From Paenibacillus aceti (lineage in GTDB: Bacteria; Bacillota; Bacilli; Paenibacillales; Paenibacillaceae): a stretch of 64,000 nt of DNA. This document shows positions 1 through 64,000 of the stretch, piece after piece. Within the stretch, counting starts at the first letter, position 1; each line of letters starts with the position of its first letter. The position numbers and the translations under genes were made by a program. The DNA is taken from the NCBI RefSeq assembly GCF_003614185.1, contig NZ_KZ987724.1, positions 2,796,979 to 2,860,978 of the forward strand, read 5' to 3'. The notes below the pieces were generated by a model, which ran no database searches, had not been told where the DNA came from, and saw only the letters and a program-made list of their open reading frames with translations.

Positions 1-302
1 TATCATCGCTTTCATCTCCCCCATGCCCTGTCAACAGATTTATACTTTTTCATTGAACTCGCCAGCATACCGTCATACGCCCTGGGCTGAAACGTATTGC
101 CATAGCTACTGTAATAATATTATTTCCTATTATATGGTTTATTTCAATTGATTTCTCTAACGGAATTGAGCGACGCTATTCCCACTTATTTCGTCTATTT
201 GAAAATGTAACGGAAATAGCTGACCTCATATTCAGATTTTCTCCGGCTGCTCATCCTTTTGGGAGCTAATAAGTGCTCTCACTTCCGTTAGAAATAAGAA
301 AA
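1..302. other. Intergenic, no gene seen
   Basis: No convincing reading frame, RNA gene or strong hairpin was found before the terminator that starts at 303. The stretch is AT-rich and is probably the space beyond the end of the SLH gene. Confidence 0.5.
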
Positions 303-340
303 GCCCCCAGTTCCCTACGATTGATCAGGGAGCCGAGGGC
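303..340 (-). terminator. Rho-independent terminator of the SLH gene
   Basis: Read on the minus strand, GCCCTCGGCTCCCT pairs imperfectly with AGGGAACTGGGGGC across a ten-base loop, and the stem is followed by TTTTC. It lies 12 bases past the stop codon of the SLH protein gene. Confidence 0.85.
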
Positions 341-352
341 CTTATTTAAAAA

Positions 353-1642
353 TCAATAAGCTTTCTTGATGGCGATCGAGAAAATCACCGTCTTGGCCGG
401 GTTATCGACCAGGACATTCACCGTGTAGTCTCCGACATCCGCCTGCTTGGAAGCTAGCGGTCTGCCCGCCTCTACCTCGGCGCAAATATCGTCGAACCAG
501 CGATTGAAGGCAATCGCATCATAGGAGAACAACTGGTTGGCGAAGAGTTGAATCGGCTCCTTGTTCCGGGCCAGCGTCCCTTGCCGCAGACGTACCGTGA
601 TACCATAGGTATTGTAAGTCGGGTCTAACCAGATTGCGGCCTCTTCGGTTGCGGCTGTAGCGCTTGTGTTGCCCTGCGCTGTACTCTCCTGTACCGCCTT
701 CTTCTCCTTCTCGTCCTTGAATAGACGAAGCGTCGTATCCAGCAGATCATAATTGGTGCCGCGAAGCTGACCTGCCTGCTTCAAAGTGTCATAGGCATCC
801 CACATTTTTCTGTCCGGGAAGGCGACGATCTTCTGTCCGCCTCCAGTCGTAGGCACTAGACGCTGGAGCTTCTCAGCCTGGGGTAGAACCGGGATGCGTT
901 TCATTTTGTCGGTCAGTCGGTTCAAGATCACGAGCGACTCAGCCCGTGTCACATAGCGGCCAACGCCGAATTTGCCATCTGGATACCCTTCCATAATCCC
1001 TTTGATCAAGGCTTCCGCGATGAACTTCTGCTCCCGATCCGTAGCACTTGTCAAATCCCCATAGCCCTGCGCCACCGTGCGGCTGAACTGTTCATCCTCC
1101 AGATATTCGGTTTCCTGCAGCGTATAGAACAGCACCTCCGCCACATTCTCACGGGTCATATTTGCCTGAAAATCACTGTACCGACCTTTATTCAGAAAAT
1201 TCAAATCACTGGCAACGTCTATGTAAGGTTTGGCCCAATACCCGGTCATTGCAGGCTTGAAATTGAAATAGCGATAATCCTGCTTCAGAATCGTCCGATT
1301 CTCCTCGGTAAGTGATTCCAAGAAAGAGCTCTTCCAGCTTCGTTCCAGGTTCGGATGCTGCTCGCTGTAAGACAGAATCAGCATTTTGATAAATTGATCG
1401 ACCTTCACCGGCTCGTTCGGGCGGAAGCTTCCGTCGGGATACCCGTCCAGAATCCCCTGTTCCACCATAGCCTCAATCTCTTGCTTTGCCCAATGTCCTT
1501 TAATGTCACTGAATACCGGATCCTTCGCTCGCACAGGTACCGCCCCAACCTCAGTCTGTGATACCCCAGCGAATAGTCCGGCGATCAAGCTCAGAGATAG
1601 GAGGATACGCACACCCCTAGGCTTGAAGAAGTTTATTCTCAT
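353..1642 (-). CDS. S-layer homology (SLH) domain protein
   Basis: A 429-residue secreted protein expected to sit on the cell wall. Residues 1-34 form a signal peptide (basic start, hydrophobic core, small residues before an Ala-Val-Pro stretch). Three SLH units follow: about 43-88, beginning FSDIKGHWAK with a GYPDGSFRP motif; a diverged one about 133-175 (GYWAKPYID); and about 193-245 with GYPDGKFG and an RAESLVILNRL end. SLH triplets bind pyruvylated secondary cell-wall polymer. The C-terminal 180 residues match no family I recognise and may be the functional part. The start follows a strong AGGAGG site (CAGGAGGCATTTCT then ATG). It is a single-gene unit with its own terminator. Confidence 0.9.
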   Translation of the reverse strand: MRINFFKPRGVRILLSLSLIAGLFAGVSQTEVGAVPVRAKDPVFSDIKGHWAKQEIEAMVEQGILDGYPDGSFRPNEPVKVDQFIKMLILSYSEQHPNLERSWKSSFLESLTEENRTILKQDYRYFNFKPAMTGYWAKPYIDVASDLNFLNKGRYSDFQANMTRENVAEVLFYTLQETEYLEDEQFSRTVAQGYGDLTSATDREQKFIAEALIKGIMEGYPDGKFGVGRYVTRAESLVILNRLTDKMKRIPVLPQAEKLQRLVPTTGGGQKIVAFPDRKMWDAYDTLKQAGQLRGTNYDLLDTTLRLFKDEKEKKAVQESTAQGNTSATAATEEAAIWLDPTYNTYGITVRLRQGTLARNKEPIQLFANQLFSYDAIAFNRWFDDICAEVEAGRPLASKQADVGDYTVNVLVDNPAKTVIFSIAIKKAY

Positions 1643-1935
1643 AGAAATGCCTCCTGAATAATATAATCAAGCTGCAATGCAGCAAAATCTTGCACCATTA
1701 TTCAGAAAACCACAATTTATGACAATTGTGAATAGGCCGTTCGGGCCGCCGAAAACCGTTACAAATGATCGAAATCCAGCGCCCTTTAAGCGGATCTTGC
1801 GACCCGCTGTGCAACTTTATACCGAACCGCAGGGGTATTTAGAAGGATAACTTAGTGCCTATGTAGATCATAGTAGAGATAAACAGATGGGAACTGTCGG
1901 ATAAGCAGCGCTCTTTTTTTTCGCAAAAGATGGGG

Positions 1936-2424
1936 TTAATAATTGATTAATTTCTTACCTGCCATGAAGCTAAGCGGAATAGTCGCGACCAGTATCACCG
2001 CCATCGCCAACGTGCTGATGATGAATTGGGACATTGTAATTGTACTGCTATCGATTCCGGTCTTGATGATTAAGGTATGTATGGGAAGGATGACTAGAAT
2101 TCCAGTGAGCAACCCGGGAGAATAGCAGCGTTCGATAATCGTCACGAGCAAATGTGGGAACACGATGTTCAGGAGCATGCAGCCGACGTAGCCGAAATAA
2201 GCATATTTCAGGAGCTCCTGGTTTGGATAGAACATGTACAGCGCCGTAATCAGATAAGCCAGTCCAGTCACCCAGAACAGACCGAACATGAACTGATCCT
2301 GGGTAATCGTCTTATGCAATTTAGTCTTGCTCACTCTGGATGATTGCCTGATCAGCCAAGCAGCTTCCTCCAGATTATGTATCGTAAAAGCAAATAAAAA
2401 GAGCAGTAGAATCGAACGATCCAT
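1936..2424 (-). CDS. HXXEE domain membrane protein
   Basis: A 162-residue integral membrane protein. The sequence HNLEE near residue 17 is the signature that names the HXXEE family (function unknown), and hydrophobic segments fill most of the rest, giving about four or five membrane helices. The frame extends upstream to 2457, but the ATG at 2424 has a clean AGGGAGGG site seven bases before it and gives the sensible N-terminus MDRSILLLFLF. It stands alone, divergent from the ORF starting at 2559. No biochemical role can be given. Confidence 0.75.
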   Translation of the reverse strand: MDRSILLLFLFAFTIHNLEEAAWLIRQSSRVSKTKLHKTITQDQFMFGLFWVTGLAYLITALYMFYPNQELLKYAYFGYVGCMLLNIVFPHLLVTIIERCYSPGLLTGILVILPIHTLIIKTGIDSSTITMSQFIISTLAMAVILVATIPLSFMAGKKLINY

Positions 2425-2558
2425 ACGAATCCCTCCCTTACTCGAATTATACCACATGTGATCTGCTTATTTAGTTCGACTTATGTAGATCAGCCGTTAT
2501 AATGTAATGTAAGGTAATCCTATTGATTTACTAGTATCCGATGAGGAGGAAGAGAGAC

Positions 2559-3017
2559 ATGAACCATATATCTATTAAATTATCGCAGAGTACTGGCATT
2601 TTGCTGGAGCATGCCCGTAGGGCCGGAATGTCCGATCAGGCGATCCTTGCTGCGGTTGAAGCCAAAGATTCTGCGGCCTTTCAGCAGGCCCAGGATGAAC
2701 GCTTCAGGTATGAGAATTTCATCAGTTATGCCGATGAGCATGGGGAGAGACTGGCCGAAGCCGTCAAGGAAGGCTACCGTCTGACCTTCAATACCCGGAA
2801 TGGGCTAAAAAGCTGGCTAGAGCAAGCCTTCGACCTGCAAAGCGGACAAGATTTCGAAGTCGGAGAGGGGATCATCGAGAAATTGCGGCTCACCGAGCAG
2901 CAAGCTGAGCTGGTTGAACAACGCCTGGCCGTGAACTGGACTGTAGCTGAAACCAAGGAGGTCCCCGGCGGTAAGGAATTGACACTGAAGCTGCGTGCGC
3001 CGGAGGTTAGGATTTAA
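2559..3017 (+). CDS. Hypothetical protein, soluble
   Basis: A 152-residue protein I do not recognise. It is rich in Glu, Gln and Ala, predicted mostly helical in the first two thirds with a beta-like end (KELTLKLRAP), and has no signal peptide or membrane segment. An ATG at 2541 is in frame, but it forms part of the GAGGAGG ribosome site itself, so the ATG at 2559, nine bases behind that site, is preferred. It is a single gene, divergent from the HXXEE gene and convergent with the frameshifted gene at 3096. The strong ribosome site and codon usage like the neighbours' argue that it is real. Confidence 0.7.
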   Translation: MNHISIKLSQSTGILLEHARRAGMSDQAILAAVEAKDSAAFQQAQDERFRYENFISYADEHGERLAEAVKEGYRLTFNTRNGLKSWLEQAFDLQSGQDFEVGEGIIEKLRLTEQQAELVEQRLAVNWTVAETKEVPGGKELTLKLRAPEVRI

Positions 3018-3058
3018 GGAGGTATTTCCTCTTGTCACCTCGCGCGAAGACAGGGCAA

Positions 3059-3080
3059 AGAGTCTGCCTGTGCAGACTCT
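3059..3080. terminator. Hairpin between convergent genes
   Basis: A perfect nine-base-pair inverted repeat (AGAGTCTGC, loop CTGT, GCAGACTCT) lies between the converging ORFs ending at 3017 and 3096. There is no clear U-tract on either strand, so the terminator role is inferred mainly from position. Confidence 0.35.
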
Positions 3081-3095
3081 CAGCTTCCCCTCAAT

Positions 3096-3878
3096 CTATT
3101 CTTGGATCATACTCTCCGCAATCGCTACAAGATCTTCCTGTGTCAGCGGGCTTTTCTTATAAGTGGATATCTCGTATTCGACTTGGTTCTCCGGATCCTC
3201 CCATCTTAACTTGGTAGAATATAAATCATTGGAATTCGTCGAGTAGAGCGCATCGATCCCATGGATACTTAATTTCTCGAACTTTTCACCTTTACCCGGG
3301 ACACGGGTGACTTCCGTAGTGAAGGGCTGAATTTTTTTAGAGCTAATCCGAATCACATCTGAATCTTTAGGGAAGATTATCGCCGCCCCGCCTGCTTCGG
3401 TCCAGTTTAGCTTTTTCGCGTAGTATTTCTTCCCTTTTGCCTCTGCTTTGAGTTCCTTCAACATATTTTCATATGACTTGGTAAAAAACAGGGGGTACGG
3501 CGGCACAATCTCTCCAGACTTGAACATATACCCCTCCGGTAGTCCTTCCGGTTGCTGCAACTCTGGCGCTTTGTATTTGGACAACAGCTGTGTACTCGTC
3601 GTAATCTAAACTGGTTATAGAGAGATAGTTAAAAGACAGCGAATTATCAGTCCCGTTATACATTACGGTTAAATGACCCGGTTTCTTATCTTCGGGATGG
3701 AAGATGTCCATCGCCTCTTTTTTCTGACGTTCGAGGTTGAGGTTGCTCTTGCTTGATGTCGCCCCTGTCTTCGACTGTTTCTGCGAGGCAGCGCCTGCCT
3801 CTGCAATAAATCCGCTTGCTGAGCCCAATACTAGCAGAATGCTTGTGGTGGCAATGATCATTTTTTCGTAAGAGTCAT
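3096..3878 (-). pseudogene. DUF4367-type secreted protein, frameshifted
   Basis: One gene split over two overlapping minus-strand frames (3469-3900 and 3096-3584). The first frame gives a signal-peptide region (IIATTSILLVLGSASGF) and runs to LDYDEYTAVV. The protein then continues in the next frame as SKYKAPELQQPEGLPEGY and ends in YEIST...LTQEDLVAIAESM, which resembles the C-terminus of the DUF4367 family. The switch falls near 3585. A second break is likely at the start: AAAGGAGA precedes an ATG at 3878 that reads M-T-L-T-K-K and then hits TGA after a run of six A. One more A would join it to the signal peptide. Either two deletions inactivated the gene or the sequence has indel errors. Confidence 0.6.
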
Positions 3879-4023
3879 TGGATGAGTCTCCTTTCGCCAT
3901 AGCGGCTTGTGGTTTGGTTTACTTATATAACCCCTGAGCCTCTGGAAAAGGGACATTTCCCAAAAATTAAATGAAGTTCGCACAGAAAAAAAGCCATGAT
4001 CTTATGGATCATAGCCGCATCTG

Positions 4024-4218
4024 CTATTTGAGAAATAATAATAGGAGCAATCCTCCGATAATTACTAAGGTCGTTATGATTCTGGTCAGGAATCCTCCGC
4101 TTGTCAAAGCACCCAAGTTACCGATCTTCGAACGATTGACTGAATCAGCCATATTGATGGTTGGGTTCTTCTTATATTCTTCGAGTTGCTGCTTTTCTTG
4201 TTCTTCCCTATGGTTCAT
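4024..4218 (-). CDS. Small DUF6366-like membrane protein
   Basis: A 64-residue protein with a charged N-terminal half (many Glu, Gln, Lys), a KNPTINMADSVNRSKIGNLG centre and one C-terminal membrane helix ending in LLLLLFLK. The pattern E-x-KKNPT...DS-NR...G-L matches my memory of the DUF6366 family of Bacillales small membrane proteins; function unknown. The ATG follows AATGGAGGCTCCCC, a good ribosome site. It lies just downstream of the toxin/immunity pair on the same strand with a gap of about 77 bases, so it could belong to that transcript, though nothing links it to immunity. Confidence 0.65.
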   Translation of the reverse strand: MNHREEQEKQQLEEYKKNPTINMADSVNRSKIGNLGALTSGGFLTRIITTLVIIGGLLLLLFLK

Positions 4219-4295
4219 GGGGAGCCTCCATTCGAGATACTTATGTGGTCGGACATGATGAAATCACAGTCTTTATTGAGTCGACATCAATTTGT

Positions 4296-4580
4296 TTATA
4301 GCCCCGTTAGTTTCGCCATAAATAGTTCAATCATTTGTTCTATTTTTTTATTAGATAAATTTCTTCTACCATGTAGATAAACAAAGTTCTTTATCTCTTC
4401 CCAATTTCGATGTTCGCTAATTTCTTTAATTTCTTGAACCAGACCTTCCACATGTAATGATGACTCTCGTTTTTTATACTCCTCAATCAACTCGCCTAGA
4501 TCTGCATAATCCATACTCCAATTAAAGTAACTTTCAATAAAATATTTTAAGTTTTTATATTGTTCTTGTTCGTTAATCAA
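4296..4580 (-). CDS. Probable immunity protein to RNase A-like toxin
   Basis: A 94-residue acidic, all-helical protein with no signal peptide, encoded directly after the toxin domain. The gap is 13 bases, and the toxin stop codon (TAA) overlaps the AAGGAG ribosome site of this gene; its start is TTG. Size, charge, position and the tight coupling are those of an immunity gene, and it resembles small CdiI-type immunity proteins that pair with CdiA RNase A-like tips. It should act in the cytosol, binding the toxin. The ORF is intact although the toxin gene upstream is broken, as expected when immunity is kept against siblings. The specific family assignment is an inference. Confidence 0.6.
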   Translation of the reverse strand: MINEQEQYKNLKYFIESYFNWSMDYADLGELIEEYKKRESSLHVEGLVQEIKEISEHRNWEEIKNFVYLHGRRNLSNKKIEQMIELFMAKLTGL

Positions 4581-4593
4581 TATACTCTTCTCC

Positions 4594-6213
4594 TTATTCG
4601 AATACTGGGTATCCGGTAATAATTCTATAACCCGCAGGCATTGAGGTGTCTTTAACCAAATACAACTGAGAGGTAATTAAATTATCGACCACTTGCTTTG
4701 AAGCAGAATTCCCTCCATTTTTAACATCTACACCTTTCCCAATCGAATATTCATGCTGGACCTTTGTAATCAAATAGCCCTTTGAATTCTCATCATTTAA
4801 CCAATCGGAAATTTGCTCTGCATTTTTTCTAATATTTTCTTGTGTTGCTTTTAATGCAGTACTCTTATTGTAAAAGGTAGTTGAAGGCACTCCTTCTTGA
4901 GCAGCACGCTTTAGCAAATCTTCATTAGTTTTACTTACATGTTTATCAAGTAAATGACCACCTTTAGACTCCATAGCATCTAGTATATCGTTACTAACAT
5001 TATTCCTAATAGTAGAAGCACTAAATTTATTCGTTCCCGCAATATCTTCTTCAAATCTCTTCCGATCTAACCTATACTGCTTCCTCTGAATATCGGGACT
5101 CTCCGCAGTCTCGATGCGATAAGTGTCTGGAACCTTGACCTTCATTCCACCTTCAGTAACCACCACGGCTCCGCCGTTCAGCTTAGGCAGTAGTTCGGAG
5201 AGCTGCTTGCTCAGTTTGCCGGATATCTTAACTCCCGATTTTACTGCTCCTTCCACTAGCGTCAGAGCCAGAAAGGCCTTTACCAAGGCACTCCCATATC
5301 GTTTGCTCTCTTCGTAGTTAGCCTTCCCGCTCAATACTTTCTCCTGTAAATCATAGATATCCTGGAACGGGACCACGAACTCTTCTGCAGCCCCTTCTTT
5401 CAACGCTTCCTTGATATCTTCCAGGGTAATATCTCCATTGGTGATGGCCTTGGCTAGATCATAATATCCGGGCATCGTGTCTGTCCAGAACTTCGGATTC
5501 GTAGGATTGACAGACCAGACCTGCTTCACTAACCCGCTGCCTTCATCCCAAACCTGACTCACGATTCCATCCCCGACTCCTACCGAGGTCATCGCTACCC
5601 CAACCCCACTGGTTTTCACACCCGGATCATTCCAATAACCTAGTCCTCTCTCCGCATCTGCCAGCCCTATTAGCTCTTTCGTAATTAGTCCATCTACTTC
5701 AAATTCTTTACCCTCATGATAACCACTTAATTCACGCCATACGGCAAACAGGGTACTGTGATTATTGGCGATATACTGATAGCCTGCTACAGCAATTAGC
5801 AGCTCTTGATTATACTCACCGGTGACTTCTCCATGATACAGATTCATATCCTTAAGAAGCTGCTGCATCTTCCGGATGTCTTCCTCAGCGACTAATTGAT
5901 TATACTTCTCTAACTGTTGCTCTAGCTGCTGACGATGAAGTACCTTTACCTCCAGCTCGTCATATCTCTGACGAAGCACATCTAATTCAACTTCTCCCAG
6001 CATCCCCTGCTCCAGCAGGGCTCTGATCTCTTCATCATCTAACAGCAGCGATCGGTCATTCTTTAACGGATTGTATCTACAGGCTTCCAGTAACCCTCCT
6101 TGATAAAAATCACTCAGATCGATGCCTTTGCCTTCGTTATACCATTCCCCCGATACCCCCATTTCTTCGAGCTTCTTCCGCTGGGCTTCGGCATATTGAT
6201 GAGCCGATTCCAT
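4594..6213 (-). pseudogene. Polymorphic toxin, C-terminal part with RNase A-like tip
   Basis: This is the second half of a toxin gene whose first half is at 6265-7008; the break is the 47-bp repeat tract. The open frame codes for 539 residues if read from an ATG inside the tract, which has no ribosome site. A helical, coiled-coil-rich segment comes first (Gln/Glu/Leu-rich to about residue 120), then a pre-toxin region (about 130-350). The last 150 residues carry GGHLLDKHV, a second-half STTFYNKSTALKATQENI stretch and the closing GYRIITGYPV. These match the bacterial CdiA-CT RNase A-like toxin domain, where the first His pair is catalytic. It should degrade RNA in target cells. As sequenced it can probably not be made as a full-length exported protein. 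Confidence 0.65.
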
Positions 6214-6367
6214 GTATTCACGATGGAATGGGCTTCGGCATATTGATGAGCCGATTCCATGTATTCACGATGGAATGGGCTTCGGCATATTGATGAGCCG
6301 ATTCCATGTATTCACGATGGAATGGGCTTCGGCATATTGATGAGCCGATTCCATGTATTCACGATGG
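6183..6367 (-). repeat. 47-bp tandem repeat, about four copies, inside toxin gene
   Basis: The unit beginning GGGCTTCGGCATATTGATGA recurs at 6183, 6230, 6277 and 6324 with a period of exactly 47 bases and almost no mismatches; the last copy ends near 6367. Because 47 is not a multiple of three, successive copies are read in different frames. On the coding strand the first copy is in frame, the second is shifted, and the third opens with CCA TCG TGA. Only a single copy would join the two halves of the toxin gene in frame. Confidence 0.95.
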
Positions 6368-7008
6368 CTATAGGCCTGATAAACAACATAAGCCTTCTGA
6401 CTACGAGCGATTTCCGTAAAGGCCTCGGCGATTTTTTCTAATTCCAGCTGGGCTAGTCTCTGTGCCATGGAATCCCCGTTTTGCATCGTTTGCAAAAGGC
6501 TGGCAATTCGCGGATCTTCTTTGACAGGAGATAGACGAACCAGGAGTCCCTGCCGCTGGATCGCTTGAAGCTGGTCGAATAGATTGGAGAATCCGATGGA
6601 ATCTGAATTAGGAGAATTCGTAGGGCCATATAAAATATTTCCTGTAAGATTCTGCAACGGAGCAAATGGAGAGTTCTGATCGAAGTAAGGTGTGGATATC
6701 TGTGATTGGGTCAATTTCCCGGCTTGTCTATCGGTATCTGCATAATGATTGGCGGCATACTTCAGGCCTCTTATCTTTTCTCTGAGCTGCTCATCGATAT
6801 GCCTGGCAAGCATTTCAATCTCACGGAGCAGGCTCGCGGTCTCTTGGGTAGCTGTGCGCAAATCATACTCCGAGTAATTCGCTTCTGTATCATGGAGCAG
6901 ACGATTCACATCTCTGGACATACCGGTAATTTCCTGTTCCATGGTCTGGCGCAAATGCTCCACGATACTAGCCAAGTGGTCGAGCCGGTCAAGATCTATC
7001 TTTTGAAT
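6265..7008 (-). pseudogene. LXG/WXG-like N-terminal part of the toxin
   Basis: This fragment codes for the export half of the polymorphic toxin. It is almost entirely helical (RLDHLASIVEHLRQTMEQEI and similar heptad-like stretches in residues 1-95), without a signal peptide, as in LXG proteins that leave by the type VII (Esx/Yuk) system. No type VII component is in the window. The frame runs into the 47-bp repeat and ends in shifted copies (NTWNRLINMPKPIPS). A strong AGGAGG site at about 7017-7022 is followed nine bases later by ATT, not ATG; the frame can be extended to a GTG at 7029, but that overlaps the ribosome site. So the original start may have mutated from ATG to ATT. Confidence 0.6.
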
Positions 7009-7289
7009 GGAAGGGCACCTCCTGTACACGCGCTATTCACTTCATAATTTTGGGAATTCACATGGTGTAAGGGAAGAAGCCAAAAATTAATATCGTATGA
7101 GGATTAAGCGGAGTTGTGTTACACATATTCTACCAATATGTATGAGATGATACAATATTATCCTGTATATTCTTGTTCTGGACTAAAGGGCAGTATCTCT
7201 ATATTTCTATCTCTTTCTTATACCAATATCTAGGATTACCCGCCTATATAAAAGAAATAGACCGCCCTACCTATGATATGCTCCCATCA
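7009..7289. other. Upstream region of the toxin gene, no ORF
   Basis: AT-rich DNA between the toxin start and the IS element. It should hold the toxin promoter, unless the IS insertion separated the gene from it; no clear -35/-10 pair was picked out. With the IS left end it makes up a gene-free stretch of about 340 bases. Confidence 0.4.
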
Positions 7290-7347
7290 TAGTAGACAGT
7301 AGAAAAAAACAAAAACTTCTACTTCTATAATGATGGGAGTTTTTCTA

Positions 7348-8037
7348 ATGTCCAAAAAGAGTCCAATTTCTTTTGAGATCAAGTTACATGTCGTAGAACG
7401 TTGTCTTCAGAATGAAACTAACCCAACTCATGAAGCGAAACGGCTTGGGGTAGATAGGCACACCGTCACAGAATGGGTTAGAAAATATAAAGCAGATGGT
7501 TTTGAGGGATTAAAGAAGTCTAGAGGGTGGAAAGCCTATTCAAAGGATCTGAGGCTTACTGCAATCATGGATGTCCTATCCGGTAATCATTCCATACGGG
7601 AGGCGACGAAGAAATATCATATTTCGAGTAAAAGTGTTTTGACGAGATGGATTTCCAAGTATACTAGTGGGGAAGAAATGAAACCTACTCGTAAAGGAAA
7701 AGGACTATCTCATATGAATAAAGGACGTAAAACCACTCTCCAAGAACGTATTGAAATTGCTCAATATACGATCGCTAATGATTTCGATTATCAGAAGTCG
7801 ATTGAGAAATACAAAGTTTCTTATCAACAGGTGTATGCATGGGTTCGTAAATATCAATCTGGCGGTGAGGATGCGCTTCATGATCATCGGGGACGTAATA
7901 AGCCTGTAGAAGAGCTAAATGATCATGAACGGCTCAAGCTTCGGATCAAAGAACTAGAGGCGCGAAATGAGTACCTGGAAATGGAGAACGCCCTTGCAAA
8001 AAAGTTGGCAGAGATCCGGCGACGAAATACACGTTAA
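7348..8037 (+). CDS. IS3-type transposase OrfA (helix-turn-helix)
   Basis: A 229-residue DNA-binding protein of an IS3-type element. It contains successive helix-turn-helix units (HEAKRLGVDRHTVTEWVRKY near 25-50, a second near 70-100, a third near 140-170) and a C-terminal leucine-zipper-like helix (LKLRIKELEARNEYLEMENA). It binds the terminal repeats and is the N-terminal part of the OrfAB transposase. The ATG at 7348 is chosen because GGGAG lies eight bases upstream; an in-frame ATG at 7330 falls inside the left-end inverted repeat. The last codons contain A AAA AAG (7998-8004), where ribosomes can slip by -1 into orfB. Confidence 0.9.
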   Translation: MSKKSPISFEIKLHVVERCLQNETNPTHEAKRLGVDRHTVTEWVRKYKADGFEGLKKSRGWKAYSKDLRLTAIMDVLSGNHSIREATKKYHISSKSVLTRWISKYTSGEEMKPTRKGKGLSHMNKGRKTTLQERIEIAQYTIANDFDYQKSIEKYKVSYQQVYAWVRKYQSGGEDALHDHRGRNKPVEELNDHERLKLRIKELEARNEYLEMENALAKKLAEIRRRNTR

Positions 8038-8057
8038 CCTTAGTTCGACATGTAGAC

Positions 8058-8912
8058 TTGTATCAAGCCATCCAAGAACTGCACTCGGAGAAAGGCTACG
8101 CCATCACAAAGCTGTGTAAGCTAGCTGGAGTCGCTAGGTCTGCCTATTATAAATGGCTGAAATGGAAGCCATCCACCAGAGAACTTGAAATGATTTCACT
8201 CGCTAAGGAAGTAAAGCTGCGCTATGACAAGAGAAAAGGAGCACTCGGATACCGTCAAATCCGCACCCAATTAAACCGAAAACTCAAGAAAAATTACAAC
8301 AAAAAGCGTTACTATCGAATCATGTGTGCTCTTGGATTGAAAGCAGTCATTCGCAGGAAACGACCCAACTATGTGAAAGCTTCAGAAATTCATGTAGCGG
8401 AAAATGTAATGAACCGTGAATTTCAAGCAGATGCTCCTAATATGAAGTGGTGTACCGACGTTACAGAATTGAAGTACGGGAACGGTCGTAAAGCCTATCT
8501 GAGTGCTATTCTCGATGTATACGATAACTCTATCGTCTCATGGGTGTTAAGCCCCTCCAACAACAATAAACTCGTCATGGATACGGTGAAGAAAGCCTAC
8601 TGTAAGAATTCGGGGGTCACTCCACTTCTTCATAGCGATAGAGGCTTCCAATATACCTCACATGAGTATAATTGGCTCCATATAAAATACGGATTTATGA
8701 AAAGCATGTCTCGTGTAAGCCGATGCTTGGACAACCAACCTATTGAACGATTCTGGGGCACTTACAAATCAGAAAGCTATTATCTTACAAAGCACGATAC
8801 CTATGAAGACGTCCTCAAAGACGTTAAGGAATATATTCATTATTACAACAACTATCGCTATACAGAGTGTTTGGATGGCTTGTCACCTAACGAATACCGA
8901 CGTGCTGCATAA
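8058..8912 (+). CDS. IS3-type transposase OrfB (DDE integrase)
   Basis: The catalytic part of the transposase: an N-terminal HTH_21-like region (SEKGYAITKLCKLAGVARSA) and an rve/integrase core. The DDE residues can be seen: D in KWCTDVTELKY, D in LLHSDRGFQYTS, and E in NQPIERFWGTYKSESY. The listed start is a TTG without a ribosome site. The true product is almost surely the OrfAB fusion: from the slippery A AAA AAG at 7998-8004, the -1 frame (GTT GGC AGA...) is open without a stop through to this frame. The ORF is full length and shows no stop or lost catalytic residue. Confidence 0.92.
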   Translation: MYQAIQELHSEKGYAITKLCKLAGVARSAYYKWLKWKPSTRELEMISLAKEVKLRYDKRKGALGYRQIRTQLNRKLKKNYNKKRYYRIMCALGLKAVIRRKRPNYVKASEIHVAENVMNREFQADAPNMKWCTDVTELKYGNGRKAYLSAILDVYDNSIVSWVLSPSNNNKLVMDTVKKAYCKNSGVTPLLHSDRGFQYTSHEYNWLHIKYGFMKSMSRVSRCLDNQPIERFWGTYKSESYYLTKHDTYEDVLKDVKEYIHYYNNYRYTECLDGLSPNEYRRAA

Positions 8913-8921
8913 TGAAAAAAA

Positions 8922-8946
8922 CTCAGCTCGGTTTAACCGAGCTGAG
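8922..8946 (+). terminator. Hairpin terminator after orfB
   Basis: CTCAGCTCGGTT and AACCGAGCTGAG form a perfect 12-bp stem ten bases past the transposase stop. An A-run precedes it, giving a U-tract on the opposite strand, so it may also protect the element from outside transcription coming from the right. Confidence 0.7.
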
Positions 8947-9034
8947 GAATGCAAACTAACTATTTTGTTTTTTACACTGTCTACTTGACAGGGAGCACTT
9001 CATCCTTCGGAATAGGAGGCAATTTTCATCTTGC

Positions 9035-9724
9035 TTATACGCTCTGCGCAAGTAATTCACTCATCGTAATAAAGTGGTAATTGCGACTTTTCAAGATCGG
9101 AATAACCCGGTCTACCAGTTCTACCGTCTGTTCTCTATTTCCCCCGGCGTCATGCAAGAGAATAATGGAGCCGTTGCAAACATGGCTTAAAACCTCTTCC
9201 GCCATTTTATCCACACCCGGCAATTCCCAATCATAAGCTTGCACATCCCTGGACCAAAGCGCAAATTTATATTGCAATGCTTCTACGACTCCCACAGTTT
9301 CCGGGCTGAATATCCCATAAGGGGGCCGGAACAATTTACATCTATAATCCACTATAGATTGAATCGCCTGCTCCGCCTCTAGAATCTCTCGTTCAATCGC
9401 TGCAAAATCCAGAGAGGTTAGGTCCGGATGCGAATACGTATGATTGCCGAGCTCATGCCCTTCTTTAGCAATCCGGCGTATGATCTCCGGGTGCTCGGTC
9501 GCGAATCTTCCAAAGATAAAAAATGTCGCCTTAGCCTGATGTTTATTCAATATATCGAGGATTTGCGGAGTATAGTTACTCGTCGGCCCATCATCAAAAG
9601 TGAAGCATACATAGGCTTCCTCGCTGTCGGACAGATGAACGCCCTGAATAACACGTGGATCGTCGATCCCTGTAAAAGCTTTGTCTTTGCATAGCTCAAT
9701 ATAATTATAGACTATAGAATGCAT
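9035..9724 (-). CDS. Polysaccharide deacetylase (NodB domain), cytosolic
   Basis: A 229-residue enzyme of carbohydrate esterase family 4, which removes N-acetyl groups from sugars with a divalent metal. The NodB motifs are all present: TFDDGP (residues about 43-48, catalytic base and metal Asp), HTYSHPDL (metal His pair), RPPYG and ILLHDAGG. Unlike most family members in Gram-positives it has no signal peptide or membrane anchor, so it should act on an intracellular substrate. It is the last gene of the minus-strand operon that begins at 13609, 45 bases after the discoidin protein gene. This suggests it tailors a cytosolic sugar intermediate made by the glycosyltransferase in the cluster. Substrate unknown. 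Confidence 0.85.
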   Translation of the reverse strand: MHSIVYNYIELCKDKAFTGIDDPRVIQGVHLSDSEEAYVCFTFDDGPTSNYTPQILDILNKHQAKATFFIFGRFATEHPEIIRRIAKEGHELGNHTYSHPDLTSLDFAAIEREILEAEQAIQSIVDYRCKLFRPPYGIFSPETVGVVEALQYKFALWSRDVQAYDWELPGVDKMAEEVLSHVCNGSIILLHDAGGNREQTVELVDRVIPILKSRNYHFITMSELLAQSV

Positions 9725-9769
9725 ATTCCCCTCACCATCCCGAACGACGACGGCGCAGCCATCATGATC

Positions 9770-11362
9770 TCATTTGAAAATAGACACGCTCCAAAGCGAG
9801 TAACCAAAACGGGTCGCTTTTTCCTCACAATATATTCTGATATATCTTCCATATCCTTGGATATCTGTAATTTGCTCGATCCCGCCCTGACCGTTATTCC
9901 TTCTATAAATATCTGTCCATTGCTTCGCGTCATTTGAGCTTTGGATTGTATATTTCCGGGCATAGGCCGCCTCCCAGTTCAGTACGACGGTAGAGAACCT
10001 GGTTGCCTGCCCAAGATCAACATAGATCCATGACACTTCCTCCTCGAACACACTGCTCCATCTCGTCTCTGCCACACCGTCTACGATATTATCCTTGCAG
10101 AACGTTATACCATCTTCGGAAGAAGCAACAACCGGCTTGTACAACGCCAAATTCTCAGTTGGATTAGGATTGATAGTGATTAGACTTACCAGACTAGGCT
10201 CGCTCACATTTCCAAACACATCTCTCGCTCGGACTGCGATAGCATAAGTTCTTTCAGGAGTTACCTGGTTAATCGTACCGTGCAACTGCTTGGAGTCGCC
10301 TACCAGCTCCCCGTCCTTAAAAATCTCATAGGAGGTGACCCAAAGATGATCCTCCGGCTCGTCCCATGCGATCTTCATATTCGTATTATTCGAATCGAGC
10401 AGAACTGGCTTCCCAGGGCGCCCTGGTCTGAACCTCGAAGTATCGATTACGCCAGCCTTGAGTAAATGCAGCGCCTCTCGCTCCATCCGTTTTATTTTTA
10501 GAATCAAGTCCAGGCTCTTTTGATAGTCATAGGTTCTGGTCACCGCAGCCTTCATGAAAGTCAGCTTAAGTATCTCTACATTTCTGGATATGACCATATA
10601 CAGATCGTGATACCTCTCGTGGAAGCCGTATTTCAACAAAGCCTTGGCAAATAAAAACCGCGAACCGGCAAGGATACTCAGTGCATCATCTAAGTGGGGG
10701 TATAGTTCATGGAGTTCTGATCCAACCTGACCATCGCTCTGGAGAAGTGCTATGAAGTAGTCGAAGAAGATTAAGCCATCCGTGTAATTATGAATATAGG
10801 CCTCTAATTTGCTGCGCAGCTTGTCCACATCCGGGCCTGCTACAGTCTCAAAGAACAAGAAATCTTTATGGATCGGCAAAAGATTATTACACATCGTCGC
10901 CAGATCAGCCTCATCGTAGAAGAGCTCTGGATAAAGAGGGATATCCTGAATTCTATATTGATGGCTCTCATTATAATAGTCGGTGATCATGATGGAATGT
11001 ATTGAGGCCGCTTCCAGATTCAGATTATGCAGTACATCCTCAGCGTTAACCCATACGAATACGCCCTTATTATTGTTCAATAGCTCTAACAGCTTATCCT
11101 TCACATCCGCAAATTGCTGGAATAGAACCCGGATCGGCCTTAGACCAAGGTCTTGCATATCTGATTCTCGCAAAATATTGGACGGAAACCGCCATTTCCG
11201 TTTTCTGAGCCTGATCATTTCATGAAACACCTTGTCGCTGCTCTCCATCGCTTTGTATCCATAATAATCGACGGGCATCCCGCTAGCTTTCAGGTAGTTG
11301 ATGACTTGTATGGTCCTGCAGTCCAAATAATTTAGCGAAAAATTTTTGAAAACAATCTCCAA
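9770..11362 (-). CDS. BtrH-like domain fused to fibronectin III and discoidin (F5/8C) domains
   Basis: A 530-residue protein without a signal peptide. Residues 1-330 show a layout like BtrH-type proteins: Cys15 in LDCRTIQVINYL at the start of a helix, then GVFVWVNAEDV, then a His in HSIMITDYY followed by YRIQD, a possible Cys-His-Asp set. The match is weak and is my inference, supported by the clearer BtrH-like gene at 12617. Residues about 335-410 form a fibronectin III domain (IAWDEPEDHLWVTSYEIFKD, TYAIAVRARD). Residues about 415-530 form a discoidin domain that normally binds sugars (NIVDGVAETRWSS, WIYVDLG, YGRYIRIY). It lies 17 bases after the glycosyltransferase gene. A sugar-binding module on an acyl-transfer enzyme would suit acylation of a glycan or aminosugar. 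Confidence 0.6.
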   Translation of the reverse strand: MEIVFKNFSLNYLDCRTIQVINYLKASGMPVDYYGYKAMESSDKVFHEMIRLRKRKWRFPSNILRESDMQDLGLRPIRVLFQQFADVKDKLLELLNNNKGVFVWVNAEDVLHNLNLEAASIHSIMITDYYNESHQYRIQDIPLYPELFYDEADLATMCNNLLPIHKDFLFFETVAGPDVDKLRSKLEAYIHNYTDGLIFFDYFIALLQSDGQVGSELHELYPHLDDALSILAGSRFLFAKALLKYGFHERYHDLYMVISRNVEILKLTFMKAAVTRTYDYQKSLDLILKIKRMEREALHLLKAGVIDTSRFRPGRPGKPVLLDSNNTNMKIAWDEPEDHLWVTSYEIFKDGELVGDSKQLHGTINQVTPERTYAIAVRARDVFGNVSEPSLVSLITINPNPTENLALYKPVVASSEDGITFCKDNIVDGVAETRWSSVFEEEVSWIYVDLGQATRFSTVVLNWEAAYARKYTIQSSNDAKQWTDIYRRNNGQGGIEQITDIQGYGRYIRIYCEEKATRFGYSLWSVSIFK

Positions 11363-11379
11363 CAGGATCTCCCCTTGTT

Positions 11380-12282
11380 CTAGGCTAAGTCAACAGGTAC
11401 CCCCGTCTTCTGCTCTTCCAGCAATAATCGATTCAGCTTCACATCATCGTCGAATTCAGTCCATAATTTCACGACTCTGGTCTGGTACTTCTTAAGCAGA
11501 TATATCTTCTTCTCATCGATATGACGGTCTGCGACATCACTCTCATTGACGAAGTCGAACTCTTTTTTATGCGGGTAATGAATGCTCTTAGCGTCGCGGG
11601 CGAGGATGAACTGGGCTCCATATTTTTGCATCGCCAAGCCGATATCGCAATCCTCTCCTCCCCAACTGGTAAAGCTCTCATCGAACATCCCGACATCGAT
11701 TAATGCTGCTCTGCTCATCGATACATGACAGGTCCAGAAAAGTACAAACGGTGCCGGTAATTTACTGATATCATCTGAAAATTCCGTGTAAAACTTCTCT
11801 CTTATATCAAGGATCTGCTTACGGTCCAATACCTCAATCGCATCCTCAATCGTATGGCTATCCACGATATGAATAATGTCCTGCTTGTTGCTCTCCACAA
11901 CATCAAAGCCATATACATATCCAACAACGGCACAGGGTCTGGCATGGCTCTGATGAATACGAATATGCTCGTTCAGAGCATCCGGATGCAGGATAATCCC
12001 ATTATCAATAAAGACGCATATATCGCCCTTGGCTTTTCTAATCCCCATATTTCTTGCGGCGGCCGCCCTGAACCCCTGATCCTCCTGGAACTGATAGATG
12101 ATATGAAGGCGATCCTGATATTCACAGACCAGCGAAAAAGTATCTTCACTAGAACCATCATCACATACGAGCACTTCATAATCATCTCTAGGCAGGTCTT
12201 GTTGAACCAGCGAATCAAGCGAACGTCTCAACCCGGCAAGTCGATTGTAGGTTGGAATAATAACCGATATCACAGGTTTCAT
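11380..12282 (-). CDS. Glycosyltransferase family 2
   Basis: A 300-residue GT-A fold glycosyltransferase. It opens with VISVIIPTYNRLAGLRRSLD and VCDDGSSEDT (nucleotide-sugar binding Asp). At the usual DxD position it has IDNG, and FTSWGGEDCDIGLAM (about 223-237) carries the ED pair that acts as catalytic base and is typical of the galactosyltransferase-like C-terminal domain of chondroitin-type GT2 enzymes. A late His (IHYPHKK) may complete the metal site. There is no membrane helix, so it is cytosolic. It sits between the acyl carrier protein and discoidin genes in a tightly spaced operon. The acceptor is unknown; the neighbours suggest a small molecule or carrier-bound substrate rather than a wall polymer. 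Confidence 0.88.
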   Translation of the reverse strand: MKPVISVIIPTYNRLAGLRRSLDSLVQQDLPRDDYEVLVCDDGSSEDTFSLVCEYQDRLHIIYQFQEDQGFRAAAARNMGIRKAKGDICVFIDNGIILHPDALNEHIRIHQSHARPCAVVGYVYGFDVVESNKQDIIHIVDSHTIEDAIEVLDRKQILDIREKFYTEFSDDISKLPAPFVLFWTCHVSMSRAALIDVGMFDESFTSWGGEDCDIGLAMQKYGAQFILARDAKSIHYPHKKEFDFVNESDVADRHIDEKKIYLLKKYQTRVVKLWTEFDDDVKLNRLLLEEQKTGVPVDLA

Positions 12283-12324
12283 ATCTATCTGGCCTCCTTT
12301 AGTATTCGCTAGAATGAACAGAGC

Positions 12325-12576
12325 TTAGTGAACCTTCTGATGCTCATGAATATATTTCACAATATTATTAAATGTAGTGAGCTTTCCGGCGAGCAAATCC
12401 TCATCCTTGATTTTAAATCCGAACTCATTGGAAATATCATTCAACATTTGCACATAAGAGATCGAATCAAAGCCGAAGAAGTCGTCAATGCTGTCATTCT
12501 TCTCATTCTCGGAAATCGACACACCATGTTTCAAAAAGATACTGTTTAGCTTCTGTAATACTCTCTCATCCATCAT
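12325..12576 (-). CDS. Stand-alone acyl carrier protein
   Basis: An 83-residue acidic, four-helix protein with the 4'-phosphopantetheine attachment motif at GFDSISYVQML: the Ser in DSI is the modified residue, preceded by Phe-Asp instead of the common Gly-Xaa-Asp or Leu. It belongs to the discrete ACP class of specialised biosynthesis, as in the butirosin carrier protein BtrI, not the fatty-acid AcpP. No ligase, ketosynthase, condensation domain or phosphopantetheinyl transferase is encoded nearby, so its loading enzyme must be elsewhere. Several ATG codons are possible (12585, 12576, 12573); 12576 has the best distance from AAAGGG. It is 42 bases upstream of the glycosyltransferase gene. Confidence 0.85.
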   Translation of the reverse strand: MMDERVLQKLNSIFLKHGVSISENEKNDSIDDFFGFDSISYVQMLNDISNEFGFKIKDEDLLAGKLTTFNNIVKYIHEHQKVH

Positions 12577-12616
12577 CCATCCCATTCCCTTTCTAAATGT
12601 TTTCTAAATTCTATAG

Positions 12617-13609
12617 TTATTGTTCATTTGCTACCGTGGACCACATATCTTGCTCGATCATCAGTAATTCCTGGGCCTTAGCCCGGATCAATGGAGCATC
12701 TATATCTTTATCCTCCGACACCAGCTTGTTAATAAATATTTGCTTGATCATCTTCCAGCCAAATTTGAGCTTCTTTGTGCTTTTAATAACATACTGATGT
12801 AGCGGTTCGTCGATGAGTTGCAGCTCGATTAGCTTATTGAATAACAGCTCGTTCCCGAGGTGCCGATTCTCAATAATATTAATTCCGATTAAGGCAATTC
12901 TTATATATTCATCTATTTCCGGTTTGTGTTCCTCTTTAAAGTTCCATAATCCATCGAAAGAAAATGCAGATAGCTCCTCTGCCAATCTCTTCGCATGATC
13001 GATCACTTCCGACTTATCTAATTGATAGGGGGCCGGTTCCTCCTCGATTTCAAATATATAAGCATGCGGCAGTTCATAATCTGGCTCAGTCATTGCCCAT
13101 GAATTCGTAAAAGCCTGGATCACCCGCTCTTCCGGGATGAAATGAACCCCGTATCCATCGATATCATCATCCAATGCGGAATACAGCTTCCTCTGCAGAT
13201 CGAACCCATTCACTATCGCATAATGGCTCATATGAAACCGATCCCAGGCGATATTCTTGGGCAGCCAATAGAATAAATCGACATTCAGTTTAATCCACTT
13301 CTGATTGGAAATCATTCCACGCAGCTCGGTCAAAAATTGAGCGGGGTCCTCGAAAAATACCGGGGTTTCCCCTTTAATCACTCTGCTCAATACAAAGTTA
13401 TCCCAATCATCGGCATAATCCAGTACCTCGAGGGTAGGGGTGATAAATTCCATATCCATAAAAGCGCCCCAACTCTTGTAAGAGTAGTTGTTCATATAGG
13501 CTGCCGACGCATAGCTGGGATCAACACTCGTAGCAATCGAATAGGCCGAATTTAATATACAGTTCATCCAGAACTCATTGTACGGTACTAACTTCCTGAA
13601 ATATTCCAT
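12617..13609 (-). CDS. BtrH-like acyltransferase/hydrolase protein
   Basis: A 330-residue cytosolic protein, first gene of the operon. The N-terminal half resembles the BtrH N-terminal domain: a Cys in FWMNCILNSAYSIA (about residue 17), ETPVFFEDPAQFL, then VDLFYWLP and HMSHYAIVNGFD, with an Asp-rich DDDIDGYGVHFIP afterwards. Cys, His and Asp would form a papain-like set. In butirosin synthesis BtrH moves an acyl chain from the carrier protein BtrI to the amine of an aminoglycoside; the acyl carrier protein gene 31 bases downstream makes a similar ACP-dependent transfer plausible. The C-terminal half is helical and unassigned. Ribosome site AAGAGGCGGG before ATG. Family call by eye only. Confidence 0.65.
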   Translation of the reverse strand: MEYFRKLVPYNEFWMNCILNSAYSIATSVDPSYASAAYMNNYSYKSWGAFMDMEFITPTLEVLDYADDWDNFVLSRVIKGETPVFFEDPAQFLTELRGMISNQKWIKLNVDLFYWLPKNIAWDRFHMSHYAIVNGFDLQRKLYSALDDDIDGYGVHFIPEERVIQAFTNSWAMTEPDYELPHAYIFEIEEEPAPYQLDKSEVIDHAKRLAEELSAFSFDGLWNFKEEHKPEIDEYIRIALIGINIIENRHLGNELLFNKLIELQLIDEPLHQYVIKSTKKLKFGWKMIKQIFINKLVSEDKDIDAPLIRAKAQELLMIEQDMWSTVANEQ

Positions 13610-13794
13610 TTTATCCCGCCTCTTAATTAAACTTTGTCTACAATAAATGAATAAACATAGAAAAGGATTAACTGGTAAGATTAGACGGACAGCTTAATGG
13701 GTGACAGATAAGAAGAGAAATGATACCAAGGGTGATGTGAGGATCCTGAGGAGAAATCTGTTGGTACTGCAACGCATTACTGCGGATTAAATCT

Positions 13795-13823
13795 ATCATA
13801 CAATTTACAACAAAATAGATCAA
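13795..13823 (-). promoter_or_regulatory. Sigma-A type promoter of the BtrH/ACP operon
   Basis: On the minus strand, TTGATC (13823-13818) and TATGAT (13800-13795) are separated by exactly 17 bases. Transcription would begin near 13788, leaving a leader of about 180 bases before the ATG at 13609. Spacing and -10 match are good; activity is inferred. Confidence 0.6.
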
Positions 13824-13891
13824 TAGTGTAAAATAGTATCGCTAGCTATCCTCTCTTTTGTAGGATTAAGCAAGAAAATGACGTATTTTGT

Positions 13892-13919
13892 AAAAAAAGA
13901 GGTGCTGTTCGCACCTCTT
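13892..13919 (-). terminator. Terminator of the ydbS/ydbT-like pair
   Basis: On the minus strand AGAGGTGC and GCACCTCT pair over a five-base loop and are followed by a run of seven T. It lies about 20 bases past the ydbT-like stop and separates that operon from the promoter at 13795-13823. With the rest of 13610-13939 it fills the gene-free gap there. Confidence 0.9.
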
Positions 13920-13939
13920 TGCATCGATCATATCCGGCC

Positions 13940-15478
13940 TCACTCTACTATAATATCCTCTCTCCGGCCCAGGTACCATTGATAAAATGTAACCGCCAAT
14001 CCGTTGGGAACATCCTTCATTTCTGTATGATGCACAGACTTCGCCCGATTGACGGTTTCCACAGTAGCCAGGCCCAGCCATTTCTGGTAGAAGGAGCGTT
14101 TGACTTTCACTTCAATGATTTTGTCCCGCTTTGAAATAAATAGCGTAGTCGTCAGACTGCCTAATCTGAATTGAACAAACTGCTGATTAATCGAGTAGCG
14201 TGTATTAAAGTAAGCCAGAATTCTGCACACAACAATCAATAACAGCAAAATGACAGAAATAAGCCACCAGGCTTGGGAAATGCCCCAGATCACTGGCTTA
14301 AAATAAGCTAAGGCAGCTGTCGCAATGATCCAGGTCCAGCTCGGTCTGAACAAGCGCACCCAAAATGAAACCTTCGGGAGAGCCGTCATCTCCTGGGTTA
14401 CTTCATAAGTAGGCAGAAGCTCCGATATCATTTCATAGGCACGCGGAGCAGGCAGAAAGGGATAGAGTGAATTCATTTCCAATTTATCCCTTTCTGAATC
14501 CGTGTTGCCGGCACTGATCAGCTTAACTTCAGCCAAGCCGAAAATTCGCTTCATAATAGACTGTGTAATCTCTATGGCTTGCACCCTATTTTTAGCAATC
14601 TTAAAAGCCGTTTCATCAATGACCCCTTTGGTGATATAGATCGAGTCATCATCGGAGGAAATCTCGTATTTCCCATACTTCATGAAAGTTCGAATTACCC
14701 CGAAGGCAATGCAGGCAATCAGTAGAAGGATCGCGATCCCCGTAATTACCCACCATGAATTCGCAATGGAGTTCAGGGCTCCTTTGGCCTCATTCTCCAC
14801 ATGGAAGATATCATTAATCTTCGAATAAATCGACAGGGTCAGTGGAATCAGCAGGAAGAAGCTGAAGGATGTGAAGGAAGCTTTTAACGTATCCCTTCTC
14901 GTTGGGCGAAAATGAATCCTTCGTGCTGGTGGTGCATTACCACTCATCTCTTCATAGGCCGTTTCTCCAAGTTCAGCTTCAGCGCGGATTTCATCGCGCA
15001 CCTCATCACGAACTTCACTAACTTCACGTGCATCACGAACCGAAGCCTTCAGATGCTGCTCCAGACGATCTGCTTCCCCCCGAGAGATGACCTCAAACTC
15101 AACCGCTGCGTCATCTCCCCTCATGCCCGTCTCAAAACGGATCGAGGTCACCCGGAATATCCGATGAAATACAGATGTACGACGATTTATATTCTGAACC
15201 TTAGAAAAAGGAACCGTCCGATTCGATTTATTAAAAATCCCTGAATAAATATGAAATGAAGTATCATCGAGCTTATATTTATGGGTAAACCACTTCAGAA
15301 TAATATAAACGATACTGATTACCCAAAATAATAGAAAAGCGATTCTACCATACTTAATGAATGCTGAGTTCGTGCCTTGTTTGATGATAAATAATAAAGC
15401 GAGAAAAAATGTATTTTTGATTAGCTTCCATAGATCATATAGAATATTTATTGGAGAATAGCGCTTCGCTCCCGTCAT
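13940..15478 (-). CDS. YdbT-like membrane protein with bacterial PH domains
   Basis: A 512-residue membrane protein. Two N-terminal hydrophobic helices are followed by a bacterial PH (DUF304/bPH2) domain: YKLDDTSFHIYSGIFNKSNR and VPFSKVQNINRR are typical. Further helix pairs (about 195-260 and 370-410) each precede another such domain (SSDDDSIYITKGVID, ISKRDKIIEVKVKRS). The layout of three PH units separated by membrane hairpins is that of B. subtilis YdbT. Loss of YdbS/YdbT has been linked to sensitivity to certain bacteriocins; molecular role unsettled. It overlaps the ydbS-like stop by four bases, showing translational coupling. A charged insert (about 160-185, EVRDEVRDEIRAEAELG) is lineage-specific. 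Confidence 0.85.
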   Translation of the reverse strand: MTGAKRYSPINILYDLWKLIKNTFFLALLFIIKQGTNSAFIKYGRIAFLLFWVISIVYIILKWFTHKYKLDDTSFHIYSGIFNKSNRTVPFSKVQNINRRTSVFHRIFRVTSIRFETGMRGDDAAVEFEVISRGEADRLEQHLKASVRDAREVSEVRDEVRDEIRAEAELGETAYEEMSGNAPPARRIHFRPTRRDTLKASFTSFSFFLLIPLTLSIYSKINDIFHVENEAKGALNSIANSWWVITGIAILLLIACIAFGVIRTFMKYGKYEISSDDDSIYITKGVIDETAFKIAKNRVQAIEITQSIMKRIFGLAEVKLISAGNTDSERDKLEMNSLYPFLPAPRAYEMISELLPTYEVTQEMTALPKVSFWVRLFRPSWTWIIATAALAYFKPVIWGISQAWWLISVILLLLIVVCRILAYFNTRYSINQQFVQFRLGSLTTTLFISKRDKIIEVKVKRSFYQKWLGLATVETVNRAKSVHHTEMKDVPNGLAVTFYQWYLGRREDIIVE

Positions 15479-15972
15479 TGCTCAACTTCCTTTATCTTCG
15501 CATAATGCGCAATTTGATTCCTTAACTTGATGGCAACATCTTTAGGCAGCGCTGGTATCGAATGAGAAGAACCCATGGTTTTCACAGATATAGAATAGAG
15601 CCCATACTTTCTTAGAAACGGACCTTGATTGGTTTCCACCGATTGAATTTTCGTCATCGGGACCAGCTGATGCACCTCGTTAATCGCCCCTGATTTCAGC
15701 TGCAGGAACTCAGCATTTACATCGTATCGCCAATTTTTATATAGCAAGAAGGGTTCAATAAAAATAGACCAAATCGAAAATAGAACCGAAATGATCGTGA
15801 GTACGATTATAATCCAGCCGATCCATTCCCTCCACGCATATGAATAATCGAAATATAACAGCACCCCAAGAATCATCAACATAATTAGACTCGAAATCGT
15901 TTCCTTAAATATCCATACCTTAACCGCATCTTTCGACAGACGCCCTTGGGGCATCCCGATCTCACTATCCAT
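15475..15972 (-). CDS. YdbS-like membrane protein with bacterial PH domain
   Basis: A 165-residue protein with two adjacent membrane helices (about 28-75) and one bacterial PH (DUF304) domain: NAEFLQLKSGAINEVHQLVP followed by MTKIQSVETNQGPFLRKYGL, the latter a diagnostic motif. It is the first gene of a two-gene operon with the YdbT-like gene, overlapping it by four bases. In B. subtilis the homologous pair YdbS-YdbT is membrane located and contributes to bacteriocin resistance. GGTGGGATTAG before the ATG is the ribosome site. Confidence 0.85.
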   Translation of the reverse strand: MDSEIGMPQGRLSKDAVKVWIFKETISSLIMLMILGVLLYFDYSYAWREWIGWIIIVLTIISVLFSIWSIFIEPFLLYKNWRYDVNAEFLQLKSGAINEVHQLVPMTKIQSVETNQGPFLRKYGLYSISVKTMGSSHSIPALPKDVAIKLRNQIAHYAKIKEVEQ

Positions 15973-16095
15973 CTAATCCCACCTACCTCATCTTCCTCTT
16001 ATATTTACACGTTTGTAATAGCAAAAGGTTTCATGAAACAGAACAATGTAGCGTCAGCGTTTGCTAGAAAAGCTCTGCAAAAACAAAGAAAAACC

Positions 16096-16116
16096 CATGT
16101 CTATTATTTAGACATG
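16096..16116 (-). terminator. Terminator of the tRNA cluster
   Basis: CATGTCTA and TAGACATG pair with a five-base loop; on the minus strand GGTTTTTC follows. It lies just past the tRNA-Leu 3' end. Confidence 0.85.
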
Positions 16117-16131
16117 AGTTTCACTTTCGTA

Positions 16132-16214
16132 TGCGGTAGAGAGGACTCGAACCTCCACGGGCGTACGCCCACTACCCCCTCAAGATAGCGTGTCTGCCAT
16201 TCCACCACTACCGC
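16132..16214 (-). tRNA. tRNA-Leu (anticodon GAG)
   Basis: The minus strand folds as a class II tRNA: acceptor GCGGTAG/CTACCGC with discriminator A, anticodon stem CTATC/GGTAG around loop TTGAGGG (anticodon GAG), a long variable arm (TGGGCGTACGCCC region) and T-loop GGTTCGAGTCC. The 3' CCA is not encoded and must be added. It is the last of four tRNA genes read in this direction. Confidence 0.95.
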
Positions 16215-16219
16215 ATATA

Positions 16220-16294
16220 TGGTGACCCGTAGGGGATTCGAACCCCTGTTACCTCCGTGAAAGGGAGGTGTCTTAACCCCTTGACCAACGGGCC
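16220..16294 (-). tRNA. tRNA-Glu (anticodon TTC)
   Basis: Minus strand: acceptor GGCCCGT/ACGGGTC, anticodon loop CTTTCAC with TTC, T-loop GGTTCGAATCC, discriminator A and an encoded CCA (complement of 16220-16222). It lies five bases before tRNA-Leu. Confidence 0.95.
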
Positions 16295-16416
16295 ATATTC
16301 AATTCAGTTTCAAAAGCAGCGACAAGAATGAGTATAGCAAAAACTAATAAACATGGCAAGAAATTTTTTTGATTTTTTATAGTTTTTGAGATATGCCCTT
16401 TATCAAGAGATAACAA

Positions 16417-16443
16417 AAGCTCCCGGCGAATACGCGGGAGCTT
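16417..16443 (-). terminator. Terminator between tRNA-Ser and tRNA-Glu
   Basis: AAGCTCCCG and CGGGAGCTT pair across a short loop, followed on the minus strand by TTTTGTTATC. It suggests the Asn-Ser pair and the Glu-Leu pair are separate transcription units. Confidence 0.75.
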
Positions 16444-16579
16444 CTTGTTACTACTTCAGAACGGAGAGAGGGATACTCTCACTTCGTTGGAGACTGCGAC
16501 GTATCGCTATCGAAGCCTATGCTCCGACGAACCCTCCTTCTGAGGATTCTCATCCCTTACAAGTGAAGTTAATTCAGAA

Positions 16580-16668
16580 CGGAGAGAGAGGGATTCGAAC
16601 CCTCGCACCGCTTACGCAGTCTAACCCCTTAGCAGAGGGTCCCCTTATAGCCACTTGGGTATCTCTCC
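16580..16668 (-). tRNA. tRNA-Ser (anticodon GCT)
   Basis: A class II tRNA of 89 bases on the minus strand: acceptor GGAGAGA/TCTCTCC with discriminator G, anticodon loop CTGCTAA (GCT), an extended variable arm (ACTGCGTAAGCGGT region) and T-loop GGTTCGAATCC. The 3' CCA is not encoded. Confidence 0.95.
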
Positions 16669-16673
16669 AGAAA

Positions 16674-16749
16674 TGGCTCCCCGAACAGGACTCGAACCTG
16701 TGACAACTCGATTAACAGTCGAGTGCTCTACCGACTGAGCTATCAGGGA
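16674..16749 (-). tRNA. tRNA-Asn (anticodon GTT)
   Basis: Minus strand: acceptor TCCCTGA/TCGGGGA, D-arm AGCTCAGTCGGTAGAGC, anticodon loop CTGTTAA (GTT), T-loop GGTTCGAGTCC, discriminator G and encoded CCA (16674-16676). First gene of the tRNA cluster, five bases before tRNA-Ser. Confidence 0.95.
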
Positions 16750-16967
16750 ATGCTAAATAACTACCAGAGTAAGACTAATTTTATTACGCTTTCATCAGAA
16801 AGTCAAGCCACCTCCAGAAGAGACATGCCCCTCAAAAAAAGGAATAGCTTAGGCATTTTCCCCCTTGCCAAATTCCAGTTCGTGAATATAATGAAAGAAA
16901 CGTCAAAATTATTTTAATGTTAAATAATATTTCACGTTTAAAATAATTGAATGAAGGGAAGATGTTT

Positions 16968-18230
16968 ATGCCTGAAGCCGTTTTGATGAAAGAGAAGAAG
17001 CTCTCCAGCCTGCTTGCTCACAAATCATTCATTTATTTGCTGCTCGCCAGAGTCATTTCCCATTTCGGCGATTCCATCGATTCGATCGCCTATAGCTGGA
17101 TGGTCTACATGCTGACAGGATCAGAGATCATGATGGGCACACTCTTCGCCCTGAATTTCGTGCCTGGTATTCTGTTCAACTTCTTTTCCGGGGCTCTGGT
17201 CGATCGCTGGCCGAAGCGTAATGTCATCATCATTACCTACTCCTGCCGCGGTTTGCTCGTCATCTTCACTGCTCTGCTGTATTGGCTAGGCTGGCTCCAG
17301 CCCTGGCATCTGTATGTCCTAACATTCACGATCTCCACGATAGAATGCTTCTCATCCCCTGCCGAAATGGCTATCATTCCGGCTCTGATTCCCAAACCCA
17401 AATTGTTAAGCGCCAACTCGATCAGCACCTCTGCAACAAGAACAGCCGAATTGGCGGGCCTGGCGATTACCGGTGGCATTATCGCTTTTTTCGGTATTTC
17501 TGGAGCGATATTGATCGACGGCCTTACCTTTTTCACGGCCGCCGCACTGATCGCTTTCATCCGTACTGATGAAGTAGAGGGCATACCGACTGAGAAAGAC
17601 GAAGCTAATAAATCAGCCACTTTTATAGGGGACATTAAAATCGGACTCAAATTTCTTCTCTCGAACCAGCTGATCGTCACCATCGTTATCGTATCTGCGT
17701 ATGTGAATTTATGCCTGGCCCCCTATAATGTACTGATCCCGGTCTATGTGGCGGAAATTCTCAAATCCGGTCCGCAGGGACTCAGCCTGCTCGGTATCGG
17801 TCTGATCAGCGGGATGATCGTCAGTGCGCTATGGATAAGCCGGAGAGGAGACCGTTTCAAGAAAAGCCAGCTGATCATGCTCGGCTATTTGATGCTTGGC
17901 CTAAGCTATGCGCTGCTGTATCTGCCTACTTTTATCCCTATCCATGCGCTCTATTTCGCGACCGCTTTTACTTTTTGTATGGGCTTATCCGTCTCGCTTG
18001 TGAACACCCCTGCTTCCACATATTTCATGGAGACCGTGCCGAAGGAGCTGCTCGGAAGAGTCGGCGCGATTTACAGCATGATATGTACTATAGCCATCCC
18101 CATCGGCGGATCACTAGCCGGGATTCTGGGGGAATCGATCAGAGTCAATATTTTGTTCTTTGTTTTCGGTCTACTGATGATCCTCCCTTTCTTCTACCTA
18201 CTCACCCAGCGCAGCTTCCGCCAAATCTGA
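16968..18230 (+). CDS. Major facilitator superfamily (MFS) exporter
   Basis: A 420-residue transporter with about twelve membrane helices. The start contains the typical drug-exporter opening (FIYLLLARVISHFGDSIDSI) and, after helix two, the MFS A-motif variant GALVDRWPKRNVII. It most resembles the DHA3 group of proton-driven macrolide or peptide effluxers; the substrate is unknown. The frame extends to a TTG at 16947, but the ATG at 16968 stands eight bases after GAAGGGAAG. The HTH gene 94 bases downstream on the same strand may regulate it or share its transcript. Confidence 0.9.
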   Translation: MPEAVLMKEKKLSSLLAHKSFIYLLLARVISHFGDSIDSIAYSWMVYMLTGSEIMMGTLFALNFVPGILFNFFSGALVDRWPKRNVIIITYSCRGLLVIFTALLYWLGWLQPWHLYVLTFTISTIECFSSPAEMAIIPALIPKPKLLSANSISTSATRTAELAGLAITGGIIAFFGISGAILIDGLTFFTAAALIAFIRTDEVEGIPTEKDEANKSATFIGDIKIGLKFLLSNQLIVTIVIVSAYVNLCLAPYNVLIPVYVAEILKSGPQGLSLLGIGLISGMIVSALWISRRGDRFKKSQLIMLGYLMLGLSYALLYLPTFIPIHALYFATAFTFCMGLSVSLVNTPASTYFMETVPKELLGRVGAIYSMICTIAIPIGGSLAGILGESIRVNILFFVFGLLMILPFFYLLTQRSFRQI

Positions 18231-18324
18231 CAGAATCGGCCTGTCTTGTGCTTTCCCTTGCATGAGTTATACTAAAATGAGCAGTACTACGAATTCATTA
18301 GAGCTCAGGGGGTAAGCCGTAGCC

Positions 18325-18876
18325 GTGAAGAAGGAACTCAAAACCTTAGAAGAAATCCGCATCTACTCCGATCCCTACCGGATTCAAATCTTAAGTGAAT
18401 TTCATAATTTCAATCGCCCTGCAACGGTAAAAGAAGTGGCCGACGCGCTACACGAGGTGCCCGCCAAGGTGTACTATCATGCCAAGAAGCTGGAGAGCAT
18501 AGGGATGCTGCAATTGGTAGATACCCGGCTGGTGAATGGGATTACCGCTAAATATTATGAGCCTTACCGGGGGCAGGTCGTTATTAGCAAGAGTGGGGTC
18601 GATGACAAGATCAAGCAGGTGTTCCAATCGGAGACTGAGAAGCTGGTCTCGAACATCTATGAAGATAGCAGGAAGCGGTTCATGGAGAGCTTCGGGGCAG
18701 GCAAGCAGCGAGGAAATCTGACGAATGCGAGTGTTTATTTAACCGAGGATGATGCCGAGCAATTATTTGCGATGATCAATCAGTTCTGTGAGGAGCATGG
18801 TCAGCCCTCTGCTGGAGAGAAGCGGGATCGGTACGAGCTGCTCTTCACTCTTTTACATAATCCAAAAGGCAAATAA
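18325..18876 (+). CDS. ArsR-like winged helix transcriptional regulator
   Basis: A 183-residue cytosolic protein. Residues 1-70 form a winged helix-turn-helix of the ArsR/HTH_20 kind: IYSDPYRIQILSEF, then ATVKEVADALHEVPAKVYYHAKKLESIGML as recognition region, then the wing (VDTRLVNGITAKYYEP). The C-terminal 110 residues are helical and may form a dimer or ligand domain. It follows the MFS gene and is likely to control it, as is common for such pairs. GTG start behind GGGGGT. Its last 76 bases overlap the converging gene at 18801-19064. Confidence 0.85.
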   Translation: MKKELKTLEEIRIYSDPYRIQILSEFHNFNRPATVKEVADALHEVPAKVYYHAKKLESIGMLQLVDTRLVNGITAKYYEPYRGQVVISKSGVDDKIKQVFQSETEKLVSNIYEDSRKRFMESFGAGKQRGNLTNASVYLTEDDAEQLFAMINQFCEEHGQPSAGEKRDRYELLFTLLHNPKGK

Positions 18877-19064
18877 AAAGAACCATCTTCTCCAGGATAG
18901 AAATGATGGTTCTTATGCTTATTTCTATTCAGTTGCTCCAGCTTGCTCTTCGTCCGCCTTGTTCTCATATCTGCGAATGCGAAGGTGCCTCGTCCATCCT
19001 CCGGGTTACGCTTGCCCTCCCTGACCCATTTCTGGCGGAGTTTCTTTGCTTTTGATATGGCCAT
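18801..19064 (-). CDS. Small conserved-looking basic protein, function unknown
   Basis: An 87-residue, strongly basic protein (MAISKAKKLRQKWVREGKRN then RGTFAFADMRTRRTKSK), without membrane segment or signal. The central motif KHKNHHFYPGEDGSFYLPFG looks conserved and continues to the part that overlaps the HTH gene on the other strand. The ribosome site GGGAGTGAG and ATG are good. I do not recognise a described family; its basic character suggests nucleic acid binding, which is inference. A hairpin (AAGAACCATC...GATGGTTCTT, about 18878-18915) lies inside the reading frame and may terminate the HTH transcript. Confidence 0.6.
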   Translation of the reverse strand: MAISKAKKLRQKWVREGKRNPEDGRGTFAFADMRTRRTKSKLEQLNRNKHKNHHFYPGEDGSFYLPFGLCKRVKSSSYRSRFSPAEG

Positions 19065-19111
19065 ACATAACTCACTCCCTATGCTTTGATACCTCTAGTA
19101 TAGCATAGAAT

Positions 19112-19579
19112 CTATCCCTTTATCGTATGCAGCTTCAACACACCGGAGCAGCGTCCGCAGCGATACCGTGCAGGATCTACCTTACGCTTGCGCATATACT
19201 CGGTCCCGCATTGTACGCAGATTAGCTTATACCGATAGGGTAGCGTTCGGCGTTGGGCTTTCCCCGGCAGGGTCTGGCAATAACGGCTACCCTCCACCTT
19301 CTGTAGCAGCGCTTTGAATTCAGGGTCCCGATGCTTGTACCCTCTGCCAGCCAGATGGAGATGGTAATGGCATAATTCATGCTTGATAATCTTCTCCACC
19401 TCATCCGTGCCATAGGTCTGCAGCTGCGCCGGATTAATTTCGATATTATGACTTTTCAGAAAATACCTGCCCCCGGTCGTCCTCAAACGCGGATTAAATG
19501 AAGCCTGGTGACGAAAAGGAACCCCGAAGCTCCGCAATGAAATTTCCTCCACCCAGGCCTGTAGCTGTGTATCGTCCAT
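19112..19579 (-). CDS. SprT-like zinc metalloprotease family protein
   Basis: A 155-residue protein. The zinc site HELCHYH (residues about 67-73) with a later His (YKHRDPEF) marks the SprT-like domain, and the C-terminus is a zinc ribbon with two CxxC pairs (CVQCGTEY, YRCGRCSG). It corresponds to B. subtilis YdcK. In eukaryotes the related Spartan protease cleaves DNA-protein crosslinks; the bacterial role is not settled. The cmpA and tex genes close by match the B. subtilis order. ATG start. Confidence 0.92.
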   Translation of the reverse strand: MDDTQLQAWVEEISLRSFGVPFRHQASFNPRLRTTGGRYFLKSHNIEINPAQLQTYGTDEVEKIIKHELCHYHLHLAGRGYKHRDPEFKALLQKVEGSRYCQTLPGKAQRRTLPYRYKLICVQCGTEYMRKRKVDPARYRCGRCSGVLKLHTIKG

Positions 19580-19767
19580 CGTTGCCTTTTCCTCTCTTTG
19601 GATTGCTCTCTTTTTGCTACCCGTCTAATGTACCTGCCAGATTCCGTCAATGATGATGTGGATGATATGGATGATGCCGATGATACTACGGATTATACTT
19701 GAATTTTAACTTCCTCTTACGCTACACTGTCAAGTAAGTAATGACCGAACAAAGGAGATTATTCGTG

Positions 19768-20121
19768 ATGCCCTCAATGAGATATGTGATTCTACAGCAA
19801 AATACTGACCTGAGATTCGTTGAAATGCCCGAGGAATATGCCTATCAGTTAAGCGCCTTAAATCTGCGTCTGAATAAGGAAATCGCTAAGTTAACCGCAG
19901 CTAATGTTCCTAGCCTACCGCTGGCTATCGCTGAGTGCGACCGTCTCGATCTGCTGCAGCCATCCCTGCAGATTACTAGCGGAATGGACTATATCAATGA
20001 ACTGGAGGCCGTCTTCGCGGCGATCCGGGAGGAGAATTATCCGCTGGTCTCTCTGCTCACCGAGATTCGCGCTCTGCAGGCGCAGCTGGAACAGTGGTAT
20101 GAGGAAGAAGGGGTCATTTAA
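19768..20121 (+). CDS. Hypothetical protein
   Basis: A 117-residue protein with no family I can name. It starts with a beta-like MRYVILQQNTDLRFVEMPEE and continues as long amphipathic helices rich in Leu, Glu and Ala; no signal or membrane segment. AAAGGAG precedes both GTG (19765) and ATG (19768); ATG is used here. The upstream in-frame ATG at 19741 would overlap the ribosome site. It lies between sprT and cmpA on the opposite strand to sprT. The ribosome site supports a real gene. Confidence 0.6.
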   Translation: MPSMRYVILQQNTDLRFVEMPEEYAYQLSALNLRLNKEIAKLTAANVPSLPLAIAECDRLDLLQPSLQITSGMDYINELEAVFAAIREENYPLVSLLTEIRALQAQLEQWYEEEGVI

Positions 20122-20209
20122 AAGCGGAAAACCCGTCACCGTGGAAAAGTCTGTACATTTCAGGGCAATTCCGGCTGTTGCAGAAGCCTTGGCCAGGCTT
20201 CTGGAGCTT

Positions 20210-20392
20210 TAACGAAACTCCATATCGCTATTTCCACGGAATCGGCACCTTTTCGAATCTAACGAAACACCATATCGTTATTCGGGCAATAATCGGCCAT
20301 TTCGCCCCATATTTGTCCCAATAGCGATGCCCAGTTTCGTTAGATTTTGAAATGGCTCCTTTTGACGCAAATAGCGATACCTAGTTTCGTTA
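20210..20392. repeat. Dispersed TAACGAAAC/TATCGCTATT repeat, locus A
   Basis: Four copies of a 25-base unit with consensus TAACGAAACtnggTATCGcTATTtg: two forward (from 20210 and 20260) and two inverted (ending about 20343 and 20392). Read backwards, 20392-20290 matches the plus strand at 50643-50740 over about 95 bases, including the interior GCGTCAAAAGGA and ATTTCAAAATCTAA. It occupies the gene-free stretch between the hypothetical gene and cmpA. Confidence 0.85.
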
Positions 20393-20506
20393 CGATTTTG
20401 AGCAGCAGCTATCTACAATTTGAAGCCTGTCTGAGCATATTTGCAGGTAGTTTTCGAGCTTGTACTAGCCTAACTCGCGCTAATTCGCACGGGAAGTTCC
20501 CCCGAA

Positions 20507-20576
20507 TCGCGATCACGTATCACGATCACGCGGTCGCGATCACGTTTCGCGGTCACGAGTCACAAATCCCGATCAT
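20507..20576. repeat. Short degenerate CGCGATCACG repeats
   Basis: Five or so imperfect units of 12-15 bases built on CGCGATCACG or CACGATCACG run head to tail, with local GC higher than around. They lie between the dispersed repeat and cmpA. No protein frame or known element fits. Confidence 0.6.
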
Positions 20577-20679
20577 AGGTTCAAACGGCACTCTTCTCCT
20601 CTAAATGGGCGGACCTGCACTTTTTCCGGCATTCCCCCATATGCTAAACGTACTAAGCTTGCCGGAGGAGGAGATATCA

Positions 20680-20829
20680 TTGCCAACTTGGCTCAGTAAT
20701 CAAATCATGCGCGCCTTCCATAAACGGGATCGCCGTCAGATACGGTTGCTCAATGATTGCTGGTTCTTCTACTACAACCGCCAATGGACCAATGCGGATC
20801 AAACTCAACTGCCTCGTTCTAAATCATAG
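20680..20829 (+). CDS. cmpA: Cortex morphogenetic protein CmpA
   Basis: A 49-residue protein starting at TTG behind a very strong GGAGGAG site. The sequence PTWLSNQIMRAFHKRDRRQI followed by RLLNDCWFFYYNRQ matches B. subtilis CmpA, a small mother-cell factor that, with the protease ClpXP, targets misassembled SpoIVA for destruction during spore coat and cortex quality control. The neighbours support it: in B. subtilis cmpA also lies between the tex gene ydcI and the sprT-like ydcK. A frame extending to 20605 lacks a ribosome site, so the short form is chosen. It implies that the organism sporulates. Confidence 0.85.
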   Translation: MPTWLSNQIMRAFHKRDRRQIRLLNDCWFFYYNRQWTNADQTQLPRSKS

Positions 20830-20842
20830 CCTACACTAAGAA

Positions 20843-20865
20843 AGCCCGCCGTACCCCGGCGGGCT
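20843..20865. terminator. Bidirectional terminator between cmpA and tex
   Basis: AGCCCGCC and GGCGGGCT form a GC-rich eight-base stem between two converging genes; an A-rich stretch on the left gives U residues for the tex direction. Confidence 0.8.
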
Positions 20866-20881
20866 GCTCTGTTATTCAGGA

Positions 20882-23104
20882 TTAATTACCGGCATCAGCT
20901 GGCTTGCGCATCGTCAATCCAACTCTGCCCTTCTTCAAATCTACATTCAAAACCCAGACCGTCACATTATCCCCTACGGAGACGACGTCCATCGGGTGCT
21001 TCACGAAGCGATCGCTCAGCTGTGAGATGTGTACAAGCCCGTCATTCTTGATTCCGATATCGACAAAGGCTCCGAAATCAATCACATTGCGCACCGTACC
21101 CTGCAGTTCCATCCCCGGTGTTAGATCCTCGATCTTGAGTACATCAGTACGGAATATCGGCAACGGCAGCTCCTCGCGCGGGTCACGTCCCGGACGCTGT
21201 AGGCTGTCGATAATATCGCGCAGTGTCGGCACGCCAACGCCTAGCTGTGCAGCCATCTTCTCCAGCTGCACAGCAGCGAGCTTGCTATTCAGCTCCTTGG
21301 AGCCGAGCTGCCCCATATCGACATCCAATTCTGCGAACAACCGCTCCACGACAGCATAGGACTCCGGATGGATCGGCGTGCGATCGAGCTCAAAGCTGCC
21401 ATCGTTAATGCGCAGGAAGCCGATGCACTGCTCGTACGTCTTGGCACCTAGACGCGGCACCTTCTGCAGTTCCTTCCGGCCCGAGAATTTTCCATTCTCA
21501 TCCCGGTACTTCACGATGTTCTTGGCGATAGTCGCATTCACACCAGATACATAAGACAGCAAGGATGGCGAAGCCGTATTGACGTCGACACCGACATGGT
21601 TAACCGCCGATTCCACGACATTCTTCAAGCTCTCGTCCAGATGCTTCTGGGATACATCATGTTGATATTGCCCCACACCGATCGCCTTCGGCTCGATCTT
21701 GACCAGCTCGGCCAGCGGATCCTGCAGCCGGCGCGCAATCGAAGCCGCACTGCGCTCGGCGACATCCAGATCAGGGAACTCCTCCTGAGCCAGCTTGGAC
21801 GCAGAGTATACACTGGCGCCTGCCTCATTCACGATCAAATAAGCAAGCTCCTGATCCTTCCTTCCGGCGATGACCTCAGCTACGAATTGCTCCGTCTCCC
21901 GCGAAGCTGTACCGTTGCCGATCACGATCAATGAGATTCTATACTGATCGATCAGCCGATTAAATATTCCGGCAGCTTCCTGCTTCTTGTTGTTAGGCGG
22001 TGTCGGATAAGTCACGGCCACCTCCAGCAGCTTGCCTGTCTCATCCACGACAGCGAGCTTACAGCCTGTGCGGTAAGCAGGGTCTACCCCAAGCACCCGC
22101 TTGTCACGCACCGGAGGCTGCAGCAGAAGATTCCGAAGATTGCCGGCAAAGATCGCGATCGCCTGATTCTCCGCCTTCTCCGTCAGTTCAGCGCGCACCT
22201 CCCGTTCGATCGAAGGGGCGATCAGGCGCTTATAAGCATCCTCGATCACGATATGAAGCACATCCTCCACAATCGAGCTGCCCTTGATCCAACGCCCGGC
22301 AATATGACGGTGAATCGCCTCTGTCTCCACCTCCAGCGACACCTTCAATACATTCTCGCGCTCTCCCCGATTCATAGCCAGAATACGGTGGGAAGGCATC
22401 TTCTTCGCCGCTTCCCGGTAGTTGTAGTACATCTCATACACCGATTCTTCCTCCGGCGTCTTCGCTTCAGATACCATGAGGCCGTGATCCATCGTATAAC
22501 GCCGTACCCATGCCCGGGTCGCCGCTTCATCAGAGATCTCCTCGGCGATAATATCCATAGCGCCCTGAACCGCCTCTTCGGCTGTCTCAACGCCCTTCTC
22601 GGCATCTATATACTGGGCTGCCTCCAGCAGTAGATTCCCTTGCTTCGGCTGCGCTAATATCCACTGGGCCAACGGTTCAAGCCCCTTCTCCTTAGCCACG
22701 CTGGCCCGGGTCTTACGCTTCTGCTTATATGGTCGATACAGATCCTCGACCTCCTGCAGCTTCACCGCTTGTCCGATCGCCGCAGCAAGCTCTTCGGTCA
22801 GCTTGCCCTGCTCCTCGATAATCCGCAGCACTTCACGCTTGCGTTCTCCTAAATTACGCAAATATTGCATCCGTTCTGCGATATCCCGCAGCTGATTCTC
22901 ATCCAGCTCTCCGGTCATCTCTTTCCGATAGCGGGCGATGAACGGAATTGTATTTCCCTCATCCAATAATGAAGCCGTCGTTCTTACCTGCTTCAGAGAC
23001 AGATTCAGTTCCTTGGCAATTTGCCGGACAATTTGTTTCTGCTCCTCGGCCCCTGATGGCCCTTGACTTGCTGTTGTGGTTGCAGTGCTATCTAATTGTG
23101 ACAA
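20882..23104 (-). CDS. tex: Tex family RNA-binding transcription accessory protein
   Basis: A 740-residue cytosolic protein matching the Tex/YdcI family in length and order: N-terminal helical Tex_N domain (QIAKELNLSLKQVRTTASLL, then GNTIPFIARYRKEMTG), a YqgF-like RNase H fold (VLGVDPAYRTGCKLAVVDE), helix-hairpin-helix motifs (NTASPSLLSYVSGVNATIAKN), and a C-terminal S1 RNA-binding domain (GMELQGTVRNVIDFGAFVDI). Tex proteins bind nucleic acids and affect transcription and stress tolerance. The TTG at 23104 is preferred because AAAGAGG lies eight bases upstream; the frame is open to 23134. Confidence 0.95.
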   Translation of the reverse strand: MSQLDSTATTTASQGPSGAEEQKQIVRQIAKELNLSLKQVRTTASLLDEGNTIPFIARYRKEMTGELDENQLRDIAERMQYLRNLGERKREVLRIIEEQGKLTEELAAAIGQAVKLQEVEDLYRPYKQKRKTRASVAKEKGLEPLAQWILAQPKQGNLLLEAAQYIDAEKGVETAEEAVQGAMDIIAEEISDEAATRAWVRRYTMDHGLMVSEAKTPEEESVYEMYYNYREAAKKMPSHRILAMNRGERENVLKVSLEVETEAIHRHIAGRWIKGSSIVEDVLHIVIEDAYKRLIAPSIEREVRAELTEKAENQAIAIFAGNLRNLLLQPPVRDKRVLGVDPAYRTGCKLAVVDETGKLLEVAVTYPTPPNNKKQEAAGIFNRLIDQYRISLIVIGNGTASRETEQFVAEVIAGRKDQELAYLIVNEAGASVYSASKLAQEEFPDLDVAERSAASIARRLQDPLAELVKIEPKAIGVGQYQHDVSQKHLDESLKNVVESAVNHVGVDVNTASPSLLSYVSGVNATIAKNIVKYRDENGKFSGRKELQKVPRLGAKTYEQCIGFLRINDGSFELDRTPIHPESYAVVERLFAELDVDMGQLGSKELNSKLAAVQLEKMAAQLGVGVPTLRDIIDSLQRPGRDPREELPLPIFRTDVLKIEDLTPGMELQGTVRNVIDFGAFVDIGIKNDGLVHISQLSDRFVKHPMDVVSVGDNVTVWVLNVDLKKGRVGLTMRKPADAGN

Positions 23105-23258
23105 ATGCGATTCCTCTTTCGTATCAAAATACAATTGTCTATATTATCACAAACTTTTCGGCGCATTTCCAGCATTTCCAGCGCTTCCATCCCGCACCGG
23201 CCGGGACAAAAATAACAAAGCACCGGGTTATACCACCCGATGCCAAGTCTCTCGCAAG

Positions 23259-23636
23259 CTAGAAATTGGAGTAAATCTCATTACCTCCGGTTGATCCAGC
23301 ATAAATCACCAAGACCAACACCATGAAGATAAGTATAATTCCCGTAATAATCGTTCCGATTATCCCGCATACCATCCCCGCGATGGCCATACCCCGGCCT
23401 TGTTCGTATCTCCTCTTGATCTCTTTAAGTGATAGGCTTGAGAATATAATCGCCATAATTCCCAGGATAATCCCGATATAAGGAAACAAAATGAATAAGG
23501 TTGATAAAATTCCCAAAACCAATGCCGCAATCGATTTACCATTCGTCTTCGGGACGACCGGAGGGCCCGGCGGAAATGGCGGCGGATAGTTATTCATGAC
23601 TGAATATTGATACTGATCTGACGGATTTTGATCCAT
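23259..23636 (-). CDS. DUF4190 domain membrane protein
   Basis: A 125-residue protein with a Pro-rich cytosolic N-terminus (PPPFPPGPPVVP), then the DUF4190 pattern: two membrane helices joined by a polar loop. The first helix is SIAALVLGILSTLFILFPYI; the loop leads into GRGMAIAGMVCGIIGTI, which starts the second helix. The family is common in Gram-positive bacteria and of unknown function. GGGGAGGACC precedes the ATG. A single gene with no clear link to its neighbours. Confidence 0.85.
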   Translation of the reverse strand: MDQNPSDQYQYSVMNNYPPPFPPGPPVVPKTNGKSIAALVLGILSTLFILFPYIGIILGIMAIIFSSLSLKEIKRRYEQGRGMAIAGMVCGIIGTIITGIILIFMVLVLVIYAGSTGGNEIYSNF

Positions 23637-23900
23637 TCAAAAAGGTCCTCCCCAAAAATATATAGTTACATTATAACAGATATCCCCAATCGTGAAGAGT
23701 AGCCTCCAATAAATTTCTTTCAGCAAACATTCAGCTTCTATTCAGATCATATTCAGCCTGGCCTCACCCCGCTTTCATCTTCACCCAATAAAATAACAAT
23801 ATGTTGTGAAATCATATAAATATATAAGTTGAACCGGTGACGCCGAAGCCAAGGCCTTGCTGACGGTTCAGCTCATATAGGAAAGCTGGAGTGATTCAAT

Positions 23901-25226
23901 TTGCGGAAGAAATGGTTATGGATTGGCATTATGTTCGTTGCACTAGCTCTTATTGCAGCCATATTGTGGCTGACTCTCCCCGGTAAGAAGGACACGGCGG
24001 AAGCACCACAGCAGAGGACTACCAAAGTGAGCAAGGGCAATATCACCGTAAGCGTCTCGGGGTCAGGCTCTGTCATTACTACCGATAGCGAGAGCATCCG
24101 CACGAAGGATGAAGGTAAAGTTAGCAAGGTCCACGTCAAGGTCGGGGATACCGTCAAGAAAGGACAAGCCCTGTTGACCTATGAAGCCGAGGATTTCTCC
24201 GATAATCTGGAAGATCAGGAGACGACACTGCAAACGCAAAAATGGGATCTGGAGGATTTGCAGGATCAATACAAACAACATGTTCAGGCAGGCGCTTCTG
24301 AAGAAGAGCTAAAGCAGATCAAGAAGTCGATCGATAAACAGGAATTGAATATTGAGAAAACGGAGAAGAATATCGCTTCTATTAAAGAAGATATGCTTCC
24401 TCCCGACCCGTTAACCTCGCCGATCGCCGGTACAATTACGGCCGTCAATATTACTTCAGGAGAGCAGACTAAAGCGGGGACTGAATTATTCGTCATTACT
24501 GATTATCAGAACTTAAGTGTCAAGACACAGATTGATGAATTGGATATCTCGAAGGTTCAAAAAGGCATGAAAGCGAATATTCAACTCGATGCCCTGCCCG
24601 ATCAGACGATCGAGGGCGAGGTTAACCATATTTCGAATGAAGGCACCGCATCCAATGGGGTATCTCTGTTCGATGTGACGATCAAGATGAATCCTACAGA
24701 TAGCGTGCGGGTCGGCATGTCCGCTGAAGCAACGATTATTGTGGATGAGCAACAAGACATCCTTAAGCTTCCGATTGAAGCCGTACAGAAAATAGGCGAG
24801 AAATATATGGTTATGCTGCCTTCGTCTACGGAAGATGCGACAAAAGCAAGTGATGACTCCGCTGTTCCAAGTTCACCAAAAGGTCCATCACAAAGTTCAG
24901 CAGAAGCTTCAACGGAGGCTTCAACAGAGATTCCAGCACGCAGCACAGAAGGTGGAAGACGAGGCTCATCAGGAAAAATGACAGAAGTCAAGGTGGGCGT
25001 TCATGACGAGAACGATATTCAAATCGTCAGCGGTTTAAATGAAGGGGACGAGGTTATTATTCCGACGATCGTCAAATCAGCGAATAGCAATGCATTACAA
25101 GAGCAAGCGATAAAAGGTGGAGAGATGAGGTTCGGCGAATCTGGCGGCGCTATGTCTCAAGGAAATTTAAACAGAGGCAGCTTCCCTAGCAGCGGAGGCG
25201 GAATGTCCAGAGGAGGTGGCCAATAA
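23901..25226 (+). CDS. Membrane fusion (HlyD/MacA/YknX-like) efflux adaptor
   Basis: A 441-residue adaptor of an ABC export system. One N-terminal membrane anchor (residues 5-24) leads to a first barrel-sandwich half (SKGNITVSVSGSGSV, KVSKVHVKVGDTVKKGQALLTYEAED), a long coiled coil (about 105-165), the second lipoyl half (SPIAGTITAVNITSGEQT) and a beta-barrel. A Ser/Thr/Glu-rich linker (about 310-355) and a Gly-rich C-terminus (GGGMSRGGGQ) are low-complexity additions. TTG start behind CTGGAG. The stop overlaps the ATPase start by one base. B. subtilis YknX with YknYZ protects against the toxin SdpC; a similar role is possible. Confidence 0.9.
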   Translation: MRKKWLWIGIMFVALALIAAILWLTLPGKKDTAEAPQQRTTKVSKGNITVSVSGSGSVITTDSESIRTKDEGKVSKVHVKVGDTVKKGQALLTYEAEDFSDNLEDQETTLQTQKWDLEDLQDQYKQHVQAGASEEELKQIKKSIDKQELNIEKTEKNIASIKEDMLPPDPLTSPIAGTITAVNITSGEQTKAGTELFVITDYQNLSVKTQIDELDISKVQKGMKANIQLDALPDQTIEGEVNHISNEGTASNGVSLFDVTIKMNPTDSVRVGMSAEATIIVDEQQDILKLPIEAVQKIGEKYMVMLPSSTEDATKASDDSAVPSSPKGPSQSSAEASTEASTEIPARSTEGGRRGSSGKMTEVKVGVHDENDIQIVSGLNEGDEVIIPTIVKSANSNALQEQAIKGGEMRFGESGGAMSQGNLNRGSFPSSGGGMSRGGGQ

Positions 25227-25945
25227 TGCCGGGTGCAGCAGTTCAATCAGCAGCTCAATCGCCCTTGATTGAAGTCAGACAGCTCGGTCACGGATATGTG
25301 ATGGCCGGAGAGATGATGAAGGTGCTTACCGACATTAACTTTACGATCCATTACGGCGAATTCGTCGCGATTATCGGCCCCTCGGGCTCGGGCAAATCCA
25401 CGCTTATGAACATGCTCGGCTGTCTTGATATCGCCAATGAGGGCACCTATCGATTAGAGGGCGTGGATACCAGCAAGCTATCCGACAATAAGCTGGCCAA
25501 GATCAGAAATGAGAAGATCGGATTTATTTTTCAATCCTTCAATCTGTTGTCCAAGCTGACAGCTTATGAGAATGTGGAGCTCCCGCTCATTTACCGTAAT
25601 ATCCCACATAAAGAGCGGGCGAGCATTGTCGAGAAGTCCTTGCGAACGGTCGGTCTTCACGACCGCATGCACCACAAGCCGCCGCAATTGTCAGGCGGTC
25701 AGCAGCAGCGTGTAGCCATCGCCCGCGCCATCGCCGGTAATCCTCCGCTTCTGTTAGCCGACGAGCCAACTGGAGCGCTCGATAGCAAAACCGGAATCGA
25801 GGTCATGGAGCAAATGAAGCAATTGAACGCTCTGGGGCACACGATCATCCTTATTACACATGATCTGTCGATTGCGGAGCAAGCCAAACGGGTCATTCGT
25901 ATTCAGGACGGCAGAATCGTAGAAGATCGAGGTGAGGCAAGGTGA
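25226..25945 (+). CDS. ABC transporter ATPase (YknY/MacB-type)
   Basis: A 239-residue ATPase of the LolD/MacB class: Walker A GPSGSGKS (about 51-58), Q-loop in IGFIFQSFNLL, signature [14 protein letters not shown], Walker [13 protein letters not shown], and switch His in ILITHD. It powers the adaptor-permease complex encoded on either side. Its start overlaps the adaptor stop by one base, and its stop overlaps the permease start by four, so the three proteins are made from one message. Confidence 0.95.
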   Translation: MPGAAVQSAAQSPLIEVRQLGHGYVMAGEMMKVLTDINFTIHYGEFVAIIGPSGSGKSTLMNMLGCLDIANEGTYRLEGVDTSKLSDNKLAKIRNEKIGFIFQSFNLLSKLTAYENVELPLIYRNIPHKERASIVEKSLRTVGLHDRMHHKPPQLSGGQQQRVAIARAIAGNPPLLLADEPTGALDSKTGIEVMEQMKQLNALGHTIILITHDLSIAEQAKRVIRIQDGRIVEDRGEAR

Positions 25946-27114
25946 ATCTGCTGCAGAGCATCAAAATGGCCTGGAAGAGCATTATAGGCACCAAGGTCAG
26001 ATCCCTATTAACCATGCTCGGAATTATTATCGGCGTCTCCTCGGTCATCGTGCTCGTCTCAGTCGGGCAAGGGACTACTTCACAGATTACTGCCCAATTA
26101 GAAGGGCTGGGGACGGATTTATTAACCGTCAATATTATGGGCAGAGGTAACACGACCTCGCTTTCATTAGATGAGGCTATGGAACTAGGTGAGATCGCTG
26201 GTGTCAAAGCGGTCTCTCCCGTGATCAGCGATTCGGTAACCGTCAAGAAGGGCACCACTAATGACTCTGTGTCTATTGAAGGGATTGTTCCTTCGTATGA
26301 GGAGGTGAAGGACTTCCATGTTCAATCCGGCCGCTTTATTATAGATCTGGATAATGAGTTTCGGATTAAGGCCGCTCTCATTGGTACGGAGGCAGCTCAA
26401 ACCTTCTTCGGCAGTGAGGATCCTGTAGGGCAGACCATTCAATTGAACGGAACCAGCTTTCAAATCGTCGGCCTTCTGGAATCCAAAGGCTCAAGCTTGA
26501 CAGCTTCTAACGATAATAAAATACTCATTCCGATCACGACCGCCGAGCGTACGCTGCGCAACGGTGGAATTCGTTCCATCACCGTCCAGGCTAATGATTC
26601 GAAGCAGATCAGCACCGTGAAAGCCTCGGTTGAAGCAGCGCTCGATAAAAAATTTCAGAATGCTGATAATTCCTACAGCATCTTCAATTCGCAGGATATG
26701 CTGGATACGGTAAATTCCACCACCCAGACGCTCTCCCTAGCCCTGGGGGGAATTGCCGGTATTTCTCTGCTGGTAGGCGGCATCGGCATTATGAATATTA
26801 TGCTCGTCTCGGTCAGCGAGAGAACGCGGGAGATTGGAATCCGGAAGGCCATCGGCGCCAAAAGGATGAATATTCTGTTGCAGTTCATGGTTGAATCGAC
26901 TTTCCTCAGCGGATTCGGCGGATTGGCTGGAATCGGCTTGGGCTATGGATTAAGCGCCCTAATCGGTCACTACACCTCGCTGACTACGACAGTGCCATAT
27001 TCGATTGTGCTGATCTCGTTCCTCTTCTCCTTATTCATCGGCATCATTTTCGGCGTGATCCCGGCCAATCAGGCCGCCAAGCTGCGCCCGATCCATGCTC
27101 TGCGAACCGAATGA
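25942..27114 (+). CDS. ABC transporter permease (YknZ/MacB-type)
   Basis: A 390-residue permease. An N-terminal helix (SLLTMLGIIIGVSSVIVLVS) is followed by a large extracellular MacB periplasmic-core-like domain (about 45-235), and three more helices form the FtsX domain at the C-terminus (GIAGISLLVGGIGIMNIMLV, VSERTREIGIRKAIGAK, then two more). This is the mechanotransmission type of exporter. GTG start, overlapping the ATPase stop. The operon ends at the hairpin at about 27150. Confidence 0.95.
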   Translation: MNLLQSIKMAWKSIIGTKVRSLLTMLGIIIGVSSVIVLVSVGQGTTSQITAQLEGLGTDLLTVNIMGRGNTTSLSLDEAMELGEIAGVKAVSPVISDSVTVKKGTTNDSVSIEGIVPSYEEVKDFHVQSGRFIIDLDNEFRIKAALIGTEAAQTFFGSEDPVGQTIQLNGTSFQIVGLLESKGSSLTASNDNKILIPITTAERTLRNGGIRSITVQANDSKQISTVKASVEAALDKKFQNADNSYSIFNSQDMLDTVNSTTQTLSLALGGIAGISLLVGGIGIMNIMLVSVSERTREIGIRKAIGAKRMNILLQFMVESTFLSGFGGLAGIGLGYGLSALIGHYTSLTTTVPYSIVLISFLFSLFIGIIFGVIPANQAAKLRPIHALRTE

Positions 27115-27149
27115 AGAATGAGCATACCGCAGCCCACGCTAAAAACTCA

Positions 27150-27286
27150 AAAGCCTGCAAAAGTGCAGGCTTTTTCACATTTTCCTATAAAATCAAGCCG
27201 ATGTGGCACAAAAACCTGCATTCTCGCAGGAATTCACCCTCACAAGAGCAAATATCCGCGAAATTCCTGCATATTTGCAGGCTTTA
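27150..27286. repeat. CCTGCA/TGCAGG hairpin repeats, locus 1 (includes operon terminator)
   Basis: Three hairpins built on the same unit: AAGCCTGCAAAAGTGCAGGCTTTTT (about 27151-27175), CCTGCATTCTCGCAGG (27215-27230), and AATTCCTGCATATTTGCAGGCTTT (27262-27285). The first has a U-tract and terminates the exporter operon. The same unit appears at 50813-50938. Confidence 0.8.
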
Positions 27287-27370
27287 AAGTCTCCCCATCC
27301 TTCCCACAAAAGAAAAAAGCACCCGAATCATCGAGTGCTAGCGTGAAAGGCTCGCTTCCATGCTTTATCA

Positions 27371-27721
27371 TTAAAAATCAATCAAACCTAGACTGATTAA
27401 CAATGCGTCATTGACTTTCTTCATCGTCTCATCGTCTAAATGTGTGATTTTATCGGTTAATCTTTGTTTGTCGATCGTTCGAATCTGTTCCAGTAAAATG
27501 ACGGAATCACGATCAAATCCGTGCGTAGCTGCATCAATTTCGACATGAGTCGGCAGCTTGGCCTTCTGAATTTGAGCTGTGATGGCAGCAACGATAGCTG
27601 TAGGACTAAATCGATTGCCGATATCGTTCTGGATGATTAGCACCGGTCTTACCCCTCCCTGTTCAGAACCAACTACTGGGGAAAGGTCTGCAAAGAATAC
27701 GTCACCGCGCTTTACGATCAA
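27371..27721 (-). CDS. ndoA: EndoA, MazF-family mRNA interferase toxin
   Basis: A 116-residue toxin of the MazF/PemK family that cuts mRNA at specific short sites (UACAU for the B. subtilis enzyme). The protein is near-canonical: [31 protein letters not shown], split over the first 33 residues, includes the catalytic Arg; then [12 protein letters not shown] and [13 protein letters not shown] follow. TTG start behind GGGGTG. It lies three bases after the antitoxin gene and downstream of alr, as in B. subtilis, so co-transcription with the antitoxin is expected. Confidence 0.96.
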
Positions 27722-27724
27722 TGG

Positions 27725-28006
27725 TTACACCCCGCTTACTAGGCGGTCCAGAGTGATGTCTGCATCTTCCTCTGCTTGGAACGCTTCAGAGGCCATGGAA
27801 AGGTTAATCTTAGCCATCTCCATATAGCCTCGCTGCATTGATTCACGGATGAATCTCTTCTTCCGCTCATTTAGGTACAGCTTCATGGCTTGCCGGATCA
27901 ATTCGCTGCGGTTGGAATTCTCCATCGCCACGATTCCATCTACCTCCTGTAAAAGATGATCCGGTAAACTGATCATGATTCGTTTGGTATTGTGCATATT
28001 GGCCAT
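27725..28006 (-). CDS. ndoAI: EndoAI antitoxin (ribbon-helix-helix)
   Basis: A 93-residue antitoxin. Its N-terminal ribbon-helix-helix (NTKRIMISLPDHLLQEVDGI, then ENSNRSELIRQAMKLYL) binds DNA and dimerises; the C-terminal tail (FQAEEDADITLDRLVSGV) wraps the toxin. The ATG at 28006 follows GGTGGAAG; an open extension to 28051 has no ribosome site. It is encoded directly before ndoA. Confidence 0.95.
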   Translation of the reverse strand: MANMHNTKRIMISLPDHLLQEVDGIVAMENSNRSELIRQAMKLYLNERKKRFIRESMQRGYMEMAKINLSMASEAFQAEEDADITLDRLVSGV

Positions 28007-28251
28007 CTTTACTTCCACCCCCAAAACCTTATCGACCCAAAACCCTTGCATTAAAACTCAGTATAGCATTATTCAAGGGAATTTATACAAGAAAATATAT
28101 GCCGAGAGTATATCAAGTATGCTGCATATCATTATAAACAAAAATGATAGTAGCGTACACACCTGATTCTTTCCATATTCCTATCATTCGATAACCTCAG
28201 CATAAAATCCTTCAAAGTCGCAGAAAGTTTTTGTTGGTTTTTGTCAGGTAT

Positions 28252-29442
28252 CTACGAAAGAAGCGGATTAAGCACTAATTCCGTCGCCCCTTTACGCTTA
28301 TACACCCGTGCAACCCGATGGGCCATCATGCATACCACTTCGTAATTGATCGTTCCAAGCAAAGCAGCCAGTTCCTCGGCGGTAATTTCCTCGCCCGATT
28401 GCTGACCGATGAGTACAACCTCTTCGCCGGCTTGAATTTCTTCGGCTTGTTCCGCCAAAGTTTGTAAAGAAATCATACATTGATCCATACAAATTGTTCC
28501 CACTACAGGGACGCGGTTTCCGCGTATCAATACCTGTGCCTTACCGCTCATCATTCGGGAATAACCATCAGCATAACCAATCGGAAGGGTTGCAATTCTC
28601 TCTTCCCCAGCGGTTACATACTTGGCCCCGTAGCTAATAGCTGAACCGGGCGGTACGGTCTTCACGTAGACTGTCTGAGTCTTCAGCGACAGCACCGGCT
28701 TCAGTGGAACCCGCTCCTTCACAACCTCGCTGGAAGGATACAGGCCATATAAAGCAATACCAATTCGAACCATTCGGCAGGTAACTTCTGGTAAATCGAT
28801 GGCGATAGCGCTATTGCCCGTATGTATTATAGGGATATGTATCCCCTGATTCCGAAGCGCTTCGACCACGCCCTGAAAACGTTCGTATTGTTCCAATGTA
28901 TAACCTTTGTCTCTTTCATCCGCAGTCGCAAAATGGGTGAACATCCCTTCCACTTCCACATGTGAAATTTGCATAGCCCGACGGATGAAATCAACAGCAT
29001 CTTGCCCCGGCTGCAGACCAAGACGTCCCATGCCGGAATCGATTTTGATATGGACCTTCAGCTTGTGTGCGAAATCTGCAGGATCCAGTGCCGCAATCTT
29101 ATCAAGTACATCCTCACTGAACACGTTAAGGGTAATATCGTGTTCCCAAGCGGTTCGTACTCCTTGCGGGGAGGTATATCCCAGAATCAGAATGGGCAGG
29201 GTAATTCCGGCCTTCCTTAGCTCTAGCGCCTCGTCTAAGAAAGCTACGCTAAGATAGTCGGCGCCCAGCGCCTCCAGTTCCCGGGAGATCGGAACTGCAC
29301 CGTGTCCATAAGCATTGGCCTTCACGCATGCTAACAACTTAACTTCCTCCGGTAGTCTGCGGCGAAATGCTTCATAATTGGCACCGAGTGCATCCAGATC
29401 AATTTCCGCTTGTGTGGGTCGATAATTCACTTGCACTTTCAA
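28252..29442 (-). CDS. alr: Alanine racemase
   Basis: A 396-residue pyridoxal-phosphate enzyme that converts L-alanine to D-alanine for peptidoglycan. The cofactor Lys is in VKANAYGHG (about residue 41); the phosphate-binding ITCRMVRIGIALYG-like region is present as CRMVRIGIALYGLYP; and the catalytic Tyr of the other subunit is in ISYGAKY. Further conserved parts are HIKIDSGMGRLG and PIGYADGYSR. TTG start behind GGAGAAGGTGA. It precedes ndoAI-ndoA with a gap of about 245 bases, an order also found in B. subtilis. Confidence 0.97.
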   Translation of the reverse strand: MKVQVNYRPTQAEIDLDALGANYEAFRRRLPEEVKLLACVKANAYGHGAVPISRELEALGADYLSVAFLDEALELRKAGITLPILILGYTSPQGVRTAWEHDITLNVFSEDVLDKIAALDPADFAHKLKVHIKIDSGMGRLGLQPGQDAVDFIRRAMQISHVEVEGMFTHFATADERDKGYTLEQYERFQGVVEALRNQGIHIPIIHTGNSAIAIDLPEVTCRMVRIGIALYGLYPSSEVVKERVPLKPVLSLKTQTVYVKTVPPGSAISYGAKYVTAGEERIATLPIGYADGYSRMMSGKAQVLIRGNRVPVVGTICMDQCMISLQTLAEQAEEIQAGEEVVLIGQQSGEEITAEELAALLGTINYEVVCMMAHRVARVYKRKGATELVLNPLLS

Positions 29443-29651
29443 GTCACCTTCTCCAATGTTTTCAAAAAGTCCATGCCAAACGATACAATTATCGTAATGT
29501 TATGAGGTTCTCATGTCAATTCCGCTGCAAGCCCCATATTTGCAATTATGTGAAGTAATATTTTGGACGAAGAAAAAAAAGACGGATTAACGGTACTCCT
29601 GCCGGGATCATATCACCGTCAGGCTGAACCGAAAACCGCCCTATTTCCCCA

Positions 29652-30785
29652 TTATTTACCTGTCTGATCCTGCATGGAGGCCGCGATCTTCACCATCTCC
29701 GTCACCGGCAGATTATCGCTAGTAATCCGGAACTCAAGCCCCTCGGTCGTCCATGTCAGGGTCTGCAGATCAATGCCAGTAAGCAGGCCTGCTGTGAAGC
29801 CAAGGTCTACCACTTGACCCGGAACGAGTGAAGTAGCCCGGTCAGCCGCCCTCGTCTCGGAAATCGTAAATTGATAGGCCCCGTCATACCTTAGCATGAC
29901 AAGACTGCGATCGGTATCTTCAATCACTTTATCGTCCTTATATACTACTCCGTCTGGTAAATAAGTCGGAATTATGATTCCAAAAGGATCTGACATTGCC
30001 GGCAAAGAGGGTACTTCCGTCCCTTCTCCGCTGACGGCTGCATCCGGCGAATCCGTTCCGATTCCCGCTGCTGCCTCATCCTTAGACGTCACTTTCTCGA
30101 TCAGCATTCCCGTCTCATCCACCTCAAGCAGAGTTCCCTTCGCATCCTGGGAAGCTGCATCCAGATTGCGCTGCATATCGAATGACTTATCATCGAATTT
30201 AGTATTGAAGTCGAACTTGTCGAACTTCACCTCTACGACCACCTTGGCCTGGGCATCCGATACCTGAACTTGCTTCGGCGCATAATTCTCCTTGTTCAGC
30301 CAGATCTTCTGACGCACCAAGGCATGGGTGTTGTAATTCGCCGCTACATCGAATACATAATTATCCTTGTCGCTTACAAACTGCCTTGAGCTGTCGCTTA
30401 GAATGCTTCGTATCAGCGTCTGATACAAATATACCTGGCCCTGATTCTCGGGCCAATCGCTCTGGAAGCGGAAGCTCTTGTTGAGGCTTGGCGTCAGCAC
30501 ATAGACGCCCTGATCATTGCGCAGGACAATCTGAGTAATATTCTTCTGCGCGTTCGTGAGTGCGATCCGGTAGTAGGATGGCTTCTGATGCCATACCTCC
30601 ACCTTGTATTCTTGCGGACTATCGCCAGTGTACAAGGTCATCGTCCCGGAAGTCTGGTAGCTCTCCAGTTTGGTAACGACTTTGTCCAAATCCTTAACGA
30701 CACCTGCGGCGTCCTTTTTCCCGCATGCGGTCATTACGATGCCAAACACGATTATGATGGTCAGCATCCACGTGATCCGACGCAT
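29652..30785 (-). CDS. YdcC-like lipoprotein, LolA/RseB fold
   Basis: A 377-residue lipoprotein. MRRITWMLTIIIVFGIVMTACGKKD gives, within its first 25 residues, a signal peptide with lipobox TAC and a lipidated Cys near position 21. The mature part starts with a LolA/MucB-type beta sheet (LDKVVTKLESYQTSGTMTLY, VEVWHQKPSYYRIAL) and ends with a domain holding DPFGIIIPTYLPDGV. B. subtilis YdcC, in the same place upstream of alr, is made during sporulation. The start at 30785 follows AGGGGATGA; a longer frame to 30896 lacks a ribosome site and would hide the signal peptide. Confidence 0.88.
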   Translation of the reverse strand: MRRITWMLTIIIVFGIVMTACGKKDAAGVVKDLDKVVTKLESYQTSGTMTLYTGDSPQEYKVEVWHQKPSYYRIALTNAQKNITQIVLRNDQGVYVLTPSLNKSFRFQSDWPENQGQVYLYQTLIRSILSDSSRQFVSDKDNYVFDVAANYNTHALVRQKIWLNKENYAPKQVQVSDAQAKVVVEVKFDKFDFNTKFDDKSFDMQRNLDAASQDAKGTLLEVDETGMLIEKVTSKDEAAAGIGTDSPDAAVSGEGTEVPSLPAMSDPFGIIIPTYLPDGVVYKDDKVIEDTDRSLVMLRYDGAYQFTISETRAADRATSLVPGQVVDLGFTAGLLTGIDLQTLTWTTEGLEFRITSDNLPVTEMVKIAASMQDQTGK

Positions 30786-30944
30786 GAGATCATCCCCTCT
30801 GCAGTTTGATTTCCTAAACTGATACATGTCTATGAGGGAACTTGGCCGATTATGCAGACTAGCTTGACAAGCCAGCAAGGAAGTCCACGAAAGCATAATC
30901 CCGAGTATCCTTGAGTATGAACTATTTCTGATATATGAACGATA

Positions 30945-30992
30945 AAGAGGGTGTCCCTAAGCCATGGTCATGGCTTGAAGGGACACCCTCTT
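30945..30992 (-). terminator. Terminator of the giant SLH protein gene
   Basis: AAGAGGGTGTCCCT pairs with AGGGACACCCTCTT, with a further AAGCCATG/CATGGCTT hairpin in the loop. It lies directly past the stop at 31000. The U-tract is short, but the stem is very stable. Confidence 0.85.
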
Positions 30993-30999
30993 GGATTGA

Positions 31000-33900
31000 T
31001 TAACGGTTCATAGCAATATAGATCATCTTCGCAACTTCCGCACGGGTAAGCTCGCCCTGCGGGTCAAATCGATGATTTTCTTTACCATTGATCACATTTT
31101 GCGCCTGCAGACGGTCTACTGCTTCCTTCGCCCAGGCTGAGATCTCAGCACGATCTGTGAAGGTCGTATCCACCGTGTCTGCCGAGGATTTATGCAAATA
31201 AGACATCCAGCGGTCTATGACAACAGCTGCTTCCTCACGCGTAATCTCAGCCTGTGGACGGAATGCGCCTCCGCTTCCCTGGATTAGTCCGAGCTCTGCA
31301 GCCACTGTCACATAACCTCCGTAGTAGGCGTCCGAGGCTACATCGTTAAATGGCGAAGTCCCTTCCTTCGCTGGTAGCCCCGATGCCCGGACGAGAAGCG
31401 TGACGAAGTCGGCACGGCTAATCTCCTGATTGGGCTGGAAGTGCTGCGAATCAACGCCGGTGATCACATGCTTGGCCGTCAGCTTCTGAATGAATTCCTG
31501 GGCCCAAGTACCTGTGACATCCGCAAAATTCTTATGGTACTCAAGTACGGCGAATGAAGATAGCTGATCCGTTGTAAATTCCAGGCTGCCTTGATCAAAG
31601 GCACCGCCTAAATATACAGCTTGACCGCCAGCAATCCGATAAATACCGGCATAATCCCAATTAAGCTGTCTAGGAGCGAGCTTTCTCTCTACCTTAACTG
31701 GCCCAGCAAGACGCTCGATCGCTATCTCTTGGCCTGCTTTCACAGCAACCATTCGCAGTGTATAGACAAGGCCTGTAGAGCGATAATCTGCATTACTGTT
31801 TATAACTTTCTGTAAATCGGTCCGAAGAGATTCATGGGTAGTCGTCTCGATATACAAAGTGATCTTATCCGCTTCGATTGCATCCCTCGTCAATGACGTT
31901 GCCGGAATCGCGAGACAGATAGACCCGGCTTCAACACGAACCGTCAGCCTGCGTTCTTGTAATTGTCCCAATACTGCTGCGTCCAAATCAAGCTTGGACG
32001 TCTCACCCGCCTCCTGCAATCGAATCAGGATTGTTCCATCTGCAGCTTGAATCGCCTGCTCCAGAACCGACTTACTAACCGAATAAGTGCCATCTTCCCC
32101 CGCTTCAGCTACAATAACTCCATCTTTCAACTGGCTCGAGGAGTCCGGATTTGGAATAGTTCCTCCATTGCCGCCCGTACCCGGAGTAGTTGTTCCTGGA
32201 TTTGGATTCGGGTCTGGATTCGGCTCAGGATCAGGGCGACTTGGTTCTGTTGCGCTCCCTGTGTAGAATCCCCAAATATCCGAGGTGGCGCTGCCGCTGA
32301 ACTCGTCATTGGCTCGAACATACCACTGATAGTAACGGTCAGAGGTAAGTCCGTTCCAAGCCACTGAAGCATTTGCACCGCTTTCTACCTGCGCCTTCTG
32401 ACCGATCAGCTGGTCGGTATAGACCTTCACACCGATATAATCCGTAGCAACGCGCTTCGTCTTCGGCTGTAGATCTATATCCAGCGAGAACTCATCTTTG
32501 CCAGGGTAAACTTCCGGATCATAATAATTGTAATCATCCAAATAAGGTGAATAAGTCTTGATGTGCAGCTTGTTATTCTTCATATCGAACTGCATCAAGC
32601 GGATATATCCGAGTCCACCTTCCTCTGCACCCTGATAATCGGCCAGCATTTGATATACCTTGCGGTCGCTGATACCATCCCCATTATCGTCCAGCTCATC
32701 AATTTTCAGCTGGGCGTCATGATAATGACCACTCAAAGCAGCAATCACGTTCTTATTAGGCTTTATCACCTTCTCGAAGATTTGATCCGCGATCGGGGCG
32801 CGATTGTTCGATACGAGCAAGTATTCATGCAAGGCTAGAATCGCCTTTCTCTCCGGATATTTGGCAACGACCTGATTCATCCATTCGATCTCTTTGTCAC
32901 CCAAGCCCCAGCCCATATAGACGATGATAAAATCATTACCTCCTGCAGATACCAGGTCATAGTGGCCGCGGTTATTATCGTATGAGCCGGCAAATGTCGG
33001 CATATTCTTAAATCTGTCCTCACCAAAGTATTTCCAGTAGTTCGTATAGTCATTTTGCTGGTGGCCTACATCATGATTGCCAGCCAATACGCCATAAGGA
33101 ATGTTGGCGTCCTCCAGCACCTTCATATCCTTATCCGCTTCCAGCCACTGATATTCCTGGTATTCCTTATCGACGATATCGCCGGTATGAATCACGTATT
33201 GCAATTTGATCCTGTCCTTATTGTCAGCGATCCACTCCACATTCTTCTGATAAATATAAGGATAGTCCTGAGAGTAATACTGGGTATCCGACATCCATAA
33301 GAAGGAGAAATCATATGGATCATCACTAACTGGTCCTGATTTGGAGACCGCAGCAATCTCATCCTGAATCATGATTTGTATCGTATTGGCCTTCGCCTGT
33401 TGAATCATGTAGTCACCAGCCAGGACAGTAGCGCTAAGCTCGAAATCCTCTGTTCCGGCAATTTTGTAGGCAAGCTGCTCCCATCGCTGTGCAGACTCGC
33501 TCCATGCATACAGACTGACTTTCCGTCCTTCAAGAGAATGCCCGTTCCATACGATGTCTACTTGATCAGATAACTTGATAGTCGGATCCAAAGTGATCTC
33601 ATAACGCTGATATGGGAACTGATCCACTGCATCATTCACCAAATACTTGCCATCCACCGCGCGGATATCTTCATATTCCTGTGCAGTCAAAGCCTGTTCG
33701 CCTTGCGGAACCATCATCTTTGGCGGTTCGGTATCGGAGGCATTCTTATAACCTACGAATCCTTCCGAACGATTCCCGTCATATTTAAATCCTCGATAGA
33801 AGAACACATTCAGCGGATCTTCGGTCGGGTCCGTCACTGTCACGGTCAGATCAGGACGAAGCGATACGTTCTCCTGGCCCTGCTGCGGAGATACGAGCTC

Positions 33901-36900
33901 CGGCTGGTTCGGATTCTCGTTCGGCACGCTGAAGCGAATCGTCTGCTGCGACTTATTGCCCACTTTATCGGCGGCTTCCAGAACGAGAACATGCTCTCCA
34001 TCCTTTAATTTTCCTGACGAAGTTGCATAAGGCAGGGCGATGGATTGATCATCCAGCTTCGCATCCAGCCGATCGATCCCTGCCCCATGATCCTCCGCGC
34101 TCGCATTAATGGTGAACTCACCGCGATATTCCTTGCCATCCTCTACAGTGGCCTGGATCGAAGGAGCGGTATTATCAACAATCACCTTGGACGTTAATTT
34201 ATCTGTACCATGCAGCAACTCAACAGTATGCTCTCCATCGGCTACTTTGCGGGTGTCCCAGGAGTAAGCCTTTGATTTAAGCAGCTCTGGCGTCAAATTG
34301 AAACGGAAGCCGATCCATTCTTGTTTACCAGCGCTGTCTCCCATCTTGATCTCTTTGTCACGAACCGCATAGTTAGTATCCCAGATTTCTGTGCCATCAG
34401 CGAGAAGCAACCTGACATTTTTAATCTCAAAATCATCCTTATTCTCTTCTACCCGGTCATCAAAAGGGGAAGACTTGGACCCTGCGCGGATATAGATGGT
34501 GTTATCCTCTCCCATTTGCAGGCGGCTGGTTTCAATCGGGAATGATAGAGTTGTATAGCTGGTGATCGGATCCATAAAGGTATAAAGAATCGTCTTGTCT
34601 TTTAATGACGGATCCCCCATCGTAATCGCATTTTTAAAATAATAGTCTACACTATTCGCTTCAAATACGAAGTAAGCATCCTGCTCGAGCGCCGGGAAAG
34701 TATCCTGCTCGTTCAAGGCTTGTCCATCTATGCGAAGCTGCAATTCATCCGGGCCTGCTTGCTCAGCTGTTCCTTTGAGCGTCATCTCTCCGTGAACAAC
34801 CTCTCCAGCCTTCACATTTAGACGAAGCGAAGAGTGGTCCGGACCGCCAACCACGTTAACTCGGACCATCTCGGACTTGATCTCATTTGTACCGTCCGAA
34901 ACTACGAAATAATACTCAATATACGAGCGGCCGATTAAATCGGCTGATGTTAATTTATAGTGATACAGCTTGTCGTTATAATCCTCTATTAGGTTATGCT
35001 GGATATATTCAGGCTGCTTGTCAGATCGGACAAATACCTGAACAGAAGCCACCTGACGATCATCCTTGGCAAAGGCCTGAAGGTGGAGCATGTCTGCCTG
35101 ATCGACTACAGTTACTCCAGTCATGTCTTCTATCTCTGGCTCGATCGTATCAGGAACCACTTGGACTGGAACAGCCGGTACCTGCGCAGGATTCACCGCA
35201 CCAGGCGTAGGCGAATTAACGCCTGAGCTTATCTTAATCATCGTCGTGCTGCCATCTACAGGATATTTGAATTCAATCGCTTTATCTTCTTTCGTCTCAT
35301 CTCCTGCCGTTCCGCCATCAAATAGGGTAGCGCTGTTATAATAAGCGGCCGAGATTTCTCGCTCCGTATTCGTCTTGATCACGACGCCTCTGGAGCCCGA
35401 GTTGGCCATTCCATCACTCTGAATTTGGAATAGATTATCATTCAATACTAGATTGGTATGATAGAAATTGTTGAAATCTTCTACTTTATAATCGCTATTC
35501 ATGCTATTGATGATCCAGAAGACCACTGACTTCTGAGCTGGAATTACAAAATCAGTTTTGGTCGAAGCCCATTTCACATCTGATTCGGGCCCCTTATCGG
35601 GGTAGCGATAATAGATTTTGTAATTGTTGAAGTTTACCGGTTGATCGGTATTGTTATATATTTCGATAAATTCATAAGCGTCGGTAGAAGTCCCCGTTAC
35701 ATTCGTCGAGTTCGGTACAAGCTCTGTAACCAGTAACTGAGGTGCATGATCCGCATTAAATTCCGGGATATTCACATTGACAGAAAAGCTTTCCACCGTG
35801 CTTCTAACCCGGATCTTATAATCCAGTCTAGACTCTACCAGAGCAGCTGCCGGAATCGTAGCGCGATATTGCTCGCCGCCCGAATTGCTCATCGTAACTA
35901 CCGTATAACGTGCCTGTGAAGGCGTTTTGTACAGCAACTGGACTTCCGGAACAGGGTTGACCCCATCGGTAAGGTTCTTCACCGTAGCCAGAATTTCCAA
36001 GTCCTGTACATTTACAACTCCCGCCAGATTATGAATAATTTCAGGCTGAGTTCCTTCTGCCCTCTGGGTCAACTGCTCATCCTGCACAATCCCTGGTGTT
36101 GCCGGGTTCTTCCCGGCGGTGGGAAGGAGAACCATCTCCACACTATTCGAATCTGGAAGCTGGTACACGATCCCCTTATTTAAGGAGACATGTTCTTTAT
36201 CATAAGATGCCGATACGATGACGCTGTCATCCATTGCGCTGCGGATTTGAATATTCCGAGATGCCGTATTGGCCATCCCCCCGTTACCATTGATCCGAAA
36301 TAGATTCACACCTTCTACAAGATCAGCGGCCGCACTGAAATTACGGATAAAATCCTGCTCATCGATCGTCTCGTTCACCCCATTCATAACCCAGAATACA
36401 ATAGGTGAACGTGCTGGAATGGAGATACCGGGGGCCGGTGTCCATTTGTCTTTATTGTTATAGTAGAAATAGTAATTTTGACCGAATTGAATCGTCTTGT
36501 CCGTATTGTTATATACCTCTACATATTCATAGGCATCCGACCCAGACACATTTTCCGTATCCGGTACTAACTCCGTGATTAACAGCCTTGGAGAACTATT
36601 ATCCTCTTCTGTCCCGCCGTCAGTCTGCTGCAGTTCAACGTGGTATGTCTCTGACTGAACTGACGCTCTATCTTGTTCGGTCGCTTCGATATAGTAATCG
36701 AGCTGTTGACCGTCAAGGCGATCCGCCGGGATAACGGCCTGATATGTACTATCTGCTATCCAATCTAGCGAAATCGGAGCTTGTGGTTGTGCATCGACCG
36801 CATAATATACCGCTGCCGTTACTGACTGTCCCTCACTAGGAATAACAGCTTCAATCGTATAATCCTGCTGCTTATATGCAGCGGTAGGGACATGATTAAT

Positions 36901-37008
36901 CTGCAAATCCATTGCCTTCGCCAGTCCAGCTGGCACGATCAGTCCCATTAGCAAGCAGCTCATAACGAGCAATGAAATCCACCGTGTGCCTCGTACCAAA
37001 TTTTTCAA
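31000..37008 (-). CDS. Giant SLH-anchored surface protein with lamin-tail domains and metallophosphoesterase
   Basis: About 2,002 residues. A signal peptide (NLVRGTRWISLLVMSCLLMG...GLAKA) is followed by Ig-like segments and two lamin-tail domains starting near residues 139 (LLITELVPDTE) and 423 (LLVTELVPNST). More Ig/Big-like modules lead to a calcineurin-type phosphoesterase (about 1230-1450) with the metal motifs SDTQ, HTGDIVD, AGNHDVGH and SGHYHDA. Then come a fibronectin-like module, a Pro/Asn/Gly-rich linker (about 1583-1626) and three SLH units (about 1826-2002). It should sit on the wall and hydrolyse a phosphate ester outside the cell. The start is uncertain: the TTG at 37008 is chosen for the signal peptide and nearby AGG; ATG at 37071 is also possible. 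Monocistronic. Confidence 0.88.
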   Translation of the reverse strand: MKNLVRGTRWISLLVMSCLLMGLIVPAGLAKAMDLQINHVPTAAYKQQDYTIEAVIPSEGQSVTAAVYYAVDAQPQAPISLDWIADSTYQAVIPADRLDGQQLDYYIEATEQDRASVQSETYHVELQQTDGGTEEDNSSPRLLITELVPDTENVSGSDAYEYVEVYNNTDKTIQFGQNYYFYYNNKDKWTPAPGISIPARSPIVFWVMNGVNETIDEQDFIRNFSAAADLVEGVNLFRINGNGGMANTASRNIQIRSAMDDSVIVSASYDKEHVSLNKGIVYQLPDSNSVEMVLLPTAGKNPATPGIVQDEQLTQRAEGTQPEIIHNLAGVVNVQDLEILATVKNLTDGVNPVPEVQLLYKTPSQARYTVVTMSNSGGEQYRATIPAAALVESRLDYKIRVRSTVESFSVNVNIPEFNADHAPQLLVTELVPNSTNVTGTSTDAYEFIEIYNNTDQPVNFNNYKIYYRYPDKGPESDVKWASTKTDFVIPAQKSVVFWIINSMNSDYKVEDFNNFYHTNLVLNDNLFQIQSDGMANSGSRGVVIKTNTEREISAAYYNSATLFDGGTAGDETKEDKAIEFKYPVDGSTTMIKISSGVNSPTPGAVNPAQVPAVPVQVVPDTIEPEIEDMTGVTVVDQADMLHLQAFAKDDRQVASVQVFVRSDKQPEYIQHNLIEDYNDKLYHYKLTSADLIGRSYIEYYFVVSDGTNEIKSEMVRVNVVGGPDHSSLRLNVKAGEVVHGEMTLKGTAEQAGPDELQLRIDGQALNEQDTFPALEQDAYFVFEANSVDYYFKNAITMGDPSLKDKTILYTFMDPITSYTTLSFPIETSRLQMGEDNTIYIRAGSKSSPFDDRVEENKDDFEIKNVRLLLADGTEIWDTNYAVRDKEIKMGDSAGKQEWIGFRFNLTPELLKSKAYSWDTRKVADGEHTVELLHGTDKLTSKVIVDNTAPSIQATVEDGKEYRGEFTINASAEDHGAGIDRLDAKLDDQSIALPYATSSGKLKDGEHVLVLEAADKVGNKSQQTIRFSVPNENPNQPELVSPQQGQENVSLRPDLTVTVTDPTEDPLNVFFYRGFKYDGNRSEGFVGYKNASDTEPPKMMVPQGEQALTAQEYEDIRAVDGKYLVNDAVDQFPYQRYEITLDPTIKLSDQVDIVWNGHSLEGRKVSLYAWSESAQRWEQLAYKIAGTEDFELSATVLAGDYMIQQAKANTIQIMIQDEIAAVSKSGPVSDDPYDFSFLWMSDTQYYSQDYPYIYQKNVEWIADNKDRIKLQYVIHTGDIVDKEYQEYQWLEADKDMKVLEDANIPYGVLAGNHDVGHQQNDYTNYWKYFGEDRFKNMPTFAGSYDNNRGHYDLVSAGGNDFIIVYMGWGLGDKEIEWMNQVVAKYPERKAILALHEYLLVSNNRAPIADQIFEKVIKPNKNVIAALSGHYHDAQLKIDELDDNGDGISDRKVYQMLADYQGAEEGGLGYIRLMQFDMKNNKLHIKTYSPYLDDYNYYDPEVYPGKDEFSLDIDLQPKTKRVATDYIGVKVYTDQLIGQKAQVESGANASVAWNGLTSDRYYQWYVRANDEFSGSATSDIWGFYTGSATEPSRPDPEPNPDPNPNPGTTTPGTGGNGGTIPNPDSSSQLKDGVIVAEAGEDGTYSVSKSVLEQAIQAADGTILIRLQEAGETSKLDLDAAVLGQLQERRLTVRVEAGSICLAIPATSLTRDAIEADKITLYIETTTHESLRTDLQKVINSNADYRSTGLVYTLRMVAVKAGQEIAIERLAGPVKVERKLAPRQLNWDYAGIYRIAGGQAVYLGGAFDQGSLEFTTDQLSSFAVLEYHKNFADVTGTWAQEFIQKLTAKHVITGVDSQHFQPNQEISRADFVTLLVRASGLPAKEGTSPFNDVASDAYYGGYVTVAAELGLIQGSGGAFRPQAEITREEAAVVIDRWMSYLHKSSADTVDTTFTDRAEISAWAKEAVDRLQAQNVINGKENHRFDPQGELTRAEVAKMIYIAMNR

Positions 37009-37184
37009 GATCCTAACACTCTCCCTATTCCATAATGTAAACCCGATAGATTGCTTAGCTCCCATCGACATTTCTACTAGGGTACAACTTGTATATTTGG
37101 ACAGTATTATGAAATTGTTAAAAATAAATCTACCAAAAGTTAAACAACATGAGAGAGAGTTCATAGAATCTACTTAATCAAAAC

Positions 37185-37215
37185 AAAACCGGCGGATATA
37201 AACTCCACCGGTTTT
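37185..37215 (-). terminator. Terminator of the small membrane protein gene
   Basis: AAAACCGG and CCGGTTTT with further pairing inside (CGGCGG/...CACCG partial). On the minus strand TTTTGTTTTG follows. It is 39 bases past the stop at 37254. Confidence 0.75.
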
Positions 37216-37253
37216 CCATTCCATTCTAATATATTCTTCTACTTTGAAGATCC

Positions 37254-37487
37254 TCATAACAAGAGGATAATAGCGAGTAAATCGAATAATGCAAGCGGCA
37301 AAATGAACGGGAAGAATGTAGCGTGCGCCTTGCTCCCCTTGCTATGGACCCCACTCACCTTGAGATACACCTTCTTGTCCGATACCTTAACGATAGTCCC
37401 GTACAGTACAGCGCCCGTCTTCGTCTTGACCTTAACACGTTTATTCACATATTTGCGTGCTTGCTTATAGCCGACTGCTGTTGCCAA
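37254..37487 (-). CDS. Small Sm/SH3-like protein with C-terminal membrane tail
   Basis: A 77-residue protein. The N-terminal half is basic and reads like a small beta barrel: KRVKVKTKTGAVLYGTIVKV followed by SDKKVYLKVSG. The last 22 residues are hydrophobic (FILPLALFDLLAIILLL), forming one membrane helix with the C-terminus at its end. The gene at 45654 codes for a protein with the same plan (RVRLLTTDGKHYVGTVVDVD, VYLRPDRG, then a hydrophobic end LFTLLAIALI), so the two are likely paralogs. The barrel plus tail pattern suggests attachment to the membrane or spore surface; function unknown. Confidence 0.7.
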   Translation of the reverse strand: MATAVGYKQARKYVNKRVKVKTKTGAVLYGTIVKVSDKKVYLKVSGVHSKGSKAHATFFPFILPLALFDLLAIILLL

Positions 37488-37687
37488 ACGCGCTCACCTC
37501 CAGTAGTGTTGGCACAATATATGCGCTTATTCCAAGGGAAGTGTGGGCTAACGCCGACAACCTCGATATGATCCTGGGTCGCGGCATGCCGTCGCCATAG
37601 AGTTATATCACTTTCTACGAAACGGATTTTATTGTATGATGGGACTCGGTATATTTATTCATTACAACAGCTATGGGAGGACTCTCA

Positions 37688-39055
37688 TTGGACAAGATCA
37701 ACAACGAAGAATCATCATCCCTGCAGAAGAAGCTGCTGCCGCGCCATATCAGCTTCATGGCTATGGGTGGCGTGATCGGTACAGGGATATTTAAAGGAAG
37801 TGCAGAAACGGTAGGGATCGCGGGGCCAGGCGTTATCTTCTCTTATATCTTCGCCGGGCTTCTGCTCCTGGTTGTGATGAGCGCGATCGCAGAGATGGCG
37901 ACCGTCCATAAAGGCAAGAATATGAAGGAATTCATCCGTGAGGCTTTTGGAGAGCGCGTCTCCTTTGTCATCGGCTGGCTCTACTGCTTCATGTGGCTAT
38001 CCGTCTGTGTGATCGAGATTATAGCCGCCGGAAGCTTCCTGCAATTCTGGCTGCCGGATACTCCGCTCTGGCTGCTAAGCCTGGCTTGCGCGGTATTCAT
38101 TATCCTTATTAACACGATGAGCGTAGGCGGCTATGGGGAATTTGAATTTTGGCTGGCCGGTATTAAGATCGCGATGATCATCGTCTTCATCGTACTTGGC
38201 GTAGGCATTCTCTTTGGTATGATCCCGGGTGCAACCGCACCGATGCTGCATAACTTTACGAATTACGGGGGCTTTCTCCCCAACGGCTGGACGGCGATTT
38301 TCTCCGCTCTGCTGGTCGTTATGTTCTCATACGGCGGCTCGGAGCTGATCGGACTGACCCTATCGGAGACCCAAGATGCTGAGAAAGTATTGCCTCGTGT
38401 CGTGAAGAGCTTCATATTAAGAGTTATTCTTTTCTATACCCTTCCCATCCTGGTTATCTGCGGGCTTGTCCCATGGAACAGTCTGAGTGAGCATACCAGT
38501 CCGTTTGTGCAGGTACTCACCTCGGCCGGGTTGCAGGGTGCGGCTCACCTCATTAACTTCATTCTGATTACCGCCGTGCTGTCCGCAGCCAATTCCGGAA
38601 TTTACGGAGCAACGCGGATGCTGCACTCGATGGCCAAAGACGGGGAGGCTCCTGCTGGACTGGGCCGATTATCTGCGAAGGGCGTTCCGATCAATAGCCT
38701 GAAGCTTAGCGCTATCGTGCTGATCGCCGGATCGATGATCGCCTATTTTGCCCAAGACGGATTGTTCCGATTGCTGATGGCCGTGCCTGGCTTTGTCGTC
38801 ATACTCGTATGGATTAGCATCTGTCTGACCCAGCTCAAGCTGAGGAAGAACTACCCGCAGGAGCCGGGCTTTAAGGTATGGGGCTACCCCTATATCACCG
38901 CAGTTACAACGATTTGCTTATCTTTGATCGCTCTAATGTTCATATTTGATGCCAGAAACCGGATCAGCATCGGCGTATGTCTCGGGGTACTCGCCGCTCT
39001 GACCCTATATTCTATCGTCAAGTTCCGCACTGGAAGCAAGCAGGTAGATCGTTAA
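37688..39055 (+). CDS. Amino acid permease (APC family)
   Basis: A 455-residue transporter with twelve membrane helices. The first helix carries the APC signature HISFMAMGGVIGTGIFKGSA, then GPGVIFSYIFAGLLL and AEMATVHK; a later region FSYGGSELIGLTLSETQDAEKVLP is typical of the amino acid transporter subfamily that includes the GABA, asparagine and arginine permeases. The precise substrate cannot be told. TTG start at 37688, ten bases behind GGGAGG. Single gene. Confidence 0.92.
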   Translation: MDKINNEESSSLQKKLLPRHISFMAMGGVIGTGIFKGSAETVGIAGPGVIFSYIFAGLLLLVVMSAIAEMATVHKGKNMKEFIREAFGERVSFVIGWLYCFMWLSVCVIEIIAAGSFLQFWLPDTPLWLLSLACAVFIILINTMSVGGYGEFEFWLAGIKIAMIIVFIVLGVGILFGMIPGATAPMLHNFTNYGGFLPNGWTAIFSALLVVMFSYGGSELIGLTLSETQDAEKVLPRVVKSFILRVILFYTLPILVICGLVPWNSLSEHTSPFVQVLTSAGLQGAAHLINFILITAVLSAANSGIYGATRMLHSMAKDGEAPAGLGRLSAKGVPINSLKLSAIVLIAGSMIAYFAQDGLFRLLMAVPGFVVILVWISICLTQLKLRKNYPQEPGFKVWGYPYITAVTTICLSLIALMFIFDARNRISIGVCLGVLAALTLYSIVKFRTGSKQVDR

Positions 39056-39133
39056 AATATACCTATGCATTTCTTCTTTGAATCTCCTGGTCTAAAAATG
39101 TTACAATAATGTCATCTAAGGACGGGAGAAAAT

Positions 39134-41380
39134 ATGGATTTACAAATACAAGCTGAATTTTCTTTGCGTAAACCGCCGTTTCGTACTAGAATAATGCGGC
39201 GCATCCGACGGACGTATCAATACGATACCCGCTTCTGGAGAACGAGTATTGCCGGTCCCTGGGGGGTCGGCATGTTCGCATTTGCCCTGGCTGCGCTCGG
39301 CCTGCCGACAGGCTTGGGCCTGGGGATGGATCTGCTCTTGGCCCTCTTCGTGGCAACGATCGCGATGTTCATCGTAGCGAATGCGATCGCTGTCCTACTG
39401 GCCTTGACCGGCTTGCCAGCGCCACGTCTTTTTATCGGAACCGTATTATTCGATCTTGGTACGATCTTCTTCATCTTCTATAACGAAGAATCTTTTGCAA
39501 TCTCCAGCGTAGTCGCGGTCACTCTGACGCTGCTCGGTGTTATCGCCGGTTTATTATGGGGACTGCTCGCTAAGATTTACAACAGCCACCGAACCAGTAA
39601 GCGCCTGAGAGCTGGAATGAAGATCGCCGCGGCCCTATGCATCAGTATCGTCATGTGGACCGTTGTCAGCGGGGGCATTCAATCTGTCCAGAGTATCGCT
39701 GTTTCAGATCATGTCGAACTTAACCCGGCCCTGCCCGGAAGCTATTCTGTGCAGTCCTTCAATTATGGGAGCGGAACGGATATTTGGCAGCGGGAGTTCG
39801 GAGCGGAAGTGGATCTGTTATCGCAGTCGGTCGATGCTAGCGCCTATATCAGTAAATGGTCCAAATACCGCAAGCTATATCTCGGATATGACCAGCATGC
39901 TCTGCCATTGAATGGGCGCGTCTGGATGCCTGAGGGCAGCGGAACTTATCCGCTGATCCTTATCGTTCACGGTAATCATCTGATGGAAGATTGGTCAGAC
40001 GCGGGTTATGCTTATCTGGGCGAGCAGCTCGCCAGCCGGGGATTTATTACCGTATCCATCGATGAGAACTTCCTGAATTACTCCTCCTGGACCGGAATTC
40101 CTAATAATGATATGAAGGTGCGCGCCTGGATATTGCTGAAGCATCTGCAGCAAATTCAAACCTTCGCCGAGTCACCTGGCACTCCGTTCTACAGCAAGGT
40201 CGATATGGACAATATCGCCCTGGTCGGCCATTCCCGCGGAGGTCAAGCGATCGCCATGGCAGCCGACTATACGAGGTGGTTCAGCTCAGACAATACTCTG
40301 GATAACATGGAACTGTTCAATATTAAGGCACTAGCCGCGATAGCTCCAACCGACAAGAAGGTGGATGAGACCGGAGCCAAATTGAAGGATATTAGCTATT
40401 TAACGATCCAGGGCGCCAATGACGGCGATGTCAGTGATTTTGATGGCGACCGGCAATATAACCGGACCTCCTTCAGTAAGGGGGCCAATGCGTTCAAGGC
40501 CTCTCTATATGTTAGCGGCGCTAATCATAGCCAGTTCAATACGGAATGGGGACTGCGCGACATCAGCTTTCCTAAGGGAATTTTATTGAAAAGGTATAAC
40601 TTCTTAACGGGTGTGGAGCAGAGAACGATCGCAAAAGGGTATATTTCCGCCTTCATGGAAACCGCTCTGCATCAGCAAGAGCAATATTGGCCTATGTTCC
40701 GCGATTATCGCGAGGCCCTTCGCCTGCTGCCGGAGACGACCTATATCAATCAGTTTGAGGATGGTCAGTTTACGATGTGGACACGGTTCGAAGAGGATTC
40801 CAACCGCAAGACACTGCCGGGAGGCGGCCAAGCCGAAGGCACTAACATCATCTGGCGAGAAGAAGAGACGAAGAACCGCGGAAAATCCAGCAAGGGCGAT
40901 CATGCCCTGGTTCTAGAGAGAAGCAACTCCGGCTCTGCGGAGTCCATTTACAGCATGAGCTGGGTATTTGGCGCACCGTTACCTGAGAATCAACCGCCCG
41001 ACACTCTCTCCTTCTCCTTAGCGGATCAATGCAGATTGCTGTCCGAGCTAGAGGAGGAGACAGATCATGGAGATTTCCATATCGAGGTGGAACTGACAGA
41101 TACGGATGGCGCGAAGGCGCGCTTGCCTCTCTCCCATTTCAGAGATCTGCCGACCGTGCCGGAGGTGCAATTTACCCTGCATCCTTGGCTAGAGCAGCAT
41201 ATGTCAGATGGAAAATACAAAAATCCAACCGAAGCGATTTTTCAGACTTATCGTTTGCCCCTTACGGAGTTCATAAGCGTTAATACCAAGTTCGCCCCTG
41301 AAAAAGGAATCCAATCGCTCTCATTCATTCTTAGCGGAGATCGGGGTCGGATTATGCTTGATGATATCGGTATTTACTAA
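39134..41380 (+). CDS. Membrane-anchored alpha/beta hydrolase
   Basis: A 748-residue protein. About five membrane helices occupy residues 38-185. The alpha/beta hydrolase follows: LILIVHGNHLMEDWSDAGY (oxyanion region, about 275), the nucleophile elbow GHSRGGQA (Ser near 366), LTIQGANDGDVSDFDGD as probable acid region and SGANHSQF with the likely catalytic His. This is the chlorophyllase/PAF acetylhydrolase-like branch. Residues about 540-748 look like a beta sandwich (NQFEDGQFTMWTRFEED, ISVNTKF...IMLDDIGIY), perhaps a carbohydrate-binding module. Substrate unknown. The number of helices means the hydrolase is outside, but topology is inferred. GGACGGGAG precedes the ATG. Confidence 0.75.
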   Translation: MDLQIQAEFSLRKPPFRTRIMRRIRRTYQYDTRFWRTSIAGPWGVGMFAFALAALGLPTGLGLGMDLLLALFVATIAMFIVANAIAVLLALTGLPAPRLFIGTVLFDLGTIFFIFYNEESFAISSVVAVTLTLLGVIAGLLWGLLAKIYNSHRTSKRLRAGMKIAAALCISIVMWTVVSGGIQSVQSIAVSDHVELNPALPGSYSVQSFNYGSGTDIWQREFGAEVDLLSQSVDASAYISKWSKYRKLYLGYDQHALPLNGRVWMPEGSGTYPLILIVHGNHLMEDWSDAGYAYLGEQLASRGFITVSIDENFLNYSSWTGIPNNDMKVRAWILLKHLQQIQTFAESPGTPFYSKVDMDNIALVGHSRGGQAIAMAADYTRWFSSDNTLDNMELFNIKALAAIAPTDKKVDETGAKLKDISYLTIQGANDGDVSDFDGDRQYNRTSFSKGANAFKASLYVSGANHSQFNTEWGLRDISFPKGILLKRYNFLTGVEQRTIAKGYISAFMETALHQQEQYWPMFRDYREALRLLPETTYINQFEDGQFTMWTRFEEDSNRKTLPGGGQAEGTNIIWREEETKNRGKSSKGDHALVLERSNSGSAESIYSMSWVFGAPLPENQPPDTLSFSLADQCRLLSELEEETDHGDFHIEVELTDTDGAKARLPLSHFRDLPTVPEVQFTLHPWLEQHMSDGKYKNPTEAIFQTYRLPLTEFISVNTKFAPEKGIQSLSFILSGDRGRIMLDDIGIY

Positions 41381-41385
41381 ACAAA

Positions 41386-41446
41386 AATAGCCTCTGTCTG
41401 TGCTGTTGAGTCCTCGTATGGGGTCTATGCACAGATGGAGGCTATT
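41386..41446. terminator. Bidirectional terminator between hydrolase and gbsR-type gene
   Basis: AATAGCCTC-T-GTCTGTGC pairs with GCACAGAT-GGAGGCTATT over a 26-base loop, between two converging genes, with A-rich DNA left and T-rich DNA right. Confidence 0.75.
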
Positions 41447-41450
41447 ATAA

Positions 41451-41999
41451 TTACTCTTTGGGAACCAGATCGTAAATCTCACCATTCTCCATCGTGTCGA
41501 TCAGACGATCCAGCCAGGTATAATATTTTATCGCTTCATTCATCTTGCGAATGTCCTCCTCAAGGATCTCACGCATGGCCGGGTCGATATCCTCGGTTAA
41601 ATGATTGCTCATTTCTTTGATCGAACGCTTGAGCACCAGGATATTCCCCTCCACCGCCTTCCGCCACTTAATCGCAAAGAAGTCGGTAAACGTCTGATAC
41701 CAATCGTATTCTACCTCGTATAAGTCCTTGCGCGATCCCTTCTCCCATACCTTATTCACCATTTTCAAATCTAGCAGGGTTCTCACGCCTGTACTCATGC
41801 TCGTCTTGCTCATCTTCATCCCCATACCCATTTCATCCAGGGTCATCGGTTTATTGGCAAAAAAGAGCAACCCATACAAATGTCCCGTCGATAACGGAAT
41901 CCCATACAGATTCATATTTCTTCCTATCGCTTCTATAACCCGTTTCCGCACATTAAGTACTGCGGCTTGCTGTTCCGGGCTGAGCTGGTCCAAGCTCAT
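41451..41999 (-). CDS. GbsR/MarR-type transcriptional regulator
   Basis: A 182-residue winged helix protein of the GbsR family, which controls choline and glycine betaine uptake or synthesis genes in Bacillales. GIPLSTGHLYGLLFFANKPM is the family opening; LDEMGMGMKMSKTSMSTGVR is the recognition region, followed by the wing (KVWEKGSRKDLYEVE). The C-terminal helices (about 110-182) serve dimerisation. It is divergent from the opuA operon, with 380 bases between the two starts, and so probably controls it, as GbsR-type OpcR and OpuAR-like regulators do. Confidence 0.88.
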   Translation of the reverse strand: MSLDQLSPEQQAAVLNVRKRVIEAIGRNMNLYGIPLSTGHLYGLLFFANKPMTLDEMGMGMKMSKTSMSTGVRTLLDLKMVNKVWEKGSRKDLYEVEYDWYQTFTDFFAIKWRKAVEGNILVLKRSIKEMSNHLTEDIDPAMREILEEDIRKMNEAIKYYTWLDRLIDTMENGEIYDLVPKE

Positions 42000-42166
42000 G
42001 CTTGCAACCTCCTATCGTTCCGATCAAGCTATCTAGCTGTGGCTGTAATAATAAAATCATAAAGTTAACATTTATTTAATTGTTATTTTTATCTTATGAA
42101 AAGCATGCCCAAAAGTAAAGAAGCGAATTATACCGTAATTCTAAGCATATGGGAGTAATCGGAAGT

Positions 42167-42246
42167 TTCTTTACGTTCAGTTTTTACTGTACATTCTTTA
42201 CGTACGGATTTTACCTTTGATTAATTTCCGGTTCTTTTGTTAGACT
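42167..42246 (+). promoter_or_regulatory. opuA control region: direct repeats and putative promoter
   Basis: TTCTTTACGT occurs at 42167-42176 and again at 42194-42203, each followed by T-rich DNA ending in TTTTAC or TTTTTAC; the period is 27 bases. Directly downstream, TTGATT (42217-42222) and TAGACT (42241-42246) are 18 bases apart and could be -35 and -10. Two equal sites next to the -35 suit binding of the divergently encoded GbsR-type regulator. No other feature is seen in 42000-42379 except an AT-rich part near the regulator start. Confidence 0.45.
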
Positions 42247-42379
42247 ATAAAACAGCAAAACACGTCAACCTGCGTGGTAGTAAATTGTTGCCAAATAAAC
42301 AGTTGCGGATACTACAGGAAGCTGCAAGGAACCCACAAGTTCTGGCTAACTGTTGAGCGGAACTCTGAGAGGTGAGTAT

Positions 42380-43600
42380 ATGGAACAAAATATTCTTGAG
42401 ATTAAAAATCTGAGCAAATTGTTCGGTCCTAATACGGAACAAGGCGTTCGGTTACTTGAGCAAGGCTATAACAAGGAGAGATTAGCCAAAGAGAAAGGGA
42501 TCACCGTTGGGGTCAATCAGATGAGTCTGAGTGTCAACAAAGGAGAGATCTTCGTCATTATGGGCCTGTCCGGTAGTGGTAAATCCACTCTGGTCCGGAT
42601 GCTTAACAGGCTGATAGAACCTACTTCCGGCGAAATTTTGCTGCATGGCAAGGATCTGCTGAAGATGAATAAAGCGCAGTTAAGAGAAGTGCGGCGCAAA
42701 CATATTACGATGGTATTTCAGAAGTTCGCCCTTTTCCCACATCGGACGGTGCTGCAAAATGTGGAATACGGCCTTGAAATCCAGAAGGTCAACAAGGAAG
42801 AACGTAAACAAAAGGCGATGCAAGCGCTGGAACTGGTCGGTCTTAAAGGCTGGGAAAATAAATACCCCGATCAACTGAGCGGAGGCATGCAGCAACGGGT
42901 CGGACTGGCACGGGCATTGGCTAATGATCCGGAAATCCTGCTGATGGACGAGGCCTTCAGTGCCCTCGATCCGTTAATCCGGCGGGATATGCAGGATGAA
43001 TTGATTGAATTACAAGAGAAAATGAAGAAGACAATCATCTTCATCACCCATGATCTCGATGAAGCGCTACGTCTTGGTGACCGGATCGCTCTGATGAAGG
43101 ACGGCGCGCTGGTTCAGCTCGGAACCCCCGAGGAAATGCTGACCCAGCCAGCCAACGGATATGTCGAACGCTTCATTGAGGATGTTGACTTATCCAAAGT
43201 CATTACAGCATCCAGGGTCATGCGTCGTCCAGAGACGGTTACTCTTGATCGCGGGCCTCGCGTTGCTCTACAGCTTATGCGCGAACGGGGGATATCCAAT
43301 CTGTTCGTCATCGACCGCGGCAAACGGCTGCTGGGCGTGATCACGGCTGAAGATGCCGCCAAAGCGTTAAAGGCTGGGCAAGGATTGCAGGATATTCTGA
43401 TCACGGACGGCCCGAAGGTATCGCAGGATACATTGTTAGGCGACCTGTTCGAGGTTACCAGCTCTGCCAAGGTACCGCTGGCTGTAGTGGAGGATGACGG
43501 CAAGCTGCTCGGAGTCATTGTGCGCGGAGCTGTACTAGGAGCGTTGGCCGGCGGGCTAAGCGATGAAGTCAGCGATCTGGAGGTGAAGGAGCATGAATAA
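42380..43600 (+). CDS. opuAA: Glycine betaine ABC transporter ATPase
   Basis: A 406-residue ATPase of the OpuAA/ProV class: Walker A GLSGSGKST, Q-loop VFQKFALFPHRTVLQNV, signature LSGGMQQRVGLARA, Walker B LLMDEAFSALDPL, switch ITHDLDEALR. The C-terminal 130 residues hold two CBS domains (VITASRVMRRPETVTL, GISNLFVIDRGKRLLGVITA), which in OpuA sense ionic strength and switch transport on during osmotic stress. ATG at 42380 follows GAGAGGTGA. First gene of the operon; its stop overlaps opuAB by eight bases. Confidence 0.95.
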   Translation: MEQNILEIKNLSKLFGPNTEQGVRLLEQGYNKERLAKEKGITVGVNQMSLSVNKGEIFVIMGLSGSGKSTLVRMLNRLIEPTSGEILLHGKDLLKMNKAQLREVRRKHITMVFQKFALFPHRTVLQNVEYGLEIQKVNKEERKQKAMQALELVGLKGWENKYPDQLSGGMQQRVGLARALANDPEILLMDEAFSALDPLIRRDMQDELIELQEKMKKTIIFITHDLDEALRLGDRIALMKDGALVQLGTPEEMLTQPANGYVERFIEDVDLSKVITASRVMRRPETVTLDRGPRVALQLMRERGISNLFVIDRGKRLLGVITAEDAAKALKAGQGLQDILITDGPKVSQDTLLGDLFEVTSSAKVPLAVVEDDGKLLGVIVRGAVLGALAGGLSDEVSDLEVKEHE

Positions 43601-44435
43601 TATTCCGAAAATACCGATTGAAGCTTGGGTAGATCGTCTCGTCGATTGGATGGATACTACATTCGGAGGTTTTTTCGATTCCCTATCCACTATTATTGAA
43701 TTCATCGTGAATCTCTTCTCCAATTTGTTCCTTCTACCTCATCCATTGCTATTTATCGCTATTCTAAGCGTACTAGCTTTCCTGATTGGCAGATGGCCGC
43801 TGACTCTATTTACTGCGATCGGCTTCCTGTTAATCGATAATCTCGGCTATTGGACAGAGACGATGAACACCTTAGGGCTCGTTATTACTTCAGGATTAAT
43901 CTCTATTCTATTCGGGATACCGATCGGAATATGGAGCGCCTATAGTAAGGCGACGCACCGGATCGTATTCCCGCTGCTGGATTTCATGCAGACGATGCCT
44001 GCATTTGTCTACTTGCTTCCAGCCGTTACCTTCTTCAGCCTTGGCGTTGTCCCAGGCGTGATCGCCTCGGTCATCTTCGCGATTCCGCCGACGATCCGTC
44101 TTACTACGCTAGGGATTCAGCAAGTATCCGGCGAACTCGCCGAAGCGGCAGATGCCTTCGGTTCCACTTCATGGCAGAAGCTGTTCAAGGTTGAACTGCC
44201 TTTAGCAATGCCGACGATGATGACCGGGGTCAACCAGACGATTATGCTGTCGCTCTCCATGGTGGTTATCGCCTCCATGATCGGCGCTCAAGGGATTGGC
44301 GCAACAGTATATCGCGCCGTCACACAATTGAAAATCGGCCAAGGCTTCGAAGCTGGACTCGCTGTCGTCATATTGGCGATCGTTCTGGACCGATTCACTC
44401 AAGGTTTATTCAAAACCAAGAAAAGGGGAGATTGA
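43593..44435 (+). CDS. opuAB: Glycine betaine ABC transporter permease
   Basis: A 280-residue permease with about six or seven membrane helices and the binding-protein-dependent transport (EAA-like) loop GELAEAADAFGSTSWQKLFKVELP. LLDFMQTMPAFVYLLPAVTFF is typical of OpuAB/ProW permeases. The protein passes betaine delivered by OpuAC through the membrane. The start overlaps opuAA and the stop overlaps the region before opuAC, so the three are co-translated. Confidence 0.95.
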   Translation: MNNIPKIPIEAWVDRLVDWMDTTFGGFFDSLSTIIEFIVNLFSNLFLLPHPLLFIAILSVLAFLIGRWPLTLFTAIGFLLIDNLGYWTETMNTLGLVITSGLISILFGIPIGIWSAYSKATHRIVFPLLDFMQTMPAFVYLLPAVTFFSLGVVPGVIASVIFAIPPTIRLTTLGIQQVSGELAEAADAFGSTSWQKLFKVELPLAMPTMMTGVNQTIMLSLSMVVIASMIGAQGIGATVYRAVTQLKIGQGFEAGLAVVILAIVLDRFTQGLFKTKKRGD

Positions 44436-44437
44436 AT

Positions 44438-45355
44438 ATGAAATTAACTAAGAAAATGCTGTTGATCGGGGGGCTTGCCTCGATGCTGGCTCTATCCGCC
44501 TGCGGTCAGGCCGCCAATACGAATAAGGCAGGCAACGATACTGCCGGAAATACTGGAGCTGCCGCCATTGGCAAGCAGGTCAATTATCAGATTATCGGCA
44601 TCGATCCCGGTGCGGGAATTATGAAAGCGACCGACGAAGCGATTAAGCAATATGATCTAAGCGATTGGAAGCTGATCGAAGGCTCGGGGGCAGCGATGAC
44701 CGCGATGCTGGACAAGGCGATTAAAAAAGAAGAGCCGATCATCATCACCGGATGGACTCCGCATTGGATGTTCTCCAAATATGATCTGAAGTTCCTCGAT
44801 GATCCGAAGAAGGTGTATGGCGATGCGGAGGAAATCCACACGATCGCTCGCAATGGTCTGAAGGAAGATCAGCCAGTCGCCTATGAATTCCTCGATCGCT
44901 TCGAATGGACCTCTGATGAAATGGGAGAAATTATGTCCGCTATCCAAGACGGCAAATCCCCTGAAGCTGCCGCTGAGGAATGGGCCGAGAGCCATAGCGA
45001 TCGCGTTAATGCCTGGACGGAAGGCTTGACTCCAGTAAACGGAGCTGCGCTTAAGCTCAGCTATGTTGCCTGGGATTCTGAAATTGCCAGTACGAATCTG
45101 TTGAAGTATGTGCTGGAGAGCAAGCTCGGCTATAAGGTTACAGCCTTGCAGGTTGAAGCCGGACCGATGTGGACTGGCGTAGCCAGCGGTGATGTGGATG
45201 CGATGGCAGCCGCATGGCTTCCTTTAACCCATGCCGATTATTGGGATAAGTATAAGGATCAGGTCGAGGATCTTGGAGCGAATATGACTGGAGTACGGAC
45301 AGGGCTGGTAGTACCCGCCTATGTCGATATCAACTCCATTGAAGATTTGAAATAA
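44438..45355 (+). CDS. opuAC: Glycine betaine-binding lipoprotein
   Basis: A 305-residue lipoprotein. The signal peptide ends in lipobox LSAC (Cys near residue 21), then an Asn/Ala/Gly linker leads to an OpuAC-type binding domain with the Trp-containing motifs ITGWTPHWMFSKYDLKFLDD and AAWLPLTHADYWDKY that make up the aromatic box for the trimethylammonium group. ATG at 44438 is seven bases behind GGGGAG; a TTG two codons earlier is possible. Last gene of the osmoprotectant operon, followed by a strong terminator. Confidence 0.94.
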   Translation: MKLTKKMLLIGGLASMLALSACGQAANTNKAGNDTAGNTGAAAIGKQVNYQIIGIDPGAGIMKATDEAIKQYDLSDWKLIEGSGAAMTAMLDKAIKKEEPIIITGWTPHWMFSKYDLKFLDDPKKVYGDAEEIHTIARNGLKEDQPVAYEFLDRFEWTSDEMGEIMSAIQDGKSPEAAAEEWAESHSDRVNAWTEGLTPVNGAALKLSYVAWDSEIASTNLLKYVLESKLGYKVTALQVEAGPMWTGVASGDVDAMAAAWLPLTHADYWDKYKDQVEDLGANMTGVRTGLVVPAYVDINSIEDLK

Positions 45356-45373
45356 TCAGGCTCTATGAAAGAA

Positions 45374-45403
45374 GAAACCATCCCGCACGCGCGGGATGGT
45401 TTC
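45374..45403 (+). terminator. Terminator of the opuA operon
   Basis: GAAACCATCCCGC and GCGGGATGGTTTC form a 13-base stem with a four-base loop, followed by TATGTTTTAT, 18 bases past the opuAC stop. Confidence 0.92.
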
Positions 45404-45653
45404 TATGTTTTATATATAATGAAGAAGAGGGAGTATACTTAATGTATCATTGCATCCTTAAATAAACCTTACTGTAACCTGAAAATTAAATTAAAAACAT
45501 CAAATCCTTGGAAATTCCCCGCCCATCAGGGTACTTGCCGTTACTGATAGTCATTCTCCTCATACTTTATTCTATGAGAGGTAATTCATAAAGTCCGCTT
45601 TTGATCCTGAAGTGAATCAGGAGTGGAGCCTTTATAGAAGGAGGGGAAACCGC

Positions 45654-45884
45654 TTGATTGAAGAAGCTTATTATAATTGTCTGCGTTGCAAGAACAGACG
45701 TGTTCGCCTTTTAACCACTGATGGGAAGCATTATGTAGGTACGGTCGTGGACGTAGACTATAATAATGTATATTTACGGCCAGATAGAGGCGTAGTGAAG
45801 ACTTCGGCATTCTATCCAAATCCTTATGCAGCTGACATTCTGACCCTGAGCCTGTTCACGCTGCTAGCGATCGCTCTGATCTAA
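45654..45884 (+). CDS. Small Sm/SH3-like protein with C-terminal membrane tail (paralog)
   Basis: A 76-residue protein starting at TTG behind a very strong GAAGGAGGGG site. Residues 10-45 are a small beta-rich part (NRRVRLLTTDGKHYVGTVVD then YNNVYLRPDRG), and the C-terminus is hydrophobic (DILTLSLFTLLAIALI). It shares size, order and the G-T-V-V/VYL core with the protein at 37254, so I consider them paralogs. Two Cys (NCLRCKNRR) occur near the N-terminus. Function unknown; the longer frame from 45612 lacks a ribosome site. Confidence 0.7.
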   Translation: MIEEAYYNCLRCKNRRVRLLTTDGKHYVGTVVDVDYNNVYLRPDRGVVKTSAFYPNPYAADILTLSLFTLLAIALI

Positions 45885-45933
45885 TTCAACCGCGTAATCT
45901 ACAGTTCATTATCGACATAGTCTCATACGCACT

Positions 45934-45960
45934 GAAGGCCCCGCTCTTAGCGAGGCCTTC
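45934..45960 (+). terminator. Probable terminator of the small paralog gene
   Basis: GAAGGCC and GGCCTTC pair, with an inner CGCT/AGCG extension, about 50 bases past the stop. No good U-tract follows. Confidence 0.45.
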
Positions 45961-46052
45961 ACACATATATAATTTATGGGGTACTCTTATCCTACTTCTC
46001 CAACCTTAGAATTTGCTTAAAGGAAAATTAGAATGCCATAAAAAAAGAAAAA

Positions 46053-46102
46053 AACTCTCCCTTGACCAGGTTCCATGTTCTAACCTGCTGCGAGGGAGAG
46101 TT
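46053..46102 (-). terminator. Terminator of the coiled-coil ABC exporter operon
   Basis: On the minus strand AACTCTCCCT pairs with AGGGAGAGTT and is followed by TTTTTTCTTTTTTT. It lies next to the permease stop at 46108. Confidence 0.92.
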
Positions 46103-46107
46103 CTCGA

Positions 46108-49100
46108 TTATTCGACGGATTTCAGCGCTTCGATCATATCGATCCGCTTCAGTTTATAGTGCATCGTCACCATGACGATGCCCGAGAACAGCAGTGTGAG
46201 AGCCGCAGCATAGCCATAGCTAAGCCAGTGCACCGTAGGACTGAACATCATCACATCGACCTCCGCCGTCTTCAGCACGAAGCGATGCAATGTAATTCCG
46301 AAGAAATCCCCGGCTATAATCCCCAGAATCGTCAGGATCATATTTTCCCGGTAAATATACATCGTCACTTCCTGGTCATAGAAGCCCAGCACCTTGATTG
46401 TGGACAGCTCGCGAATCCGCTCCGATACATTGATATTCGTCAAATTGTAAAGGACTACGAAGGCCAGAGCAGCAGCTGAAACAATCAACACCACCACGAC
46501 CACATTCATACTGTCCATCGTGTCCTTGAAGGAGCCACTTACTCCGCTAGTGAAGCTGACCATAGCCACCTGCTCATTCGCTGTCAAGCGTTCTCCAAGC
46601 CGATCCTCAAACGTTGGCTCCGGATCGCTATAGTTGATCAACTGCATATTGACACTCGGCTGCTTGCCGAAGATCGTCTCATAATAAGCTGGCGTCATAT
46701 AGACATAGTGCATCGCGTAGTTCTCTGTGATACCCGCTATTCTTACTTCAAATGCATCATTGCTATTATTCTCGATCACCAATTTGCTGCCGATCTGAAG
46801 ATCGAATAATTTAGCCAGCTTCTCTGTGACGATCGCCCCGTCATCCGGCAATTCTTGAATCTGCTCCTGTCCTCTTTCCCGTAATACTATAAAATCGGAG
46901 AGGTGCTCGGTTGAAGAAGGAACGAACAGGTGGATATCCTGGCTGTTAACGCCCTTTCGGACCGCTTGCATCACTTCCTGCGCCACATTCAGGGTTCCTG
47001 TGACCTCTGGAGTATCCGTGATCAGCTTATTATAAGCAGTCATCCCTTGGGGAGTCTGATCCTCCTTAAACACCACTGCCATATTGTACTTCATGATCTT
47101 CCCATACTGCAGTGGAGCGATATCGCGAATAGAATCCTTAAGTCCGAACCCGGTCAGAATAAGCGCCGTACAACCTGCTACTCCGCATACCGACATGAAC
47201 ATGCGCTGCTTATAGCGGAACAAGTTCCGAGCCGTAACTTTCCCCGTGAAATTAAGCTGACGCCAAATAAATTTGATCCGTTCGAGGAAAATACGCGATC
47301 CGCTCCGCGGAGCCTTGGGACGCATCAGCACGGCAGCATTACTGCGCAATTCCACCCACGCGGCCGCGAACGCCGTCACGGTCGTACATAATACAGCCAC
47401 GAGCAGGGATAGCAAGCTATAGCTCATGTAAAAATTAATTCGCACCTCAGGCAGATTATACAAGGATCCGTATGCGTTAAAAATAATCGTCGGGAACAAG
47501 GTAAATCCGATCGCCAACCCGGCAGCCGTCGCCAGGACACTGGCCAGCGTCGCATAGACCAGGAATTTCCTCATAATATCGGAATTGCTGTAGCCTAGCG
47601 CCTTGAGCGTACCGATCTGCAGCCTTTGCTCCTCGACCATCCGGGTCATCGTAGTCAAGCTGACCAGCGCGGCGATCAGGAAGAAGAACACCGGGAATGC
47701 CTTGGCGATCGAGGCCAGCCTCTCGGCATTATCCTCAAACTCCGTGTAGCCCGGGTTCGATCCGCGCTCCAGCACATATACCTTCGGCGGCTTCAAATCA
47801 TCCAGCTCCTGCTGACCATTCGCCAGGTCACGCTCGCCATCGGCTATTTTCTTAGCGGCATCCTGCTTCTCCCGGCGGTAAGTATCCATGCCCTCTTCAT
47901 AATCCCTCCGGCCCTGATCCAGCTCGGCCTTGGCCTTAGCCAGTTCTGCCTCGCCTTCCCGCTTCGCCTTAGCTAATTCCTCCTGGCCCTGCTTCCTTTC
48001 CTTCTCGCCTTGGGCTAGCTTCTTCTCCGCAGTTTGTAATTGCGCTGCTCCGGCTTCCAGCTCCCGCTGCTTCGAGGCGAGCTCCTGCTCGGCTGCCTTA
48101 AGCTGCTGTTCTCCCTGCTTCAGCCCCTGCTCGAACGCGCTTACGGCTTGCTTCAGCGTCGCCGCCTCGACCTTCCCGGCCATGTATCCGGCCACTGCCT
48201 GGCCGAGAGAGGCATCCGCCGCATTAGCGGCAGAGATCAGCTGCTCTTGCTGAGCCTGCGGAAGGCTATCCGCTGGAACAGTAGTGATCTGCTGCAGTGA
48301 GGCGACAAGCTCCCGACCAGCTGTAAGCTGCGGCTCCACCTGCTGCTTCCGGGCAGCCAACTGTTCCCGTGCCTGTTTAAGCTGGGCTTGCCCGGCAGTT
48401 ATTTTTTGCTTGTTCCGCGCTAGCTCTGTCCGGCCGTTTTCAAGCTCTCGGGCTGCCTGATCCAGCTTGGCCTGACCTTTCTCCAGCTCGGATTGCAGCT
48501 TATCAACACCTTCCTGATAGCTCTTCTCTCCGTCATCAAGCTTCGTCTTGGCATCGCTCAGCTTCTTCTCCGCATCGGCAAGCTGTTGCTTGGCATCCGT
48601 GATTTGCTGTCTTGCCTCATCCAGCTTGGCCTGGCCCTCTTCGCGCACCTCGTCCAAACGCTGCGCCGGCATTCCCGCCATCGCTTGCTTAATCGCCTTT
48701 GTATGCTGTTCAATCTTCACTCCATACTCATCTGAGTATGCGAGCAGACCAGCTGTATCCTTGAAGCTCATATAGGCTTCCGTGTATACAGACATATCGA
48801 AATTCTGCTCAGGTATGATCACGAACACATCCGCCGTACCTTTGCCGATCTGGCTAGAGCCGCGTCCAATGTTATTGATGAACTGGGGGCTTTTGACGAA
48901 CCCCACTATTTTATAGGTAAGCTTATGAAATGTATCATTCAAATCTACATCCGGGTCAGGATTCGTGAAGGTGATCATATCCCCCAGCTTGTAGTGCTTG
49001 GTCTTTCCGCTCGCATCCAAAGCTACCTCTCCAGAGGCTTCAGGCAGTCTGCCCTCAGTGATCAAATAGCGGTTCAATGAATCATCCGCTTTATACGACT

Positions 49101-49416
49101 GAACCTTCGCAATCAAGCCGCTGTCATCCAGGAATACATCTGCGCTATAACCTGGCTGGACGGCCTGCACATCAGGGACCTGCTGCAAAGTCTCAATATC
49201 TCTCTGCTTCAGTCCATAGGTGGTCTGAACCTTCAGATCCATCAAATTGTACTGCTTGTAATATTGTTCAGCTGTATCCAGCATGTCCGGGCCCGTCGCC
49301 TTGATTCCTGCAAAGAAGCCAACACCCAGCATGATAATCGCAAAAATGGACAGAAATCTCGTCTTTGTTCGCCATATTTCCCGGAAAATATCTTTCCAGA
49401 GCTCCCTTTTATTCAT
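46108..49416 (-). CDS. FtsX-type ABC permease with large coiled-coil extracellular domain
   Basis: A 1,102-residue permease. One membrane helix near residues 19-40 is followed by a MacB-core-like segment (to about 245), and then a coiled coil of about 300 residues made of near-heptad repeats (QQLADAEKKLSDAKTKLDDG and similar, to about 560). A first FtsX domain of three helices (about 585-700) follows, then a second external region and the final FtsX domain (about 975-1095). The closing LKRIDMIEALKSVE is typical of the family. Such proteins export or signal lipids or peptides together with the ATPase encoded just upstream (gap 12 bases). The coiled coil may span the wall space. Substrate unknown. 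Confidence 0.88.
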   Translation of the reverse strand: MNKRELWKDIFREIWRTKTRFLSIFAIIMLGVGFFAGIKATGPDMLDTAEQYYKQYNLMDLKVQTTYGLKQRDIETLQQVPDVQAVQPGYSADVFLDDSGLIAKVQSYKADDSLNRYLITEGRLPEASGEVALDASGKTKHYKLGDMITFTNPDPDVDLNDTFHKLTYKIVGFVKSPQFINNIGRGSSQIGKGTADVFVIIPEQNFDMSVYTEAYMSFKDTAGLLAYSDEYGVKIEQHTKAIKQAMAGMPAQRLDEVREEGQAKLDEARQQITDAKQQLADAEKKLSDAKTKLDDGEKSYQEGVDKLQSELEKGQAKLDQAARELENGRTELARNKQKITAGQAQLKQAREQLAARKQQVEPQLTAGRELVASLQQITTVPADSLPQAQQEQLISAANAADASLGQAVAGYMAGKVEAATLKQAVSAFEQGLKQGEQQLKAAEQELASKQRELEAGAAQLQTAEKKLAQGEKERKQGQEELAKAKREGEAELAKAKAELDQGRRDYEEGMDTYRREKQDAAKKIADGERDLANGQQELDDLKPPKVYVLERGSNPGYTEFEDNAERLASIAKAFPVFFFLIAALVSLTTMTRMVEEQRLQIGTLKALGYSNSDIMRKFLVYATLASVLATAAGLAIGFTLFPTIIFNAYGSLYNLPEVRINFYMSYSLLSLLVAVLCTTVTAFAAAWVELRSNAAVLMRPKAPRSGSRIFLERIKFIWRQLNFTGKVTARNLFRYKQRMFMSVCGVAGCTALILTGFGLKDSIRDIAPLQYGKIMKYNMAVVFKEDQTPQGMTAYNKLITDTPEVTGTLNVAQEVMQAVRKGVNSQDIHLFVPSSTEHLSDFIVLRERGQEQIQELPDDGAIVTEKLAKLFDLQIGSKLVIENNSNDAFEVRIAGITENYAMHYVYMTPAYYETIFGKQPSVNMQLINYSDPEPTFEDRLGERLTANEQVAMVSFTSGVSGSFKDTMDSMNVVVVVLIVSAAALAFVVLYNLTNINVSERIRELSTIKVLGFYDQEVTMYIYRENMILTILGIIAGDFFGITLHRFVLKTAEVDVMMFSPTVHWLSYGYAAALTLLFSGIVMVTMHYKLKRIDMIEALKSVE

Positions 49417-49428
49417 GCCTACAGCTCC

Positions 49429-50130
49429 TTACCACTCGATATCGTCTACAGAGATTGGGCTCGGGTTCATCACCATTCTGCGGACCTTCGCATTATTAAT
49501 CTCGATCACCCGATCCGCCATCGGTGTAATTGCAGAGTTGTGGGTGATGACAATGACCGTCGTCCCTGTATTACGGCAAGTGTCCTGCAGCAGCTTGAGC
49601 ACCTGCTTACCGGTGTTGTAATCGAGCGCGCCAGTAGGCTCGTCGCATAGAAGCAGCTTGGGCTGCTTCGCTAACGCCCGGGCAATCGCCACCCGCTGCT
49701 GCTCCCCGCCGGAGAGCTGGGCCGGGAAGTTATTCAGACGCTCCCCCAGACCGACATCACGCAGCACCTGCTCCGCATCGAGAGCACGGGGAGATATCTG
49801 GGCTGCCAGCTCCACATTCTCCTTCGTCGTCAAATTCGGCACCAGATTATAAAATTGGAACACAAAGCCGACATCATTGCGGCGATAACCGGTGAGCTCT
49901 TTACGATTGAACTTGGCGATATCTGTCCCGTCTACGAGCACCTGGCCTTCATCCGCCGTATCCATCCCGCCCAGAATATTCAGCACCGTTGACTTTCCGG
50001 CGCCACTGGGGCCGACAATAACCGCGAAATCCCCTTTTTCTATTTCAAAATTAATGCCATCATTGGCTACAATCATCGTCTCGCCCATCTGATAACGTTT
50101 ATATTCATTCTTGATTTCTACAAATGCCAT
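49429..50130 (-). CDS. ABC transporter ATPase partner of the coiled-coil permease
   Basis: A 233-residue ATPase of the LolD/MacB class: Walker [11 protein letters not shown]-loop [14 protein letters not shown], signature [14 protein letters not shown], Walker [13 protein letters not shown], switch VITHNS. The His of the switch is followed by Asn in place of the usual Asp, a common variant in this class. ATG at 50130 is chosen for the GGGGGAGTGGGCGG ribosome site; the frame is open to 50175. First gene of a two-gene operon. Confidence 0.94.
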
Positions 50131-50217
50131 ACCGCCCACTCCCCCTATCCTCATGACGAAACCATTTGCTCGCATTGATCATATAAGTAACTTTTAGTTG
50201 TAGTTCGTTAATTCGTA

Positions 50218-50425
50218 GAGTAACCGCCGGTTTTGTGCAAAAGTAGCTATCTGACCTTTAAGTGCCTCCAATTGTAAAGAAGGTAACTATCAGTCCGCTA
50301 AGTGCCGCCAATCGTGCAGAAAGTAACCATTCAGTTCGCTAAGTAATCGCCGCTTTCGTGCAAGAGAATCATCAGTCCCGTTCCATCAGATCGCTAAATA
50401 ACTACCAATTTATGTAAACCACTTC
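50218..50425. repeat. Degenerate tandem repeat, about 41-bp unit
   Basis: Units start near 50218, 50260, 50300, 50341 and 50395 with the pattern AAGTnnCcGCCnnTttnGTGCAnAAgTAaCtATCAGTccGCT. The first four are close to 41 bases apart, and the fourth has about 13 extra bases. It is the first of three repeat blocks that fill the gene-free region 50131-51007. Confidence 0.75.
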
Positions 50426-50642
50426 TCTCAACTGGAGACTCTCAATCGTACTAAATGTACCTATAAATCCAGTGTATCACAATCGACAATGTGAATAAAA
50501 ACTCATGGAGTCTCCGCCTAAAATTAGCGTTACATTACCGAGTTACTTCCTGTTCCCCCACCTGGTTCAGAAAATCTAGCAATGATCAGGTTGTTGATCA
50601 AGTTATAACTCTGAGAACGCGAAACAGCGGCTACTCCATTTG

Positions 50643-50777
50643 TAACGAAACAGGGTATCGTTATTTGCGTCAAAAGGAGAAATTTCAAAATCTAAGGAAA
50701 CAGGGTATCGCTATTGAGGCAAAATGGGGGCGGAATGACGTGTTTTTACTCCAATAACGATTTGGTGTTTCGTTAGA
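50643..50777. repeat. Dispersed TAACGAAAC/TATCGCTATT repeat, locus B
   Basis: Two forward units (from 50643, and a variant AAGGAAAC from about 50693) and one inverted unit (about 50752-50777). The first 95 bases match the reverse complement of 20392-20290. No gene is present here; the apparent frames are not supported by ribosome sites. Confidence 0.85.
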
Positions 50778-50812
50778 GCTATGAGCTACGGAAAACTCCC
50801 CTGTACTTTTTC

Positions 50813-50938
50813 AAAAGCCTGCAATTATGCAGGAATTTCACATATTTCCCGCTGAATATAGAAAATTCCTGCGAAAATGCAGGCTTTTGCTATAAACAGG
50901 TGGTTTGAGACTGAAATTCCTGCATTTTTGCAGTTTTC
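50813..50938. repeat. CCTGCA/TGCAGG hairpin repeats, locus 2
   Basis: AAAAGCCTGCAATTATGCAGGAATTT, AAATTCCTGCGAAAATGCAGGCTTTT and AAATTCCTGCATTTTTGCAG, each a hairpin, spaced about 50 bases apart. Same unit as at 27150-27286. Confidence 0.8.
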
Positions 50939-51007
50939 GAGATTGCGCGATGCGCTGGCTGTTGCCCCTAGAGCCAAAGTAAAAAGGCAGCCGCCCCAAT
51001 CCCACAT

Positions 51008-51589
51008 TTATTTTAATTCCTGCGCATAATTCGTTGTAAGTTCCGTAAAAATTGTTTGCTTATTTGAATTTTCAGCCAAAATGTCAGCTGGATCTGTTCC
51101 ATCAAGATTAAATTTGCCAGCCTGCATATTAATTACCCCGTATTGGCCAAAAGCGTTTTTGCTTAGAAATATTACATATTGGCTGCCTTTTTTCATTTCG
51201 GTATACCCCGCACGTGCGATTCTTTTTTTACCTTCAAATGTCTGATATATACCAATGGGTTCGATTACAGTAAGATCCACCCCATCCTCTTCCGGTCCTT
51301 TTAGAACCTTTTCAACTTTAATCTCTGTGAACGTAACGATATCCTCAATATGACCCGTAGAGAACCTTGTTAAATGTAACTTTCGATCTTCAAAATCTTT
51401 AATTGGACTACCAATAACAACTAGTTCAGCCTCAGAGAATAATGCTTCTGCGGATGAGAATCCTTTATAATCCGAGGCTAGATATACATCATGGACAGAA
51501 TTATAAATAGCAAAATAATAGTAACCTGATGCTGCCAGAATGAATGCTAGAACAAAAGAAATAATGACATTTTTCTTTTTTAATAACAT
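51008..51589 (-). CDS. Membrane-anchored protein, paralog 1 of 3
   Basis: A 193-residue protein with a basic start (LLKKKN), one membrane segment (VIISFVLAFILAASGYYYFA) and an external domain of about 165 residues. Shared blocks with the other two paralogs are YNSVHD, SSAEALFSEAELVVIGSP, VEKVLKGPEED, IEPIGIYQT, GSQYVIFLSKN and GQYGVINMQAGKFNLDG. I do not recognise the family; the external part looks beta-rich. It starts at ATG 51589, whose GGAGG site overlaps the stop codon of paralog 2, so the two are co-translated. Confidence 0.75.
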   Translation of the reverse strand: MLLKKKNVIISFVLAFILAASGYYYFAIYNSVHDVYLASDYKGFSSAEALFSEAELVVIGSPIKDFEDRKLHLTRFSTGHIEDIVTFTEIKVEKVLKGPEEDGVDLTVIEPIGIYQTFEGKKRIARAGYTEMKKGSQYVIFLSKNAFGQYGVINMQAGKFNLDGTDPADILAENSNKQTIFTELTTNYAQELK

Positions 51590-51592
51590 CAC

Positions 51593-52186
51593 CTATTCCT
51601 CCAGTATCATTAATTCCTGCGTAAACTTCGTTGTTAGTTCCATAAAAATCCTCTGCTTATTTAAATTTTCAACTGAAGCATCATCAGGATCTGTTCCATC
51701 AAGATTGAATTTACCAGCCTGCATGTTAATTACCCCGTATTGACCAAATGTGTTTTTGCCCAAAAATATCATATATCGGCTGCCTTTTTTCATGGCGGTA
51801 TACCCGTCATGTGCGATTCTTACTTTACCTTTAAACGTCTGATACACGCCTACAGGTTCGATTACCGTAAGATCTACCGCATCCTCTTCCGGCCCTTTTA
51901 GAACCTTTTCGACATTGAGCTCTGTAAACGTAGCAATATCCGCAATATGACCCGTAGAAAGCTTTGTTAAATGCAGCTCGCGATCTTCAAATTTTTTAAT
52001 CGGACTACCGATAATAACCATATCCGCCCCTGAGAATAATGATTGTGCAGATGAGAACCCTTTATAGCTCGAGGCTATATTTATATCATGAACGGAATTA
52101 TAAATAGCAAAGTAATAGTAACCTGCTGCAGCTAGGATTAAGGCCAAACTAAGTGCAATAAAGATACTTTTCTTTTTCAATAACAT
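51593..52186 (-). CDS. Membrane-anchored protein, paralog 2 of 3
   Basis: A 197-residue protein, very similar to its downstream neighbour: same KKK start, membrane segment (IALSLALILAAAGYYYF), and the blocks VIGSPIKKFEDRELHLTKLS, VEKVLKGPEEDAVDLTVIEP and GKFNLDGTDPDD. The ATG at 52186 follows GAGGAGGGG; the frame opens up to 52327, but that part lacks a ribosome site and overlaps the YbaK gene on the other strand. First gene of a two-gene unit made by tandem duplication. Function unknown. Confidence 0.75.
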   Translation of the reverse strand: MLLKKKSIFIALSLALILAAAGYYYFAIYNSVHDINIASSYKGFSSAQSLFSGADMVIIGSPIKKFEDRELHLTKLSTGHIADIATFTELNVEKVLKGPEEDAVDLTVIEPVGVYQTFKGKVRIAHDGYTAMKKGSRYMIFLGKNTFGQYGVINMQAGKFNLDGTDPDDASVENLNKQRIFMELTTKFTQELMILEE

Positions 52187-52289
52187 CGGATTCCCCTCCT
52201 CTATCTTAATTTCCCTTCGAGCAATATTTGGTATTATAGTAGTACAGTACAACCCCAAAACAATACACAAATACAAAAGGTGATCGATG

Positions 52290-52760
52290 ATGGAATTTAA
52301 AACGAATGTGATGAGGATTTTGGACAAGTTAAAAGTGGAATATAGAAGCTACAGTTACGCGGATACGGATGCGATTAGTGGTACCGAGGTGGCCGAAACG
52401 CTAGGCCAGAACCCCGAGCAAGTATTCAAGACCTTGGTCACCGTCGGAAAGTCGAAGAAATACTACGTATTTATGATCCCGGTGGCTAAGGAGCTTGAAT
52501 TGAAAAAAGCCGCGCAAGCCGTCGGAGAGAAGTCCATTGAGATGATCAAATCGAAGGATTTGCTGGCGATTACCGGCTATGTTCACGGAGGCTGCTCCCC
52601 GATCGGGATGAAAAAAAGCTTCACCACCACGATCGATGAATCCGCCGCCGCTCATTCGACGATTATTTTCAGTGCAGGCAAAATCGGCTATCAGGTCGAG
52701 CTGAGTCTGGATGATCTGCGAAAGGCCATTTCTTTTCAATTAGGAGATATTTCACAATAA
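52290..52760 (+). CDS. ybaK: Cys-tRNA(Pro)/Cys-tRNA(Cys) deacylase, YbaK/EbsC type
   Basis: A 156- or 157-residue cytosolic enzyme of the YbaK family that removes Cys mischarged on tRNA-Pro. The family pattern is clear: TEVAETLGQNPEQVFKTLV, then MIPVAKELELKKAAQAVG and the conserved GYVHGGCSPIGMKK with the substrate-binding Gly-Gly-x-Ser-Pro-x-Gly element. AAAGGTGA precedes two consecutive ATG codons (52287, 52290). It lies on the opposite strand to, and between, the paralogous membrane proteins, so it probably marks where a duplication or insertion split them. Confidence 0.92.
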   Translation: MEFKTNVMRILDKLKVEYRSYSYADTDAISGTEVAETLGQNPEQVFKTLVTVGKSKKYYVFMIPVAKELELKKAAQAVGEKSIEMIKSKDLLAITGYVHGGCSPIGMKKSFTTTIDESAAAHSTIIFSAGKIGYQVELSLDDLRKAISFQLGDISQ

Positions 52761-52782
52761 GTTTGGAACGGCGGCTTGTGGA

Positions 52783-53622
52783 TCATTTGGTTCCCTTCCC
52801 TTTTAGGTAACGATCGACATATCCTTCAATCCAGCTCCAGGCCAGCCACCGTTTTCCGATCGCTAGCGTCTTTGCTCCCTTACCGATGGGATAACGAAAT
52901 CTAGGCTTCGACTTTTGGGCGATGTGCGCGACCAACCTGGCGACCTCCCGGGGATCGGCCCCGTTATCTCTGGATTTCATCGCTTCCTTAACCAGATATT
53001 GCTGAAAAGCATTGCCGGTTTGCAGCCCTGCGACTTTCTCCAGCCCCCGCTCCCAAATTTTCGTCCGATAGGCTCCCGGTTGAACGAGGGACACCCAAAT
53101 CCCTTCGTTCATCAGCTCCAGCCGCAGGCTTTCGCCCCAGCCTTCCAGCGCAAATTTTGAAGATACATAAGCAGACATGCCTGGGAATCCAAAAAATCCG
53201 CTCACACTGCTGATCGCAATTATTTTCCCGCTTCCATCTCTCGGTATGAACGGCAGCAAAGCCTTCGTCGTCCGCACAGCGCCAAAAAAGTTCGTCTGGA
53301 ACTGAGCCTGCCACTCCTCCTCCGTTAAATCCTGAAAGAAGCCGCTTTGGCAGTACCCTGCATTATTCACCAAGACTTGAACCGATATGGAATGCTGTTC
53401 TAAATAGGTCGCCACCCGGTCCAGATCCTCCTGCTTCGTCACATCAAGCTGTAATACGGTGAGTCTCTCCAGTGTCGCTTGCTCTCGGGCAACCCCCTCG
53501 ATCTGGGTGCGATTGTTAACATCCCGCATCGTCGCCAGTACATGATAGCCCTGATAGGCCAGTTCCAATGCCGTGTACATCCCGAAGCCACTGCTCGCCC
53601 CAGTCACAAGTGCATATTTCAA
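52783..53622 (-). CDS. Short-chain dehydrogenase/reductase
   Basis: A 279-residue classical SDR oxidoreductase. The nucleotide motif TGASSGFG is at residues 7-14, NNAG near 90, ISSVSGFFG with the catalytic Ser near 140, and YVSSK with catalytic Tyr and Lys near 155-159. QPGAYRTKIW follows. It uses NAD(P)H, judging from the fold; the Arg after the first strand (TMRDVNNR) hints at NADPH. Substrate unknown. The ATG overlaps the stop of the third paralog by four bases, so both are translated from one message. Confidence 0.92.
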   Translation of the reverse strand: MKYALVTGASSGFGMYTALELAYQGYHVLATMRDVNNRTQIEGVAREQATLERLTVLQLDVTKQEDLDRVATYLEQHSISVQVLVNNAGYCQSGFFQDLTEEEWQAQFQTNFFGAVRTTKALLPFIPRDGSGKIIAISSVSGFFGFPGMSAYVSSKFALEGWGESLRLELMNEGIWVSLVQPGAYRTKIWERGLEKVAGLQTGNAFQQYLVKEAMKSRDNGADPREVARLVAHIAQKSKPRFRYPIGKGAKTLAIGKRWLAWSWIEGYVDRYLKGKGTK

Positions 53623-54209
53623 TTGAATCCCTCCACTTCCTCAGCATAATTCGTCGTTAATTCTGTGAAAATCTTTTGCTTGTACGGGTTTTCTCCTGAA
53701 AAGTCGTCTGGGTCCGTTCCATCAAGATTAAACTTACCTGCTTGCATATTAATGACACTGTATTGACCAAACGTGTTTTTGCTCAAAAATACCAGATATC
53801 GGCTATCTTTTTTCATAGCGGTATACCCATCAAGCGCGATTCTTATTTTACCTCTTAGGGTTTGACGTACACCAATAGGTTCTATTACGTTAAGATGAAC
53901 GGTCTCTTCTTCCGGCCCTTTTAACACCTTTTCGACATTCATCTCTGTAGACGTGACAATATACTCAATAACACCTCTAGAGCGCTCTTTCAAAAGCACC
54001 TCTCGATCTTCAAATTTTTTGAGCGGACTACCGATGACAACCAGATCAGCCCCTGAGAATAATGATTCTGCAGACGAGTATCCTTTATAATCGGCGATTA
54101 CATATCCGTCATGAACGGAATTATAAATAGCAAAATAATAGTAGCAAGCGGCAGCAAGAATTAAAGTAAAGACCAGGGCAATCACGATGTTTTTCTTTTT
54201 TGATAACAT
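53619..54209 (-). CDS. Membrane-anchored protein, paralog 3 of 3
   Basis: A 196-residue protein of the same unknown family as those at 51008 and 51593: KKK start, membrane segment (IALVFTLILAAACYYYFA), YNSVHD, VIGSPLKKFEDREVLL, VEKVLKGPEEETVHL, IEPIGVRQT and GKFNLDGTDPDD. It lies 1.4 kb upstream of the other two, followed by the SDR gene which it overlaps. AGGGGG precedes the ATG. More diverged than paralogs 1 and 2 are from each other. Confidence 0.75.
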   Translation of the reverse strand: MLSKKKNIVIALVFTLILAAACYYYFAIYNSVHDGYVIADYKGYSSAESLFSGADLVVIGSPLKKFEDREVLLKERSRGVIEYIVTSTEMNVEKVLKGPEEETVHLNVIEPIGVRQTLRGKIRIALDGYTAMKKDSRYLVFLSKNTFGQYSVINMQAGKFNLDGTDPDDFSGENPYKQKIFTELTTNYAEEVEGFN

Positions 54210-54341
54210 TTCATAATCCCCCTTACTTTAGTGCTCCTCACGAGCTTCATCTTACCTCCACAATTTACCACGGATTCCGACTGATTTGTACTACAATTTA
54301 ACATTTCAGGAAGTTGAGAGAATATCACTGCAAATAAAAGA

Positions 54342-54379
54342 GCTTCCCCAAAAGTCCAAAATGCTACTTGTGGAGAAGC
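54342..54379 (-). terminator. Terminator of the chitinase gene
   Basis: On the minus strand GCTTCTCCACAAGT pairs imperfectly with ACTTTTGGGGAAGC, followed by TCTTTTATTTG, 14 bases past the chitinase stop. Confidence 0.8.
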
Positions 54380-54393
54380 CCTGACCTTATCGA

Positions 54394-56469
54394 TTAGTGC
54401 GGCAAATCATTAGATACAACGGATTGTAATGTGCGATTTCTGTCCGCATTTAATTCCCAGAACATCGCGCCGCGAAGCCCTTTGCTCTGGATGAACTCAT
54501 TTTTCAAATGAATGGATTGCTCGTCATCGTACGTGATGAAGATTTTCGTGGAGGGATTGTAGAGAAATGGCGTCTGGGTTACGTTGTTCCAATAACGAGT
54601 ATAGCCTTGGCCGGCAACGGTATATTTACCTGTGGAATCGGCGGATAGCATACCGTTGTTCTGCATATGGGCAAAGTCATAGGTCGATCCATCGGAACCG
54701 CCCGTGGCCTCGCCGGTACAGCTTTGATACAAACCGTTGTTATTCGGGCCTGCGTTGCATCCTTTCCAGCCGTAGCCATAGAACGGTTCGCCGATGGTTA
54801 TTTTCGTGGGAGAAATGCCTTTGTTCAAGTAGTTGGTTACTGTGGAATTAATATTGAATTGGCTGTTGCCATAGGGGTTGGCCGGGTCGTTATACAACGG
54901 CGATGTGATGCCGCTAGTAGCATCCCAAGGACCATAGTAATCATAGGTCATGATATTGATCCAGTCCAAATACTGCGCTGCGGTAGACAACCAGTTGTTC
55001 GTGCCCCCTGCATCGGCAAGGAAGCTGGAGTTCGCACTGGAGGCGATCGTAATATAGTAATGCTTGCCATCCTGCTGTCCGGCTATATCCAGAGCTTGGC
55101 GAAGGGTCTGCAGTAGCAGAATATAGTTCGCTTTATCGGCGGTACGTTGACAGGTTTGGCCTGACGCGCAAGGTACACCAATGCTATTCGGGTATTCCCA
55201 GTCGATGTCGATCCCATCGAATTGATATTGACGCAAGAAATTAACGGCGGAAGTAGCGAAGTTTCCTCTGGTTACCGGATCATTCGCTGTGTTGGAGAAT
55301 TGGTTGGACCAGGTCCAGCCGCCGACAGAGGCGAATAATTTAAGATTTGGATTGGTGTTTTTGAGCTGTCTTATCGTAACTAATTGGTTGTATCCACCAT
55401 CAGCTGTACCGTCTACAAGTGGATCTCCAAGCACGATAGAACCGTTCGGGGCATTATTGGCTGTACCGTCGCCGTTTTGACAGGGCCATGTGTTTGGATT
55501 AGGATTATCGGGATCTCTAGAAGGATTACCATGTTTGCCGTTCCAACAGATATCGAGGAATGCATAGTTAATTACCGTTACTTTGGAGGGATCAACATCG
55601 GCGGGTGTGAAGGACGGGGTATTGTAGGCGGCCCAGCTGGGGAAGTAGCTGATGATCTCATACTGGGTTGAATTTTGCGCAAGGGTTGTTACGGTGAGTT
55701 CGCTGCTAGCGGGGGATATATTGCCTGCTGCATCTTTGGCTTTCACAGTAAAGGTATAGGAAGTCTCTGGGGTTAAGCCTGTAACCATGTAGGAGGGCGT
55801 TGTTGAAGATCCGGACAGCGTGGTGCCATTAAAAATATCGTAGCCTGTGACGCCAACATTGTCGGTTGAAGCGGTCCAGCTTAAGGATACGGAGCTTGTA
55901 GTTATTGCGGATGCTGTTAAATGGGTCGGCACTGTCGGTGACTCTGTGTCTACAATTGGCTCGCTCGTTGTTACGTTGACGGGGGCGCTGGCTGGTGATC
56001 GGTTACCTGCAGCATCCTTGGCTATGACAGTAAAAGTATATGCTGTACTAGCGCTGAGCCCCGTTGCTGTATAGGAAGTCGTTGTCGAAGAACCAGCCAG
56101 TGTCGAACCGTTATACACCTCATATCCCGTGACATCCACATTATCGGTTGAAGCGGTCCAACTCAGCGTAACTGAACTACTGGTGATGTTGCTGGCTGTT
56201 ACATCGGTAGGTACGGTCGGTGGCTGTGTGTCAGCCGGGCCGGATTGTTTGCTCCAAAGTGCCGGGACGTTCGGTGGTTCCCAGCCAACAAGAGAGGTAT
56301 GCCCTTGCACACATTGGTAGGTATCTGTTCCATAGGTGACGATATCGCCGGTTTTATATACTGTATTCGGCTCCCAGGATGCCGCGCCCAAGGCGGTCAA
56401 GGGTACGGCTGTGAATACCATGACGATGACAAGCAGCAGGATCACACTAGCTTTTTTGACCTTTCTCAA
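54394..56469 (-). CDS. Modular secreted chitinase, glycoside hydrolase family 18
   Basis: A 691-residue secreted enzyme hydrolysing chitin. Order of parts: signal peptide 1-29 (VILLLVIVMVFTAVPLTALG); chitin-binding CBM5/12 about 30-74 (WEPNTVYKTGDIVTYG, WEPPNVPALW); two fibronectin III modules (about 85-170 and 178-265), nearly identical in places; and the GH18 barrel (about 270-690). The catalytic motif is FDGIDIDWEYP near residue 422, with the proton donor Glu. Later Trp and Tyr residues (NIMTYDYYGPWD, GAMFWELNADR) line the cleft. TTG start behind GCGGAGTG. Single gene with its own terminator. Confidence 0.95.
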   Translation of the reverse strand: MRKVKKASVILLLVIVMVFTAVPLTALGAASWEPNTVYKTGDIVTYGTDTYQCVQGHTSLVGWEPPNVPALWSKQSGPADTQPPTVPTDVTASNITSSSVTLSWTASTDNVDVTGYEVYNGSTLAGSSTTTSYTATGLSASTAYTFTVIAKDAAGNRSPASAPVNVTTSEPIVDTESPTVPTHLTASAITTSSVSLSWTASTDNVGVTGYDIFNGTTLSGSSTTPSYMVTGLTPETSYTFTVKAKDAAGNISPASSELTVTTLAQNSTQYEIISYFPSWAAYNTPSFTPADVDPSKVTVINYAFLDICWNGKHGNPSRDPDNPNPNTWPCQNGDGTANNAPNGSIVLGDPLVDGTADGGYNQLVTIRQLKNTNPNLKLFASVGGWTWSNQFSNTANDPVTRGNFATSAVNFLRQYQFDGIDIDWEYPNSIGVPCASGQTCQRTADKANYILLLQTLRQALDIAGQQDGKHYYITIASSANSSFLADAGGTNNWLSTAAQYLDWINIMTYDYYGPWDATSGITSPLYNDPANPYGNSQFNINSTVTNYLNKGISPTKITIGEPFYGYGWKGCNAGPNNNGLYQSCTGEATGGSDGSTYDFAHMQNNGMLSADSTGKYTVAGQGYTRYWNNVTQTPFLYNPSTKIFITYDDEQSIHLKNEFIQSKGLRGAMFWELNADRNRTLQSVVSNDLPH

Positions 56470-56899
56470 TTCGGATCACACTCCGCATTCATATTGGTGG
56501 ATGGCTCGTCAAACCTGAGGAATACGTTGCACCTCTCCTTTCACTAATAAATCTATGTAATCGCATTCCAAATTTCCTAGAATGAGAGAAGAAGGTAGTA
56601 TGATTGGGCGGGGATAGAATGCGAAATTACAAGCCAGCATGCGGGAGTGTGGGATTGCACTTCGAATCAATTTCACGGAAGGATGTTAAAACTGGGTCAA
56701 ATCGAGGTCAAGCGAGTCCAAGGAAATCCGGTAAAACATGTAACACGAAAATAAATATATGCACTATGGGAAAACTACAGAACGCTATTTGCTCCAAAAC
56801 AAGGCCCATTCTAAAATAACGAAACTATATCGCTATTTGAGCTAAAATCAACCTTTAACCGGCTATTTGAGCCCAATAGCGATATCCAGTTTCGTTAGT
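56470..56899. repeat. Chitinase upstream region with dispersed repeat, locus C
   Basis: This 430-base gap holds the chitinase promoter region and, at 56818-56898, an inverted pair of the TAACGAAAC unit: TAACGAAACTATATCGCTATT forward and CAATAGCGATATCCAGTTTCG inverted. The repeat abuts the hyuA-type stop at 56900. Frames in the gap lack ribosome sites. Confidence 0.75.
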
Positions 56900-58450
56900 C
56901 TAACTCATCTTCCCTACAACCTTAACTCTTAATCGAGTTGCATTTTCCGGGTGATAGGCAAGCGGTATCTCTTCAACTTCTACCAATTTTATCGTAGTAG
57001 GTTCGGCTCCGGCGATGACCGCCTGTTTCACTGCTTTTTCCTCAGCGTCCTTAAGCGACTCCTCTCGCGGTTGACGAGAATAAATGTAGATCTGTTCGTA
57101 CTGTCCACTAATTTGAGAGATCGATGCTCCGATGGCATTCGCAACTCCGCCGTTCTCCACTTTCACGATATCCGCTACTCCAGGAATCTCAGCTGGAATA
57201 ATCACGTTACCTCCACCTACCAGCACGATCTGTACATCTCCGGAAGAAGTTTTCATCTTATCAATCGCATTGGCAATGATCGAAGAAATTACGGATTGGA
57301 CTTGTTTGGCAAATCCTTCATCGATATGACTAACTAAGCTCTTGTCTCCCACGTCAGCTAGTCCGAGACGAACCGCAATGTCTGTCGCAGTCATGGTGTT
57401 TCCACCAAATACAAGCGCTTCTTCTCCGATCTTATAGCCTACACTATCTGGACCAACCGTTATCTTGCCTCCCTCTACACGTACAATGCTTCCGCCGCCG
57501 AGTCCTACTGAGATGATATCCGGCATTCTGAAATTGGTACGAATATCGCCTATTTCCACGGCTACAGAGGATTCTCTTGGAAATCCATCCTGCAAAACAC
57601 CGATATCCGATGTCGTACCGCCTACGTCGATGACCATCGTATCTTTAATGTTCGCTAAATAGGAAGCTCCCCGAATACTATTCGTTGGTCCGCAAGCTAT
57701 CGTAAAAATCGGGAATTGCTTGGCATATTCAATCGACATGAGCGTGCCGTCATTCTGGCATAGGTACACTTCGACATCTTTAATCCCTTCCGCCTCTAAC
57801 GCATTAGCGAAACCGGTGGTGGTGGCTTCGATGACATGACATAAAGCCGAGTTCAGAATCGTTGCATTCTCTCTTTCAATCAGACCGACAGATCCGATCA
57901 AGGACGAACAGGATACCGTATAGTTCTCCCCGTAGGCTTCCCAGATTAAGTCTCGTACCTTGAGTTCCTGATCATTTTTGATGGAGGAAAATACACCAAT
58001 GACCGCTATAGTTTCTACTTTATCACGCCACTTCTCTAGCAAATCATTAATCTCCTGCTCATCGATCTCACCGAGCACCTGACCATCATATTCGTAGCCA
58101 CCTTGAACTAGAGCATAGTTGCCTGTGAGTTGTTCTACCATGTCTTGAGGCCAAGCCGTATATGGAGGAACAGAAGCGGTTGCGGGGAATCCCAAGCGAA
58201 TTACGCCGACTTTGGCCAACTTCTTCCGTTCAACGATCGCATTGGTGCATTGCGTTGTCCCCAGCATCGCATGCGTGATTTTCGTCTTATCGACCTTCGC
58301 TTCCTGCAATACTTTTCGCAGCGAAGTCACAATCCCTGTCTTTATATCCAATGTTGTTGGGGATTTCACGCTATGAATTAACTGGTTATGCTCATCCAAA
58401 ATAATAGCATCTGTATTCGTCCCGCCTACATCTATTCCAATTCTATACAT
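56900..58450 (-). CDS. Hydantoinase/oxoprolinase family protein (HyuA type)
   Basis: A 516-residue protein of the ATP-dependent hydantoinase/oxoprolinase superfamily with an actin-like ATPase fold. It opens with RIGIDVGGTNTDAIILDE (phosphate 1) and carries the connecting motifs MLGTTQCTNAIVERKKLAKV and MVIDVGGTTSDIGVL (phosphate 2). At about 500 residues it is the short, single-subunit type, normally paired with a DUF917 protein, and such a gene directly precedes it here (8-base overlap). The actual substrate is not known; a lactam or hydantoin ring opening is plausible. Confidence 0.9.
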   Translation of the reverse strand: MYRIGIDVGGTNTDAIILDEHNQLIHSVKSPTTLDIKTGIVTSLRKVLQEAKVDKTKITHAMLGTTQCTNAIVERKKLAKVGVIRLGFPATASVPPYTAWPQDMVEQLTGNYALVQGGYEYDGQVLGEIDEQEINDLLEKWRDKVETIAVIGVFSSIKNDQELKVRDLIWEAYGENYTVSCSSLIGSVGLIERENATILNSALCHVIEATTTGFANALEAEGIKDVEVYLCQNDGTLMSIEYAKQFPIFTIACGPTNSIRGASYLANIKDTMVIDVGGTTSDIGVLQDGFPRESSVAVEIGDIRTNFRMPDIISVGLGGGSIVRVEGGKITVGPDSVGYKIGEEALVFGGNTMTATDIAVRLGLADVGDKSLVSHIDEGFAKQVQSVISSIIANAIDKMKTSSGDVQIVLVGGGNVIIPAEIPGVADIVKVENGGVANAIGASISQISGQYEQIYIYSRQPREESLKDAEEKAVKQAVIAGAEPTTIKLVEVEEIPLAYHPENATRLRVKVVGKMS

Positions 58451-59546
58451 GGCTAGCCACCGCCTTACTTATCAATTTTTCAATCGGAGCATAATCGTAA
58501 TCATATCCGAAGTATCTCGGTCCCACCGTCTTGATTCCCATCTCGGTTCTCCACTTGGGATGCGCTGGCAACCCGATAACGCGGACGCGTTTTCCATATT
58601 TCAAGCTCTCCGTGGTGACGGGAAGCAAGGTTTCATAGTCGACCAAACAGATTAAATCCGGTGTCATCGCTACAACCTGACCGTTCTTCTCGGCAAGCAG
58701 GTTCTCATTCTGAAAATAAACCTTCATCTGCTCGTCTTTGCTCATCTCGATGCCTTCCAGATTCATTTTGCCAAAATTAAAGCCGCCCTTCGTTTCCCGG
58801 ATGACATCTGTTATTTTCCCCTGGAACAACTCATATCCGGAGGTCAGGCTTAAAAGCTGCTCAAGCTTGTCTTTTGCATCTCTGTTTTTGGCAGAAATGA
58901 TCTCTCCGATCTGCTCCGATAGAGTTACGATGTGATGGACACCGCTTTTCTTGATTTGAGCTCCCGTCGTCGAATACAGGCTTACTAAAGCACTGGCCCC
59001 CATTTCCACTGTGGCTGTACGTGCTAACCGTTCCGTCCATTTATTGTCGATCGTTTCGAAGATGCCGATGTTCCCTTTCTCATCTGTAATGGCGATCGGT
59101 GCAGCCGAAATTCCGTCGAGGTTGAACGTCACCATTTGCAGCTCTGGAAAAGCTCTGCCCATGCCATCGCAATCAATCAGTGGTAAATTCAACTGTGCTG
59201 CAACGACGATCGGAATCATGGAATTGACCCCGCCCGCTTCCATCGGGAAGGTGCCTGAGATTTTCTCTCTGCCCAAATACTTGGCCAGCTTCTGAAACAC
59301 CTTGACGAATTCGTCTCCTTTCGGAAATTTCTCCACCAATACGGAAGGCGCGCCCATCATGGCAGACGGAATGAAGAAGTCTTCGTCTTCAATTTCATCC
59401 ACAGAGTAAAGTTTTACGGGTCCGTTTTTTTCAATAGCTGAAAGAGCCATGAGTTTACCAATGTAAGGATCTCCTCCCCCACCTGTCCCTAAAAATGCAG
59501 CGCCTACGGCAATATACTCAATCGCTTGTTGATCTAAATATCTCAT
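58443..59546 (-). CDS. DUF917 family protein
   Basis: A 367-residue cytosolic protein of the DUF917 (S-methyl thiohydantoin desulfurase-like) family. FLGTGGGGDPYIGKLMA near the start, MMGAPSVLVEKFP, and EAGGVNSMIPIVVAAQLNLP followed by LIDCDGMGRAFPELQM are characteristic. It is encoded before and overlapping the HyuA-type gene, as is usual for this pair, and the two probably act in one catabolic step. ATG at 59546 is right behind GGAGGGAAATCAA; the frame is open to 59636. Confidence 0.9.
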   Translation of the reverse strand: MRYLDQQAIEYIAVGAAFLGTGGGGDPYIGKLMALSAIEKNGPVKLYSVDEIEDEDFFIPSAMMGAPSVLVEKFPKGDEFVKVFQKLAKYLGREKISGTFPMEAGGVNSMIPIVVAAQLNLPLIDCDGMGRAFPELQMVTFNLDGISAAPIAITDEKGNIGIFETIDNKWTERLARTATVEMGASALVSLYSTTGAQIKKSGVHHIVTLSEQIGEIISAKNRDAKDKLEQLLSLTSGYELFQGKITDVIRETKGGFNFGKMNLEGIEMSKDEQMKVYFQNENLLAEKNGQVVAMTPDLICLVDYETLLPVTTESLKYGKRVRVIGLPAHPKWRTEMGIKTVGPRYFGYDYDYAPIEKLISKAVASHV

Positions 59547-59640
59547 TTGATTTCCCTCCAATAGGACTGACTTTCTGGAGTCAATTTTTCTTATTATAGA
59601 GGGCTTCATAGCGTTACGTCTTTTGCTAAAACCCAAAAAA

Positions 59641-59679
59641 AATCCGTAATTTTTGTCTTTTTGACAAAAGTTACGGATT
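59641..59679 (-). terminator. Terminator after the pucR-type gene
   Basis: On the minus strand AATCCGTAA-CTTTTGTC pairs with GACAAAAA-TTACGGATT and is followed by TTTTTTGGG. It separates the regulator from the DUF917-hyuA pair; partial readthrough is possible since all three genes point the same way. Confidence 0.88.
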
Positions 59680-59682
59680 AGA

Positions 59683-61248
59683 CTAGCTGTGTATCAGTCG
59701 ATAAATCATACAGGCGATGCAAACCTCATAAAATTCGGAATTCACCGTGACATCATAACCGATTAATTCGCTGATCTTTTTAATGCGATATTTCACTGTG
59801 TTTTTATGCACGAACAGCATTTTTCCACAGGCATCATAATTCCCTTTGGCATCTAACAAGAAGGTCATGAGGGTCTTAAGCGAATCTGGATCACCTAGAA
59901 TGGGATCAATCACAGCCAACCATTCCTCAAGGACTTCTTCTCCTTGTGCGCTCAAATCGATCGCTTGTTTCATCGAACGCATCTCAGCTGCCGTATACAA
60001 TTTACGATGCTCATAAATCAGATGGACCTTCCGTCCCACACTGTTCACCAGCCGGTACATACGCCGTACATCTTGCGTATTTCTCATTCTGGGGGCATAG
60101 ACCATCTCGGAAATAAGGGAGGAAGAATTCGTTGTTTCGATATACTCGGCGGCAATTTCATACTCATTGTACTTATAAGAGCAATTTCCCATGAGGGCAA
60201 TGACACAATGATCGACGGTTTGAATGACCGCTGTTTTATAATATTTGAATAAATACTCTTCCAACTCTTCGCGAATCTGCTTTTCTTTCGATAAATCCTG
60301 AATAAATACTAACCACATCATCTGAATGGAAGCGACATCAATATGGAGAAGATGAGCCAGCCTGCGCATTTTATCGCTCTCATCATTAATAATCGCTTTT
60401 ACCAGGGCGTATTCGCTAACCTCGTTATGCTTATCCCCCCACAGATTGATGGCCACCTGTACAACCTCGCTGATTTTATCGATAGTCTTCGCAGGTAATT
60501 TTGAATTCTCTTTAATTAGAAATAGATAGAGCACTTCTCCGTTTTTTTGGTGAACACTCTTGTATTCTACATAACAATCGGAACTAGACTCTGCTTGCCC
60601 CTTCGCCCCATTCAATAAATAGGGAGCATATTCATTTATAAGATGAGCCACATCTAACGATGAATTACGAGGCCACATCACTTGATTCACGATCTCCATA
60701 TGCGTGTTCGTCAGGATGAGGTTCGCTTTCAGCCGATCGGACAGAAATTTAAGAGTAATTTCGACACTTCGTGCGTGTTCTGGCAGTAAAGATACTTTCT
60801 CTAAGGCTTCATTTACAAAATTATCATTGAACGTCTGGTTGTTCAGAACAATCGCTTCTATCACTTCATAGATCACTTCATTATAACGAAGTGAAAAATC
60901 ATTTTCAGGCATGCAAATGATGATGAAGTTTTTGGACTCTGCTAATTGCAGCACCTCTGCGGCTACTTCCGGAATAATGATTCCCACATAATATAAAATC
61001 AGTCCGACTTCACCGAGCTCATACAAATACTCAATCGCCTCACATTGTTTCTCAATACTATCTTTAATGGAGTAAAAAGAACTGATCACCATCTCTTCCG
61101 CATACCACTCTTCTTGAACCGAATTGACGATCCGGGAGGAATAATCCGCGTTTGAAACCTCCAGTACGGATAAAGAGGAAATGGTACGGTGAAGATTACT
61201 CTTTCCAGTCAGTACCTTGGCTCCTCGAAAGGAAGGTAATTGCAGCAT
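59683..61248 (-). CDS. PucR-family transcriptional regulator
   Basis: A 521-residue regulator. The N-terminus is a PucR domain (LPSFRGAKVLTGKSNLHRTI, then VEVSN-like VLEVSNADY), the centre a GGDEF-like fold (ALMGNCS region), and the C-terminus the PucR helix-turn-helix (LDAKGNYDACGKMLFVHKNTVKYRIKKISEL). PucR proteins activate purine or related catabolic genes; this one probably controls the DUF917-hyuA pair downstream. Conserved residues (I-T-V-K-D) can be read before the first ATG, starting at ATA and preceded by GGTGAG, and an out-of-frame ATG lies just before. So the real start may be ATG with one missing G, or a non-standard codon. Confidence 0.85.
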   Translation of the reverse strand: MLQLPSFRGAKVLTGKSNLHRTISSLSVLEVSNADYSSRIVNSVQEEWYAEEMVISSFYSIKDSIEKQCEAIEYLYELGEVGLILYYVGIIIPEVAAEVLQLAESKNFIIICMPENDFSLRYNEVIYEVIEAIVLNNQTFNDNFVNEALEKVSLLPEHARSVEITLKFLSDRLKANLILTNTHMEIVNQVMWPRNSSLDVAHLINEYAPYLLNGAKGQAESSSDCYVEYKSVHQKNGEVLYLFLIKENSKLPAKTIDKISEVVQVAINLWGDKHNEVSEYALVKAIINDESDKMRRLAHLLHIDVASIQMMWLVFIQDLSKEKQIREELEEYLFKYYKTAVIQTVDHCVIALMGNCSYKYNEYEIAAEYIETTNSSSLISEMVYAPRMRNTQDVRRMYRLVNSVGRKVHLIYEHRKLYTAAEMRSMKQAIDLSAQGEEVLEEWLAVIDPILGDPDSLKTLMTFLLDAKGNYDACGKMLFVHKNTVKYRIKKISELIGYDVTVNSEFYEVCIACMIYRLIHS

Positions 61249-61440
61249 ATCTTTTACAGTTATCCCATTTTACTCACCACTTCTTCTGTGTTCTCTAAGG
61301 TTTTTCACGAAATGAATTATCGATCAATATATCAAATTAAATGTAATATGTAAATTCAACTGCTTACAACCTGCTAGATAAGTCCCATTCAGGCCCTAGT
61401 AAATTAGACTTATATATTTACAGTAAATGGATTGACTTAA

Positions 61441-62073
61441 TCTGGCGGAGGCTATAAAGACTGGTTTATCCAAGAATTTGGCCGCCCTGGCTTTACCATC
61501 GAGGTGGCAGAATACGCCGGGGAACGAAGCGTGCCCTTAAGTGCTTTTAAGGGAATCTGTTCCAAACATAAAGAGGTTCCGTTATTTACTGCGCAGAAAT
61601 CTTATACTCTTTGGCTGGAGAAACAAAAGGTTCAATATCTCCAGCAATCTATGAGTCTATTAGCAGAAACTAAATTGTATAGCAAAATTGGAGTTGCAGA
61701 CAGCATCTCCAATCTGAAGCCACAACAGGTTGAAGTTACCGCTCAGAAGGGCGACTGGTATAAGGTAATAAGCGACCAGGGAACGGGTTGGATTCAGCCG
61801 TCGCCAGGAAAACTGGCCGTTGTTGAGAATATGAATGCAACTGCCGAACTTAAGGATAACGCTTATACCTATAAATATCCGGATGCTTTCTCCCCTAAGG
61901 GATCCACTCTGAGTCCACAAACCGTTCAGGTCATTGGGCGTTGGTCTGACTGGCTGCTTATCAATACTAACAATGGCAACTGGTGGATTGACGGTCGCCA
62001 TATAGAGCTAAATTCGGCTGCTGAGGAGGCAGCACCTGAGATAGCCCCTGAAGGAGAAGTGCCAGCCGCTTGA
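61441..62073 (+). pseudogene. M14 peptidase remnant with SH3-like C-terminal part
   Basis: The frame opens right after a TAA (61438-61440) with SGGGYKDWFIQEFGRPGFTIEV, the C-terminal end of the M14 zinc carboxypeptidase domain including the catalytic Glu in FTIE, and continues with SVPLSAF, also family-typical. The zinc ligands (HxxE and His), which lie much further N-terminal, are missing. About 130 residues follow with an SH3b-like repeat (AETKLYSKIGV, GDWYKVISDQGTGWIQP, RWSDWLLINTNNGNWWIDG). The only ATG (61504) lies inside the motif and lacks a ribosome site. This is therefore the 3' remnant of a gamma-D-glutamyl-peptidase-like wall enzyme whose 5' part was deleted. A terminator still follows. 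Confidence 0.75.
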
Positions 62074-62103
62074 TGCTGAGGTCCAAATAGTTACTCAACA
62101 TTT

Positions 62104-62149
62104 AAAGAAGCCTCTCATCAGTCCAAATGAACTGGTGAGAGGCTTCTTT
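62104..62149 (+). terminator. Terminator after the M14 remnant
   Basis: AAAGAAGCCTCTCA-TCAGT pairs with ACTGG-TGAGAGGCTTCTTT, and TT then ATAGAG follow. A long, near-perfect stem. Confidence 0.9.
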
Positions 62150-62210
62150 TATAGAGAGTATGTTGCATTGTTTAGTCAGATAGATAAACACTCATAATGC
62201 ACATTGCATA

Positions 62211-62393
62211 TTACAAAATAGCCTGTACACGCCCTACGGTCCCGTCTGTAAGCCTTACTTTAATGCCTCTCGAATGATTGGGCGAGTTCGTCAGCAGCTT
62301 CTCGACCAGGCCCTGCGTCCGTTTGCCTGTACGCTGATCTTCCTTTTTCACGATTTCTACAGTCATTCCCGGCTTGATATTCGCCCGGATCAT
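62211..62393 (-). CDS. ywbE: YwbE family protein
   Basis: A 60-residue protein of the YwbE (DUF2196) family: GMTVEIVKKEDQRTGKRTQG, then VEKLLTNSPNHSRGIKVRL and GRVQAIL. Members are small single-domain beta proteins, widely conserved, of unknown role. The start at ATG 62393 has GGAG seven bases upstream; the frame continues to 62414. Single gene, divergent from the DUF1292 gene. Confidence 0.9.
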   Translation of the reverse strand: MIRANIKPGMTVEIVKKEDQRTGKRTQGLVEKLLTNSPNHSRGIKVRLTDGTVGRVQAIL

Positions 62394-62524
62394 ATGCGAC
62401 TCCATACCTTTCACGATCCTCTCTGTCTCTTATCAATCTTCGTAGTATGTCCTTTCATCATTGCATAAATGAAAATGGTTTTCCGTTCAGGTATAATAAA
62501 ATCAAAACAACTTGTGGAGGCTTC

Positions 62525-62752
62525 ATGGACATGGAAGAAGAACAAAAACAACAGGCCATCCCGGCTGAGGATGAACAAGGTAATTTCAAGTTGCTCGATG
62601 TAGAGTGTATCCTTTCGATCACGTCAGAAATCGAAGGCGATGAAGACAGCGCCGCAATTTTTAATTACAAAGATGGTAAAACGTATAAATACGTTCACAG
62701 TGAAAAAGCAATGAAGCAGTTCGGTGAATGGATTCAAAGAGGAGAAAGCTAA
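62525..62752 (+). CDS. DUF1292 family protein (YrzB-like)
   Basis: A 75-residue acidic protein. The pattern F-x-x-L-D-V-E-C...A-A-I-F-N-Y-K-D-G resembles the DUF1292 family (B. subtilis YrzB), though it is shorter at the N-terminus and ends with YVHSEKAMKQFGEWI. Function unknown. GTGGAGG precedes two in-frame ATG codons (62525, 62531); the first is listed, the second has more usual spacing. Single gene. Confidence 0.65.
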   Translation: MDMEEEQKQQAIPAEDEQGNFKLLDVECILSITSEIEGDEDSAAIFNYKDGKTYKYVHSEKAMKQFGEWIQRGES

Positions 62753-62818
62753 TTATAAAAAGTTACGCCCATTGCGAGACATCTGTCTAGCCTTGTCATT
62801 GTCCCATTCGGAAAAAAA

Positions 62819-62843
62819 TCCGCCATTCACTAGGAATGGCGGA
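62819..62843 (-). terminator. Terminator of groEL
   Basis: TCCGCCATT and AATGGCGGA pair, and on the minus strand a run of seven T (TTTTTTTCCG) follows. It is about 110 bases past the groEL stop. Confidence 0.85.
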
Positions 62844-62849
62844 CCTCTA

Positions 62850-62883
62850 AAGTCTCTCAGATATTGCTCCTGAGAGGCCTTTA
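62850..62883 (+). terminator. Possible terminator of the DUF1292 gene
   Basis: CTCTCAG and CTGAGAG pair around a nine-base loop, then GCCTTTATT follows. Weaker than the groEL hairpin beside it. Confidence 0.45.
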
Positions 62884-62953
62884 TTAAATAATGTGCTCAA
62901 ACGGCGTTTCCCTTCCGTAAAACCCTTAATGCATAAGGCTTTGTGAGCCTTTA

Positions 62954-64000
62954 TTACATCATTCCGCCCATTCCACCCATGCCGCCCATGTCTGGCATAG
63001 CTGGCTTTTCTGGCTCTGGCTTGTCGGCTACTACCGCTTCGGTAGTCAAGAACAGGCCTGCTACGGATGCTGCATATTGCAGGGCGGAGCGGGTTACCTT
63101 CGCAGGGTCAACGATACCCGCGTCGAACATGTTCACCCATTCGCCAGTCGCTGCGTTGTAACCTACGCCTACTTCTTCTTTCTTCAGGCGTTCTACGATT
63201 ACGGAGCCTTCTTCACCCGCATTCGCTGCGATGGTGCGAACGGGCTCTTCCAGCGCGCGGAGTACGATGTTCGCGCCTGTCTTCTCGTCGCCGCTCAGTT
63301 CAAGTCCAGCTACAGCGTTGTATACGTTGATAAGCGCTACGCCACCGCCCGATACGATCCCTTCTTCAACCGCTGCGCGAGTTGCATTCAGGGCATCTTC
63401 GATGCGAAGCTTGCGTTCCTTCAGTTCAGTTTCTGTGGCTGCACCGACTTTGATGACAGCTACGCCGCCAGCCAGCTTCGCCAGACGCTCTTGCAATTTC
63501 TCCTTGTCGAAGTCGGAAGTCGTCTCTTCCAGCTGCGCACGGATTTGGTTCACGCGAGCATCGATATCCGCTTTGTCGCCGCTGCCGTCTACGATCGTCG
63601 TGTTCTCTTTCGTGACGATCACTTGACGAGCGTTACCCAATTGTTCGATCGAAGTCGTCTTCAGATCAAGACCGAGCTTCTCGGTGATCACTTGGCCGCC
63701 AGTCAAGGCTGCGATATCCTGCAGCATCGCTTCACGACGGTCGCCAAAGCCAGGAGCCTTCACGGCTACCGCATTGAAGGTACCACGCAGCTTGTTCACG
63801 ATCAGCATCGCTTGTGCTTCGCCTTCGATATCTTCGGCGATCACCAGCAATGGTCTGGATTGTTGTACGATCTTCTCAAGCAGTGGCAAAATTTCTTGCG
63901 TGCTGCTGATCTTCTTATCTGTAATCAAGATGTAAGGATTGTCGAGAACCGCTTCCATCTTGTCCGTATCTGTGATCATGTATGGGGATACATAGCCACG
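62954..64000 (-). CDS. groEL: Chaperonin GroEL, 3' part
   Basis: The C-terminal two thirds of the 60-kDa chaperonin; the frame continues past the window edge, so the first roughly 195 residues are missing. Recognisable parts are [11 protein letters not shown] at the edge, [39 protein letters not shown], the ATPase part [21 protein letters not shown], and the Gly/Met tail [10 protein letters not shown]. GroEL folds proteins with GroES in an ATP-driven ring. No frame problem. groES would be expected upstream, outside the window. Confidence 0.98.

What the first reader, a model, noticed from the sequence alone, without database searches (positions are those of the whole stretch)
9035..13609. Compact five-gene operon: two BtrH-like proteins, orphan ACP, GT2 and NodB deacetylase
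Seen: five minus-strand genes with gaps of 17-45 bases, a shared promoter, a carrier protein with a DSI attachment site, a GT2 with GGED, and a NodB enzyme. Known: BtrH moves an acyl group from an ACP onto an aminoglycoside. Inference: this operon makes an acylated, partly deacetylated glycan or aminosugar. No ketosynthase, adenylation or condensation domain is encoded, so the ACP must be loaded by an enzyme elsewhere. I know of no described pathway with this set.
Basis: partly seen in the sequence, partly recalled or inferred. Interest (0 to 1): 0.75.

Follow-up and report, generated by a model that had tools for sequence, protein, structure and literature searches.

The report
Putative acyl-transfer operon in Paenibacillus
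Five neighbouring genes of a Paenibacillus bacterium look like a small, undescribed pathway that builds a sugar-containing compound and attaches a carrier-bound acid to it, using two distant relatives of enzymes already known to do that last step for an antibiotic and for an iron-scavenging molecule.

Summary
The five minus-strand genes are real, at the given coordinates, 17-45 bases apart: BtrH1 (330 aa), ACP (86), GT2 (300), P2 (530; BtrH-like domain + Fn3 + F5/8C) and a NodB-type deacetylase (229). The same set in the same order occurs in P. solani and P. paeoniae. Neither long protein matches Pfam BtrH_N itself, but their families match BtrH families by profile comparison (E 8e-12 and 4e-9; two unrelated controls 0.17 and 0.25) and keep a Cys-His-Asp triad. 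More weakly both match DUF6005, the family of AsbE, a characterised carrier-to-amine acyltransferase. P2 relatives often sit beside carrier proteins, and two are fused into assembly lines: BtrH-like-Fn3-F5/8C-A-PCP, and KS-PCP-C...PCP-BtrH-like. By hydropathy all five window proteins look cytosolic. Best reading: GT2 adds a sugar, the deacetylase uncovers an amine, and the acyltransferases move acid(s) from the ACP onto amines. Acceptor, acid and loader are unknown, and GT2 lacks the second Asp of its DxD motif. The 'shared promoter' is not above chance. New variant of a known kind; P2 in the place of a condensation domain is the interesting part. No structure prediction could be run.

The parts
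12617..13609 (-). BtrH1: BtrH-superfamily carrier-dependent acyltransferase (predicted), triad C17/H129/D148
   Evidence: hhalign to BtrH_N proteins E 8e-12, to DUF6005/AsbE family E 6e-7; no Pfam hit of its own
12325..12585 (-). ACP: discrete carrier protein, attachment motif DSI (D40-S41-I42)
   Evidence: PF00550 E 1e-7; alignment
11380..12282 (-). GT2: family-2 glycosyltransferase without membrane segment, best solved relative chondroitin synthase 2z86/2z87; DxD reads D-N-G
9770..11362 (-). P2: BtrH-superfamily domain (about residues 1-305, triad C15/H122/D140) + Fn3 (320-390, weak) + F5/8 type C (412-524)
   Evidence: fused relatives
9035..9724 (-). NodB-type (CE4) deacetylase, no signal peptide or membrane segment by hydropathy
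   Evidence: PF01522 E 2.1e-40; motifs; hydropathy
8922..8946 (-). Terminator-like hairpin, 11 pairs then a T run, downstream of NodB

Best explanation
The operon encodes a small, cytosolic biosynthetic pathway. ACP is made holo and loaded with an acid by an enzyme encoded elsewhere (inferred). BtrH1 and P2 are two diverged members of the BtrH/AsbE superfamily: the active-site Cys takes the acyl group from the ACP thioester, helped by His and Asp, and passes it to an amine (inferred from homology and conserved residues). GT2 is proposed to add an N-acetylamino sugar to an acceptor, the NodB-type enzyme to remove the acetyl group and expose the amine, and one or both acyltransferases to acylate that amine; the F5/8C domain of P2 is proposed to hold the glycan-bearing acceptor. 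This is the logic of butirosin (glycosyltransfer, deacetylation, ACP, BtrH; recalled except where cited) with other enzyme families for the first two steps. Shown by sequence: gene set and order, superfamily membership, conserved triads, association with carrier proteins, lack of hydrophobic stretches. Inferred: direction of catalysis, acceptor, acid, loader.
For: Five-gene order in 3 species. Profile comparisons: BtrH1-BtrH_N 8e-12, P2-BtrH_N 3.6e-9, BtrH1-P2 1.3e-9, BtrH1-DUF6005 6e-7, BtrH_N-DUF6005 5e-9; two negative controls 0.17 and 0.25. P2 triad C 24, H 23, D 24 of 24; BtrH1 family H129 and D148 in 38 of 38, C17 in at least 90% (L055 has Gly). ACP next to BtrH1 in 9 of 9 close loci. 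Carrier proteins in the fetched stretch of 14 of 22 chosen P2 loci against 1 of 20 other regions (9 of 17 without seed loci). Fusions: BtrH-like-Fn3-F5/8C-A-PCP (L110); KS-PCP-C-...-PCP-BtrH-like (L128); BtrH_N after PKS and carrier domains (L138, L142, L144). In L109 a NodB relative (49%) lies 632 bases downstream of P2 on the same strand, with an AMP-ligase and an ACP within 8 kb. AsbE, of family DUF6005, moves an acid from carrier AsbD to spermidine (PMC6836290 and PMC11317620, passages). No hydrophobic segment in the five.
Against: The window's two long proteins give no BtrH_N hit at E<=10, and the whole genome gives none at E<=1e-10. The profile alignments cover the His and Asp but start after the Cys, whose equivalence rests on its conservation and position. 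P2-DUF6005 is weak (probability 60%, E 8.5e-5; not significant against one single DUF6005 sequence). GT2 has D-N-G instead of DxD in 7 of 7 close relatives. BtrH1+ACP occurs without GT2, P2 and NodB in the fetched stretches of L066, L067 and L095, and no NodB was found in those of L068-L071, so the five are not an obligate unit. 8 of 22 P2 loci have no carrier protein in the stretch. No structure, no product.
Confidence: 0.55

Rival explanations
1. BtrH1 and/or P2 are release enzymes: they hydrolyse or cyclise the carrier-bound acyl chain (thioesterase-like, papain-type) rather than transferring it to an amine. GT2 and the deacetylase then tailor a released product.
For: In L128, L138, L142 and L144 the BtrH-like domain comes after the last carrier domain seen, where thioesterases usually stand. 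BtrH1 homologues directly follow an NRPS in 22 of 34 loci.
Against: In 22 of those 22 loci a thioesterase-like match follows BtrH1, in two (L073, L083) only as a fragment; in L110 the P2 unit stands before A-PCP, where a condensation domain usually stands. The characterised relatives BtrH and AsbE transfer to amines (PMC8430323 passage; PMC6836290 passage).
Confidence: 0.2
2. The operon decorates a cell-surface or spore glycan rather than a small molecule: GT2 extends a polysaccharide or lipid-linked sugar, the NodB-type enzyme deacetylates it and the acyltransferases acylate it.
For: Best solved GT2 relative is a polysaccharide synthase (2z86, E 4e-61); GT2 scores 142 bits against the EpsD exopolysaccharide model, below its cut-off of 370, and NodB 188.6 against PdaB, below its cut-off of 237.4; F5/8C is a carbohydrate-binding type of domain (recalled).
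Against: No flippase or polymerase family among the five, no hydrophobic segment or signal peptide by hydropathy; P2 relatives lie in natural-product type clusters.
Confidence: 0.15
3. A remnant: BtrH1, ACP and P2 were left from a larger NRPS/PKS cluster and the five genes no longer make a product.
For: BtrH1 homologues at 37-41% identity sit next to an NRPS in 22 of 34 loci; the operon is patchy and lies beside an IS3-type element.
Against: All five frames are open with most catalytic motifs kept (the GT2 DxD is the exception); same order in three species at 47-76% identity, which argues for selection.
Confidence: 0.1

Closest known systems
BtrH with its ACP, butirosin (PF14399 BtrH_N)
   Same: Papain-like acyltransferase working with a discrete ACP; remote homology from about residue 70-85 to the C-terminal end of the conserved region; similar His-Asp spacing and an N-terminal Cys. 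Acyl transfer to an amine of an aminoglycoside is described for BtrH (PMC10318531 and PMC8430323, passages).
   Different: Two such enzymes here; P2 carries Fn3 and F5/8C; no AMP-ligase or other acid-making gene in the operon; window proteins give no BtrH_N hit.
AsbC/AsbD/AsbE of petrobactin (AsbE = DUF6005, PF19468)
   Same: Carrier protein with an acyltransferase of the same superfamily that acylates a primary amine (PMC6836290, PMC11317620, passages); BtrH1-DUF6005 E 6e-7.
   Different: No ligase here; sugar enzymes present; P2-DUF6005 only E 8.5e-5.
Nod-factor genes nodC/nodB/nodF/nodA (recalled)
   Same: GT2, cytosolic NodB-type deacetylase, special ACP and an N-acyltransferase.
   Different: The acyltransferase is of the BtrH superfamily, not NodA; NodB scores 172.8 against a cut-off of 240 and GT2 31.2 against 550 for NodC.
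BtrH-family papain-like transacylases in predicted peptide-synthesis operons (PMC2922099, 2010)
   Same: That paper already proposes the BtrH family and a novel papain-like family as transacylases working with ACPs in such operons (passages).
   Different: The passages I saw mention no Fn3-F5/8C architecture, no GT2+NodB set and no fusion in the place of a condensation domain; I did not read the rest or its supplement.
Transglutaminase-type condensation catalyst of andrimid (recalled; only a search listing seen)
   Same: A cysteine enzyme of papain-like type doing the work of a condensation domain.
   Different: Different family; no comparison was run.

Membership tests
BtrH (PF14399) | Pfam BtrH_N match by the window proteins | tested here: not met
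   No hit at E<=10 for BtrH1; P2 only Fn3 and F5/8C. Family members with a match at E<=0.1: 22 of 31 and 10 of 24.
BtrH superfamily (wider) | Profile-level homology | tested here: met
   hhalign E 8e-12 (BtrH1) and 3.6e-9 (P2), probability 97.5 and 96.1, 244 and 236 columns; controls 0.17 and 0.25
BtrH superfamily (wider) | Cys-His-Asp triad | tested here: met
   BtrH1 C17/H129/D148; P2 C15/H122/D140 in 24, 23 and 24 of 24. The Cys lies outside the profile alignments.
BtrH superfamily (wider) | Papain-like fold | not tested
   20 structure-prediction attempts met a full queue (first, last)
BtrH (PF14399) | ACP-to-amine acyl transfer | not testable with these tools
   needs purified protein
AsbE (DUF6005, PF19468) | Pfam DUF6005 match | tested here: not met
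   No DUF6005 hit for the window proteins; remote profile match only
Nod factor synthesis | NodC and NodB equivalog cut-offs | tested here: not met
   NodB 172.8 of 240; NodC 31.2 of 550 bits
Nod factor synthesis | NodA acyltransferase | tested here: not met
CE4 / NodB-homology deacetylase | Pfam match and the five catalytic motifs | tested here: met
   138 bits, cut-off 23.1; TFDDGP, HTYSH, RPPYG, DW, LLHD
GT2 (GT-A, metal-dependent) | DxD motif | tested here: not met
   IDNGI in 7 of 7 close relatives, IDDDR in the distant L058
GT2 (GT-A, metal-dependent) | Family match and E-D motif | tested here: met
   PF00535 E 2e-24; 2z86 E 4e-61; GGED
Carrier protein (PF00550) | Score over cut-off and attachment Ser | tested here: met
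   32.5 bits, cut-off 20.8; DSI

The most novel reading that the evidence does not exclude
P2-type proteins are a new kind of condensation catalyst: a BtrH-superfamily cysteine domain joined to Fn3 and F5/8C that replaces the condensation domain of assembly lines (fused in front of A-PCP in L110, free-standing in the window). In the window it works with a second, freestanding BtrH-type enzyme, so that one ACP-bound acid is attached to a freshly deacetylated amino sugar: Nod-factor or butirosin logic rebuilt from other parts in a Gram-positive bacterium.
Probability: 0.25. Interest if true: 0.75.

Novelty: new variant of a known kind. Interest (0 to 1): 0.5.

Why it matters
Carrier-to-amine acyl transfer outside classical condensation domains is known from BtrH and AsbE. 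Here the same superfamily appears in Paenibacillus in two diverged forms within one five-gene operon, and one of them occurs as a built-in module of NRPS/PKS proteins. If the activity is confirmed, pathway-finding rules that look for KS or C domains would miss such clusters, and the five-gene set would be a compact system for asking how a papain-type enzyme chooses between acyl transfer and hydrolysis.

Tried and rejected
Pfam and NCBIfam on the window proteins alone gave nothing for BtrH1 and no papain-type hit for P2; families of relatives were needed. PDB sequence search with the BtrH1 family: 0 hits at E<=1. Plasmid collection: no match for BtrH1 at E<=1e-5. Structure prediction was tried 20 times and met a full queue each time, so no fold search was made. 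A long frame around BtrH1 in L041 was not taken as a fusion: it overlaps the NRPS frame on the same strand.

Rows dropped or chosen. A1 holds 31 of the 34 BtrH1 matches (L041, L052 and L063 left out); A5 adds seven loci. The 24-row P2 alignment leaves out L033, L034, L051, L113, L115, L116 and L124. The BtrH_N reference set holds 9 of the 14 matches (L138, L140, L142, L143, L144 left out). Of the 11 DUF6005 matches ten were aligned; L194 was left out because its frame began late.

Controls. The carrier HMM was seeded with sequences from five of the 22 loci (L108, whose ACP is that of L064, L109, L110, L117, L118); without them 9 of 17 have a carrier protein. The 12 of 12 for BtrH1 loci in that call is largely circular for the same reason; I rely on the adjacency by BLAST. 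That HMM missed the 91-residue carrier of L128 that Pfam found. The 20 control regions were picked by me at arbitrary places in 19 genomes, 17 of which also gave some of the 22 P2 loci. A single DUF6005 sequence against P2 gave nothing; against BtrH1 E 6e-6. Nod-factor membership was considered and not met.
Full report
Observation. The five genes stand as described, on the minus strand from 13609 down to 9035, with gaps of 31, 42, 17 and 45 bases. Pfam names three of them: carrier protein, GT2 and NodB-type deacetylase. A strong terminator-like hairpin follows at 8946-8922; promoter-like sites in the region are fewer than in shuffled sequence, so the shared promoter is only a presumption. An IS3-type transposase pair lies just beyond the end.

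Distribution. BtrH1 relatives occur in 32 of 296 genomes of the family at E<=1e-5 and in 8 of 398 genomes of the class at E<=1e-12, the window's own genome counted in both. A scan of the genome-contig collection gave 34 loci, all Paenibacillus by title. Sorted by neighbours: 2 have the same five genes in the same order (P. solani, P. paeoniae); 4 (P. arenosi, P. assamensis, P. agilis, strain SC116) have BtrH1+ACP with GT2, P2, a CE2-type esterase and a GH9 protein close by on both strands and no NodB in the stretch; 3 (L066, L067, L095) have BtrH1+ACP with other neighbours; 3 (L094, L096, L097) have 30-33% identical copies with a carrier gene within the fetched stretch; 22 have a 37-41% identical copy directly after an NRPS, 20 of these with thioesterase, acyltransferase and M20 peptidase matches (L073 and L083 lack the acyltransferase; domains of one example). 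In 9 of 9 loci with BtrH1 at least 54% identical the ACP is the next gene (BLAST E 2e-15 or better).

What the two long proteins are. The window's own sequences do not match BtrH_N, but 22 of 31 BtrH1-family members and 10 of 24 P2-family members do at E<=0.1, best 2.6e-5 and 1.3e-5; where bits were shown, for the P2 domain of L128, they were below the cut-off (22.4 against 29.7). Profile comparison shows the relation: BtrH1 to nine BtrH_N proteins 8e-12, P2 to the same set 3.6e-9, BtrH1 to P2 1.3e-9, each over 236-260 columns reaching the C-terminal end of the domain; unrelated controls 0.17 and 0.25. These alignments include the His and Asp but begin after the Cys. The triad is kept: P2 C15, H122 and D140 in 24, 23 and 24 of 24; BtrH1 H129 and D148 in 38 of 38 and C17 in at least 90%. 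DUF6005, the family of AsbE (PMC11317620, passages), matches BtrH_N at 5e-9, BtrH1 at 6e-7 and P2 at 8.5e-5 (probability 60%), and has invariant C6, H122 and D139. AsbE moves 3,4-dihydroxybenzoate from carrier AsbD to spermidine (PMC6836290, passage); BtrH is an ACP:aminoglycoside acyltransferase (PMC10318531, passage; PMC8430323, passages). So a carrier-dependent acyltransferase is the best-supported activity.

P2 in other places. Of 22 hand-picked P2 loci, 14 have a carrier protein in the fetched stretch (10-18 kb) against 1 of 20 other regions of genomes of the family (9 of 17 without the seed loci). In L109 a NodB relative (49%) lies 632 bases downstream of P2, with an AMP-ligase, an ACP and an ABC-2 transporter within 8 kb. 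In L118 P2 is followed by an ACP, in a stretch with radical SAM (Pfam), SDR and ketosynthase-type genes (BLAST). L050, L051 and L053 have both a BtrH1 and a P2 core near a hybrid synthase, whose domains in L053 are KS-ACP-C-A-PCP. Two fusions are direct: L110 is BtrH-like-Fn3-F5/8C-A-PCP in one 1177-residue frame, downstream of a PKS-like and a condensation-like protein (BLAST) and a GT2 (Pfam); L128 reads KS-PCP-C-...-PCP-BtrH-like, followed by a carrier gene. BtrH_N domains over the Pfam cut-off likewise follow PKS and carrier domains in L138, L142 and L144. In L110 the P2 unit stands where a condensation domain would be expected, which is the basis for the novel reading.

The sugar side. 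The deacetylase has the CE4 motifs and, like the other four proteins and the CE2 and GH9 proteins of L035, no hydrophobic segment or signal peptide by hydropathy. Its best solved relative is a peptidoglycan deacetylase, and 11 of the 31 solved sequences listed are so named; that such enzymes are usually secreted is recalled. GT2 is closest to chondroitin synthase among solved structures but reads D-N-G where that enzyme has D-C-D, in 7 of 7 close relatives, so its activity needs testing.

Loader. The genome has 14 carrier sites including this one and 13 stretches matching an AMP-ligase query, some in NRPS-sized frames. A cluster at 2.966-2.983 Mb, about 155 kb away, has two AMP-binding genes over the cut-off, three carrier sites, an AP_endonuc_2 gene and two proteins that match BtrH_N and DUF6005. 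Whether any of these serves the operon is unknown.

Literature. Nine searches were made. No title or abstract start that they listed names a pathway with this gene set; no search combined all five components, and the library lacks most subscription journals. PMC2922099 (passages) already proposes BtrH-family papain-like transacylases in peptide-synthesis operons, so the enzyme idea is known.

Noticed in passing
L110:8001-11534 (+): One frame of 1177 aa: BtrH-like domain, Fn3, F5/8C, AMP-binding, PP-binding; the P2 unit stands where a condensation domain would be expected.
   Followed up: yes
L128:7953-14657 (-): KS-PCP-C-...-PCP followed by a P2-type domain at the C-terminus (BtrH_N E 1.5e-4), then a carrier gene; the middle part reads like a FkbH/HAD region (by eye, not tested).
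   Followed up: partly
L138, L142, L144: BtrH_N domains fused after PKS and carrier domains.
   Followed up: partly
window 11380-12282: GT2 reads IDNGI at the DxD position in 7 of 7 close relatives.
   Followed up: partly
window 4594-7029 (-): Two adjacent ORFs, the downstream one with a CdiA-CT RNase A-type domain; near the end of one and at the start of the other the same ten residues occur, as if an insertion split the gene. Described only.
   Followed up: no
window 7330-8912 (+): IS3-type transposase pair directly downstream of the operon.
   Followed up: no
L183 (own genome, 2.966-2.983 Mb): Second carrier-protein cluster with AMP-binding genes, three carrier sites, a DegT-type aminotransferase and two proteins matching BtrH_N and DUF6005.
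   Followed up: partly
L032-L035 (= L068-L071): In four genomes a CE2-type esterase and a GH9 protein (no signal peptide by hydropathy in L035) lie between GT2 and P2; no NodB in the fetched stretch.
   Followed up: partly
L109, L121, L123, L124, L125, L127: An ABC transporter set (one ATPase, two permeases by clustering) recurs in 6 of the 20 loci; one permease of L109 is ABC2_membrane_6 by Pfam.
   Followed up: no
L117:3343-4086 (-): A YqcI/YcgG protein lies in the cluster with P2, AMP-ligase and ACP; PMC2922099 mentions that family in NRPS operons (passage).
   Followed up: no
L188:1186-2475 (+): A DUF6005 protein whose N-terminus looks like a carrier protein (by eye), i.e. a possible carrier-acyltransferase fusion.
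   Followed up: no
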